Below are positions 1 to 64,000 of a stretch of DNA of 64,000 bases, piece after piece. Under the pieces are notes generated by a model. That model searched no databases. It was not told the DNA's origin and was given only the letters and a program-made list of their open reading frames with translations. The position numbers were made by a program, and so were the translations under genes. Location of the stretch: the NCBI GenBank assembly GCA_037447655.1, contig JBBHKE010001457.1, forward strand, positions 1 to 64,000, in the 5' to 3' direction. Positions within the stretch are counted from its first letter, which is position 1; each line of letters opens with the position of its first letter. The DNA is from Zygnema cylindricum (Eukaryota; Streptophyta; Zygnematophyceae; Zygnematales; Zygnemataceae).

Positions 1-38
<38 letters not shown>

Positions 39-156
39 TCGAGAGAGCGAGAGAGAGAGAGATAGAGAGGGTGAGAGAGAGAGAGAGATGAGAGAGTGAG
101 AGAAAGAGAGAGAGAAAGTGAGAGAGCAAGAGAGAGAGTGAGAGAAACAGCGGGAC

Positions 157-187
<31 letters not shown>

Positions 188-190
188 AGG
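1..190 (+). repeat. (GA)n microsatellite in a CPSF160 intron
   Basis: Almost uninterrupted GA dinucleotides. On the CPSF160 sense strand this is a CT tract starting within about 15 nt after the donor site at 201-202. It is open in several frames, which is why exon 12 appears to read through to the window edge. Confidence 0.9.
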
Positions 191-202
191 GGAGAGGCCC
201 AC

Positions 203-2489
203 CTGAGGATGAACTCGCAGCCGTTCCCTACAGGCCATAATCCAAACCGGACATTTTCCAGTAACAAAAACCCCTTTAGCCCCACTCTCTCCCACGTTGT
301 GAAATACAATCATTTTCTCGGAAACTTCCTCCTGACTCGAAGCTCCTCCCTCCCCCATTTGCTCCCCGTTTCTCCCTCTACTTTTCACCCATTCTAACGG
401 TCTTCTCGCAAATCTTAACCCACCTAAACCTGGTTTCTCTCCTCTCTCTCTCCCGGTATCTCCCTCTCTAACTTTCTCTCCCTTTTCTACATCTCCCTTG
501 TCATCTCCCTTTCCTGCCTCAACTACCTCTCTCCCTCTCTCACACGATTCCTCTTCCTGTGCAACTCCTCCCTCACGTCTTCCCTCTCCCTCTCTATCTC
601 CATCTCTCTCTCCATTTTCCGCTCCCTTTTCCTCTCCCTTTTCCTCCCCATTTCCTTCTCCCTTTCCTTTATCTTCTTCATCTTCCTCTCCCTCTTTCGT
701 TTCTTCCACGCCAACCTTTTGTTCGCTGCCCGAGCTTTTGGGCAAGTCCGAAACCTTTTTTTCCGAGTCGAGCAATTCGCAAACTCCTTCGTGGGAAAAC
801 GCTCGATAAGATAACATTCTTCCATCAGAAAGGAGAGCGAGTAAAAATGGTCGTCCAAACGGAAAACCCCACGTTTCCATGCACAATTCCTTTACCATAA
901 TTTGTTCCGTTTCTACCAAAATGTCTTCCTCGTTGTTCCCTTCCAAACTTTCTTCGCCCTGCCCAAATCCCGAAATTTCTTTCGGAACCTCTTTTTTCTT
1001 TTTTTCAACCGAAGAAAAAGGAGTTCCCGCGTCGACCAAAATTTGTCGTCCGAAAGTCAAACCGACCGCCGACCAAACTCGTTGAAATCCGGGCAGTTCA
1101 TAAATTTCGAGCTGCCCGGACTTCCGGGCAGCAATACAAAAAATTTCACCTCCATCAGTAGCATAAGTAGTAGTGGTAGACTCTCCTCCCACTCCAAAAT
1201 TTGGACGATTTCTACTCGAAGTCCTTTGGAGTCTCCCTCCTACCCCTCCCTCCTCCAATCCCATTCTATGTAAAATTTTTGCGTTTACCGGTTGAGTTTC
1301 TGTTTCACAACATTTTTTCAACCACGAAAATTCTCCTCTGTCATGGAAAAGGGTAGTTGCCGTAATCGGATCTTCTGTTCCGTTTTCCGTAAACGGAGCG
1401 ATAACAGTCAGCGAACATTTTTTAGAATCTGGAAAACACAAAAGTAATAAAAAAAAAAAAAAAAAAAAACGATCAAAATACAACCATTTGCTGTTGAGAT
1501 GTATGATTTTGGATGTTGGGAAAAAAAAAAGTGGATTTCTATTCCAACTTTGAGGATTTTTTTTTAAATTTAAGATCTGCCCGGAAAATTTAATCGTAAG
1601 AAAACCTTAAACAGTGTGGATTCAAAAAAGATTTAACGGATTTTAAAGTGGTTTGTAAAATTTTCCTTCACTTGTGTAATATTTAAAACATGAAATTTCT
1701 AAATATTGTCAGTTAATAAACTAAAAATGGCAATTTTCTGAAGATTCCAAATTCCTTTTTCAAATTTCCATTGTTCTCACAAACCCCGGGACACATGAAA
1801 ACACATTAAAAAAAAAACACTCAAAAAAAAAAAAAGGAAAAAGAACATTCAAAACCCTAAAAGTCGAAACAAGAAGGAAAAAAAATTACCTCCGACGGCC
1901 AATCGCAGACTGCCATCTGTCATCGTGAGCAAGACAAAAGGATCGCAAACAACTGCATTCGCTATTTCCGGTGCCAATCCTCCCTCTCCATCTCTCCCTC
2001 CTCCTCCCTCTCTCGCTCCTCCCTCTACACCTCCACCCTCTCTCCCGCCACCCTCTTTCCCGCCACCCTCTCTCCCTCCCTCTCCCGCTCCCTCTCCCTC
2101 TAAAGCTCCGGTTCCCGCTCCCTCTCTTGCTCCCTCTCCCGCTCCCTCTCCCTCTAAAGCTCCGGTTCCCGCTCCCTCTCTTGCTCCCTCTCCTGCTCCC
2201 TCTCCCATTCCATCTCCTCCTCCCTCTCCCTCTCCCTCTCTCTTACTCCTCCGAGGAAACTGAAAGGCAGGGAGTTGCTGAGTCATAGAGGGGCCGTGGA
2301 GGAGACGGAGACCGGTGGCATAAACCTGCACCACTCTCTGCCTGAACCCTGGAGTGAGAGAGAGAGAGGAATAGGAAGAGGGAGAGGGGGAAGGAAGGAT
2401 AAAACTAAGTAAAAGGCAAAAGGAGAAGAATGGGTGTAAGAGGGAAACGTAATTATCGACAGACCTGAAGCGAACAAGAGAGAGTGAGA

Positions 2490-2557
<68 letters not shown>

Positions 2558-3685
2558 CAATCGAGGAAGATAAAAATAAAGATGAAGAAAGAGAAGTATT
2601 AAAGACGGTGGAACATCACCCTTCCACCCCACTTCCCCTTCCCCCTCCTCTCCTACTCTTTCTTCCCCCTCTCTTCCCTCCCTTTCCCCCTCACCTGCTG
2701 AATAGGTTCCCGGCTGCCTTAGTGGATCCTGTTGTGAAGTAGTCTACTGCTGACGTCACATCAGAGAGCTCCTCTCCTGTTTCCAGAACCTGCCGATTCA
2801 TACGCAAAAATAGGGGAAATATCATATGAAAATCATATGAAGCATCGTATGAAAATCATATCAAGTGTTGTACGAAAATCATATGAAAAATCGAATGAGA
2901 GAACTTCTCGATTTTGAAATATAGTTAAATCGCAAATATTGTTTGCGATTTCGATCGATATACACCACTAAAAAATATGTATAGAGAATAGGAAAAGAAA
3001 AAGAAAACAATATGAAACAACACAAAAAAGTAATATAAAGACAATGCCAAAACAATACAAAATGTTTCCATACTTTACTCCTATCGTGGAAAATGTGTTG
3101 TCAAACCTTAAAAGAAAAAAATGAAAATAAAACTCCCGAGGGTTTAACAGGATCGTAGGGTTTTTTATATGTGGTGATGTATATATTTAGTGTTGCTCAT
3201 CGGTAGCCTTACACCGAGAAAATTGGTTTTTTTGGACCTACCGATAATCGATATTTAGTTAGTCGATATGTCGGTGATGAATCGCGATACATGATATTAA
3301 CCAGATATTTTTTAGTGTTTACTGTTTTCGATATCATCTGTGACTTTTTGTCCTTTTGGGGAGTTACAGTTTTGCCATGTGGCAGATGAATAAAGGACGT
3401 CAATGGTATTTTTGAAGAGTAATGATATATACAGGTTAATTTAGGGTTATTTTGGGGTTTTTAATCTGCATTTTGTGGAATCTAAATGACGCGTCACGTC
3501 TACTTGTTTTATCGGTTAGCTGGAAAGGTCGATAATTCATAATATCTTTTGTCAAGATATAGGCCTAGACTCACCACCAAATGAGCAACACTAGTATAAT
3601 TAATTATAAATTCTATACATAAGTGTATTGTGTATAATCATGGAGTGTCTGTCGAACCATAAGAGAAGGGAGAGAGAAGAGAGAA

Positions 3686-3720
<35 letters not shown>

Positions 3721-4896
3721 GAGAGCGAGAGAGAGAGAGAGAAAGAGAGACGGAAAGAGAGAGAGAGAGAGAAAGAGAGACAAAGAGAGAGAGAGAGGGA
3801 AGGAAAAGAGGAGTCGTACGAAATTCGCAGGGAAATCTTGGATTCTTAAGATATTTTTCGACAACAAAAAAAAACCGATTCTACTGTTATAGCATCATAC
3901 AAACCATAGAATGGGAGTCAAAACTGAGGATAAGGTACGCATGGAAACGCTCGTCTGCCGACAAATCGGATCCGCGATCTCCCTCGTGATGGACGGTCCA
4001 GATTCCTCGGATTCCGGGAAGCTCCACCTGGGAGGGAGAGGGAGAGGGAGAGGGCAAGGGAGAGGGAGAAGAAGAGGGAGAAAGGAGGGGAGGGGGATGG
4101 GGAGAGGGAGAGAGGGAGAGAGGGAGAGAGGGAGGGAGGGGGAGAGGAGGGAGAGAGGAGGGAGAGAGGGAGAGAGGACGGAAAGAGGGAGAGAGGGAGA
4201 GAGGGGGATAGGAGGGAGAGAGGAGGGAGAGAGGGAGAGAGGGAGAGGGAGAGAGGAAGAGAGGGAGAGAGGGAGAGAGGGAGAGAGGGAGAGAGGGAGA
4301 GAGGGAGTGAGAGAGGGAGAAAGGGAGAGAGGGAGAGGGCAAGAGAGGGAGGGAGACAGGGAAAGAGGGAGAGGGAGAGAGAGAGGGAGAGGTAGAGAGG
4401 GAAGGGCGAAGGAGGGAGAGGGAGGGAGAGGGCGGGGGAGATGGAGAGGGGAGGGAGAGGGAGAGGGAGGAGTGTTTTACAAACTTAATTCTTTCCTTTC
4501 AACACTCATAAATTCCACCGACAATCCTTAAAATAATCCCCAAAAAGATTTCAGAAAATCGCAGAAAATTCCCTTTCAAACCTGGGAAGAAACAATCATA
4601 CCACATAAAGAAAAAAAAATGATCCAAAAATCCCAAATTAGCACCAAAAAAGGGCTCAAGTATTTCCAAATAAACCCCAAAAAACCTCCAGAAAAAAAAG
4701 GCAATTCCTCCTCCGTATTTCTTCCATTCGAATCAACTTTTGCAAAAAATAAAAACATCCAAAAAGTCCCAAAAAACTGCCAGGAACTAATCTCAAAAAT
4801 CGCTAAAAAATCTCCCAAAAACCGCCAAAAATCACCCAAAAATAAAAAAAAATCACAAAAAATTGCCAGAAAATCAGCGCAAATTCAAAAAAAAAA

Positions 4897-4947
<51 letters not shown>

Positions 4948-6613
4948 GAGAGAGAAAAAAAAGAAAATCTTAAGGATTTCACCTTCGTTACTTCTTCCGG
5001 TCGAACGGATCGTTGTAAAAACGAAAGACATCCGTTTTTACCGTGTCCCGAACAAACGGCGATTTCATAATTGCTCTGTTTTGCGATTCCGGAAGCTTCC
5101 GGGTCGCTGCGGCTCCGGACTCCATAGGCAATATCTCGAATAGGACCGATATTTACTAAGGAATCTCGCACCACAAAAGAAAAAGATTTCATCTGTAAAA
5201 ACAAATATAAATGAAAAAATAAAAGTGAATCGCTGATGGGTTTCCAAGGTTTTTGGGTTTTTGGGTTTTTGGGCATTTTGGGTTTTGGGGTTTTGGGGTA
5301 TTTTGGGTTTTGGGTTTTGGGATTTTTGAGGTTTTGAAGGTTTGGGGTTTTTTGGGAAAAAACGGTGACTAGTTGGACCAATATTTACTAAAAAATATCG
5401 CAAATGAAAAAGGTTATATTCGTAAAAACAAGAACAAAACAAAGAGAAAAAAGAAAAGAAAAACAAAAAACAAAAAACGGAGTAGGTATCGTAGAATCTC
5501 GGAAAACCCAAAGAAGGCCGTAAAAAATCCTTAAGAAAATGCTATGAAGGCCTAAAAAAACTTGAAAGAAGTATACTTCTAATGTATATATATACACATA
5601 CGTATATATACATAAATATATACTTAAAAATAACTAAAGAAAAAGCCAAAAGAAAATGAAAAAGATAAAAAAAAAAAAAAAAAAAACTGACTCTGGATGG
5701 GTTTGCCAGGGCTGGAGAGGAACTGTAGAGCGACAACTCTTCTGCAACAAGACTGTCGTCGGAAATCGATCTTTTTAACCTTTTTGCCTCCGGTTCACCG
5801 CTCGTATTTTCCTCCGCCTGCGAAAAAATAAACATTTGCAGAAAATTCAGTGCGAAAAAACAATACTTTATGCAAAAAAAAAAAGGGTAAGAGGAAACAA
5901 AAATGGAATGCAAACTGACTCGAATTGGAAAAATTATCGTATTGCAGAAAAGCTCGATCTAAACAAACGCCCGGAATAGTGCAAAACATACACAAAAAGA
6001 AAAAAAAAGAAAGGGAAACAGAAAAAGAATAAGTCTGAGGAGAAAAGTCTGAAAAGTGTCAAGAGAGAGAGAGAGAGAATCAAGCTCAAATTAAAAATAT
6101 AAAAATTTAACATAAAAAATCATAATAATAATGATGAATATTATAACAAAAAATAAAACTGAAAAATATCGGAAATAAGAACCAGTCGATCCTTCCGAAA
6201 AACAATCAAATCTGCCTTACATCAAAATTTGGAAAATTGGGAGAGATGAAAAATAAATCAATAGATAAATAAATAAATAAACAATAAAGAAAAAAAACCT
6301 TCTAAAAAGAAAGAAAAGCAACCAAAATTGCAGATTTCAGTTTAACTATCGAAAAAAAAAATGAATAGAATATCAGCAAATCATCCGTAAAAACTGAAAA
6401 TTGACCTCATCTTTTGACGATTTATGATTTCCTCCGCCTCCTCCTCCTTCCCCTACCCCTACCCCTCCTCTTGTCCCTCCCTGGAATTGAACCAATAAAC
6501 TGTCGCCAAGTCGACTTCCTAAAAAAATAAAATTTTCTCCGAGGGTACAAACACAAGAAGACAAAACTGCCGATTTATTCCGTTCCAGTTCCAGTTTTTT
6601 CACTTCTCTGTCC

Positions 6614-6711
<98 letters not shown>

Positions 6712-9700
6712 AAGAGAAAGAGAAAGAAAGAGAGAAAGAGAGAGAGAGACAAAGAGAAAGAGAAAGAAAGAGAGAAAGAGAGAGAGAGAGGGGGGGGAGG
6801 GAGAGAGGGGGGGAAAGGAGAGGGAGGGAGAGGGGGGGGGGATAATAAATTTCAAGTTTTCTTTATCCAGGTTTCTTCTTTTTTTCTTTTTTTCTTTTAG
6901 TTTTGATGTCTGAATTTTTGATTTTTCCGCTTATCCTTTTTTATTTCCTCAATTATCTTCCAAATCTATCCAAACTTATCTCTTTCTTTTTCTTTACATA
7001 TTCATTTACTTAGTTATTCCTGGTTCTAGCGAAAAAAAAAAATCAATCTCCCTTCAGGCCAATTAACAGTTTACAAGATTATTCTATCAAAAATATTATG
7101 AATTTATGCAAATTAAACTTTGTCTCATCTTCCGTCAAAATCCTCCAAAATATTCTTGTTTTTGTCAAATTTATTCCAAATACTAAAACTTAAAAGGCAA
7201 TCTAAAGGATGAAAAAAAAATACGATGCATATTTAAAGTTTTATAAACTTATTTGAATAAAATTGCTTGCTTGAAAAAAATTTGTGTGGATAAAATTTCC
7301 GTCTCATCTCCTGTCAAAATCCAAAAAAAGTTTTAAAAGATTTCCGGTTTTCAACGAAATTAACAAAACTTGAAAGGTAATCCACATGATGAATTACGTT
7401 TTTAATGCATTAAAAAAAAATTATAAATTTATTCGTAAAATTTTCTTCTCGCCTTCTGTCAAAATCGAGGAAAAGTTCCAGAAGGTCTCGGGTTTTTGTT
7501 GAAATTAACGTGACTCGACAGGTAAGCAAATCAATGCATTATTTTTTTTAACACGTGATAAAAGTTTGATAAAGTTATTCGAATAAAAACTTATGCGAAT
7601 AAAAATTTATGCAAAATAAAGATTTCGTCTCACCTTCCCACAAAATTGAGTCTCGAAATCTTTCCTTCGAAATTAATAAAACTTGAGAGGCAATCCAAAA
7701 GATGCATTATATCTTTACAAAACAAATTCAAAAAAAAATTCCCCTCACCTTCCGTCGAAATCGAGAAAAAGTTCCAAAAGATCTCCAGTTTTTGTCGAAA
7801 TTAAGGCGACTTGAGAGGTAATCCAAACCGCATTTGCTCCGTCTAACTCGATTCCTTCGAGAGAATTTTTTACTTTTTTCATCTCAGGGAAACCGTCTTT
7901 TACTCCCGCGAATTTATTTAAAGCTAACGAACATTTCGAGGTTTGACTCGAATAAAAGATCGCATTCGAAGATAGAATCAGTACTCCTCCAATTGGAGCC
8001 GGTACCGGAACCAGTTTGTATACGTCGTAAGGAAGATCCTAAAAAATTCCGCAAAAAAAAAATGTAACTTTTTTTTAACATTTCTTTTTTTTTTACATTT
8101 CTTTTTTAATACTCCTTTTTCAACGTTTCTATTTCAGCATTTCCTATGAGGAAGAGGGGAGGGAGAGGGGAGAGAGAGGGGAGCAAAAGGGGAGGGAGAG
8201 GGGAGAGAGGGGAGCAAGAGGGGAGCAAGAGGGGAGCAAGAGGGGAGGAAGAGGGGAGAGAGGGAGAGAGAGGGGATGGAAAAGGGAGGGAGAAGGGAAG
8301 GAGAGGGGAGGGAGGGGAGAGGGAGGGGGAAGTGAGAGAGAAAAAGGGAGAGAAAGCGGACGAGGGAGAGCGAGTGGGAAACAAGCAAGAGGGAGAGAGA
8401 GAGAGGGAAAGGAGGAGAGAGGAGAAGAGGCCAAGAGAGAGGGAGGGAGAGGGCGAGGGAGCAGGTGAGGAAGAAAGGGAGAGAAAGAGAGGGAATGAAA
8501 ATCAGTATAGAAGACAAATCCGGAACCAATTTGTAAAAATTGTACGGGATATTCGACAAACTACAAAGCCTTCTTTATCACTATTTTTTTTTTCAAGGTT
8601 TTTGTTTCGGTTTTTTTGTTCTTGGCATTTTTTTGTTTCTTCAGGTTTTAGTTTTGCTTTTTCCAACATATACTGTTTTGGGTGTTTTCGAGGTCTTTGT
8701 ATCGAATTTTTATAAAATTCTTAAGTTCTTTTTGGGGTTTTAGAGTCTATTTTTGGATGTTTCAGGATGAAGGAAAAGGAAGAAGGAGAGAGAGAAGAGA
8801 GGAGAGCCAGACACAGAGAGAGAGAGATATAGAAAGAGAGAGAGAGAGAGATAGTGAAAGAAAAGGAGAATACTCACCTTATCCTCCCACAAAACCGGAT
8901 GAGTCTTCAAGCCTAAATTGAGAGTGAGAGCCGTAAGACCACAAGTAAACCGTTTAACTGCCAATCTTCCCGCAAAAGTCGTCTCTTTCTCGTGAAGTAC
9001 AACCACTACACCCTCATTGTACCCGTGGAGATACCCCAAATCCTTCACATTTTTTATTCCGTAAATTGTTAAATCGACAACATAAGAACTCTCAATCCGA
9101 GCCGTAGGAACTCCTCCTCCGGGACCGATGAGAAAGTCGTCATCGCCAATTCCGTAACCGAGCTGCGAGGGAGAGGGAGAGGGAAGGGAGAGGGAGAGGG
9201 AGAGGGAGAGGGAGAGGAAGAGGAAGTGGGAGAGGGAGACGGAGAGGATCGTATTGCTTTCCTGTTGGTTAGAATGCAACTCCCTACTTAACCCAACGTT
9301 TTTTTTGTCCTATTTTGTTACTTTGAAATATGTGATCTGGATTGATAGAAGATTTAAACTCTTCTTAAACATTTTAAGCTTGTATTCCATTCACGCTGTT
9401 GACGAGTCTCAATTTTCACTCGGTCAACAATTCATATGTACAATCGCTCTTCCCTCTCCATCGATTCATTTTATTTTTTTTCAATAATTGGGAAGAAAAT
9501 GAAGTAAATGAAGGAAAACAGCAATATGACGAGGTAAACTCTCACCTATACGGCTTTAAGAAGGGCCTGTTGCAATACTTTTGAAGTAATGTTTTCAAAT
9601 CGAGGTCAATTTGAGAAGGAAAACGAAAAAAATGAAGTTACAGAAGGAAGGAAAAAGGTAAATTCTCAGCTAGGCGGCTTTAAGAAGGGCAATTTCTGAC

Positions 9701-11801
9701 TATTTTGGCGTAATTTTTTCAAACCGGAGCCAATTTGAGTGTTTCAAATGTGAAGAAACGGCAAAATCCAGGGTCAGAAATACAAAAGGTGAAGGAAAAG
9801 GAAAAAGAAAAAGGTAAATTTCTCACCTGGGCGGCTTTAAGAAGGACCATTTGGTGATTAAAAATGAGAACCGAGGCACATCTTCCGAGAGGATCGGCTC
9901 TAACCATTGGTCCTCGAGGAAAAGTAGTTCTTCCCCCTCGAAGATGAGCCCATTTGGAACCCTCCATAGAGTGGAGAGAACTGAAAAAGTTTTAATTCCC
10001 AAAACCCAAAAACCGAATTCAAGAGCTTGAATCCAAAATCTTCATTTCGAAAACTTCCGAAGCTTAAATCCAAAAGTTCAAATTCAAAAACTTGAAAAAA
10101 TAAAATCCGGAAAAGTAAATCTGAAAGCTTAAATACGGAAGTTTAAATTCAAACGCTTCAAATTGGAAAGCTTAAAATGAAAAGATTAAATTTAAAAGTT
10201 TATATTCAAAAAGTGAAATTTAAAAGCTTAAATTCAAAAAACTTCAAAAACTTAAATCGATAAGCTTAAATCTCGAGATTTGAACAAAAACAAAAATAAG
10301 CGTAGAAATCCAGTCTCCCAAAAGCTTAAGTACCGAATTTCAATTGGAAAAATCTCAAATGATAAATATAAATCTCATAAGCAACATAAAATTTATCTCA
10401 GGATTTAAATCTCCAAATTTGAAAATCCGAATTTAAAACTCAAATTCCCATATTTCATATACAAAATCCCAAAATTTAAATCAAATAATTTGAACCACAA
10501 TACTCAAATCTAAAAAATTAATCCTAAATCCTGAAACCCAAATTTCAAAACCTTAATTTTTAAGTATCAAATTTGAATTTTCACATTCAACATTCCAAAA
10601 TCCCAAAATTCCAAAATTCCAAAATCCCAACCAAAAAGTTGCATCAGAGTGAATTTACAAATTTAGAAAAGTGAAAAAAATATCACTTGAAAAAAAAAAA
10701 ACCAGAAATAACGATGGAAAAGCATTTTCGATTTTGCGAGTTTTGCTGTGAGAATAAGAAATCAAAATAGCCAAAATATGAAGATTATCTAATCTGAACT
10801 TGCTTTTGAGAGCTATTTCAATTGGAACAAAATAAATTCACGCAAATGGAAAATGAGGAACGGTTTAAAGGATTATTATTTTTTTAAGAATTTCTCAACC
10901 CGTTTCCAAGTTTCGTGAAGAGGAGCATAAAAAATAATCAAAAACATGAAAGAAATTCCTCAACAACATAGCTTACTCAAGAAAATCCCAACTCGCTTCT
11001 GAGTTTTCTTGATAGGAAGCAAACAAATTGAAAACTGTTCACGTGGAATTTTTTTGAAACTACGCACATTTTTTAATACTAATTTAGAGAACTCACCTTG
11101 CTTTTAAGGAATGAGTTGCATCATCGAACTCCAAAACTGAAAATTTTGCTTCACGAAAAGTAAGAATGATGGCGTCGCGTCGCTGACGTCCATCATCTCT
11201 TCGGTGAGACAGAACCGCCAAACTTTCCACATTCCCATGAAGCCTGAGATGCAATTAGAGAGAGGGAGAGGGACAGAGGGAGAGAGATAAGCCAAAATTT
11301 TCACATCTTATGATGCCTTGGACACAATACGAAGAGCGAGAGAGAGAGAGAGAGTGAGAGGAAAGCCCAACTCCAATAACGATATACGGTGTAGTTTTCA
11401 CAAATCTATCAAGCCAAGCCTGAGAAGGGAGCGAGCGATCAAAAAAGGTCGTGAAACTGAGGAAGGGAGAGAGGCAGAGTGGACGAGGAAAATAAATGAT
11501 TGCCTTCATGGAGTGAGCGTGATACTGGCATCAAATTGAGAAGGAGAACAAGAGAGAGGGTGAGATGGAAAGCAAGGGAAAGCGAGAGGGTAAAGTGATA
11601 GACGAGAGGAAGAAGGGAAGGAAAATGGAGACAGAGAGGAGGGAAGAAAGGAAAGGAAAAAGAAAAGGGACAGTGAGATGGAAAGATGGAGTTGAAGGAG
11701 AGTGAATGGGACACAGGAGAGGGAAGGGAGGCAGAGATGGCACGACTGAAGGAGTTGTTTTTACAGTGTGCCTGTCACACCTCTAAAGCCATCGGCCCTG
11801 A

Positions 11802-11839
<38 letters not shown>

Positions 11840-13567
11840 AGGGAGATGAACTCGAGGAGATTCCACAAACAATCAGTAATAGTACCAGCTATTGATATGC
11901 CATTCAACGAATTCAATAGGGTGACCCAAAAAAAATATTTTGTCCAGAAATTTAGCCTTGGAAAACTAAATTTCAAACAAAAGAAGTTCGCCTGAGTATC
12001 AAAGACATGACCATATTAGGGGAAAGAGAGACCAACATCTGAATTATAGCGTCACCATTTTTCTATGCAAAAGAATTGTCGACAATAGGTAAGATTACAG
12101 GGGGAGAATTGAGAGAGAGTGTGTGAAAGAGAGAGAGAGAGAGAGAGAGATTGAGAGAGAGATCAACCAGCAGAATATGCAAGCATCAAAGGAATAATGA
12201 TGATTGTTAAAATGTGATATTCCTTGATCAATTTCCTGTTCATAATGCCTAAAAAACTTTGAGATATGGTGGTCAAAACCAAAAGGTTTAGGACATTCAA
12301 AAATAACGGGGTTAAATTTAGGTTTTCAGAGTCTTAGGCCTTGGTTAGGTTTTTGCTAACATGTTTTCTGAAGTTTAACTCCTTTTATCTAATCTGCTTT
12401 TCCACATATCCAATATTTCGATATCTGATTTTTAATTTACAATGTTTAAGTGAAAATGCTTACGTCTACTTCCACCTTCCTCTGTCCAACATTCCAAATA
12501 TTATTTTATTATATATCATACATTATATACTATATAAATTAATTTCCAAATATTCCATCCTCAATTGTTCCAACTTCTCTAGAAGTTTTTCATGTGGGGT
12601 TTCAAGTCAAATGTTCAAATTACTACACCGTAAATTGCTATTACCGTCGAGAAATAATTAGTATGAGGACTGCTTTAGTGTTAATACTTCTAGTTTCAGG
12701 AATTTGCGTTAAGGAAAAAAACAAATATTATTATAAAAACTATTTCGTCTTCCGCGAGCAGAAACAAACCAGGACCAAATTAATGTTATCAATGCTAATA
12801 ATGATGCATGCTGTAGTGTCACATGTCAAAAATCCAATATCCGATATTTTCATGTCCAAGTTCAAACGTCCAATTTCCAACTTTCAGCTATCCGTTTTGT
12901 AGTGTCCCGCTCCCAATTTCTAGAGACCAGTGTCCAATGTCCAATTTTGCAATTTCGAACGTCCATCCAATGTGTGCAACCAATCTCCAATGCCCAGGAT
13001 GTCCAATGACCAATGTCCAATATCCAATTTCCAATGAGTAATATCCAATGACCAATAATCAATGACCAATGTCCAATGTCCAATGTCCAATATCCAATGT
13101 CTAATGTCCAATGTCCAATGTCCAATGTCCAATTTCTTATGTCCAATGTCCACATTTAATGGCCACTAAATGTACAGCTTCCATGTCTCTGATTTCACTC
13201 ACTTGTATTCACATGCGAGCTCGAGCCAGGCCTTCCCAATGTCTTCCATGACCTGTTCCCCACCCCTCCTCCCTCCCCCTCCTCCTTCTCTAACTCCAGC
13301 TGCCTCTCCTTCCCCGACTGTCCGTACATAGTACACTTCCAATACATTAGCTTTGGAAAGGACGAGATTTGGTAGAAGCTGACCGGATCCCGAGGAAGGG
13401 GTTGACTTGAGAAGGGAGAGAGAAGAACCAGTAGGGAGCGGGAGAGGGAGAGAAGTCAGAAGGCCCCGTTCTGTGTCAGTATCAGTTGTACAGTGCGTAA
13501 GGTACGCCGCCGCACAGTTCTCCACACCACTTGGGGTGTGGATGACTTGGAAGGCCGCGAAGCTCAT
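203..13567 (-). CDS. CPSF160: CPSF160 (cleavage and polyadenylation specificity factor, 160 kDa), 5' and middle part
   Basis: Largest subunit of the nuclear complex that recognises the AAUAAA region and directs mRNA 3'-end formation. Coding exons, in transcript order: 13567-13203, 11243-11097, 9980-9827, 9162-8878, 8038-7749, 6607-6406, 5817-5692, 5192-4983, 4027-3905, 2789-2695, 2341-1890 and 1428-203. Each has GT..AG borders, and the phases agree throughout (1225 codons so far). Start chosen at MSFAAFQ, as in plant homologues. Diagnostic stretches are ENCAAAYLTH, LHGNVESLAVLSHRR, YDVYKLVPVPAPIGGVL, FLGSRLGDSLLVQF, AKRLKRS, SGHGKNG, GIWTVHHEG, DPFVLLTMTDGS and CRERLRVHPQ. The homology ends at roughly the middle of the ~1440-aa plant protein, so the C-terminal CPSF_A domain lies left of the window. 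Exon 11 contains a Gly/Glu-rich tandem repeat and exon 12 an acidic Lys/Glu-rich insert that the family lacks. The family assignment is secure; the exact borders are read by eye. Confidence 0.93.
2484..2554 (+). repeat. (GA)n microsatellite
   Basis: GA repeat of about 70 bp in CPSF160 intron 10, upstream of the exon 11 acceptor on the sense strand. Confidence 0.85.
3188..3593. mobile_element. hAT-like miniature inverted-repeat element in CPSF160 intron 9
   Basis: Starts TAGTGTTGCTCAT and ends ATGAGCAACACTA, a perfect 13-bp terminal inverted repeat around 406 bp rich in TATCG words. The TAGTGTTG ends match the three elements at 18.7-21.6 kb that have 8-bp target duplications. Here the flanks are AT-rich and I could not define a clean duplication. 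It has no transposase ORF. Confidence 0.75.
3664..3810 (+). repeat. (GA)n microsatellite
   Basis: Imperfect GA/GAGAA repeat in CPSF160 intron 9; pyrimidine-rich on the sense strand. Confidence 0.85.
4030..4470 (+). repeat. (GGGAGA)n purine tract abutting the exon 9 acceptor
   Basis: About 440 bp of GGAGAG-type repeat. On the CPSF160 sense strand it is an uninterrupted polypyrimidine tract ending directly at the AG before exon 9 (4027). Long ORFs here on either strand are artefacts of the repeat. Confidence 0.9.
5240..5360 (+). repeat. TTTTGGG-type G-rich minisatellite
   Basis: Runs of three to four G separated by T3-T5, in a CPSF160 intron (G-rich on the non-sense strand). The spacing would allow G-quadruplexes. 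The unit is irregular and is not the plant telomere repeat. Confidence 0.7.
5371..5432 (-). pseudogene. Decayed partial copy of the 5' end of CPSF160 exon 8
   Basis: About 60 bp resembles the start of the true exon 8 (5192-4983). Its translation keeps LVNIGP, against SLVNIGP in the real exon, and the adjoining acceptor region (TTTTTACG in place of TTTTTACAG) is also copied. The acceptor AG is lost, so it should not splice. Confidence 0.65.
6618..6790 (+). repeat. (GA)n microsatellite abutting the exon 6 acceptor
   Basis: Over 100 bp of pure GA followed by GAAAGA variants. On the sense strand it forms the polypyrimidine tract about 10 nt before the acceptor of CPSF160 exon 6. Confidence 0.9.
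7121..7748 (-). repeat. Four tandem decayed copies of the 3' end of CPSF160 exon 5 plus its donor site
   Basis: The true exon 5 ends at 7749 with its donor. Downstream in the intron, four related segments lie near 7627-7697, 7447-7531, 7302-7384 and 7127-7205, spaced about 145-180 bp. Each retains the exon tail (sense words such as TTGGATTRCCT and GATTTTGACRG) followed by donor-like sequence and similar intron DNA ending in GATGCATTA-type words. The donor is GTGAG in the nearest copy, GCGAG in the next and ATGAG in the two farthest, so splicing competence is lost stepwise. Confidence 0.8.
8146..8500 (+). repeat. (GGGAGA)n purine tract
   Basis: About 350 bp of GGAGAG/GGGAGC repeats in CPSF160 intron 4, polypyrimidine on the sense strand and upstream of exon 5. 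ORFs in it are low-complexity artefacts. Confidence 0.9.
9165..9250 (+). repeat. (GGGAGA)n tract abutting the exon 4 acceptor
   Basis: On the CPSF160 sense strand it is a CT-rich run leading straight into the CAG acceptor of exon 4 (9162). Confidence 0.85.
9531..9811 (-). repeat. Two tandem decayed copies of the 3' end of CPSF160 exon 3 plus donor
   Basis: The true exon 3 ends at 9827. Two units, about 9531-9654 and 9655-9811, repeat the exon tail (sense CTTCTTAAAGCCG) and downstream intron sequence. The distal copy keeps a GTGAG donor after the tail; the proximal one has CTGAG. Both also share the word CAATTTGAG and a GTAAA tail. Confidence 0.75.
9990..10640. repeat. Degenerate AAGCTTAAATCCAAAA-type minisatellite
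   Basis: About 650 bp of CPSF160 intron 2 built from imperfect short units of the kind AAGCTTAAATC / CAAAAACTT, grading into CCCAAAATT units near 10600. No coding potential. Confidence 0.7.
12905..13155. repeat. (TCCAATG)n minisatellite in CPSF160 intron 1
   Basis: Imperfect heptamer TCCAATG/TCCAATA repeated about 30 times; most regular at 13007-13155. The apparent ORFs of WTLDIGHW repeats on the minus strand are its translation. Confidence 0.85.
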
Positions 13568-14699
13568 TGGTTCCCTCCAAATTTTGCGATTTTTCTCTTT
13601 TTCCCGCCCTTCTTTCCTTTTCTTACTTGTGTTTTCTTTATCTCATCTTCAATACTGCGGCATGTCTTTGCCCTCGGGCCCGCCTCTCTCTCTCTCTCTC
13701 CTCGCCCTATCTTTGGTTTTCCCCTTCCCTCCCGCTATCCCTGGGTGAAACGGATCATGGAAACTAGGGTTTACGGCACAGTACAGTTCAGTACAGTACT
13801 GTAACTGTGCGACACGATTGGAAAGCAAAGATGAACGATACGGTACGGCACGCTGAACGCCCGTACACTATTATAAGGTACGTGCTATAATGTACGAAAG
13901 AATACCGTATGGAAAATTGGAAACACAAAACGTCCATGTTTCGTACGTGTATTTAATCAGAGTGTATTTTACGGATAATCCGAAGGTGACAGCATATTTT
14001 GTACGGTACACGTTTTCAACAAAATGGAACTGCCGTACAATTTCTTACGGTAACTGGAACTGTGGAAGTGTGTCCAAAAAGCCGTACAGGGATGAGATGC
14101 ATGATCATGTACCTGTACAAAACCGACAACCAGGATTAAGAATGTAGTAATGTACCCGTACGTGCTATGAACCTGAATACCCTTCATAGGTCACGTCACT
14201 TTCTCCACATTGACGACAGAAATGTACCCGTACGAAACCGACAAGCAGCATTATTAATGCAATACTGGGTGAGAGAAAACCGTCCTTGTTGTAAATGTAT
14301 CCGTACGAAACCGAACGATTCCTGTTTTTTTGTAAATGAACCTAAAAGTTTGAAACGTTTGAAATTCTGTACGGACTCAGCGCACACTATAGAAAAGGTT
14401 GAAAAAACTGGAAAAACCTGCGGAATTTTCTTGCGGCCACAAGAAAATTTTAGTCGGACGAAATTTCTTCAAGTCGCACTAAATTTCTGTTATCCACTTA
14501 TCCTGGATTTCCGCACTGTAAAAATGATTTCTTGCGATTTCTGTACGAGAAATGTACGCAATATATTAACGATTAACGAAAGCTGAAATTTCAAATTTGA
14601 GTAGTGAGTAAATTGTGCTCCAAAGGCCCAAGAAAACCTCAAAGTACGGTGCGATACTAGGCAAAAAGGTGAAATAAAGTGCCACGTGGTCTTCCAGCC
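13568..14699. promoter_or_regulatory. Divergent intergenic region between CPSF160 and the aldo-keto reductase
   Basis: About 1.1 kb separates the two oppositely transcribed start codons, so both promoters and 5' leaders must lie here. Short GTAC/CGTACG motifs recur throughout. A CT run at 13682-13701 is close to the CPSF160 start. I see no clear TATA box and no other gene. Confidence 0.5.
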
Positions 14700-17600
14700 A
14701 TGGCTTCTCCCGCGCCTTCTATCACTCTCTCCAGCGGCCATAGCTTCCCTCTGGTTGGCTTGGGAGTCTGGAGGGCGGATCCGGGCCGTCTCTCAACACT
14801 AATTAAGGAAGCCATTAAAATCGGATATCGCCATTTTGATTGTGCAGGTGTTTTCCTAATTTAGGGTTTAGCTTGCGTGGCTTATTTTGGCCAACTCCTT
14901 TTTATCAATTAAATTATTTAATGCGATTTTATGATTTTCGGGTAAAGAAAATTCCTGGGTCAGACCGGATTAGAGTTATCGAGTCCCTCCAAAAAAGACA
15001 TCTGTTTTTTTTGTTTTTTTTTGTTTTTTTGGGTCTCTGAGCTTAAAACTGTGTTTATTAAATTAATAATAATAATAATAATAATAATAATGATGAATAT
15101 CACTTCCCAACAATAATTAAATACTCGGTTTTAATCGTCCACTTTTTAGTATCTATATTCTTCTTTTTTTTCTGTTTTTTTTTTATTGTATCTCTCTTTC
15201 CATCTATCCTTTGCTTTTTTTTTGGTTATTTATTCGTCTTTAATGATAGACACTCTTAAAAATAAATTATGGGTTGACCTCATTCATTTTGAAGAAATAA
15301 TGTGAGAAGTCCATAATAATAGTGGTGCGATATTGTTTTTTTTTTTTCAGCCAATAACTCTTAAAAGTTAAAATCCACACAAATAGTGGTGAGATAATAT
15401 TTTTTTTTTCAGCTTACTTCAAATAAGAAATGAGAAGACCACACTAATGGTGGTGAAATAGTAGGCTAACAGTGGGGTTTTTTTTTTTTCTTTAGCCGAC
15501 TACAAGAATGAGGCGGAGGTCGGAGAAGCGCTGGAAACCGCCATTCAGGAAGGCCTCGTGAAGAGAGAAGAACTCTTTATTACCACTAAGGTAGCAGATT
15601 TTGTCCTTTTCTAATGTTTGTCTACTTCCTACATTTGTCTTTTTTCACCTGTCGTTTGTTTGGGCATGTCCTGGCATCAACTTCCTGTTGTCTTTTTCTG
15701 ATGGTTTTTTTTTCAGGAGTAGAGCTAGAAATAACAAGAGGGGAAGAGAGGAAGGGGAGAGAGGGCGGGGGGGGCGGAGAGAGGGCAAGGGGGAGGGAGT
15801 GAGATATAAGTAAAAATAGAGGGAATGGAGAAGAGAGAGAGATTGAGAGAGAGAGAGAGAGAGAGGAGAGAGGGAAGAGAGGGACCATGTAAAATCACTA
15901 CCCTTCAATTCATAGTAAGTTTGCAATCTCATCACAATAATTAACAGTGGTGGAAAATTGATTGTTGAAAACGGGAAATTGGGAAAAACGAAAAAATGGG
16001 AAAATGGGAAAATGGGAACACGAGAAATTGGGATAATGGGAAAATGGGAAAGTGGGCTAAATGGGAAAACGAGAAAACTGGGAAAGGGGACAACAGGGAA
16101 ACGGGGTAACAGGAAAAAGGGATAACGGGAAAAGATTAGGGGAAAACTGGAAAACGGGATTAACAGGATTATCGGGAAAATTGGTAAACTTAAAAACAGA
16201 AAACGGGGAAAATGGGATGCTGGGATAATGAATGCAGCTGTGGACTTCAGATCATGCCCATGTTCGAGAAGCTTGTCTTGATAGTCTCAAAAACCTTCGA
16301 CTCACTTATCTCGATCTTTATCTCGTTCACTTTCCCGTGGCGACCAAACACACAGGTGCGATTCAAATAGAGTTCAATTCAAAGAATTCAAAGTGTGTTT
16401 CTTACTGTTTCTTGTGGTTTCCTTTTCTTTTTGGGGGGGTGGGTCACTTTGGATCATAGAGTTACATAGAGTTCTAGTAATTCAGATTTGTGTGATTTTG
16501 ATAAATGTGTTATTATGTATATTCTAAGATTTTCTAACTTAATTATTAAATTTGAATTGCATCAAATATTTTGGGGGAATTATAACTCCAAATCGATGTA
16601 CTGATAAACCTTGACCGGTACATTGTTTGAAATGCACACTTTCGATGAATGCCCTCAAAACTGTGGAAAACCATGAAAACTCTTAAAGAAACGTTGAAAC
16701 TCTCTAATAAAATAATACTCTCCAAGAAAAAGAACTTTCTAAAGAAAGTGAGGCGGCTCTGATTGTATTGCCAGGTGTTGGAAACACGAGCAGTGCGAAA
16801 GGGGAGGATGGGATACTAGACATTGATGTGACAGTGTCACTTGAAAGCACATGGAGGGGAATGGAAGGTTTAGTTGAGGAAGGTCTTACTCGAAGCATCG
16901 GTATCAGGTGACTTTCTCACCCGCTATTTGATTGTTTTGAGTTATACGATACTATTAAGCTTTTCAAAATATTTTGTTCACATCGTAAATTTGGCAACAA
17001 CTAATCATTATCTTAGTCTTTTTGTCTTTATCTTTATTTTGTTGACGGCGTACACTTTTCAAAGTATACTTAAGTATGGTTATGTGATTGTTTAAATGCA
17101 TCACTAATAGCTTTTTGTCAAATGGTGTAAAATTCCCGAAATGATGTCCAATGATAATTCCCTAAACGTTTCTTTTCTTGTTCCTATTTTTGTTTGGGAT
17201 TATGGCAATTGGCTGCCTTATGAAAAAACTGTTATGTCGCTCTCCCCCTCTCTTCCCTCTCCCTCTCCTTCTCCCTCCCTCTGCCTCTCCCTCTCCCTCT
17301 CCCTCCCCCTCCCCTCCCCCTCCCTGCCCCCCCTCTCCTTCTTATCTTATTTCTAGCAAAGGAGGAACCTACGCACGTTAACGGTTTTGCAAGTTCACTA
17401 TTTTGCGATGTCTCAACCGATTTTTTTCTTTTTCATTTTGTTTATTTTTGACATTAGCAATTACGATATCTACCTTACACGTGACAGTTTGGCGTATTCA
17501 AAAATTAAACCGGCGGTGAATCAAATTGAGACACATCCTTTTTTTCATCGCGACTCCCTAGTAAAATTTTGCCAGAAACATAAAATAGTCGTGACGGCTC

Positions 17601-18345
17601 ACACTCCCCTCGGAGGAGCCGCTGCAAATGTGGAACTTTTTAAATCAAAATCTCCCATTGAAGACCCAATTGTTCTTGTAAGTATTTGGATTCCTCTTTT
17701 TTTTTTCCTTTTTTCGGTTTTGTGGTTTTTTTGGGTTTCGATTTGTTTGCTAGGTTATTTTCCATGATGTAGTCGAAGACGGTCTTCCTCGAAGTAAGAA
17801 AAAAATATCTGAAAAAGAGTTTTTTTTTTTTTTTTTTATCTGCTGTTTGAAAAAGATTGTATTCAGTTACTTGTACGATTTCTTCGATTGTTGGTTATTT
17901 CTAGTTTGCTTTTTTTTTTAGTTTACCTCTAAGTTCATTAGAGTTAAAAGAGTTATTTGAGGCTCTTTTTTATGGCTTTTTGGCTTGTTTAGTCTTGTTT
18001 ACTTTTTTTTACATTTTCTATGTTTTTCCCGGTTTGGCTAACAGTTATGCCTGTTTTTAGGATTTTCCAGAGTTTTTATGGTTTTTTCAATGGTTTCCGT
18101 TCTGTTTTTTACAGGATTTGGCAAAAAAACATGGAAAGACTCCTGCTCAGGTGGTTTTGAGGTGGGGAATTCAAAGAAATACGGTCGTGATTCCAAAATC
18201 GAACAAAGTGGAACGACTTCAAGAAAATTTTGAGCTTTTTGATTTTGAACTCTCCTCCGAGGATATGCAAAAAATTGCAAGTTTGGACGCAAAAGCTCGA
18301 AGTAACAATCCTGCTTCTTTTTGGGGTATCGACCTTTACGCTTGA
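14700..18345 (+). CDS. NADPH-dependent aldose-6-phosphate reductase-like aldo-keto reductase
   Basis: Aldo-keto reductase most like plant sorbitol-6-phosphate dehydrogenase / mannose-6-phosphate reductase, cytosolic enzymes that reduce hexose phosphates to polyol phosphates. Six exons: 14700-14847, 15496-15590, 16238-16355, 16775-16907, 17458-17677 and 18115-18345. All introns are GT..AG and the exons sum to 945 nt (314 aa plus stop), the usual family length. The AKR catalytic tetrad is visible: Asp47 and Tyr52 (FDCAADYKN), Lys81 (TTKLW) and His112 (LVHFP). Family motifs [51 protein letters not shown] and VIPKSNK follow, and the protein ends WGIDLYA. An in-frame ATG lies 21 nt upstream (14679); 14700 fits family N-termini better. 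It is divergent from CPSF160. The substrate is inferred from similarity. Confidence 0.93.
15730..15875 (+). repeat. (GA)n/(GGGA)n tract in aldo-keto reductase intron 2
   Basis: Purine-rich on the sense strand, unlike the pyrimidine tracts in the other two genes. Confidence 0.8.
15958..16226 (+). repeat. (GGGAAAAT)n minisatellite in aldo-keto reductase intron 2
   Basis: Imperfect GGGAAAATG/GGGATAATG/GGAAAACG units for about 270 bp, ending 12 bp before exon 3. It contains no pyrimidine tract, so the exon 3 acceptor (AATGCAG) is unusually weak. Confidence 0.8.
17240..17345 (+). repeat. (CCCTCT)n tract in aldo-keto reductase intron 4
   Basis: Pyrimidine-rich on the sense strand, about 110 bp upstream of the exon 5 acceptor. 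Confidence 0.8.
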
Positions 18346-18721
18346 GAAAAAGAAAAAAACAAAACAAACAAACGAGTGTTAAAAATATGACGTTTCTAAT
18401 GGGAAAGGGTCGGATTCGTGATCAACACATTCGGGTTTGTCGGAAAATTAATCTGTTGGGAAAATGAGGCTTTGTATCTTCGGCGATGTCAATTCCGTTT
18501 TTTTATCTGTCTATAAGTTTTTGTTCATCTTTTTGTCAGATTTGGTCATTTTTTTCTTACTTTTTGTACTTTTGAACATTTTCTGATGATAATTCTTTTT
18601 TGCGGTAATTGAGAATCGTTGATGAGGAATAAGACATAAACCTCCAAATAAGTCAATTTTCGAGCTTTGTGTGCAAGACTAAATGGAGGGGGTTAAGCCA
18701 AAGTAACCCTGTACTTTTTGT

Positions 18722-19115
18722 TAGTGTTGGGTATCGAGGTCCTTTTGCCGATATTCGATATATATTGAATTTCAAGTACCCGATAATCGATATATCGCTT
18801 CTATATATCGAAAACCAAATCATCGTGATATATCGGTGATATATCGCCGATATATCGTATCGCCCATATATTGAACTACAAAAAAAATGAAAATTTTCAT
18901 TTTTTCTTTTTTCAAACCCCCTCCCCCGGGGGGGGGGGGTAGATATCCGTACGATTTTCCGTACTGTGACTGTACGGACACTTATTTTTTGCGATATATA
19001 TCGTGATAATTTATGTTGGTCCCGGTACGATATATCGAGGAATCTGCTCGATCGATATTCGATATATCGAATATCGAAATTATCGCGATATGAATTTACC
19101 CGATACCCAACACTA
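18722..19115. mobile_element. hAT-like MITE with 8-bp target duplication
   Basis: 394-bp element beginning TAGTGTTGGGTATCG and ending CGATACCCAACACTA, flanked on both sides by CTTTTTGT (18714-18721 and 19116-19123). The 8-bp duplication and TAGTGTTG ends are the hAT signature. The interior is dominated by CGATATATCG palindromes and encodes nothing. Confidence 0.88.
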
Positions 19116-19788
19116 CTTTTTGTACTTTTCTTGCCTCGTTTGTTCTTTCATGTTCTACATGTGGTGTGAAATCTGAAATGTTGTTGTACATTTATTACTT
19201 TGTTATGTTTTTGGTGTTTTTGTTGTTATATATTTGTAAAAGGTTTTAGAGGGCAGTTAGTACCACAAAAAACAAATGAAAAGGGAAGAGAAATAACTTG
19301 GAAGCGCACCCATCCTTCAAATGTACGAAAGTATCTGACAAGGTTGTGTGTTTGTGGCCTCTTACTACACTTATACTAAACAGCTTGTATACTGTGAATA
19401 GTACAGGCATTCGCGATTAACCCTAATTTTTTCAAACCTCATGAAATTGCATATTTTTTTTGTTGCTGCTTAATAAAGACATTCACAAACGCCAAAAAAA
19501 TGAGTTTTAAAGCTAAAAGTGCTGAAAAGGCCTAATAAACCAGAAAAACAAAAAACACTTTTAAACCCTTCAAAAACTCTGACACCCTTGGGAATCCTAA
19601 AATTCTCTAAGAAAAAGTCAAAATGCCTGAAAAATCCTGAAAAAGGCCTGAATAAAAGACCCACGACAATATTAGCAGAAGTGCACGTAGCGCAAGAGTA
19701 AAAATGAAAACGAACTTTCTTTCAGTTTCTGCGAGTTTAAAATATTTTTAGGGAATTGATCATGGTAGTGACTATTTTCAGTATTTTG

Positions 19789-21604
19789 TAGTGTTGTGTA
19801 TCGGTAAAAAATTTATCGCGATAACACCGATACCGATAGTTATCGGTTATTGAACGGTCAGAGGTCCCGATATATCGGTCTGAGACCAACAAATTCCATA
19901 TCGGCGATAACATAGAAAAATATAGTATGAATACAATAGTACTTTATAACATACTGTATCATATCATTGATTTTATTTAGCGTGGCATGCCACGCATAAG
20001 AATCTGTTCCGTCTCAGTTTAACTGCGATTTATTACGGGCAACGCAGCACATAAACGTTGGTCGGTTAACTGAACAGAAATTTTACGGCAACATACGGAA
20101 TTGTACCAACAAACTGGTGAACATGGAACGGAAAAAAGACGGCGGACACAAAGTACAACGGACGCAAAATAACATCTCTGCTCGCCGCCGGAATCGAATG
20201 GATGACTTGGAATGAGAAAACACGAGCGGACGGCCGGCGTGAGCGCTGGCATCCCGAAATGGCTCTTTTGGCAGCTTTTGCCAAAAAAGCCGACAGATTG
20301 ACACGAGGCAGGTCCCCAGTGGATCCCAAGGAAGAAAGGGACAAAGCCATGGCGTCGGATGTGAAAGGTACATCGTTTTTACTGGATCCGTACCAGAACC
20401 GTACAGATCTCATGGCGGCTATTATACTTTCTATGCTTGTACAACTGTACAATACAGTGATCTGATTGGTAGACACCTCAGTAGATAAGGGTTGTGATTA
20501 GGGCGCGTCCGAGGAATAACACGTATAGTTGAGTGTACTGGCCGTACATTTATCTGTACGGTCCGTACAGATATCGCCGATAGTTATCGGTGTTGGTGTT
20601 ATCGCCGATAATAACCGATAAATATCGGTTATATATCGGCGATAACACCGATAACGATATATCGTACCAATATATCGATTATTGGCTTCCCGAAAAAAAG
20701 CCCATATCGGTTATCGGCAAATCCTTACCAATACACAACACTAGTGTTGGGTATCGAGGACCACTTGCCGATATTCGATATGTACCGAATTTTAGGTATC
20801 CGATAATCGATATATCGCCCCGATATATCGATTATCGAAATATTGCGATATTTAGTCGATATATTGCCGATATATCGTATCGACAATATATCGAGGCATT
20901 TAAAATGAAAAAAAAATGAAAATTTTCACGTCTCCAAAGTCACTTGCCTTCGGACAAGGTGACCGTAAAATCTTTGCCGAAAAGAAATACGGTTTTTTCC
21001 TGAAAGTCAGCAGAGTGAAGGAGATCTGTGAGGTACATTTGACGCGGTACACTTGCAAAGTACACGTACATAATACGCAAGTACGGATTTACACACGAAA
21101 ATGGTCGGTTCTCAAATCTTTGACGATTTTAGAGATTTGATCGTCAACTTACAAGGAACCACTCAAATCCAAACACGTATGTAAAAACTTGTTTACAGAA
21201 GATACGCGATGTTAATCGAGGCCTCTGTAATACAAAAAGTTTGCTGTCCGTACTATTACAGAGACCTTCTCATGTAACCATACCCCAAATAAGTAATCAT
21301 ATGAATTACATAATTTGTACTTTTTTGTCGGTTACATTTTGCGGCGTCTACCTTTAAGTCACGGAACGAAAATCACGTCGTACAAGGCGTATCAGACAAT
21401 TTGTTTTTTTCGCTAAAATAACATATTATATTAAAATATAAAATATTAAATTTGAAAAAATACTATATCGCGATATATATCGCGATAATTTATGTTGGTC
21501 TCGGTACGATATATCGAAGAGTTTGCTCGATCGATATTCGATATATCGAATATCGAGATTATCGCGATATGAATTTACCCGATACCCAACACTACACAAC
21601 ACTA
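19789..21604. mobile_element. hAT-like element (TAGTGTTGTGTATCGG ends), interrupted by a second hAT-like element
   Basis: Left end TAGTGTTGTGTATCGG at 19789. The right end AATACACAACAC lies at 20741 and its last two bases (TA) at 21603-21604, separated by the nested insertion at 20742-21594. The flanks GTATTTTG (19781-19788) and CTATTTTG (21605-21612) match 7 of 8. Without the insert it is about 955 bp. The interior is rich in TATCGG words; I find no transposase. Confidence 0.8.
20742..21594. mobile_element. hAT-like element nested in the preceding one
   Basis: Starts TAGTGTTGGGTATCGAGG and ends GATACCCAACACTA. It is flanked by a perfect 8-bp duplication CACAACAC (20734-20741 and 21595-21602) taken from the terminal inverted repeat of the host element. 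Its ends match those of the element at 18722, but its middle (about 20940-21450) is different DNA. 853 bp, no transposase. Confidence 0.87.
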
Positions 21605-22807
21605 CTATTTTGCGCACAGTCACTTGCATCACTTTGTGAAAAATTGTACGTTTGAAGTACTCAATGGTACAAGTAAAGTACCGCTGAGCATAAATTTGAC
21701 AGTCAATCGGTTCAACAGCTTTGACTTTCAAAATATTGTTACAACCGCTTAAACTTTTGCCGCGCTTGCGAACATCAACTGTCATTATAAAATTAGCAAT
21801 TCACACGGCCGGCGAAGGTTTGCGGTAACAAAACTGCGGCAACCACATGTAAATAAGTGTTGCGCACAGTCACTTTTTGTCTTTACTTGAGCTCCACGGT
21901 GAGAGCACATGTTGGATTTTAACTTTGGGAGGCGTTCCATCAGACGAAAAGTGAGGTTGTTTACATAAATCTGGACCTCTACGTACTATGCCGTACTTTT
22001 TATTTTGTTTTTATACGCGAACAACATTACAGAGAATCTTGCCAATATTCTCCAAAGGTCTGGGAGGTAACAATGACCGTTGGATGCTTTTTCGCGAAGC
22101 ATTCGCGTCGAAAGTTTCTGTAACTGTGATGTACCTCCTCGAGGTACATCACCATTTACATAAAACATTGAGGCACGACACGCTAGATAATGAACATACG
22201 TGTCAAGGCGGCAACCAACGGAAATCTAAAAATTCGCACATGATATATGTATTCAAAAATCCAACCGAAATGGCGAAATCACAAAAGTAATTTCATAACG
22301 TACTTTCTTTCGTCGCGCTATTCTTGTTACCGGCCATTCACCACACTATTTGTGGAATCTATCATTCGTCACACGAAAAAGCAGAAATTCTAAAAAAATG
22401 AGCTAGCATCTGACAAGCGTTTGCAAAGATTTGTGTTGTACGATGCCCTGGTCCGCACGTACATGGTATGCAAATGAAGATTTCCAGTTGAAGTTGGTCG
22501 GTGTAAAAAATAATTGACGATTTTCAATATACGATCTTATCTTACGTGGTACCACTCATTTCTGATTACAGACCCTGCGCGAAAGAACAACGTTCAAAAT
22601 GTAGCATCCTGTAATGTTGGCCATACAATTACAGAAAATCCTAATGGAACGCCACCCTTAGCCTCATAATTGAAAATTAATCGTCTAAGCGTTACATTGA
22701 ACTTAGACGCAAATTGAACGAAACCTCTCAAAACTGAAGTACACCGCGAATAGTAATTAGCGTTATGTACGCTTCGTCGCCCCATATTTTGACTCTATCA
22801 CCCTAAA

Positions 22808-22933
22808 TAGAGTACATAGTTCTAAATTATTCTTTACATTATTTAAGGTACTTTTGGAATCAACGTTAACTAGAGTACATAGTTCTAAATTATTCTTTAC
22901 ATTATTTAAGGTACTTTTGGAATCAACGTTAAC
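22808..22933. repeat. Perfect 63-bp tandem duplication
   Basis: Two identical adjacent 63-bp units (22808-22870 and 22871-22933), each beginning TAGAGTACATAG and ending CAACGTTAAC. They lie in repeat-derived intergenic DNA. Confidence 0.95.
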
Positions 22934-23331
22934 AACTCTAATATTGTTCCGTTTTAAATAGTCTGGCGTACGGTCGGCCCGTAAAATATAACAGCCCGTG
23001 GAGTTGGTACGATTACAGAATTTCCTGATGGAACGCCACCCTCAGACGATAAAGTGTGCGGCGTTGACAGCGCACTCGGATTTGATTCCTAGTAATAAAG
23101 ACGGGGAAAATCGTGCGAACCTGTTCTCCCATGTTCACACGTCGACTATGTGCACACACGCTATTGCGGCTTCACTATGGGGAATGTGCATTTAAATTAG
23201 TGTTACATGGATAAATTAACGTCAATGTTTTTGTCGGCGTGGGTCCTTGAACTCAAAATAGAGTTGATAACACTAATTCTTTCTTTTCTTTACACTATGA
23301 GCGACTCACAGTGTAGTGTTATTAACTCTAA

Positions 23332-24125
23332 GGGTATTTTCGCATGTAACCGAAACTTAGTCTTGCTACTTTGTTTTTAAGCGAAGATTCTCCGTACAGC
23401 TTTCGGAGCATTCGGATGTAAACGCAAATAACTTGTCACTTAAAAAAGTGACTTAAGTAGACGTGTACGAAGAATTGTGACAGATGATAAAATGAGGCGA
23501 AACTTACACTCGCCTTCAATTTGAGGCGTTTCTCCGCACGCTGTACAATTTTTGTGATTTCGTCTTGTCCGTACGCCACATTGTCGACGTGTCAAAACCC
23601 TAAAAAAACCTTTCGCTGTCGCACAGAATTTGCGGTTTCGTTGATCGTCTTCCCACTTGCCGACAGGTGGCCAATGTTTTTCATACGCCGTATGTGTGAA
23701 GACACCTGTTTTTGAGAGAGACGGCCCCTGTACGGATCAGCGCACGCAAAACATTACGCACAGGCTGGAAACGTGCAGTGTGTTTTTTTTTTGGTACCCC
23801 GCGCACAAAAATTGTAAAAAACTTCAGACACGTGCGACAATGTTCGCTCACCTTATTGGACTTTATTTCAAATCACCTCGCGATGTGATTTGATGTAAAG
23901 TTTGAACATGTGTTGAAAGGACGCGAAAGTGGGTCGAAATGCGCTAAACGACAAATGTATCGCGCTAGACGACAAACTACTGTACGTATAAAGTTTCAGG
24001 GTAACGCAACTTGTACGGTGATAATTTCTATTTTTTGGTACGGCTGCGGATTTTCACGTTTTTTTCTAAGTTATGGAGGAAAACGACAAAAAATAACTGT
24101 AACTTTAGCACATGCGAAAGTACCC
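23332..24125. mobile_element. PIF/Harbinger-like miniature element (TAA target duplication)
   Basis: Ends GGGTATTTTCGCATGTAA and GCACATGCGAAAGTACCC, flanked by TAA on both sides (23329-23331 and 24126-24128). 794 bp. It shares terminal and interior words (GATTCTCCGTAC) with 35702-36507. The 3-bp TAA/TTA duplication and GGG...CCC ends suggest PIF/Harbinger. No transposase. Confidence 0.78.
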
Positions 24126-24128
24126 TAA

Positions 24129-25292
24129 GTAACAACGGTGGGCGGTGTAGTGATAGCTCTTCATGGTGTACCGTTAACACTAAGTATTTTTTTTAAACCT
24201 GGAAGAAAAACCACTCCAAATACACTTCTGTGGCTATCATAGAATCCTTACAACCCTAAAAACAAATCAAAAACTTCCCATTTATACCCCCGATGTTTGC
24301 AAACAAAACCACTTATTTTCATCGTTTTTCGCCTTGATTTTCCCTTTTGTTTATTCCCTCGTTATGTGGTTTTTCAGTTTTAGCAATGCTACTTCTTTTC
24401 GTTCCTATGGACTCAGATGGTTTACCATCGCGCTTTTTAATAAAGTCGGCCCCCTACTATCAACTAATACTACCATGCTTTCCATTCCCCGCAGAAAACC
24501 ACAGATTATGAAGTTGACTTCCCACAAAAGATGGACCACGTCATACTCTTGTATCAAATCAATAATGTGCATACACCTTAGGAAATAAGCACTTTTCAGT
24601 ACAAAATAATCAAAAATATGAAAACCTCTTCACACGAAAATAAAAGCACAGTTAAAGAAAAACCAACACAGACAGCAACCAACTGACAACCAGTTCAGTA
24701 TTATGAAAAAAAAAATAGAAAAACAAAGCTTTAGTTTTGAAAAAGAGTGTTTACATGCCTATCTAAGACACCAACTACCCTCCAAAACTAAATAACCACT
24801 ACCCATAGGGAATGCCAATAATTTCTTTCGTTTTCGTATTCTTCTTAAAGAAAACAAAAACAAAAAAGTTTCTAACCTTTTTTAGGTACACTACTACCGT
24901 GCTTAAATTATTAACAGCAGGAACTTTTTCTTTCACCTATTTGACATTTGTATAGAAAAAAAGAAAACCGAAAAAAAGAACCTCATAACCCTAAAAAGTT
25001 ACCTGCTAGGAATCGAATGCTCGTCGACGAAAGAGCTTGCGCTTAACACCGAGATTTTATAGAACCCATCCGCAAGGCTACAAAAAAAAAAAAACTAAAA
25101 CCTCTTTCGCTTTTTGCCTCTCCCCTCTCTATTTCCTGCTTCTCAAACCAAACTCTACAAAACCCTCGACAAAAAAAATACACTAAACTAAACATACACT
25201 AACACTAAGAAATTGTTTTCTCACTCCTCCCTCGCACATTCTCTTGCTGCACACTATATTCACGCTAACTATAGTTCAAATAAAACATTTTT
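24129..25292. other. Intergenic, downstream of the LHY-like gene
   Basis: AT-rich DNA between the last miniature element and the LHY-like stop codon. It must hold the LHY-like 3' UTR and poly(A) site. I see no gene. Confidence 0.5.
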
Positions 25293-27624
25293 TCACAAAG
25301 AATTGACGGGAGGACACGGTCTTTTTTTCAAAGGAACACACTGCCCTGTCTGTCCATTATCCACGGAAGGTTCTATTCCTGTCTCCATTTCCATCCTTTT
25401 TCTTTCGGATTTTGCTGTGGGACTTCCAGAATTGCTTCTCGAATACGGTTGGAAACCGCCTCCGCTTCCAAATCTCAGATTCTGGGGCGGTGAATTTCCT
25501 CCGTTTTCCGTAAATTCGTTCGCCGTTGCTCCCGACTGAATGGCCACTCTCAGCATCGATAAACGCTGCAGAAAAAGACATCGGGAAACAAATTAGAAAA
25601 GACAAACCCAGAAAACAACTAATTCATAAAAACCAAATCAAAGGAGAAAAAAAAACAAATTCACGAAAAACACAACTCCAGACAAAAAAAGAGGAAGACA
25701 GAGAGAGGGAAAGAGAGAGGGAGAGAAGGAGAGAGACAGACAGGGAGAGAAAGAGATTTTGCTCACCTGTCTGTGAACTTCATCTGGATCTCCTTCTGTG
25801 TCCTCTCCTCCAAACTTTTCCCTCCCTGGACTCCCACGGGCAGTTCCAGTCATCACCAAAACTTTTTTCTGCCCAGAAACTGAATCCACATTCAACCCGA
25901 GAGTACTGGGCCGATTTGGACTTTCCGAACCATCTCTCTTCCCCTCCTCATACTCCACTTTCACAAGTCCTTCCTTCACGACCACTTCTCTGTCTCTCCC
26001 TCCTCCCTCTCCGCCCGTTTCTTTACCTTTTTCTTGAAATTCTCCAACCACGGGAGTCACAGAACTCGCCGAGGGAGCCATCGAAATCTTTTTCTCGGGA
26101 TTTTTTTCAGAGGTACTTTTACTCCCACTGTGGTAGTGGTAGTGGTAATGATGGTGGACTCCCACTCCTCCCACTCCTCCTTCTTCTCCTTCTTCTCCTA
26201 CTACTGGTCCCCCATTTGGACTCAAAGGCGCTCGAGGTAATCCTCCTCCGATTTTCCCGTTATTGGTGTTGCCCTCATTATTAGTAGCTATCCCTCCTCC
26301 TCCCACCCCCCACGGAGAAGGGGAGAAATCTCTCGGTAAAGTATCTCGGGTAAACAAAGCGTGAAAGGCCTTTCTCCCCTCACTGCTGACCTCCTTTCTC
26401 GCCTCTACTGTCTCAATCCCCATATGTTTCAAATGTCTCAGAGTTGATTTTCCCTCTCCCTCTCCCTTTCCATGACCTCCTCCCTCGACTCTCCCCTTTT
26501 CACTCCACTCTACATTATTGCTCCCTCCCTCCCCTCCCACAGCCCCAGAAATCCCTCCCGCAGGAATCCCGCCACTGCCAGCTCCCCTCTCTCTCCTCTC
26601 TCCCTCTCCATCTCTCTCTATCTCCATCTCCTCTGCCTCCCCTCCCTCTATCCCCTCTCTTTCTGCGTCCTCCTTCATAGGAGAAGCCTCTATGGGGGAA
26701 ACTCCTCCCAAAGGAGGTCCGTCTCCTCCATCCCCATCTGAGGACCCCCCATCCGAAGACCCTCCTCTCCCTCTCTTCCCCTCTAAATTCCCGCAACCGG
26801 AGGAGTGAGAAGACGGTCCTCCTCCCCCCGAAGTATCTCCGTCCCTCCCTACCCCATTTGGAGTCACGTCTCCCTCTCCCCCACTTCCATCCGATCCACA
26901 CGACATTCCTCCCACTTCTCCTACTCCTCCATAATTGCTGCTTCCCTTCTCTCCTCCCTCTCCTCCCTCTCCTTGCTCTCCTCCTTTTCCCTCTCCCAAG
27001 GGGCTCGTACTCCCACTGATCGACCTCCCTCTCAGCCTTTTCCTCAGAGCCTCTCCCTCTACCAAGGAGGGAGACACTGTTCCTTCCTTCATCTCTCCTC
27101 CTCCCTCGATTCTCCTCTCCTTCGCCTTCTCTCCCTTCGCTCCCCCTTTTGGCCCCTTTCCCTGTGGAGCTTTCCCTCCCTTCACCCCGCCTCCCACTGT
27201 GACAGTTACATTCTCCGTCTCCTCCTTCTCCTTCTCCTCTATCATAGAGGACGAGAGAGAGGGGAGTAAGGGGCTTTTGAAGCTCTCCGTCTTCGAGTTG
27301 GGATTAAAAGAATTTTCCACTCCTCCTCTCACACAGCTTGCAGCCATGGGAGCAGAGGGAGATGCCTCTATTACTCCCCCAGAGGGAGAGGAATCGGTGG
27401 TAATAAGGGGAGCGCTGGGCCTCAAGGGAGGGGGGGCAGAGACGCCACCTCCGGGACTTCTTCTCGTTTTGAGTTCCTGCAATTTCCATAAAGAAGAGGG
27501 AAGAGAGGGGGAAGAGAGAAGTAGAAGGAAAAAGACACAGAGAGGAAGTTAGAAACCCAAAAACAGATAATTCTTAAAAAAATACAGCTCTTAGGCAAAG
27601 AGGGAGGGAAGGAAAGAGAGAGAC

Positions 27625-27667
<43 letters not shown>

Positions 27668-30600
27668 TACCTTCAATCGAGAAGCTCTCTCTGCCCTCCT
27701 TATTCCACTCGCTTTTGCCAAGTTATGTCCTCCTTGTGGACTACAGCTCTCCCCTTCTCCGATCTGAGAACACTCCTCTACTCCTCTCTCTCCTCCACCC
27801 GACGCTGATTTCTTCTGAACCTCGTGTCCCTCTTCTCCTCCGGCTTGTCCTTCTCTCAAGCCTCCTCCACTCTCTCCTCGTTCCTCCGCCCTCCCTCCTC
27901 CCTTCCCCTTCTCGGTCATCCCTCCCACCTGCATAACCGGAGGGGTAGAGGGAGGAGCTCCCCCCATAGGAATACCAGAAATACTCCCATTTACCACATT
28001 TCCCTGTAAAGCCCACCAAGCAGAAGCCGCAGCCATAATTGACGCTACCTTCCCTTCCTCTCCTTCTCCAGGAGAAGGAGAGGAATTTACCACTCCTCCC
28101 TCTCCTCCTCCTCCTCCTCCACCACCCCACATAGACATCGCAGCCATGGCTGCCGGATCGTGAGGTCCTGGACCTCCCCAAAGCCCGAAAGGGGAGAGAG
28201 AGGGAGGGAGAGAGGGAGGAGCCGGTCCTCGAGACGCGAAACTCGCCATTTGGTTTAAATGAGCTTCGTAAGCTGCAAAAGATGGGTGGTGTCTGGGGGG
28301 TGGAGGGAAAGGGAAGGAGGGAGGAAGGAAGAAGGGAGAGTGGAGGAGAGAAGCTTCCATGGGATTGGCCATGGCTGCCATCATTTGATACTGAGAGTGC
28401 GAATATTCGAAGGGAGGAGATGGAGAATATTCCATGGAGTTGTTATTTGGGCCCCTTTGAGCCTCGAAATGGGGCGGAAAATTTGAATAAATACCACGAT
28501 AATGATGATTTTGTTGGTCGAACAATTGGGCGTTCATCCGATGTTGTGTGCTTTGAAGATTTTGAGGAATTTGGGAATTATTATGCGAATTCGATCCGTT
28601 TTGGTACCACCCTAAAACTCCTCCTCCTCCTCCTCCTTCCTCCTTCACGACAATGTTGCTCGTTCCCTCCATCGACAATCCCGATTCGATCATCGATTTC
28701 TCCGACTGGGACGGAATCCCAGGAACTCTCTCTCTTTCCCTCTCGCTCTCCCTCTCTCCTCCTCTCCCTCCTCCACCACCGCTCTCTCCTCCTCCTCCCT
28801 CACCTCCCGACCCGCCTCCACTTTCAATCGAAGTCGCTCTTCTTGGGACAAAGGCACTCTCTCCGGTCCTAAACCCTGTCCCTACATCCCCACTACTGGA
28901 AACTCTCACAAGTCCCGCCGGCAAATTTCCGAGAGTGAGAGAGGCTGCCCGGTGGGCCGTCGGTACGACCAAAGTTTGTCCGAAAAGTTTCACACTGCCC
29001 GGAGATCCTGCGCCGTTTGGCAATTGGGCAGCGAAAACATTTCCGGTCTGCCCCAAAGAAAGCTCTCCTCCTCCTCCTCCGACTACTATTCCTGGTTCTG
29101 CCGGTGTTGGTCCTCCTACACCTCCCACCACTACTCCTACTCCCTGTGACATCCGTCCAGCGAGATTGGAGCGTAGATTTCCAGCACCAGTTTGCATTCT
29201 TCCGGCATAAGGGAAAAAGCCTCCACTCCCATGGGCTGGCTTAGATCTCTGTAAAAAAGAGAGACAGACAGACAGGGAGAAAAGAAAGAAAGAAAACATG
29301 AGGAAACATTCAGCGGGAGAAAAAAATGCAAAAAGAGTTGACTGTGGGAACTAAGATGGTTTTGCGGGATGTTGGTTCTCTTTTGAGATAACCTCCAAAA
29401 ACAAACAAACCAAACAATAGAGTGAGGGAGCTCAAAAGAAAAGAGGGATAGACAGAGGAGAGTGACAGACAGCCAGCGAGGGCTTAACAGAGAAATGGAA
29501 GATGAGACAAAAACTGATGGACAGAGACTGAGGAAAGTGGCAGATAGAGAAAAAGAAAGAGACAGAGAGAGGCAGGGACAAAGACAGAGAGATAAGAGGG
29601 ATAGAGACAGAGAGATAGAGAGACGAAAACAGATTAGTACAGAAACAGTCAGAGACAGAGAGAGAAAGAAAGAGAGACGGACAGAAATGAAGTGATCGAA
29701 AACGAGAAAGAAAAACAGACAGAGAAGACAAAAAACAGAGACACAGAGACGAAGAAAGACAATAGGAAAGAAGGGACAGCAGAAGAACAGAACAGAGACA
29801 AAGAAGACAAGAGAAAAACAGACAGAGACAAAGAGACAGAGTAGGACACAAAGATTGGGACTGTCACAACCAAGGAGACAAGTGGTCGAGAGAGGGAGAG
29901 AGAGGGAGAAAACACTTACCACTCCCAATTCCTCTCCGGCCAGAGTAGCAGCTATAGTGCAATCCAAATGTGTGGGAGGAGCCGACGCCATACGAGGCAA
30001 CATTCTCCCTCCCCTCCCTCCCTCCTCCCTCCCAATATCTTCATCTCTCTCTCTCTCCCTCTCTCCTGGACTCCCATTTGCTGCTGCTTTCCGAGGATAA
30101 GGATGACTCGGTTTTCTTTTGGGTCGGGGGGGAGGGATGTCGATATCAGGCAGGGAGGGGTGGGAAACAGTCCCATTGGGAGACGCCATTTCACGCTCCA
30201 ACTGTACAAAAAAAAAAAAAAAACAACAAAAAAGAAGGGAAAACAGAAAAAAGGGAAATAGGTTGTTAGAAAATTGAAATAAGAGTCGGAGATCAAATTC
30301 CAAAGTGAAGTAGACACAAGCAGAGCAATGGCGAAAATAGCAAGGATAGGGAGAGAGAGAGGACAAAAGAGGAAAGGAAAAGGGAAAATGACAAACTTTG
30401 GAAAAGAATTTTTGGGCATGGCTTCGAATTTGGACCGCAGTTTTGGTCCCGATGTGTTCTGCAGAAAAGGAATTCAATATTTTGTAAAGAGAAAGTACAA
30501 ATAGACTTTTTTTTATGATTCTAAATTAATATTTAACTGTCATATGCATAAATCTAAGACAAATACGATGGAGGAAAGAATCGGGGAAAAAAACAATTAC

Positions 30601-31374
30601 TGTATGGATCAAAAAAAGATGAAAAAAAGACATGCATAAGTGCATTTTTCTGAACAAAAACACATCAGAACACCAATTACAGTTCACAGTTTCTACTTCG
30701 TTATTTATCTGTTTACCAATGACTGACCTTCTATGCGTCTCCATGCTCTTCCGTAAAGTCGAAGAGCTTCCAGAAATTTCAAATGCTCTTCTTCCGCCCA
30801 TCTCTCTCTCTGCTTAGTTATAGTATATGGTTTTCGAGCCTGTGAAGAAAAAACAAAAAACAAAACAAAACCAAAAAAACACAAGAAAGAATGTGTCAGA
30901 CTCATGTTGTCACTTCTGTCAATGAGCAATTTCCTGTCCTTTCTAGCTTTCAAAGACATCAAAATCAATACTACAAAACATTGCAAAAAATTGCAGAATA
31001 TGATAAGAATGACTGCAAACCAAAGAAAGACATTCAGAAAAAGCATTCCACTTCATCGAAAACAGAGCAAAACAGAAAAACCAACATTAAGTGGGATGTG
31101 ACTTTGGAACCAATAAGCCATTCAAAGAGGGAGGAAACAAAGAAAAAGGAAGCAAGAGAGAGACAGCCGAGAAAGACAGCGAGGAAAATGAAAGAGAGAG
31201 AGGGAGATTCCTGTTACTAATACAACTTAGTAACAAAGTCCAAATGAAGGAGGTACAGGAAAAGGAGAAGAAGAGGAAAAAGAAACAAGAGTGGAGAATA
31301 AAAAGGAGACTGACCTTTGTATTGAGATCATCAGACGAGTGAGCTCTTTCAAGGCCCGGAGGGACCGACATCAT
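25293..31374 (-). CDS. LHY: LHY/CCA1-type single-MYB (SHAQKYF class) circadian clock transcription factor
   Basis: Nuclear DNA-binding protein; plant relatives are morning-phase repressors of the circadian clock. Coding exons: 31374-31315, 30839-30728, 30458-30397, 30201-29920, 29248-27671, 27476-25767 and 25565-25293. All have consensus splice sites and consistent phases, giving 1358 aa. The MYB repeat spans about residues 22-78 ([42 protein letters not shown]) and is split over three exons. The N-terminus before it (SSDDLNTKA) matches LHY's short leader. Two conserved C-terminal blocks are present: [20 protein letters not shown] (about residue 1065) and [10 protein letters not shown] (last exon), which favour LHY/CCA1 over REVEILLE proteins. 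The protein is about twice the usual length because of long Gly/Ser/Glu-rich and Pro-rich segments in exons 5 and 6. The start is the first of two adjacent ATGs. The exon stays open upstream to an acceptor at 31522, so an earlier start or a spliced 5' UTR is possible. Confidence 0.92.
25690..25757 (+). repeat. (GA)n tract next to the LHY-like exon 6 donor
   Basis: Pyrimidine-rich on the LHY-like sense strand, starting about 10 nt after the donor of exon 6. Confidence 0.8.
27600..27664 (+). repeat. (GA)n tract next to the LHY-like exon 5 donor
   Basis: On the sense strand a CT run begins directly after the GTACAT donor of exon 5. Confidence 0.85.
29430..29915 (+). repeat. GACAGAGA-type purine repeat in LHY-like intron 4
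   Basis: Long imperfect GAGACA/GAGAGA tract. Apparent ORFs on both strands are low-complexity artefacts. Confidence 0.8.
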
Positions 31375-31521
31375 GGAGGGAGAAACGAAATGCTCCGTAT
31401 AGGACAAAAGGGGTACCGGAGAAAAGAGATATTGTGGATATTGGGGTACTGGTACCTTCACACAGGAAGAGTAGGAAGCTAAATGGGAATTCCAGACAGC
31501 CGAAATCACTTTACTGTCTCC
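31315..31521 (-). other. First recognised LHY-like exon, 5' portion possibly untranslated
   Basis: An acceptor-like TTTCTTGTGTGCAG ends at 31522 on the minus strand, and the exon stays open from 31521 to the donor at 31313-31314. Coding is assumed from the ATG at 31374. The upstream open stretch (including VPVPQYPQYLFSP) could be coding or 5' UTR. Confidence 0.5.
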
Positions 31522-31659
31522 CTGCACACAAGAAAGAGAGAGTGGGAGAGAGAGAGGGAGAGAGAGAGATGAGTTTGAAACAAAATAAACTTATAGAAGC
31601 GACATAGAAGAGTCCATATTATTTCCTTTATCAACAGCCTAATCTACCGGCATTCAAAT

Positions 31660-32350
31660 ACTTGTCTCTCTTTCTCTCCCTCCCCCCTCTCTACACCATT
31701 CCTCAATATCCTACCTCCCTTCCCGCGGATTCATCGCTCTCTCTCTCTCTTCTCTCTCTTTCTGTCTCCCTCTCTCCATCTTCCTACCTCCATTGCTCTC
31801 TCCCTTCGTCATCATTCTCCTCTCCGCCTACTTCTCGCTCCTTCCCTTATTTTACCTCTTTCCCTGCCTCCCTCTCCCTTTCTCCTTCTCCTCCTTATCC
31901 CCCTCCTCTCAACTCTTCCTGTCTCTCTCCCTCTCATAATAAGGTTTCTCACATCAAAAATAACAAAAACTCACAAAACCTCACATTCTCCCCACACATT
32001 CCCCCCTCACATTCTCCTTCTTCTTCTCAGCCACCCAATTTTCTCCCTGTCCCTCTCCCTATCCCCCACTTTTTCCTCTCCCTCTACCCCCCTGAAAATC
32101 CTAAATCATTTCCCACTTTGATATCCAATCAACCCTCTTTCTTATTCAAAATTCAGAGTCCCTAAAATCATTTTTTTATTTTTTTTACAAAAGCTTCACA
32201 TTTTTTAAACCGATTATTTCTCCATTTTTCCACAAAACCCATAATTTTCTTCCTCCTTCCCTCCTCAATCTCTCCTTACCAACATCTTTCCTCCCCACCT
32301 TCCTCCCCTATTCTCTCTCTCCCCTTCTCTCCCTCCCTCTCCCCCCCCCC
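31660..32350 (+). repeat. CT-rich low-complexity tract upstream of the LHY-like gene
   Basis: About 700 bp of irregular CTCTCC/CCTCC sequence, ending in a poly-C run at 32341-32352. It lies where the LHY-like promoter or 5' UTR introns would be. The 167-aa ORF here is low complexity. Confidence 0.75.
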
Positions 32351-33141
32351 CCAAAACCTAATTTCCCACATATGCATTATACGATCATTTAAACCCAGAT
32401 TCACATTTTGGGAAAAAAAACTCAAATGTCCAAAAATATATAAACCCCCTTTTTTTCAAAAATGGGTCCGTACAGATGTCAGACATTTTCTTTCCCTTTT
32501 CTTATTTTTTTCCTCTTCATTTTTTATTTTTTTTTTAAACCAGTTTTCCTTCTCTAACTCACCATCCTAGGTTAAAAACTAAAAAAGGGGGGGGGGGGAG
32601 GATCTAACTATGATTAACAAATAAAACGGAAAAACTGTAACGGAAACTAACCTTTTCCGTTGAATGCAACGGAAGAATCATATCCACTCTGTCGCTCTAG
32701 ATTCCTCATATAGTCCAAAAATTTCCCACTTTTGTCGTTTTCTGTTCCGGCTTTATAACCTTTTTTTTCTTTTAAGAAAATTAAAAAAAAAAAGATTTCA
32801 CGACGAACCGAGAAATAGAAATTCTCACAAAATCACGAGAACTTTGCGAAAAAAAAAAAAAAAAAAAAAAATGAAGGAATTGAAAAAGGGTTTTTCAAAT
32901 AGATTTGCTTCAAGACGATTCGATATTTCCGCCGCTACTCACGAGAAAAGTCAAAATTAGAGGTTGCAAAAAGATATTCCAGGGCAGAATTTTTGTCTTT
33001 CCCGAAAACCCTTCGCCCATTCTCATTCGAAATCCCTCTCTTTCTAAATTAAACTATGTTGGATAACAACAAGTAATTATAAAAAACAAAAAAAAGTAGG
33101 TAAAACCAAAGGAGAGATCCTTTCCTCAGTGAGATAAATCT

Positions 33142-33142
<1 letters not shown>

Positions 33143-33192
<50 letters not shown>
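33143..33192 (+). repeat. (CT)n microsatellite
   Basis: About 25 uninterrupted CT dinucleotides in the LHY-like upstream region. Confidence 0.9.
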
Positions 33193-33193
<1 letters not shown>

Positions 33194-33199
33194 GAGGAT

Positions 33200-35700
33200 A
33201 TTATCAAAAGTCAATGGAGAATAAAAGCAAAAAACTGACGTTTGGAAGATCTCAAAAGTGCAGTGGACTTTTTTTTTTATCTTATCTTCCCCTTTCTGTT
33301 TCTTCCCTCTCTCTCTCTCCCTATCCCTCTATCTTACTTTGCTATAGAGGAATGCTAAAAACTTGAGATCCAAAAAAGGGAAAAACAAAAGAAGAGAATC
33401 TCAAGTTTTGACCGTACGGATCAAACCCAAAGGAACAAAATTTTAAAATTCAAAAAAAAAAAAACAAAAACAAAAATCGATAAAAACAAACAAAAAAACA
33501 GGATTGGAATGGGCGGTGAACCAAACTCCGTCCGATTCCTTTCCTAGTCACTTGGTTTTGGTGTTTTTTTTTTTTTTTAAGTCGAGTTTTTTTGAATTTT
33601 TTCGCTTCGTTTCGGCAGTCCCTGCGTACGCTGTCAAATAACACGTGTGAATCAGCTACCCTGTTGGTCCCTGAAATTATGGGTCTCTAGCGACGTTCAT
33701 GATTCGTCCCTAGGTTCTTGCACGTGCGGCAAAATTTCGAGAATTTACGGACGCTGGAGAATTTTGCGGTAGGACAGGCGGAGGGGAGTTTGTGGCTCAG
33801 AACTGCGGCGTACTTTTTTTTGCCGAGCAGGAAAAATATTTCGGGCAGAAAGACGTTTTTTACGGGCAGGAAGCTTGTGTTCAGGTTCAAGTTTTTATTG
33901 GACGCAAGTGGATATTGCAGCCGACAAATTATTTCTCAGAAGTGAATCTTTGACGTCAGATGAAACCAGCGTTGATATGCAGCGTTGGATCTTTAATTGT
34001 GACAAGAAATTGTGGCTGGCTATAAAAAATTTTGTTTCTGAAAATGGAATTTTTACGGGTAAACAACCATACATTTGTTTGTATTTTCCGTACATCTTGT
34101 ACGTACGCGTGCACTTTATAATGTATATTTTGTGGCGTTGGATGGCTCTCAGAACTGCTGGCTCAGATTTCCGCTCATTTTCAGTCGTCGATCTGATCTA
34201 ACGGGCAGACTCTCAGATACGGACAGAAAACGAGGGGCTACGGCAAATAATTTCTTGGCAGGGAATATACCACGTGTCAAAGTGGCTAAAAGTGAAAGCA
34301 CTTTTCTGCGCTTTTTGAAAGATTCGCAATATCCAGCGCGGCGACAATGGAGCACCATGAAGCCACAAATTGTCTGGAGGGTGACGTGGCCACCTCAGAT
34401 AGGATTTTGCTTTTCATTTTGCACTTTTTTGAAGTCAAGATATTTATCGCAATTGCAATAATGATGTTTCCCAGAGCTGCTAGGGTTTCTTTGAGTGAAG
34501 ATTTTGGCGGATTCTGTCCGTACTTCCTAAATGTTATGGAATGTAGATAATGACTTTGTGGGCACAATATCCAGCTTCGGATATTTTGCGCCACAAAAAC
34601 TTCAGGCACAAAAGCGCTTGAATCTGACACGTGTTGAGATCTGAAGAACAGAATGGAAAAATAGCGGGGCAGTTTCGTACATATTTGGCATTTTCTAGCC
34701 GCGCTTTGAAGCCGTAGATACCGCGTACCTTTGAAGATAAGCCTTACGATATGTCGGCATAATGCGTGCTTCGTCAGGAAAACGAATGACGGCCACGAGT
34801 TTCCAAAACCCGCACGAGCCACAATTTATATTTTTGTCGTCGTTTTCGTGCAAAACATTTCATAACTGGCCAGTATGGTACATGGAGAGAGGTTCAACCG
34901 CAGACACGACAAACGAACAAAGTTCTTGAAAATTCAAAACACAGGGGAGGCCCGCTTTGAAAGGAGATCTGCTTAGATGATGACGCATTCTCATGTGTCA
35001 GGCAAATATATTTTGAAATTATATCAAATTCTTATCGATTGTGCCCCGTAAATGCGTCGATATCTTCAACAACTTTCGAAAGGCGCCGAAAATCTGGACC
35101 ATAAAAGATTCTGTTGGTATTTATCTGACCGGCCAGTACCACCTTCTGCTTTTTCTTCCTGGCACGTGCCACTAGAGGCGACGAGCTTCGCTTGGATAAA
35201 CCGTGGATATCTGTTTGCCACCTAGTCTCCCGCTTTCCTAGACGAGCTTGCCCTACACTTCAGGACACGTGTACCACGCGGCCAACTTTACGGGCAGGGG
35301 CAGGACTTAAAAGTTATAATGTGATAAATTAAATATTGCCGTACAGCAGGAGGCGAAGCCACGGAGAGCCACGCAATTTTGTCCTGCAAATTCTCGGAAG
35401 CTCCGGAAACGAAACTGTTCGTCCACGTCACACGCTCCGCGATTCTCGTTTTATCTTTCAAGTTGAGATCATTTTAGTTACGGATTTCGCCATCCGAGAT
35501 CACCAACCAAGGCGACCGACCGGGTTACAAGCAACAAACGAAAGAAAAATATAAATTTTAAAAGTGTTGCTAGGTATCGGTATCGTGCCATATCGCTTTC
35601 CGACATATCCGTGGAGTGACGACTGCCGAGGTCATGTAATTTGTCAAAAATAGATAGCCGTACCATGCAAGCTCGCAATTGAACTTCAATTTAAAGTTTT
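33200..35700. other. Intergenic DNA without a recognisable gene
   Basis: Only short ORFs. The longest, 178 aa on the minus strand at 34286-34822, matches no family I recognise and lacks composition or neighbours that support it. Words of the type CGGGCAGA recur, as they do near 62 kb. Confidence 0.4.
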
Positions 35701-35701
35701 A

Positions 35702-36507
35702 GGGTACGTCCCCATGTAATCGGTACTTTGATAAAGTATTTTGGATTGTAGTAAAGATTCTCCGTACTACTTTGAAGTGCGTCCCTATGTGCGAAAATGA
35801 ATTCGGAACTTTGAAATGTGACGGGGTGATATTGTGACGTCACGCTCACTTGTGACAACGTCGACGTCACTGATTCAATAACTTTCCGCCATGGTTTCCC
35901 GATTTCGTTTTTTCTACTTTTTTCACTCGGCTTGCCATTAAAAAAAAACCTACAAAAATTCAAAAATAATCTTTTTTAAAGATCTTTCATTTTATGCCAA
36001 TATTGTCGTGTCTCATTTTAAAAAACCGATGGTGTGAGAGGGAGAGGGGAGAGGCGACGACGGTGCAAAATTTTGCAAAGGACCCCATGAATGAAAGTGG
36101 AGGTCCGAGACCCCTGCATTTTTTTCCCGTACATGCGCGTGACGGGCAAGGATAAAAATAGCGAGGACTCTCCCTCGTCCTAAAATTTTCCCACTCGTGG
36201 CGCGTGCGTGGTTCGTTTTTCATTCGCTGTTTGGGCGGTACTTTAACTAAAATCACCCCCTCGAGGTGATTTTGGATGAAGTTTTTTTTTTGGGCTGGAT
36301 TCTCTTGCCCGGGGGTCGAAAAGGGGAAAACGCCAAAATGCGTTCACATGACGACAAACATGCCGTACATCCAAAGTATGAATTGACGTTCACTCTACTT
36401 TGGTAAAAATGATTTTCTCGTACGGCTAAAGTTTTTGTCAAAGTTCCCTGAATTTTAGGGCAAAAAGACATAGAAAAGTAGATACTTTAATACATGGGGA
36501 CGTACCC
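35702..36507. mobile_element. PIF/Harbinger-like miniature element (TTA target duplication)
   Basis: Ends GGGTACGTCCCCATGTAAT and TACATGGGGACGTACCC with TTA on both sides (35699-35701, 36508-36510). 806 bp. The interior shares conserved blocks (CGCCATGGTTTCCCGATTTC and GAATGAAAGTGGAGGTCC) with copies near 55.4, 56.9 and 59.5 kb. No transposase ORF. Confidence 0.82.
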
Positions 36508-36944
36508 TTAAACAATACACCTTTAATCGTTAATAGCGTATATAAATTATTAGTGTAAAGAAAAAATTAGCGTCATTCATTCTAATTTAGTGACAAGAGG
36601 CGTGGTATATCATGGTCCACTTCCTTAAATAGTGTAATTTATTATATTTAAGGTATCAATGTCACAAATTTGGGGTGACGATATAGCGTACATAAGGCTA
36701 ATGACGATTCACAGTGTACAGTACAGCGTGTATCGCTATTAGTGTTAATCATTTTTTCACCGCTTAAGACATCTTTTCTCCGTACACACTTGTCTGATTT
36801 TCACATGGAGGTCGCCAATCGGAAGGCGAGAATCTTCGCTTTCAATCGCAACCGTCACATCCAAAATTCAACAAGTGTGTACGGAGAAAATATGTTTTCA
36901 GAGGCGAAAAAAATATTAACACTATTAGCGACACACGCTGTATT

Positions 36945-37484
36945 GAACACCGTCAATCGCTATTAGAGTAATGGAATAAATAGCGTAAAAAAAATAGTGT
37001 TATTAACACTAATCGGGATTTTTTTTTTGTTTTAAATATATATACTAATTTATCCCTAACTGTAATTTGGGTTATCCTGAATATTAAATACCCGCCCTTT
37101 CGATGTCTATAGTAATTTGTGTACCCAAACAAAATCTGACAATTCGTACGCCATCGCGATGTTCACACGTTCCACGGACAAAGATATGAGAACGTGATTT
37201 TTGTCAACGAGTTTGCATCTCTTTCTTATAGTGCACAGTCACATGTGTGCACAATAATGTTAAGTGTCTTTTTATGCCTTTGTAATTCAAAAAGTACCAT
37301 TTCATACGGAGATACCCTATCCGTACGCCACACTATTTCCATCGCACTGTACTTCCATTATTAACGCTAATTGAAAAAAAACCCTAATTAGAATAATGGA
37401 AAAAATAGAATAATAGATCGTATTTCAGGTTTTTTATTTTTTAAAAGGGCACCGGATTTACTCTAATAGCGATTGGCAGTGTAA
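36945..37484. mobile_element. TIR element, family F, copy 2
   Basis: About 540 bp. The left end AACACCGTCAATCGCTATTAG and right end CTAATAGCGATTGGCAGTGT are inverted copies of each other. The interior resembles the copy at 39043-39605 (words GTTCACAC and AACGTGAT). Superfamily and duplication not determined. Confidence 0.6.
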
Positions 37485-38708
37485 TGTACTGTGCGGTATT
37501 GTAATATGCTTGAATGTACTGTATTGTACTGTACTTTAATATACAGTGTTTAGCGGCGTTAGTGTAATTCTACCGCTAAATCATAGTTCAAAAATAGGTG
37601 AAAGTAGGCCCATACAATATGCCTATTGTACGCATTACATACAATATGACCTTAAGAGCCTTATTGTATTGGCCGCAAAATGAAAAAATAGGAACAGGGT
37701 TGAGTTGCACATCGATCGATAGAGAATTAAACGTCATGTCTAAATTTTGAAAAAAAATCGGACAAAAAAATATTTGTTCTGTGAGTTTTGAGGTACTTTT
37801 TATTTGAACCGTAAGATTTGGAAGATATGATGGTCCTTGATCAAAGTAGCGATCTAAGAAAATCACATGAAATGCCTATAACAAAACTTACGATAGGATA
37901 ATCTGTCATATTAGCATCTGCAATTTTGAAGGCCACACTAAATAAAGCTTCAAATTGACCAACTAGGCAGTATGGGACAATAAAAAAAAAAATCCACACT
38001 GCCAAAAATATTACCAAAACCTACCTGTTGGTGGTTGCAAAAACACTTTCCGAAAAAATATAAACTCTCCGTACTCTCTCTCATCGCACTCTCATCGCTC
38101 TCCGCCGCGCTCATTTTAACTCCACCGCACTTATTTCACTCCACCGCAAATTTTGTTTGGTTGCCCGTCCGCGGTTTTTTTATTTCCCCAATTTTCTTTC
38201 CCTGGTTTTTTTCCCCGCAGAATGTCATCCTACGCCGTGTCAGTTCGCTTAAAAATTTCGTCCGGTGGCGTGCGCTGTACTATGATCATGCGTCAGATTG
38301 GTACGTTCGTACAGGGGTGTGCACAATGCACACACATACAGTATGCCTCATCTGCGCGAGTTTTGTGCCAAGTTTTGTGCGCCTACCAAAGGCCTAACAT
38401 AAAAACGCCTACTTTTGAACTATGCGCTAAATTTTAAATAAGTATACGTCACTAATTGAGTGCAAGGAGCCTTGGCGGATTGTAGTCCAGTCCCCTTAAT
38501 AGTGTCGCTATACGTAACGTTTGCCATTTTTAATAAATGAAAGAAAATATGGAAAAACGAATATGATACCATACTAGCCTGAATGAGCTTGTAGAAAACT
38601 AGATCGCTCACAGGCTCGCTATCAAGTATGGTGCACGAGCACCCTGTCGTCATTCGGTATACCAATTGTACCATATGACGTCATCTACCACATGAGTCAT
38701 ATGCATCG

Positions 38709-38806
38709 CGTCGACTGACTATCGATGTGATGCGATTCCATAACCGATCGCATGAAGCGTCGACTGACTATCGATGCGATACGATTCCATAACCGATCGC
38801 ATGAAG
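38709..38806. repeat. 49-bp tandem duplication
   Basis: Two adjacent 49-bp units beginning CGTCGACTGACTATCGATG, differing at two positions, followed by a partial third unit (CGTCGAC). Confidence 0.9.
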
Positions 38807-39042
38807 CGTCGACAAGCGTGTCAAATGACAACTGACGCCTGGCATGGTGGTCCGTACGTGACGGCGACAAATCGGATATTCCGCCAAAAACTGTAACTGA
38901 CTTTCCAGCGAATATTGTTGAGTAACGGGAAATTTCAAATTTGTCAATTTCGTTGGTCATCGATTTATTTTCATGTTTTGTACTTTGATGGTCGTACGCT
39001 CGAGTTTTTGGAAATATAATCTAGTTCTGAAAATTTACTACA

Positions 39043-39605
39043 GTACAACGCCAATCGCTATTAGCGTAGAAGATTTTTTAGCGTACAGGAAAAATTACCG
39101 TGGTATACGCTAATTAAGAATTATAAAATTTTGAAAAAAAACATACATTCTAATTGTTTAATAATTCTAATTTGGATCTTTGAAAAAAAAAATGTCGGTC
39201 GCAAACATGTTTACACTAATATAGGTATTGGTACAAAATTTGACAAATCATACACAAATCGTACGTTCACACAGTCGAAACGTGGCTGCTGAACGAATAT
39301 GTGCGAACGTGATATTTGACAACCCGATTAGATCCCATTTTTAGAGCGCACATTCTCATGCGTCCGCGGCTACTAAAACTCATTAATTATACTTTTTCAC
39401 TTAAAAAGGTACAATTTTACACGGTATGACACTGTCTGTACACCACACTAATTAACAGATGGCGTACTTCCATTTTGTACGGTCCTAAAAAATTATCCCT
39501 AAATAGAGTAAAAAAAAAAATAGAATGAACTTCGTTAATGGAGAGTAAAAAAAAAAAGCGGGACGGAATTAGTGTACACAACGCTAATAGTGATTAGCGG
39601 TGTAC
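39043..39605. mobile_element. TIR element, family F, copy 1
   Basis: About 560 bp between GTACAACGCCAATCGCTATT and an imperfect inverted copy ending TGATTAGCGGTGTAC. Related to 36945-37484. No coding capacity. Confidence 0.6.
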
Positions 39606-40218
39606 CGTACCGCGATAATTCCGATAATATTTATGTTTTTTAACGTAAATGGGGCCAAATATACCGCGCTGTGACGAATAACTTGCATGTATTTGAATAT
39701 ACATATATCACGACACTATTGCTGCATTTACACAGGGAATGAATGATGAATGAGATGAGGAAACGAATCATCCCGTACCATTCATTTCGCTTAAAAACAA
39801 AAAACAGAGGCGTAAAACAGCTCGACCGCTCGGCTGTCAACCTTTTTGGAGCGTAGCGACAAACAAAATATACTTTTTAGAGCGTAGCGGCGGACAAACA
39901 TACGGTCAAGTGTGTCAAAATTTGACAACTGTGGTAAGTCATCTTATTTTCCTGAAACCCTTTTCGGAATGCAGAATTCCGACTTTGAAAAAACATGAAG
40001 ACGCAACCCGAATGATTTATCCGTACTGTAACGAAATTTTCTAAAATGATGACCCATGAACAATTAGCCAATCAAAATCATGTAAAATAAAACGCAAAAA
40101 AAAAAACTTTTTTTTTTTTAATTTTGACGAAACATCTTCGCCAATTCTTACTTCCTACACGTGCGACGGACTTTCCTCGACCACCTCCTAACGCTTATCA
40201 TCTCCCATTTGACTCTCG

Positions 40219-41190
40219 TCTGTAACTTCCCTCCTTGCGTCCCTCCCTCCCTCTCAATCCACCCTCCCTCCCTTCTTCCCTCTCTCACTCTCTTCCTCCC
40301 TCTCCCTCTCCCTCTCTCTCTCCCCCTCTCCCTCTCCCTCTCTCCTAATCTACCCTCCCTCCCTCCTTTTATCCCTTCCTCCCTCCCTCTATCCCTCCCC
40401 CCCTTCCTATCTCCCTCCCGCCCTCCCTCCCAATCTGCCCTCCTTCCCTCCTAATCCGCCCTCCCTCTTTCCCTCCCTCACTCTCTCCCTTCCTCTCTCT
40501 CACCCTCCCTCTTCTCTCTCACCCTCCCTCAACCGGCCCTCCCTCCCTTTTCCTAATCTATCTACCCTCCCTCTTTTCATCCCTCCCTCCCTCCCAATTT
40601 GCCCTCCCCTCCCTCCCTCTAAATGTGCCCTCCCCTCCCTCTATCCCTCCCTCCCTATCTCCCTCCCTCCCTCCCAATCTGCCCTCCTTCCCTCCCAATC
40701 CGTCCTCCCTCACTCTCTCTTTCCCTCCCTCACTCTCTCCCTCCCTCTCTCTCACCCTCCTTCGTCTCTCCCACCCTCCCTCCCTCCCTCCCTCCCTTCC
40801 TTTCTCTTAATCTACCCTCTCTCCCTCATTTTATCCCTCTCTCCCTCCCTTTATCCCTCCCTCCTTATCTCCCTCCCCCCCTCCCTCTTTTTATCCCTCC
40901 CTCTCTCCTTCCCAAATTGCCCTCTTTCCCTCCCAATCTGCCTCCCCCTCCCTCCCTCCCTCCAAATTTGCCCTCCCCTTTCTCTCTCTCTCCCTCCCTC
41001 CCTACAACCCTCCCTCCCGCCCCCCTTTCCTCCCTCCCTCCTAATCTGCCCTCCCTCCCTCCCAATCTACCATCCCTCCCTCCCTCCCAATCTACCCTCC
41101 CTCCCTATCCCTCCCTCCTAATCTACCCTCCTTCCCTATCTCTCCCTCCCTCCCTCTATCCCTCCTTCCCTATCTCCCTCCTTCCCTCCC
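40219..41190 (+). repeat. (CCCTCC)n satellite-like tract
   Basis: Nearly 1 kb of CCCTCCCT repeats with interspersed AATCTGCCC/AATCTACCC units, so it has a higher-order period. It abuts the LTR at 41193. ORFs across it are artefacts. Confidence 0.9.
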
Positions 41191-41192
41191 TC

Positions 41193-42356
41193 TGAAATTC
41201 TATGGGCTCCATTGCCACACAGAATTCGCAGGTCCAAAGGAAGCTAATCTAGATAGTGCCGACTCTAACTTGATATAAACCCAGATGACTGACCCCTTAA
41301 CAATCAGAACCCCAATATAGCTTCACCCTTGTGAATTAACACTTTTTGTGTGCTCAGTTCCACCACAGAATGCAAAGTTAGAATAAGAGATTTGGACACA
41401 TTCACCCACTTTGACTTTCCCTAAGAAATGCAGCCACCCAGGCAGGCAAAGACTCTGACCGACTACACCCCTGTGTAGCCTGGACTCCCCTGAGTCCGCA
41501 GCAACAAGAATCACTGAATTTGGTCAACTGAATTGATAGTTATGGTTGGCCAAAGTTTGCCATTTATACAAGGTGTTCTCTGGGAGAGGCATCTACCTAC
41601 CAGAAATATTCTAAGTTCTAGTCCTTCTCTAAACCCCTTCTACTGAAGTACGGCGCCAATCACAGGACTGTACCGTAGATAAAAGTACAGGCGCCGGAGT
41701 ACTTTCTGTACGGAAATTGTACGACAAGACCATACGAGTGACAAATGTCACACCCAAACTTGTTATCTTGCGCTCCGGAGATTCCGCAATCCTCCAGCGC
41801 ATTTCCACGTGTCATCCGGAGTGGCGGCGTCAAAAAACGCCAAGGCGGCCATTCCGGAATCTCGGCTAGCACCACGGCCGTCGATTAAATCTGGTATCCA
41901 TTCTTACCCGTCGAAAATAAGTGCGCGGTATTTGTTTCGCCGTCGAAACAAATGCGCGGTATCAATTCCGCGTAAACCATACTTCACTAAACTGTTTCTA
42001 TGTACTAAGGATCTTTTTGCGCCGTTAAATGAATTCGTCTACGTGTACATATTTATATAAATATCAAACCCTATATGTCCTAGCACTAGTCCTAGACCAA
42101 ACGGACAAAGCTAACGGCTACATTGACGGACGGCAAGTACCAGGATCAATTCCTGGGTCCGTCAATACTTTAAGTAAATCCATCTATTTTCTGCTAACTG
42201 TCTGCTACAAAGCTTTAGGCAGCCATGGCCCTATCACCCTACCCAGCCTTCAGTGACTACAACAAGTGTGGGGGCTTGGTAAAGGGAGTTAGAGGTAGAC
42301 TGCCTCTACATTTTTCCTATTATAATACAGACCTAGAAAATACTCAAATATCAACA
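41193..42356 (-). mobile_element. Copia family B LTR, minus orientation
   Basis: On the minus strand it starts TGTTGATATTTGAG and ends CATAGAATTTCA, matching the family B LTRs at 47469, 50847 and 52815. 1164 bp. Flanks are CCCTC and CCTAT, not a clean duplication. The left side is the CCCTCC tract, and a short CCTATCTCCCTC piece of the same character lies on the right, so it may have landed in that repeat. It contains a tRNA-arm-like hairpin (see 42125). Confidence 0.8.
42125..42163 (+). repeat. Acceptor/T-arm-like hairpin within the family B LTR
   Basis: GACGGAC (42125-42131) pairs perfectly with GTCCGTC (42157-42163). Inside it CCAGG pairs with CCTGG around a 7-nt loop, so it looks like a tRNA acceptor plus T arm with an 8-nt bulge and no D or anticodon arms. 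A partial version occurs in the LTR at 47469. Confidence 0.5.
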
Positions 42357-42787
42357 CCTATCTCCCTCGGGTAACCGTTACTACGGTTATTATCTTGACT
42401 AACGAGAACGCATCCTACCAATACGTCACTATACCTCAAAACCCTAATTATTACTTTATAAAAACCTGCTTAATGGAACACTATTTTTTATTACACTAAA
42501 ATACATAACAATGTTATTCAGATATTTCCAGATATTGAACCGTACACAAAACGTTCCAACCATACACAAAATGTTCGAGATGCTTAGTCAGCGAGAGTCT
42601 CTAAAATCCAACCGAATGTGGTCGTATAGTACGAAGCACGTGAGTGCTTCGTCACTTGTGGTCCCACACGAATCACGCTTGTTGTTGGATTGGCACGTGA
42701 AGCCGGTCCAATACGGGGTAGAATATGGAAATATCCATACTCGAGCCGCCCGTAATAAATGGGTACGGACCCGCCAGTCTCAACATC

Positions 42788-42859
42788 GAACTGGTGGCAC
42801 AGTGGTAGTGCGTTCGCAGCTGAAGTGAAAGGTCCCAGGTTCGAACCCTGGCCGGCTCA
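42788..42859 (+). tRNA. tRNA-like cloverleaf in TRIM LTR 1
   Basis: 72 nt folding as 7-bp acceptor, 4-bp D stem, 5-bp anticodon stem, 5-nt variable loop, 5-bp T stem, plus a discriminator A. A box TGGCACAGTGG and B box GGTTCGAACCC match consensus exactly. In this copy acceptor position 3 is A, giving one mismatch. The anticodon loop AGCTGAA puts CTG at 34-36 but G at 33. A TTTT run follows two bases downstream. Confidence 0.75.
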
Positions 42860-43073
42860 ATTTTCCCAAGTGTGGGACATGCCGAATCCCGGATTTCTAG
42901 GAAATCTAACATGGTATCGGAGCCAGCGGGATTGCGGATGGTTTGACCGGCTTTCCCGTGAGGGGGGGTGTTGGATTGGCACGTGAAGCCGGTCCAATAC
43001 GGGGTAGAATATGGAAATATCCATACTCGAGCCGCCCGTAATAAATGGGTACGGACCCGCCAGTCTCAACATC

Positions 43074-43145
43074 GAGCTGGTGGCACAGTGGTAGTGCGTT
43101 CGCAGCTGAAGTGAAAGGTCCCAGGTTCGAACCCTGGCCGGCTCA
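43074..43145 (+). tRNA. tRNA-like cloverleaf in TRIM LTR 2
   Basis: Same 72-nt cloverleaf, with all acceptor positions paired (one G-T). Canonical A and B boxes, TTTT shortly after the 3' end. G33 instead of the invariant U33 argues against a normal decoding tRNA. Confidence 0.78.
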
Positions 43146-43359
43146 ATTTTCCCAAGTGTGGGACATGCCGAATCCCGGATTTCTAGGAAATCTAACATGG
43201 TATCGGAGCCAGCGGGATTGCGGATGGTTTGACCGGCTTTCCCGTGAGGGGGGGGTGTTGGATTGGCACGTGAAGCCGGTTCAATACGGGGTAGAATATG
43301 GAATATCCATACTCGAGCCGCCCGTAAGAAAAGGGTACGGACCCGCCAGTCTCAACATC

Positions 43360-43431
43360 GAGCTGGTGGCACAGTGGTAGTGCGTTCGCAGCTGAAGTGA
43401 AAGGTCCCAGGTTCGAACCCTGGCCGGCTCA
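43360..43431 (+). tRNA. tRNA-like cloverleaf in TRIM LTR 3
   Basis: Identical to the copy in LTR 2 although the LTR sequence upstream of it has changed at several positions, so the cloverleaf is the better preserved part. Confidence 0.78.
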
Positions 43432-43855
43432 ATTTTCCCAAGTGTGGGACATGCCGAATCCCGGATTTCTAGGAAATCTAACACTTGTGGTCCCTCGTGA
43501 ATCACGCTTGTGGTCCCAAGTGAATCGCGTCCGTTGGAACAAATTCAATCGACAATGGTACCGTTGAACTATACCATTTATTTCCGAAATACCCGGTTTA
43601 GATCCCGTTCGTCTGATCTTGTGAATCATATTGTCAACTGCGTGACGTGTGTGGCTGACCGTCGACGCCACTCCAAAAAACCTGCATTCGTTCTTTTGCT
43701 GACACGTGTCCATGTAAAAGTACAATACACTCTATTGTACTTTTTGTTACTGTAACGCTTATTAAAGTAGGTAAGTATTACAGTAGACTATTTAGAAAAA
43801 TAATCTAAGTACCCCTATTTACTAAAATATAGATTTTATAAATTACAACACTCCC

Positions 43856-44956
43856 CTAAATCATTAGACTTAGTAACTCACTTAGTCCAATAACATCTCT
43901 GCAAAACTGTAACTTAGGATCAGGAAGTGCTTTTGTTAACATGTCAGCTACCATCTTCTCGTCCGGTAAAATAACATAACTTAACGACTTTTGCAAGTAC
44001 TTTTTCTCTAACAAAGTGAAGTCTAACATCCATGTGTTTACTCTTAAAGTGATGTCTGGGGTTAGAGGCAATTGCAATGGCTGCCTCGTTGTCACACCAG
44101 ATAGCTTGAGGACTAGTTTGCATATACCCAAGTTCTTGTAAAATAGACTTGACCCATAGGAGCTCTTTGAGGGCGAAAGCTGCTGCCATATATTCTGACT
44201 CCATTTGGATTGAGCTGTAACCTTATGTAATTTACTACCCCAACAACAAGTTCCGTCTCCAATTTTCAAAACAAAGCCGGTCCTAGATTTCCGACTTGGC
44301 ATGTCTCCATAGCTAGCATTGCTCCGCGTCTGTGTTTTCACCTCTCCTCCTCCGAGTACAAGCTTAAGATTTCGAGTACTTGCAAGATATCTCAGTACCC
44401 TTTTTGCTGCTTCCCAGTCTGCCTTTTTAGGATTCTGCAAACTTCTACTCAAGACCCCCACAGCTGCTGCAATATCAGGTCTCGTACAATTCATAAAATA
44501 TATAAGACTTCTAACTACCTGTCTATATGGCTTTGAAGCCATAAACTCCTCCTCCCCTGACTCTAGACTCTCACACACTATAATGCTTGACTCTGAATCC
44601 CTTCCTTCCAATTTTTGCCTAAATTTCATGGGAGTTATAAATCCCTTTACATCTTTCATTTCAAATCTTTCAAACATGTTACCTATTGTTTCTTTCTGAG
44701 TTAACATAATCAGCCTTTTGTTTCTGTCTCTTTCTACCTGTATTCCTAAAATATACTTGGCCTCACCGAGGTCCTTCATCTCGAACCTAGACCTTAAAGT
44801 CGCTTTAATGCGGTTTATTTCATCCATTGACTTACTTATTAATAATAAGTCATCCACATATACAACAATGTATAGTATTTCCACGGGAAGGATTTCCAGA
44901 AAAGCCTTTGTGATACTGGCTTTGCTGCCAACCTGGCCTGTATAAACTTGTTTCAT
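43856..44956 (-). pseudogene. Copia reverse transcriptase C-terminus and RNase H (family A)
   Basis: Contains the YVDD active-site motif (VVYVDDLLLIS), FEMKDLGEAKYILGIQVERD, FMNCTRPDIAAAVGVLSRS and RVLRYLASTR. The RNase H part (MESEYMAAAFALKELLWV, WCDNEAAIAIA) is in a shifted frame at 44204-43944. The N-terminal half of RT and all upstream pol domains are absent. Ends next to the 3' LTR. Confidence 0.85.
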
Positions 44957-45197
44957 TAGCCTACTTCAGTTTAGGACAGTATCTGTATCCATGGCCCTTC
45001 TCAGAACAATAAAAACAAGTAGTAGTTGATGACCTAATCTGTCTCTTATTAAACTGATTTTGATTCTGGTTAAATTGACTCCTGTTCTGATTAATTTGAT
45101 TTCTTTTGTCAAAGTCTGTGGCAAATGCTTCAAACTTTCATTCTCTTTCAAGGAGTTTAGTATTAGTCTCTTCCTCTAATATAAGATTATACGTTAA

Positions 45198-45761
45198 CTA
45201 AAATGACCAGCTAGCTTTATCATGACTCTTTAATTGAACAGACACACCCTTCATGCTACTAGGGAGACCTCTAATAAGCAGAGCTGCTTGTTGAAACTCA
45301 GGAAATGACCCCTCAGCAGAAGAGTGAGCATCAATAAGGGCACAAAAATTGTCACAATACCCGACCATAGTTCCCCCCGAGTATTTGTTTCCCCAAATTT
45401 TTCCAGCCACCAGCAACTCCTCTTGAACATTCGGTTTCTCAAAAACGGATTTTAGTGATGTCCAAATCTCACTCGCCTTCTTCATTTTCAGGCGAGACAT
45501 GACCAAATTTTTTAAAATACAAAAAATCAGATTGTTCCTTGCCATTGAATTCTTTTTCGCCCAAGATGGATTTGTTTCATCAAGGGAGCCACCCAAGACC
45601 CCCAACAAGTCAACAGTTTCGAACGACGATTCAACCATCGCGGCCCAGTAAGCATACTTTTGGCCATTTAAGATACGAATTCTTGACGAAAGGCCCATAA
45701 CCTGTTGTTCTACAACCACCGTTGCAAGAGGAGAACCAGCAGTAGTAGTGGAAGTAGACAT
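45198..45761 (-). pseudogene. Copia GAG polyprotein fragment (family A)
   Basis: 187 codons from MSTSTTTAG; typical Copia GAG architecture (LNGQKYAYWAAMVESSF, later AGKIWGNKYSGG). The frame then breaks, but a CCHC zinc knuckle (CFYCSEKGHGYRYC) follows at about 44985-45030 in another frame. It would form the retrotransposon particle; here it is inactive. Confidence 0.8.
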
Positions 45762-46363
45762 GAAAAACAGTGGAAAGAATCAAAGTACCTACTCAACAAC
45801 CAACTTTGAACATACACAAAATATGACTCAGATAACCAAAATGCCTCAAATTTGCCACAGTGATAAACAATACAGTAAACTAACAATTCCCAAAATTGCT
45901 GCTTAAATGACTTAGTAAACCATAAGATATGATGTGTGGACGTTTCCCAAAAACTGCCCTTACAAAATCATATTGCCCAATACCGAATACTACAAAATTG
46001 GCTAAGTCCTAAGTTATATACTCACAGTGTGTATCTACTGATCTACACTAATTTGGGTAACCGTTATTACAGTTATTATCTTGACTAACGACAAAGCATA
46101 TACATGTACGTCATTGTAGCTTAAAAACCCTAATTATTATTTTCTAAAATCCTGATTAATGGAACACTATTTTTTATTACACTAAACTAAAAACCAATGT
46201 TATTTAGATATTTACAGATATTGAACCGTACACAAAACTTTCCAACCGTACACCAAACGTTCCAAATAAATAGTCAGCGTTAATCGCTAAAGTCCAGCCG
46301 AATCTGGTTGTGTAGTACGAAACACTTGAGTGCTTCGTCACTTGTGGTCCCACGCGAATCATG

Positions 46364-46368
46364 CTTGT
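46364..46368 (+). other. Paralogous empty site of the TRIM insertion
   Basis: CTTGT within the 5' LTR of family A at the position equivalent to the TRIM insertion in the 3' LTR; surrounding words (GTCACTTGTGGTCCCAC, GTGGTCCCTCGTGAATCAC) match the sequence on both sides of the TRIM. Confidence 0.85.
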
Positions 46369-46740
46369 GGTCCCTCGTGAATCACGTATGTGGTCTTGGG
46401 TGAATCGCGTCTATTGGAGCAAATTCGATCGACGATGGTACCGTTGAAGTGTACCATATGTTTCTAGAATACCCGGGTCAGATCCCGTTCTTTCGATCAT
46501 GTGAATCGAATCGTCAACTATTTTGACACGTATGGCTGACTGTCGGCACCACTCCGAAAAAACTACATACGTTCTTTCGCCGACACGTGTCCCTACAAAA
46601 GTACGATACACTATACTGTATTGTTTCCTACTACAACGCTAATAAAGGTAAGTATTACAGTAGACTATTAGGAAAATATCCTAAGTTATTTTTACCCCTA
46701 TTTACTGAAATAAAAATTTATATATTACAACATTTGAGAC

Positions 46741-49700
46741 TAGCACTAGGAAGGGAACCTTTATTGCTAGCTTTGAGGAGGAAGTTTATTTCTTTGCTGA
46801 AAAAGGTAGCCAAGGGATGTTTAGGCTGATTTTAAGGAATGAAAAGAAGAAACTTTACTATGCTCGTGTTCATGATATTATGTTGTGGCATAAGAGGCTT
46901 GGACATATGCATTTAGATAAGTTGAAAGAAATGAAAAAGATGGGAATAGTGGAAGGAATTAAGTTTGGAGAAAGTGAAAACCTAAGTGACTATAGTGGTT
47001 GTGCTCAAGGTAAGGCACACAGGTTACCCCTTCCCAAAAGAAGCCACTTATAAAGGGGACAAAGTGTTAAACTTGGTACACACTGATATTTGGGGACCGG
47101 CCAAAGTGCCCTTACCCAATGGTAAAAGGTTTATGATGACAATCACTAACGATTGGTCTCGATTCTCTAGAGTGTATTTATTGAAAAATAAATCAAAGGC
47201 CCCACAGGTTTTTAAGGAATATATGGCATGGAGTGAGAAACTACATGAAACTTCTATTAAGAGAGTAGGGAGTGATAATTGGGAAGAGTTAACCTCCAAT
47301 CAGTTTGAGGATTTTCTGAGAGAAGATGGAGTGCAACACCAAAAGACAGTTCTTGAAAATCCTGAGCAGAATGGTGTAGCCGAGAGGTTAAATAGAACAC
47401 TATGTGATAGTGCCAGGAGTATGCTATCAGATAAGAAGATAGGAAAGAGATTTTGCGTCGAAACTATGTGTTCATATTTGAGTATTTTCTAGGTCTGTAT
47501 TGGGATAGAAAAGAGCAAAGGTTGTTTGCCTCTAACTCCCCTCTCCAAGCCCCCACACTTGTCGTAGTCACTGAAGGCTAGATAAGGAGCTAGAGCCATG
47601 TTTGCATGAGCTCACTAGACAAGACAAGGGGTGAATTGGATAGATTTACCAAAAGGTACTTGACGGACCCAGGAATTGATCTGGGTACCTGCCGTTCGTA
47701 AAGTCACCCATAGCAGATAGCTTTGTCTGTTTGGTCTAGGACTACTGCTAAGGTTTATTGGGTTTGATACATATTTAAACATGTACACGTAGGTTTTTCA
47801 ATTTAACTAGATTACGGTTTTTAGGGCATAGAAACAGTTGTACTATTATTACCGAACGAAACAAATAGTACAGACATATGTTTCGACGTTCCGTATTAAA
47901 TACCGATATAAATCGGACGGTCGTGGTTAGCCTCGGCTTCGCAAAAAAGACAATTTGGCGGTTTGCGGACTCCGCCACTCCAAATGACACGTGGTAACAT
48001 TGTACGGGTTTACGGAATCTCCGGAACGGAAGACACAAAATCTGGATGTGACAAATGTCGCATTATGGCGACGTCGTACAATGTCCATACAGAAAGTACT
48101 CCGACATCTGTACTTTATTATACGATACAGTCTTTTGATTGGTCAGTACCTCACTACTAGGGGGTTTAGAGAGGCGTTTGGGACTTAAAATATTTTGGGT
48201 AGGTAGTCGCCTCTCCTAGAGAGCATCTTGTATAAAAGGCAATCTTTGGCGATCCATAAAAAATAATTTACTTGACCATTTTAAGTGATTTTTTTTGCTG
48301 CCAAATCAACGGAGTCCAAGCTACATAGGGGTGTAGTCAGTGACAGATATTGCCTGCCAGGGTGGGTGAATTTCTAAGGGAAAGTCAAAGTGGGTGAATG
48401 TGTCCAAATCTCATATTCTAACTTTGCATTCTGTGGTGGAATTGAGCACACAGAAAGTCTTATTTCACAGGGGTGAAGCTCTAATGGGGTTCTAATTGTC
48501 AAGGGGTCAGTCATTTGGGTTTATATAAACTTGGAGTTGGCAATCTTTAGATTAACTTCTTTTGATCTGCAAATTCTGCGTGGAAATGGAGACCTTAGAA
48601 TTTCACTATGAACTGTGCAAATATCTCAAGAATAGAATTCGTACTTCGACACTAAAAGGCCAAACTCCTTATGAGAGATGGACTGGCAGAAAACCAGATG
48701 TTTCACACTTAAAGGTTTTTGGTAGTCAAGTATACAGCCTAGACACAGATCAGTCAAATTCCAAGTTGGATCTGAAAAGAAAACAAAGATATCTGTTACG
48801 ATATGATGGAGATGTAAAATGATATAGAGTCTATGATCTCAAGAGAGAAGATATAATCATAGTAAAGCATCTAGTGGTCATGGATGAAAAGAAATGCATA
48901 GATCTCTTTAAGCATACAAAGATAGTCAAAATAAGATTTGAGTGAGAAAATTCTGATGACTTTGAGCTTTCTAACAATCCATGTTTTCGAGAAGATGATA
49001 AACTTGTAGGTACAAATCAAACCGAGGAGGATTCAGCCGTGGAACCCCCAGTGCCAACTCCAACCGAAGCGGAAGACATGGTGGAAATAGACCTGGAATC
49101 GAGGGATAGGGGAGAAGTAAAAACTGTTTGAATGAATCCACGAGAGCCATCCATTCCAGCATTAGAGTTTGAGGGTGGAAGGAGAAGCAGCAAAAGATTG
49201 CAAGAGAAACAAGTTAACAACAAAGTAACGAAACTGTCTCATCCCGAAGAACCCCAAACTTATGATGAGGCAATGAAATGTCCTGAGAGGAACCGGTGGA
49301 AGACAACCATTAATGAGGAGATGGGTTCGATTATGGCAGCCAATACGTGGAAATCGGTGGAATTTCCCCTTGATAGGAAGCTAATCTCGTGTAAGTGGGT
49401 ATTCAATTTGAAACTCAACCTGGATAACACCATTGAGCGCTACAAGGCTCGGTTAATGGCGAAGGGATTTACCTTAAAAGAGGGAATTGACTACAAGGAG
49501 ACTTTTGCTCCGATCTTCAGGTTTCCCTCTGTTCAGATACTTCTCAGTATGGCGGCATAAGAAGACATGGAAGTGCATCAGATGGACATGAAGACGATCT
49601 TCTTACATAGAGAGTTAGAAGAGGAGATTTTTATGGGACAGCCGGATGGATTTGTGGAGCAAGGGGAGGAGAGCAAGGTATGACGATTGATCAAATCTTT

Positions 49701-50840
49701 GTATGGGCTGAAACAAGCGCCCCGCCTATGGAACAAGAAGGTCGATGAGTTACTTACAGGTTTGGGATATATTAGGATTAGCTCAGATCACTTCGTTTAT
49801 TTGTTTGAAGATGAGGAAGGAATTATTTTGATTGCAATTTATTTTGATGATTAGCTTGTTTTAAGTAAATCTGTGGATAAAATAAAAAAGTTGAAAAATG
49901 ATCTAAAATGAAGATTTGAGATGAAAGATATGGGAGAAGCAAAGTATATTTTGGGAATTCACGTAGAGAGAGACAGAGATAGAAAGAAAATAAGATTAAC
50001 TCAAAAGGAGGCCATAAGAAACATGTTAGAAAGATTCCAAATGGACAAGGCTAATAGTTGTACCGCTTTTATGGAACTAAAGAAGGAAAGTGAGTGGAGT
50101 GTGGAAGATGGAGTTATAATCTTGGATGATGAGGTAGGCCCGGAAGAGAAAATATTTATGCAGACCATCCCTTATAGACAAGCAGTGGGTAGCCTAATAT
50201 ATTTCATGAATTGTATCCGTCAAGACATAGCCACAGCTGTAGGAGTACTAAGTAGGAGTCTGAGTGCTCCCACTAAGAAGGATTGGGAGGCAGCTAAGAG
50301 AGTCCTCAGATATCTCATAGGGACTAGAGATCTATGGTTGCATTTGGGTGGGAATAATAGTGACATCACCACTTTGAGTGATGCCTGCTATGAGGATGCT
50401 GCTATGAGGAGATGCACGTCTGGGTATGAGTTGTATGTGGGTGATGGGGCTTGTTGCAAGAGCAGCAAGCAACAAAAGGTCATTGCTCAGTCTACCATAG
50501 GGGCTGAGTACATGGCCTCTTGTTTTGCTGTAAAAAAATTAATGTGGGTCAAGTCCTTGCTTGGTGAACTTGTCATCTTAAGAGTGGTGTTCGGAAAGTG
50601 TTATGGGAGAATCAGGCAGCTATTGCCATTTTTGCCAATCTTAAACACCATTTTAAAGCAAAACATATAGACATTAAACTTAGCTTTGTTAGAGAAAAGG
50701 TAGAAGACAAAATAATCAGTTTTGAATATAGACCAGGTAGTGAAATGGTAGTATATATGATGAGAAAACATGTGTCTTCCCCTAAGCTAATTCTTAGCAG
50801 GGAGAAGTGTGGTCTGAAGTTAAAGGTGACTAGAAGATAA
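46741..50840 (+). pseudogene. Copia pol polyprotein remnant (family B)
   Basis: In order: GAG-pre-integrase with the zinc-binding HKRLGH motif (WHKRLGHMHLDKL) at about 46880; integrase core (HTDIWGPAKV, ITNDWSRFSRVYLL, NGVAERLNRTL) to 47468; then, after the solo LTR, the integrase tail (GQTPYERWTGRKPDVSHLKV); RT (CKWVFNLKLNLD, KARLMAKGF, SLYGLKQAPRLW, YFDD near 49850); RNase H with a DACYED motif; and WENQAAIAIFAN. Several stops and frameshifts, including a stop after YFDD. Inactive. Confidence 0.88.
47469..48605 (+). mobile_element. Solo LTR of Copia family B nested in a family B integrase
   Basis: 1137 bp from TGTTCATATTTGAG to TTAGAATTTCA, with a perfect 5-bp duplication CTATG on both sides (47464-47468, 48606-48610). 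The interrupted integrase continues on the far side, offset by one base. A solo LTR arises by recombination between the two LTRs of a full insertion. Confidence 0.9.
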
Positions 50841-50846
50841 GGGGAG

Positions 50847-51880
50847 TGTAGAAATTAATGGTTTTTTTAGTATTTTCTAGGTCTAAATTTAAATGCGGAA
50901 AAGAAGCCGAGGCAGTCTACCTCTAACTCCTCTCTTCAGCACCCACCCTTGTCGCAGTCACTAAAGGTTGAAGAGGGAGATAGAGCCATGGCTGCCTGTG
51001 TTATCCAGAGAGACAGGCAGAAGTTTTATAATTTATTAAATCTTTGGGACCCAGATTTGAATCGCAATTACCCCCTGGCTGCTAGCCCAATGATAGTTTT
51101 TATCCACAGTGGTAGTGCTGAGACATACTGGGTTTGACAAATATATAAACTGTTAGGCGTGAACTAATTCATTTAACGGCAACTATGGACAACGTGCATG
51201 GATACAATTTTGTAAAGTACGGAGTACGATACGGTTCCGAAATAGATACCACGTATTTTCTTTCGACAACAAAACAAATATTGCGCAACAATTTATAGAG
51301 GCTACGATTAAAACTCGGTATTGATCGGACGGCCGCGAAGGATGCCGAGATCGCGGAATGGGATTTTGGCGGTTTTTGGTCACCGCCACATCGATTAACA
51401 CGTGGCGCGACCACATTGAATTACAGCATCTACGGGGATTACAAGAACGAATCCAGATAAGACATGTGTCGACTAGTTGGCCATATGGTACGATGGCCGT
51501 ACAGAAAGTACATCGGCACCTATACATTTTTGTACGACACAGTATTTTGATTGGTGCGGTATTTCAGTAGATAGAGTTTTAAGGAGAGATAGGACTTAGG
51601 AAAATTTGGTAGATAGGACTTTCTCTCTTTTGAGCTTCTGTTCAAAAGGTCAACTTTGACCCACCATAAACTTACTGCTCAGGGGAGCAAATTCAGAGAT
51701 TCTTTTTGCTATCGACTTAAGGAGTCTAGCCTTCACAGGGGTGAAGGTGGTCATAGTTTTTGTTTGCCAGGGTGGTAGTTATTCTTGCTAAAACACAAAA
51801 GGGTCATGGTTTTCCTAGAGGCTTCGTGTGAGTTGCCTACTCTGGAGACCTATGGAGGTCTCTGAGTTGCACAACTTTCA
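50847..51880 (+). mobile_element. 3' LTR of Copia family B
   Basis: Follows a polypurine tract; begins TGTAGAAATT and shares TAGTATTTTCTAGGTCT and GTCGCAGTCACT-type words with the other family B LTRs. The right end is placed at AACTTTCA by analogy with AATTTCA in the other copies. Confidence 0.7.
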
Positions 51881-52814
51881 CATTAAACTTAGTTATTTAG
51901 TAAAATTTGACAATTTTAAATTTAAGATGGGGAACTAAATTACAACACGTAGCTTTACAAACATTATCCGGTGGAGCCAAGTTCTCGGCATTCTTACTAT
52001 AATGTTGTCCGGCGGCACCAAGTGCTCAATATTTCAACCAATAATGATGTACGATGGCGCGAAGTCCTTCATATTACAACCATTGACATTTTACATACAA
52101 TTATAGAGGCTCTTGATTGAACCCCAACTAAAGGGTGGACCTCCATTACCAAAAACGTGAGGTTACTTATTGAACGCTTTACGTTTTTGTACACGTTTTC
52201 TCCATTTATTTTTAGGAAACCATGTTGGTGGGATACCTATTAGGATTCTCCAAGCATATGGGCGTGAAACTTGACCATTGGATGTTTTTTTTTTCGAAAT
52301 CCGTGCAACAATCGCGCAAACCATCCGCGGGGACACTAACACATACTTGACGTGTACATTTGGTACACTTGTAAAAGCAGAAAAATATCCACCACAAATA
52401 CCCGACGATAGGTTTACGCCATGCATAGGCCATCTGTCTTTTGCCAGAGTAAGTACAAGTCCTTCGAAAGTATCGTTTCACGCTCCTTTTGGCATGCACT
52501 ATCTTTCAAAGTTTGTCGCGCTTTTCTACCATTTCGTTTTGTAATTTTTTTTTCCGATTTAAAAATTTCAAATTTGGTAGCAAACTTTTCGTACATATCA
52601 TGAAATACCCCGCTCTTATAGATATGAAGTGTAGACTTTCATTCGTAGTAATTTTTTTTGAACTTCAAAATGTGAATACTAAACTACGAGTTACCTACCA
52701 AAATGAGCCACACAAGTGAGAGGTTGTATACTGACCCGACCTAATCCCAATTCTCCAAAATGTCACGGCTAATAAACGTATCCATGTGTACTGGTATGTG
52801 GCCTTATTATTCCC
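51881..52814. other. Repeat-derived spacer with a three-copy 41-bp repeat
   Basis: 51961-52084 holds three diverged units of about 41 bp, recognisable by GGTGGAGCCAAGTTCTC, GGCGGCACCAAGTGCTC and GATGGCGCGAAGTCCTTC. Around 52490-52640 a stretch (TTTCAAAGTTTGTCG, CTTTTCGTACATATCAT) is shared with 57555-57720. No gene seen. Confidence 0.55.
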
Positions 52815-54052
52815 TGTTGAAATTTATGTATTTTCTAGGTATGTATTGGAAAAAAAATAGAGTAAGTCAACAAAGGCAGCCTGCTTCTTGCTCAAATCTC
52901 TCCGGTCCCCATACTTGTTGCAATCACTAAAGACGAGAGAGAGAGCTAGTGCCATGGCTGTCTAAAGGGGATAGGCTGATTCGTAGTTTGTAGCAAAAGA
53001 GGACTGTCGGAATCAGCATTTGATCCTAGTACCTATCATCCTTAATAGCCGTTAGCTTTAACCTATAGCTTAGAGTCAACGATGATATGTGTTGGGTACA
53101 ATAGGTATTGATAAGCGTAGAAGTAGAGAGTTCTAACAAACTAACAAATAACCAAAATCCACTCTAGACCAGATTTGAACCGTTGTCTGTGGATATATTT
53201 GTAGAGGTAAGCCTTAACCAATAAGGCATTATCAAAACGATACACGTGACGGGTTTCATAAATACATAAACATTAACGCAACAGCTAATTAACAGCAGAC
53301 TAACCAAAAGGAGCAATTCCTGCATGTACGCGAATCTGAACCGTGTAAAATATGTTTTGATCGGACGGCCGACATTATAGCCGCCACGCGAAGTGAGCTT
53401 TTGGCGGCATACGGACATAGCGTCACGCGGTGCCACGTGGCGCCACATTATTTGATACCGGAGAAGATGGGAGGAGGAACCATGGCTTCCGATTTGACAG
53501 GTGTCACCTTGTAGACCTTGTCGTACAATGGTCGTACAATAAGTACATGGCCCATTGTACCTTCTTGTACTATATAGTGTTCCTATTGGACTAGGGTTTA
53601 GTAGTAGGTAGTCGTGAGTAGGCAGACCGAGACTTAGTAATATTTAGGTACCTCTCTCTCTAAGAGAGCTTGTAACTATAAAGGTCATCTTTGACCAGCC
53701 ATAACTTAATGCTCGGGTGAGCAAATTCAGTGATTCTTTTTGCTGCGGACTCAGGGGAGTCTAAGCTACACAAGGGTGTAGTCGGTCAGAGGTTTTTGCG
53801 TGTCAGGGTGGCACTTATTCAGTGGGAAAGTCAAAGTGGGGAATACTGTCCAAAACACATATTCAAGCTTTGCATTCTGTGGTGGAACTGAGCACACACA
53901 AGGTCTTATCTTCACAGGGGTGAAGTTGTATTGGGGTTTTGATTATCAAGGGATCATTCATTTGGGTTTATATCAACTTGGAGTCGGCACTATCTAGATT
54001 AGCTTCTTTTGGATCTGCGAATTCTGTGGGCAATGGAGCCCATAGAATTTCA
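52815..54052 (+). mobile_element. Solo LTR of Copia family B
   Basis: 1238 bp from TGTTGAAATTTATG to CATAGAATTTCA, flanked by the perfect duplication TTCCC (52810-52814 and 54053-54057). No internal sequence on either side. Confidence 0.92.
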
Positions 54053-54069
54053 TTCCCTACTTTAATTTT

Positions 54070-55026
54070 TGTTGTAATTTGAAATCTTTACTTCAGTAGA
54101 TATAGCAGTGAGAGGAGACTAAGTACTTAGAATATTTTTTTCAATCTTTTTATCAGTAGATAGAGCTGTGAGAGGAGACTAAGTACTTAGAATATTTTTT
54201 TCTAGGATAGTTTTAATACTTACCTTTAATAGTGTGACATTAGCAGATCGACAGTAGAAGTGTACTGTACTTGCAGGGAAACGCGTCGACAATAGGAGAT
54301 GATGCATATATTCCGGAGTGGCGACCGACACCTACATACACGTGTCAAAAATTGTACGAGCAAGTTCAGCGAATCGGACGGACGAAGACTAATCCGAACA
54401 TCTGGGAGGAAATTGTGAGTGATCAAAAGTAGGGCGTCGATACGAACCTAATCAACGGACGCGATCAAAGTGGGGACCACAATGAGTAAGTCTCTCATAC
54501 GCACTTAGAATGTTCATACCACGGAATCAACATTTATGTGAATTTTGTGATTAATGCTGAATAAGCATCGGCAACATTAATTGTACGGACGTAATTTGTA
54601 AATATCTAAAAAGACACATTGTTGGCGTTTAGTGCATTAGAATTTAGTGATACACTGTTCATTTAGTTGCCGGTAGTAATTAGGGTTTTCGAGGTACTTG
54701 TGGTATAGTGACGTACAGGTTGTGTAGTTTATCCTAAGTCAGGATAGTACTGTAGTACGACCACCCGAATAAGTGTGACCAGTAGATACACACTGTAAGT
54801 ATATAGTTTAGGACTTAGCAAATTTTGTATCATCCAGTTTTGGGATAATGACATTTTAAGGCCAATTTTTGGGAAAATTCCAAGAGTCATATCTTATGGT
54901 TTACAAGGTCATTTTGGTCTGAAAGTTGGCTGTTGAGTAGGTGCTTGATAGTTTCTGTTGTTTTCCGTGTCCACTACCACTACTACTGCTAGTTCTCCTC
55001 CTACAACTATGGTTGTAGAACAACAA
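54070..55026 (+). mobile_element. Truncated 5' end of a Copia family A element (LTR, leader, first GAG codons)
   Basis: Begins TGTTGTAATTTGAAATC like the family A LTRs, continues through LTR and leader sequence matching 46.7-45.8 kb in reverse, and ends about 20 codons into GAG (STTTTASSPPTT, VVEQQ) where unrelated DNA starts. Includes a 60-bp tandem duplication at about 54090-54210. Confidence 0.8.
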
Positions 55027-55099
55027 TTTTGTGATACCTATAGACGTTTATTAAACCTGCGATAATTGTAAAGGACTACCAAACATCCACAAATTGTAG

Positions 55100-55555
55100 A
55101 CATCCACAATACGAACGACAATTGTAAACTTCAAAATAACTAAGGAGAATTGTGACGTTTAGAAATGTATGTTGTCAAACCGCATTTTGTTGATTTTTTG
55201 TGACATAAGAGGCATTGGGCTTTCGGTCATTTTTGCATCATGCTCACTTTTGACAACATCGACCTCATCAATTTTATAAATATTCCGCCATGGCTTCACG
55301 AAATTTTTTTTTTACGATTTTATCACTCGATCTGCCATCAAATTATGCCCAAAGGTATTTATATAATATATATATATGTATATATATATATATATCTTTT
55401 AAATATTTCATTTTATACATGTATTGTTGCATTTTATTCAAATAAAAAGAAAGGAGAAGCAACAGGGTGAGAGCGAGTGGGATGCATGACGACAATGTAA
55501 AATTTTGTAAAGGACCTATGTATGAAAGTGGAGGTACAAGACACATGCAATTATA
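55100..55555 (+). mobile_element. Partial PIF/Harbinger-like family copy
   Basis: Shares the blocks CGCCATGGCTTCACGAAAT and ATGAAAGTGGAGGTAC with 35702-36507; the ends are not visible. Contains a TA-repeat at 55366-55394. Confidence 0.6.
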
Positions 55556-56464
55556 ATTACTTCAATGCTCGTCAATTTTTTTCACACATTATTCTTTCAC
55601 TCCGAGTCGATATAATTTTGCGCTATGGTGAACGTCGCATATTTGGTGACATTGTTTTTGGCGAACCCTACTTCGGTTATAGTTCTTGGACAAGGAGCTT
55701 TAAATGTTGGAGTAGCAACCCGTGATGTCGCTTAGACGAAAAACCTTGGATATGCACACCGAGATCTTATGGATGACTTTATTTTGATGGGAGTGTAGCC
55801 AAATAAAGAAGGAGATGGAGTGATGCTTAATGGATAAGTGGCTACCTAAACTTTGGTTTTATGGGACATCACCCTTAGTTGAAACTTATAATAAGTCGGT
55901 CATTTCTATTTATATATCTTTGCGATGAGTTTATCGATTTATGACAAGATTTATAAAAAAAATACTTTCGTTTTGTCATCCGTAGTGTACTTTTGAAATT
56001 TGAATTGTATTTTGTACAAACGAAGGTAACATTCAATCACTATCATTGTTAATAACACCTTTTTGGCGGCCCCATATTACGACCATTGAACTTAGAATAG
56101 AATGGATAATTTCGTTTTTGCCTTTACAGTAATACAGGTACAATTTAATTAATGTTAGCTACACTAATTTATGAGATCATATTCAGCATAATGTACAGAA
56201 TATGTCAGTACGTACATTATCTGTTAGTTACTTTGTACAAACTTTTATAAAAAGTGTCAGAGGACGGTGTGAGATAGCGACATCGTCAAAGGAAAGCGCG
56301 CCAGATTCGATTCATACTAAGGGTGGTCTTCCATTAGAGGAAAACTAGGGTTGTATCTGGACGCCGTAGGTTTTATTACAAATTTTTTTTGTAACCGGCA
56401 TGTTCGGATAGTTGTGGGATGCTCTAATAATAGGCGTGAGTCTTGGTGTTGGATGTTTTAATTT

Positions 56465-57395
56465 TGAGTGTCCCATGTATTAAAATCCTCTTTGTGTTCC
56501 CAAATCAAGAGAAATTTGAGAAAACTTTTAACGTACGAAAAATCATTTTTACCAAAGTGCATTGAACGTCAATTCAAACTTTTGATACGCACCCATGCTG
56601 ATCATCATGTGAACGTATTTTGGCCTTTTCCTCTTTACCACACCCGAGCAAGAGAATCCAACCCATAAAAAAAAAACATAAAATCACCTCGAGGGGGTGG
56701 TTTTAGTTCAAGTATCGCCCAAACAACGAGAAAACCGACCCACACACGCGCCACACAAGTGGGAAAAATTTAAGACGAGGGTGAGTACTCGATATTTTTC
56801 TCCATGCTTGTCACGCGCATGTACGGAAAAAAATTTGCAAGAGTCTCAGACTTTCGTTTTCATTCATGGGTCCTATGCATAATTTTGCGCCGTCGTCGCC
56901 TCTTTCCTCTTCCTCTTACAATATCGCTTTATCTCATACGTTTTAGAATGCGGCGCGACAATTGTGGAAGGAAATGAAAGATATTTGAAAAATAAAAAAT
57001 TTGGCCACCTTTATGTATATTTTTATGGCAAGTCGAGTGAGAAAAGTCAAAAAAAAGAAATCGGGTATTTATGAGGTAAAGTTAAAGACTCTGTGAGGTC
57101 AACATTGTCACAAGGGAGTATGGCGTCACAATGTCACAAAACCCTAAACATCTACAATGTCACAAAATTACAAAAATCTAGACGTTTACGATTGTCGTTG
57201 TTTTTGTTGGCGTCACCAATTGTCGGAAGATTCGTAGTTACCTTCAACCGCCACAAAGTTATACCTACGTCTACTACCGTCACTAGGGAAAGTTCCGATT
57301 TTATTTTCGCTCATTGGGACCCTCTTCAAATTAGGACAGAGAATCTTCACTGCAGTCCAAAATACTGTATCGATTACATGGGGACACCGTGTGAA
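56465..57395 (-). mobile_element. PIF/Harbinger-like family copy, minus orientation
   Basis: Reverse complement matches 35702-36507 nearly end to end, including GATTACATGGGGACACC at the right and GTCCCATGTATTAAA at the left. The terminal GGG/CCC are mutated, so this is an older copy. The minus copy of AAGTGGAGGTC has decayed. Confidence 0.72.
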
Positions 57396-58545
57396 ATATA
57401 AGAAGCAATCGAACAAATCGTCCCGTGTGAAGAGACTCTCCTCGCGAAGAGAGTAGCTTCACACTAGTCGTGTACCATTGGTACACTTGAACACGCGATC
57501 ACATGTCAACACGTCTTACACACAATGTGCCTCTTGCCACGCTGGATGAAGATTCACTTCAATTATTTTCGCACACTTTCTGACATTCACCGACCTTCAA
57601 AGTTTGTCGAGCTTTTTTGCCATTTTGCTTTGAAATTTTGATTTCCATTTGCAAAGCTAATATTTGGTCGCTAACTTTTCGTACGAATCATTAATTACTC
57701 CAGCTTGTACAAATATTAGTATATTACGTTCACCTTTTCCGTTTGAAGATTTTTTAAAGATTTTTTATATTTGAAGGCGAACCTACGTGGTAGTAAAAAT
57801 AATCGTGGATCGAAATTGTTCGTAAATGGGTATTTAAGTGTTACAAATATAGAGTTGTGAATTTGGTAGACGTCGGCAAAAGAATCGCACGATTTGGAGT
57901 TGTATTTTAAAAGATATAGCGATTAGTGTACTTAGGCGACAACGCGAGGTCAAAATAACAAGTGGGTGTTCATTGTAACGGGTTAAGGGTCAAACTAGCG
58001 GCGGAATTTCAGGCGCACGTTTAAAAAGTACCAAATGGATCAATATTTTGTTTGGTACGCATGATGGTTCGTTTCGTACAATTTTTAGTACGAAACGTCA
58101 CTTCACTTTATGGAATTCCCTAGGCAGTTTCGCCTGTGAAATTTGCGACGCACATTCGTGCGAAGTCACGTTTTGTTTGGCGCGCACTTTTGCACGTAAA
58201 TGTTACGTAGTGAAATGTAGCGTTTGATTGGTTAGTAAATCCTACGTAGTTAGTAAGAGATTTCATACGTTTTTGCTTTGGTTAGTCTAAGTCCTAACTG
58301 ATCAATGATTGGCCCAGGTAAAACCTTTTCAACGGAGCGTTAACTCTGGCCTGGCTATTCCAAGTCGATGATGGATAAATAGTGAAGTCGAAGAGAAGAG
58401 TAGACATCTTTTCCTTTGGAAAAATTTGTGGAAATTCTGACTTAACTTGGTTTTGAGCGAAAAATACCAAATTGGAGCAATGACATTTTTGCACTGAAAT
58501 CTCTTACTAACTAAGTAGTGTTTTAGTAGTTAAGAGATAGAATTT
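57396..58545. other. Intergenic DNA without a recognisable gene
   Basis: Only short ORFs; 57555-57720 resembles 52490-52640, so at least part is an interspersed repeat. Confidence 0.4.
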
Positions 58546-58550
58546 TTAAG

Positions 58551-58982
58551 AGTGGAGAGCAGTGGAAACTACTTTGATAAGAAGGGTTGAGCCACGAGGG
58601 CAAGAGACCAAGCTAATGTTATGTGGACAAAAGCTTCTTCTAATATAAAGTTTATTCTTATGTGAGTGATGTCCAATGTGAATGTGTAATTTCCAATGTA
58701 TGGAATGTGTGGTTGAATTTGGTTGTAGTAATGGGATTTTCTGAGAGATAGGAAATCCTATTACAAGTGTGGAGAGCAGAGGAAAACACTTTAAAAGAAG
58801 GGTTGAGCCACGAGGGCAAGAGACCAAGCTTATGTTATGTGGACCGAAGCTTCTTCTAATTTAAAGTTTATCGTTATGTGAGTGTTTTCCAATGTGGATG
58901 TGTATTTTCCAATGTGTGGAATGTGTGGTTTAAATTGGTTATAGTAATGGGATTTTCTGAGAGATAGGAAATCCTATTACAG
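58551..58982. repeat. 216-bp tandem duplication
   Basis: Two diverged adjacent copies of about 216 bp, beginning GTGGAGAGCAG near 58552 and 58767 and each ending GATAGGAAATCCTATTAC. Shared words include GGGTTGAGCCACGAGGGC. The ORF with two GSTLL repeats on the minus strand reflects the duplication. Confidence 0.85.
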
Positions 58983-59107
58983 TGGCACTAATAATAATTG
59001 CGAAATTTTGTTTTCTAGAGCGACAAAATAGAACGCCCTGCTAGGAAACCCTACAAATTGACGTCTTTGTACGTTTACCGAGACCGCCTAACGGAAAAAA
59101 GGCCTAA

Positions 59108-60056
59108 GGGCGTGCCCTCTTGTAATCGAAACTTTGAAATGTTACTTTGGATTTAAGCGTAGATTTTTACGGTGTACTTTTCAAAGTGTTCCTATTTCAA
59201 TCATTACCTGTTTTTCATTACTTCAAATATGTGACTGTTGTAGACGCTTACAAAATGTGCGACAACCTACGATCGTATGAAACTAAATGCAGACGACTAC
59301 AAAACTTCCTAAAATTAGTGAAGTCTACAAAAACGACGACGGTTGTAGACGTGGGGTTTTTTTGACATTGTAGATATTCAGGGTTTTGTGACATTGCGAA
59401 GTCATGCTACCTTGTGACGTCACCAGCACGTAAACTTTTTGCCATGGCTTCCCGATTTCTTTTTCTTACCTTTTACCATTCGATATGTCATCAAACCGAG
59501 ACCAAAAATATTAAAAAAAAAGAAAAAAAAATATCTTTAATGTGATACTATTGTTGCTGCATTTCATTTAGAGATGAGTAAAAGAGGAGCGGTCAAACGA
59601 GAAAGATGGGGAGAGACGAGGACGTCGTAAACTTTTGCAAAGGACCCATGGATGAAAGTGGAGGTCCAAGACCCCAACAATTTTTTTTACGTACATGTTT
59701 GTCATTTTTGTACGTACATGCGCGTGACGAGCAGGAAAAAATAGCGCGTGCTCTCCTTCGTTCAATTTTTTTTGAAGATGTTTCACGCATGCAATACCGA
59801 ATTTCTATATAATTTTGGTTAAAATCAGGTCGCGATTTGATTCCATTAAAAGTGTGAAGATGACCTGGCGTGACGTTGAAGTGGGTCGCGATGATAATAA
59901 CGCCAAATCGACGTACTGTCCATGTTCGAAGATGACGCAATATGTACCTTGGTTCCTGCCCATTTTTCGTATGGCGTAAGATTTTATCGTTGCAAGTCCC
60001 ATTTTCTGTGAAAACGACGGGAGAAAACCCTTACTTGAACACATGGGCACACACCC
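59108..60056. mobile_element. PIF/Harbinger-like miniature element (TAA target duplication)
   Basis: Left end GGGCGTGCCCTCTTGTAATC, right end ACATGGGCACACACCC, with TAA on both sides (59105-59107, 60057-60059). 949 bp. Interior blocks GCCATGGCTTCCCGATTTC and GATGAAAGTGGAGGTCCAAG match the copies at 35.7, 55.4 and 56.5 kb. Confidence 0.8.
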
Positions 60057-60059
60057 TAA

Positions 60060-61300
60060 TAAAGTGTAAGTGAAACAGCGGGAACCTGTTCCCACGTGTT
60101 TAAAGTCTCGACAATGTGAACAAAACTATTAGCGGCTACACCATGGGAAGTAAATCGGGTTAAAATCTCGCTGCGCATGTAAAAGAAAGAAAAAGCAGAA
60201 GTACACTGACGTAATTCTTTATCTTTACTGCCGTACTTATATCGTATACAGACAGCTCACAATATCGCGGAAAGAAACATATATTATTATATTGATCACC
60301 ACCGATATTTGATTGTCATCAATTCATCATATACATTGTATTGGAATGCATCGAATTTTCGGTACGAAACGCAACACTAAAATGACCAACCATGAAGCAA
60401 AATAACTTACGGTACGGATTTTGTGTGACACGAGCAGCTTTTATCGGTATAATGTCAGAAATTTGGCGTCCACACTTTCATTCCTTCACCACCACGTGGC
60501 AGTCTCGTGGTCCATTAGCGCGGCGTCTATTCACACTTGCTACAACTTCAAGCTGATCGAAAACTGCAGGGTATGTGTATTCCGCACTACCGGACAATTT
60601 CCACACGTGTAGAACCCAGGAGCCGTTGCAAGATTCTCTGCCGTGAGATACGGATCTAAGTGAATGGACGGCGTTGTTCGTTTCAGATGGTAGACAAGAT
60701 TGATCGAACGGCTCTCCGTGAAATTTTTGGAGGTAGCCCTTCTGACTCGCGGGCCGCACATTTTGGATGTCCTATTCCCATCTGCAAAATCATATTCGTC
60801 GCCCAAAAAGTACACTCCCGTGTTTGAGAACGAGTACTCTGGAAGTACTACTATAGGCAAAATTTATGAAAATAGTATTCGTTCTTTATCGCTGATTCTG
60901 ACGATGCTTTCCAGGGTCTGTGGACACGCCACGTTATCCACATTGTCGAACAGGTCAGACACAAAATGACCTTTTTGGGAGGTAAAGTTAAAAACGAAAA
61001 GGTGAAAACTGGAACATGATAAAATACTAAAAATAGTCATACGGTAAATAAATAATTACAGAAAAAAATCTTTACCTTCTGTCTTTGAAAACTTCTGAAA
61101 AGTTTCTGTCTTGTTCCTACTGGCGACGTGGAAGCTTTCTTTGGCTTTCTAGCTGCAAAAGTACAATTTATTAGACCAAATATCCTCTGAAGAAAAAGTT
61201 TCAATTGTGACCACTTCCAATCAAAAAATTGTTGCAATACTAAAAGCAACAAAAAAAGCAAATAGCAAAATTGAAAATTTACGGAGGGAATAATTTTCTT
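60060..61300. other. Intergenic DNA without a recognisable gene
   Basis: Short ORFs only. 60070-60180 resembles 23100-23190 (GGGAACCTGTTCCCACG-type words), suggesting an interspersed repeat. Confidence 0.4.
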
Positions 61301-61309
61301 TTCTATGTT

Positions 61310-62310
61310 TTTCTTTGATTTCTGCCCGAAGTATCTGCTGCGGTTGCAATCAAATAGACAATGTACGGACGATTCCCCGAATCGCCAACACCAAACGGGA
61401 AAATTATTCGGTCCCGTTATTTACGGTCTCCCTAATAATAGTTTTTTTTAATCGCACGAAAGTTTCCGGTCCAGCTCCACGGTCAACTTTGAGTCAGAAG
61501 AGTATTTTTACCCCTGCCCGAGTGGTTGAATCTATTTTTTCCTCCACAACCTTTGACCAATCTTAACGCTGGAAGCTCTCTGCCCGACAGTCCAAAAAAC
61601 CTCTTCTGTCTGATCAGTGATCACTGACTTTTTTCTCCGTTACCATCAGTCACGCTGTTTTTTTATCTACCCTAGAAATTTCCCGCCAATAGAAACGTTG
61701 CAGATAAACCGACATAGTTTTTCAAATTCTGCCCGGAACGTCTTAGGGTCACGTCAGTGCCCATTCCCTGCGTTCTTGCAAAAAATGCCAGGATCCATTC
61801 TGCCCGTAAAAAATATATTTATCTGCCCGAAAACGTTAAAACTGCATCAAAAAAATCTTTACCACCTGCCGGGAACGAACGCCTTCGGTCTCGTCGTTGC
61901 CCTATCCCTGCAGTCCTTTAAATTAGAGCCCGAATATATTCTGCCCGCAAAAAATTTTTCCAGCTGCCCGGAAACCCTGCAGCTGCAGCAATCACGCTGC
62001 CTGCAAGAGAAACTTTTATCTGCCCTAAAATACTTCCACCAATCCAAACCCTGAAGATATACCAATGCAATTCCTAATACCTGCCCGAAACGCCTAAGGT
62101 CCCGTCGTCGCCAATCCCTGTAGCCCTACTTGTAATCATTGCCAGGATTCATCCTGCCCGAAAAAGTACTTCTTTCTGCCCGAAAAAACTCTGCAGCTTG
62201 CAATGAATCCTCCAAGCTCGCCAATCCCTGCAGTCCTAATCAGTGCCAGGATTCATCCTGCCCGAAAAAAAACTTCGCTCTGCCCGAAAAAACTCTGCAG
62301 CTGCATGAAT
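61310..62310 (+). repeat. Interspersed TGCCCGAAA motif cluster upstream of the uncharacterised gene
   Basis: The word CTGCCCG, usually followed by AAAA or GAA, occurs about fifteen times in 1 kb together with CCTGCAG and GCCAGGATTCATC. At 62140-62310 it becomes a clear tandem duplication of about 85 bp. It lies directly upstream of the gene start, so it may be promoter or 5' UTR DNA. Confidence 0.7.
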
Positions 62311-62456
62311 CCTCCAATCCTCCTTGCTACTTCACCTTTCTCACCTCTTCCTGCACCGTCTTTTCCTCCCTTCCCCTCCTTTTTTTCCTCTTCCTTCCCT
62401 CTCTCTTCCAAAGAACCAAGCAGGACGCCATAGTCATGCCTGGCCTCCCTAGCAAG

Positions 62457-63970
62457 ATGAAAGCTTCCGTGAAATTTCGAGGAGAAGGTCAAAAGCCTCT
62501 CCTTCGAGTCAAAGCTCCTATCAAGTTTCTAGGATTACCTCTTTTTACAGGATGTGCTGTAGGAGATAAAGACGAACTTGCCGTACTTGTCGGTACTTCT
62601 CTCGATGTCGGTCCGTCCGTACGACTCTCCTACCGTCCAAATGAAGAAAATAATCCTTCTTCTGTAGTGGTCAAAGCTGGTCTTGGACCTTGGTTTTACC
62701 TAACAGCGATTTTTTGTCCGTATCTGCTGAAATTGACCTTAAAAATGAAAAATCTACAAGGATTATGGTGAAAACAAGCCCTAGGTTTGGAGATTTTAGA
62801 ATGAGGAGAAATGGTGTGGCTACAGGGAATAGTGAGGGGGTAGAGAGAGAGAATCCGAAGATTGTGGCTTCTAAAGTGGAGATTATCAATAAAATATCTG
62901 CCAAACAAACGAATGGATCGACTGGTTTAAACGGTTTAAACGGATTAAACGGTTTAAATGGCGTAAATGGGGTAAATGGAGCAAACGGATACCCGGAATC
63001 AAATGGAAAACTCGAAAATGGACATAGTGGACTTTCAAACGGCAACGGTCATATCCATGAGCCCGGATTTCCCGCCGCAGTTAACGGAGATAGTACAGAC
63101 AACGGAACTGCTTTGGCGCATGGAAATCCAGGTTCCGAAAAAAGGGCAGTGAGTAGTAAAAAAGGCCCTCTCTCTAATCTTTTCAAAGGAACCCCTAAAA
63201 ATACCTTATGGGGTCCAAAACCTAAAGAGGGAATATGGGCTCTCCAAGTCCACAGTGACCTTCCTTTAGGGTTTTGGGGAACCGCCTCATGTCGGTGGGG
63301 TTTATCTCTTCCGAAAGATATATTCTCCGGAGGTTTTAATCTAAAGGGTTTAAACGTTTTTTCTGGAAACGGCCTACCGTCCCTTTCCCTGGACAAAGTC
63401 ACCTTGCAGACGGGTAGAGGGAGTCAGGGGAGGAGAGGGAAGGAGAGAGTTGGAGGGAGACATGGAGGAGGAGGAGGAGGAGGAGGGGATCCGAGGAAAG
63501 ATTTGGCAAGACTTTCTGATGACGTCATCGCCCTTCATGCGGAAAATTACAATCTGAGGAAGGCCATGGAGGACCTCAAAATGGAGTTTTCTAAAGCCGG
63601 CAAGAGGGGTCACGGCCGTACGGAAGCGTACGGTCGTACAGAAATGTACGGACATGAGGAGAACCTGTTGCGGTCGCAAGTTTTTGATGAGATTATTCAT
63701 GACAAAAATGGCAAGGAGGTAAGGGGAGGAGGGAAGGAACGGAAGGATCTTGGAAAGGGAGAGACAAAAAAGGGGGATAAAAAGGGGGAGATTAAAAAGG
63801 GGGGAGGAGTTGCTTTGGAGAATAAGAAAGTGAGTGTGGAGACTAAGGGGCAAAGTCAGCTAGAGTTGGGAGAAGGGGGAGTAGGAGGGGGGGTAGGAGG
63901 AGGAGTTGCGGGAAAAGATGTGAGCAAGGAGCTTCAGAAGGCTATATTGTCCGTACAAGGAAGCACTTAA
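62457..63970 (+). CDS. Uncharacterised conserved green-plant protein (MKASLKFR-type N-terminus), with a frame slip near 62690
   Basis: I recognise this as a plant family of unknown function, not as a named gene. The N-terminus MKASVKFRGEGQKPLLR, a central FWGTASCRWGLSLP block, the coiled segment LHAENYNLRKAMEDLKMEF and the end KDVSKELQKAI all fit it. The first part is read in one frame (62457 to about 62689) and the rest in another (from about 62690). The switch lies at a short T run, where one extra T would restore a continuous reading, so a sequencing or assembly error or a recent frameshift is likely. A variable middle includes an Asn-Gly repeat (about 62910-62990) and a Gly/Glu/Lys-rich stretch (63420-63490 and 63715-63900). 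An in-frame ATG at 62436 is an alternative start. No signal peptide is obvious. The stop is at 63968-63970, 30 nt before the window end. Confidence 0.75.
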
Positions 63971-64000
63971 ATGGAAAAGGACCAGATGTGGGAATATCTC

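Follow-up and report, generated by a model that had tools for sequence, protein, structure and literature searches.

Positions 42683-43483 of the window, by which we mean the whole stretch of 64,000 nucleotides of Zygnema cylindricum DNA analysed here, carry three nearly identical repeats, each enclosing a sequence that resembles a tRNA. The locus raises the question of whether these are tRNA genes or parts of a mobile element and, in the latter case, what a tRNA-like sequence may do inside an LTR.

Results

The repeats form an array in the order LTR-interior-LTR-interior-LTR (229/57/229/58/228 bp) with a total length of 801 bp; two-LTR copies elsewhere in the genome measure about 515 bp. LTR1 differs from LTR2 by a single base, and LTR3 departs from LTR2 by three substitutions and one absent base. 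The array LTRs have the termini TGTT...AACA, the PBS (TGGTATCGGAGCC) lies immediately 3' of the LTR and a G-run PPT immediately 5' of the next one. The inverted LTR ends, PBS and PPT described in the first-pass annotation of this DNA are thus all present, and its 57-bp interior is correct for interior 1, interior 2 being 58 bp long with one more G in the PPT. The single stop-to-stop frame of at least 150 aa overlapping the array (164 aa) is antisense, and the interiors span just 57-58 bp.

The array is flanked on each side by the 5-bp duplication CTTGT and lies in an LTR region of a Copia element (Table 1). When the array and one CTTGT were removed, this region aligned over 685 columns with the partner LTR of the same element, which carries a single CTTGT in the same place and represents the empty site. 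The array is an insertion of a mobile element. The divergence between the two Copia LTRs far exceeds that between the TRIM LTRs (98.8% identity in two TRIM comparisons), which fits an insertion of the TRIM later than that of the Copia element. As mobiliser of the TRIM, this Copia element is unsupported, since no TGGTATC was found bordering the LTR into which the TRIM inserted. Its best protein matches were 30-42% identical and, where named by organism, came from plants or Closterium (among 120 matches listed).

Two further observations concern the surroundings. Positions 41235-42360 of the window correspond to diverged inverted copies at 47465-48564 and 50865-51607, and their location on either side of the Copia element suggests further nested Copia insertions. 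At 29137-30525, on the minus strand, there is a fragment of an LHY/REVEILLE-type Myb clock gene matching land-plant proteins and a EukProt entry that we take to be from Spirogloea; this fragment is the chief indication in the sequence of a green-lineage host, and a search with another part of the same gene gave no matches.

Table 1. Features of the array, its insertion site and the Copia element that contains it (window positions).
Feature	Position	Strand	Evidence or remark
TSD, left copy (CTTGT, 5 bp)	42678-42682	.	sequence comparison
LTR1, 229 bp	42683-42911	+	
LTR1 tRNA-like segment	42788-42859	+	ARAGORN; Rfam 48.2 bits; one acceptor pair broken
LTR1 TTTT	42861-42864	+	possible Pol III terminator
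Interior 1, 57 bp	42912-42968	+	PBS TGGTATCGGAGCC first, G-run PPT last
LTR2, 229 bp	42969-43197	+	
LTR2 tRNA-like segment	43074-43145	+	ARAGORN; Rfam 53.6 bits
LTR2 TTTT	43147-43150	+	
Interior 2, 58 bp	43198-43255	+	
LTR3, 228 bp	43256-43483	+	
LTR3 tRNA-like segment	43360-43431	+	ARAGORN; Rfam 53.6 bits
LTR3 TTTT	43433-43436	+	
TSD, right copy (CTTGT)	43484-43488	.	sequence comparison
Copia LTR region entered by the TRIM	42369-43850	-	
Copia RVT_2	43856-44965	-	
Copia gag	45198-45779	-	
Partner Copia LTR (empty site)	46055-46732	-	single CTTGT at 46364-46368; 82% identity

Each LTR of the array holds a 72-nt cloverleaf segment, and tRNA-model searches of the kind proposed as a check in the first-pass annotation match in all three: ARAGORN detects the segments, and the Rfam RF00005 scores (Table 1) compare with a gathering score of 29. 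Fifty versions of the 64-kb window shuffled by a first-order Markov model gave ARAGORN no hits. The full cloverleaf reported for the three LTRs holds for two of them, because LTR2 and LTR3 have the entire set of 7-4-5-5 stems and a G-to-A change breaks the third acceptor pair of LTR1. Every array LTR has box A (TGGCACAGTGG) and box B (GGTTCGAACCC) and, two bases 3' of the acceptor stem, a TTTT, exactly as had been read before. The sequence after the segment is AATTTTCCC, and an A-tail is absent there.

U33 is important in the anticodon loop of a decoding tRNA. Because the loop of the segment (AGCTGAA) has no U33, a decoding role seems unlikely, and of the "complete tRNA gene" previously claimed for the LTR we retain the tRNA-like fold and consider "gene" too strong a name. 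ARAGORN labelled all three array segments tRNA-Gln(CTG); a functional tRNA-Gln is rejected on account of the loop and of the scores against the host tRNA-Gln(TTG), which are only -3 to -8. When we compared the segment with 33 distinct ARAGORN sequences, representing 50 host loci (of 63 places returned), the nearest were tRNA-Arg(CCT), with a score of 27, and tRNA-Cys(GCA), with 19, both too distant to be named as its parent. A separate tRNA-Lys-like sequence with anticodon CTA (Pyl according to ARAGORN) was noticed at L041:2261-2332, near a tRNA-Lys(CTT) gene, and is perhaps a suppressor-like pseudogene.

The genome search with the LTR that the first-pass annotation had recommended disclosed a dispersed family: LTR1 had at least 83 matches in the 353-Mb genome of the window (2689 contigs), from 977 first-look candidates of which 40 were scored. 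We examined 39 loci, each on a contig of its own (19 from L001-L030 and 20 from L061-L080) and, since they were chosen by similarity to the query, the figures hold for the young group only. Exact 5-bp duplications, also anticipated, flank 26 of the 39 loci (15/19 in L001-L030 and 11/20 in L061-L080). Those without one are truncated copies (L003, L018, L064, L078 and L079), single LTRs (L070 and L074-L076) and apparently whole two-LTR copies (L007, L019, L068 and L069). Five loci have multiple LTRs (L001, L003, L023, L065 and L066) and five a single one (L070, L074, L075, L076 and L077), with a duplication in L077 only among the latter. Two of the arrays contain five LTR matches each, irregular and with one partial LTR at L065:781-2088 and regular at L066:798-2169, and each is flanked by one exact 5-bp duplication.

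ARAGORN recognised a tRNA in 74 of the 76 complete LTRs (71 Gln CTG, one Pro, one Ser and one unassigned). An intact box A occurs in 70 of the 76, box B is unaltered in 73, and 74 retain the CTCAATTTT end. The cloverleaf is therefore tied to the element in this query-similar sample; its absence from other copies had been named beforehand as what would make the link accidental. Leaving aside the 5' LTR of L028, described below, changes in the young family amounted to 40/5400 bases in the tRNA part, 48/7875 in U3 and 23/3900 in U5. The tRNA part is thus conserved no better than its surroundings among young copies, as expected of dead copies. The family looks recently mobile.

L028 (contig C66, TSD TGTTA) is an odd copy. 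Its 5' LTR (1213-1443) and 3' LTR (1501-1729) are identical in the first 106 and the last 85 bases, and in the 5' LTR a stretch of 40 bp that begins with tRNA base 2 and reaches the anticodon stem is replaced by another tRNA-like 5' half, with an ARAGORN call of Pro(CGG). The acceptor pairs and both boxes are kept (TAGCTCAGTTGG in the box comparison with TGGCACAGTGG/GGTTCGAACCC), and a D-stem pair differs at both of its bases; there is a mismatch in the anticodon stem, and the lowest-energy fold is not a cloverleaf. The box A region is identical to host tRNA-Lys over 18 bases, which are a widespread consensus. L028 may owe its form to a sister subfamily, to gene conversion, to template switching or to an error of assembly.

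Bases 8-9 of the PBS were GG in 28, AG in 6 and AA in 5 of 39 interiors (31 loci) and the rest of the interior was nearly uniform, in a search whose expression fixes PBS bases 1-7, so that interiors altered there or lost drop out. A form other than GG was present in nine of the 31 loci (L003, L007, L012, L018, L021, L028, L066, L068 and L072), and the L066 array has both GG and AG, the non-GG form occupying one of its four interiors. Position 8 accounted for 11 changes and position 9 for five, and all remaining positions within the first 50 for nine, seven of these positions being forced to zero by the search expression. The PBS is a hotspot of mutation and looks as though primer tRNAs had rewritten it; several primer tRNAs copied into the PBS would leave such variation. 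We take a plant-type PBS to indicate initiator tRNA-Met, which on that basis is probably the primer.

It is possible, if on balance doubtful, that the variation at bases 8-9 reflects CpG decay or marks of sister subfamilies and not rewriting from primer tRNAs, considering that the change from GG to AG sits at a CpG and that the AA copies (L003, L012 and L018) and L028 could be members of sister subfamilies. However, the PBS CpG was changed in 11/78 cases and the remaining four CpGs within these interiors in 1/312 (Fisher p ~1e-7, interiors of the same array being non-independent), GG and AG occur together in the L066 array, and AG is the plant-type PBS in the Cassandra search of Kalendar et al. 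(2020), for which the accessible part of that paper gives the string TGGTATCAGAGC. Rewriting from primer tRNAs, our preferred reading, would count for reverse transcription from a tRNA primer.

The LTRs are predicted to fold better than their shuffles (LTR2, z -4.17, 0/200 as good; LTR3, z -3.53, 1/200). The exact cloverleaf was predicted for the LTR2 segment alone and also for a short transcript running from 6 bases upstream to the TTTT. Within the whole LTR2 the predicted cloverleaf costs 11.8 kcal/mol with respect to the best fold (10.9 in LTR3). With both flanks shuffled the mean cost was 1.9 and 11.8 was reached in 0/300 cases, the corresponding figures being 1/300 when only U3 was shuffled and 77/300 when only U5 was. 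Since this cost is rarely reached with U3 shuffled, these folds predict that U3 disfavours the cloverleaf in the long RNA, and it is possible that this effect shields the long RNA from tRNA-processing enzymes. In a modelled RNA of 369 bases, with assumed ends, both tRNA-like ends pair together, as any self-complementary end repeat could.

Discussion

The LTRs, the PBS, the PPT and the tRNA models support the proposal, already made in the first-pass annotation, of a TRIM with a tRNA-like sequence inside its LTR. Considering also the 5-bp duplications, the empty site, the dispersed near-identical copies, the multi-LTR arrays and the single LTRs, all of them read from the sequence, we believe that this is probably a Helenus-type non-autonomous TRIM whose LTRs each have a Pol III promoter of tRNA origin in their central part; Pol III transcription, the R region and the partner element are what we infer from them.

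The tRNA-like segment is most likely a Pol III promoter that, together with the TTTT, sets R at both ends of the RNA. Pol III would start just 5' of the segment of the 5' LTR, directed by the A and B boxes, and would sometimes read through the weak TTTT of that LTR to stop at the TTTT of the 3' LTR. The short RNA so produced would have the tRNA-like segment at both ends, so that the segment could act as R, with a length of about 80 bases, in the first strand transfer. The enzymes of some autonomous LTR retrotransposon would copy this RNA from a host tRNA primer at the PBS, probably initiator tRNA-Met, and the cDNA would integrate with 5-bp duplications. Multi-LTR arrays may arise when LTRs recombine with each other or when multimeric cDNA integrates, a choice that the accessible part of PMC11899658 presents as an open question in the literature. 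No autonomous partner element was found, and pattern scans of viral contigs and a plasmid search found nothing. Should the segment indeed serve as R, other tRNA-like RNAs could take its place during reverse transcription; we regard it as quite improbable that the LTR promoter is modular in this sense and renewed by template switching onto tRNAs, much as the primer seems to renew the PBS, with L028 as a possible case caught in the act.

Several points weigh against the Pol III model. The TTTT of the 5' LTR would halt some of the Pol III short of a full template, selection on the tRNA part is not evident among the young copies, the predicted RNA of the whole LTR does not form the cloverleaf, and 13 of the 39 loci, including four apparently whole copies, have no exact duplication. 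Some of this is what would be expected if the element were an ordinary Pol II-driven TRIM in which a passive tRNA or SINE insertion was copied once into both LTRs and has no role in transcription. We consider this unlikely, although Kojima (2024; PMC10886601) proposed that such elements arose when a SINE inserted into an LTR and both the regional change counts and the fold of the whole LTR, which disfavours the cloverleaf by 11.8 kcal/mol, are in its favour; a passive insertion is hard to reconcile with the joint occurrence of box A, box B, a full cloverleaf and a well-placed T-run, with the lack of an A-tail after the segment, and with the 5' LTR of L028, where the substituted tRNA-like 5' half preserves acceptor pairing as well as boxes A and B, which suggests that the tRNA form matters. 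There is virtually no chance that the locus consists of three genuine tRNA genes in tandem, separated by repeated spacers, and is no retrotransposon, as the common tRNA-Gln(CTG) label might indicate, since the empty site and the dispersed copies, most loci having been read with two LTRs, refute it, and the precise 5-bp duplication, the PBS and PPT in every unit, the missing U33 and the low host tRNA-Gln(TTG) scores all speak against it.

The statement in the first-pass annotation that no family with this architecture had been described does not hold, because Kojima (2024, Biology 13:119; PMC10886601) described Helenus, TRIMs with a tRNA-derived LTR sequence that are grouped with Cassandra as TRIMp3 and occur in fungi, six animal phyla and one plant, Selaginella moellendorffii; their Pol III transcription was expected and not validated there. 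Our elements share with Helenus the tRNA-derived LTR sequence (in 74/76 complete LTRs by ARAGORN), two LTRs within TRIM size (copies of about 515 bp and an array of 801 bp, the screen of Kojima being set at <1000 bp), the PBS and PPT between LTRs, and the 5-bp TSD of plant and fungal families, seen here at the empty site and in 26/39 loci. The boxes also agree, TGGCACAGTGG and GGTTCGAACCC corresponding to TRGCY...YGG (box A in most Helenus families) and GGTTC (box B), except that box A starts here with TGGCA, its fifth base being A and not Y. The Selaginella moellendorffii Helenus has an LTR of 120 bp, an interior of 85 bp and 5-bp duplications (PMC10886601), LTR and interior measuring 229 and 57 bp in our family, a comparison of sizes and not of sequences; tandem arrays were noted in the zebrafish Helenus family LTR-11_DR (PMC10886601). 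We judge the present family to be a new one of the Helenus kind, on structure and not on sequence relatedness to named Helenus families.

Cassandra, as far as described in the accessible part of PMC7215508, resembles this family in its Pol III-type promoter in the LTR, its TGGTATC-type PBS and its arrays of about three LTRs, but its LTR sequence derives from 5S rRNA, whereas three tRNA matches are all that Rfam, at gathering thresholds, gave for the window. According to the relevant passages of Kojima (2024; PMC10886601), Cassandra is transcribed from the 5S of the 5' LTR to the 5S of the 3' LTR with an 18-base repeat, compared with the roughly 80 bases predicted here, and transcripts reading through Cassandra arrays are mentioned in the accessible part of Kalendar 2020. 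Arrays of the same form as ours (L3I2) were the commonest in maize (63/93) and had target duplications, according to the part of Gao et al. (2016; PMC4717578) that deals with them; the terms "tRNA gene" and "tRNA-like" are absent from the main text of that paper. With tRNA-derived SINEs our family has in common a tRNA-like head with A and B boxes, but it differs from them in the three LTRs, the PBS, the PPT, the 5-bp duplications and the presence of AATTTTCCC instead of an A-rich or simple-repeat tail. Among the matches listed in the open-access literature we found no other account of plant elements of this kind; a meeting report of 2026, in its accessible portion, only cites Kojima 2024.

LTRs of this kind can inflate tRNA gene counts, as Kojima (2024; PMC10886601) showed for rust fungi. 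The family described here adds a young member to Helenus/TRIMp3, a class for which that work listed one plant species, and its near-identical copies, variant PBS and multi-LTR arrays make Pol III transcription, passage of the 5' LTR terminator and the identity of the priming tRNAs testable.
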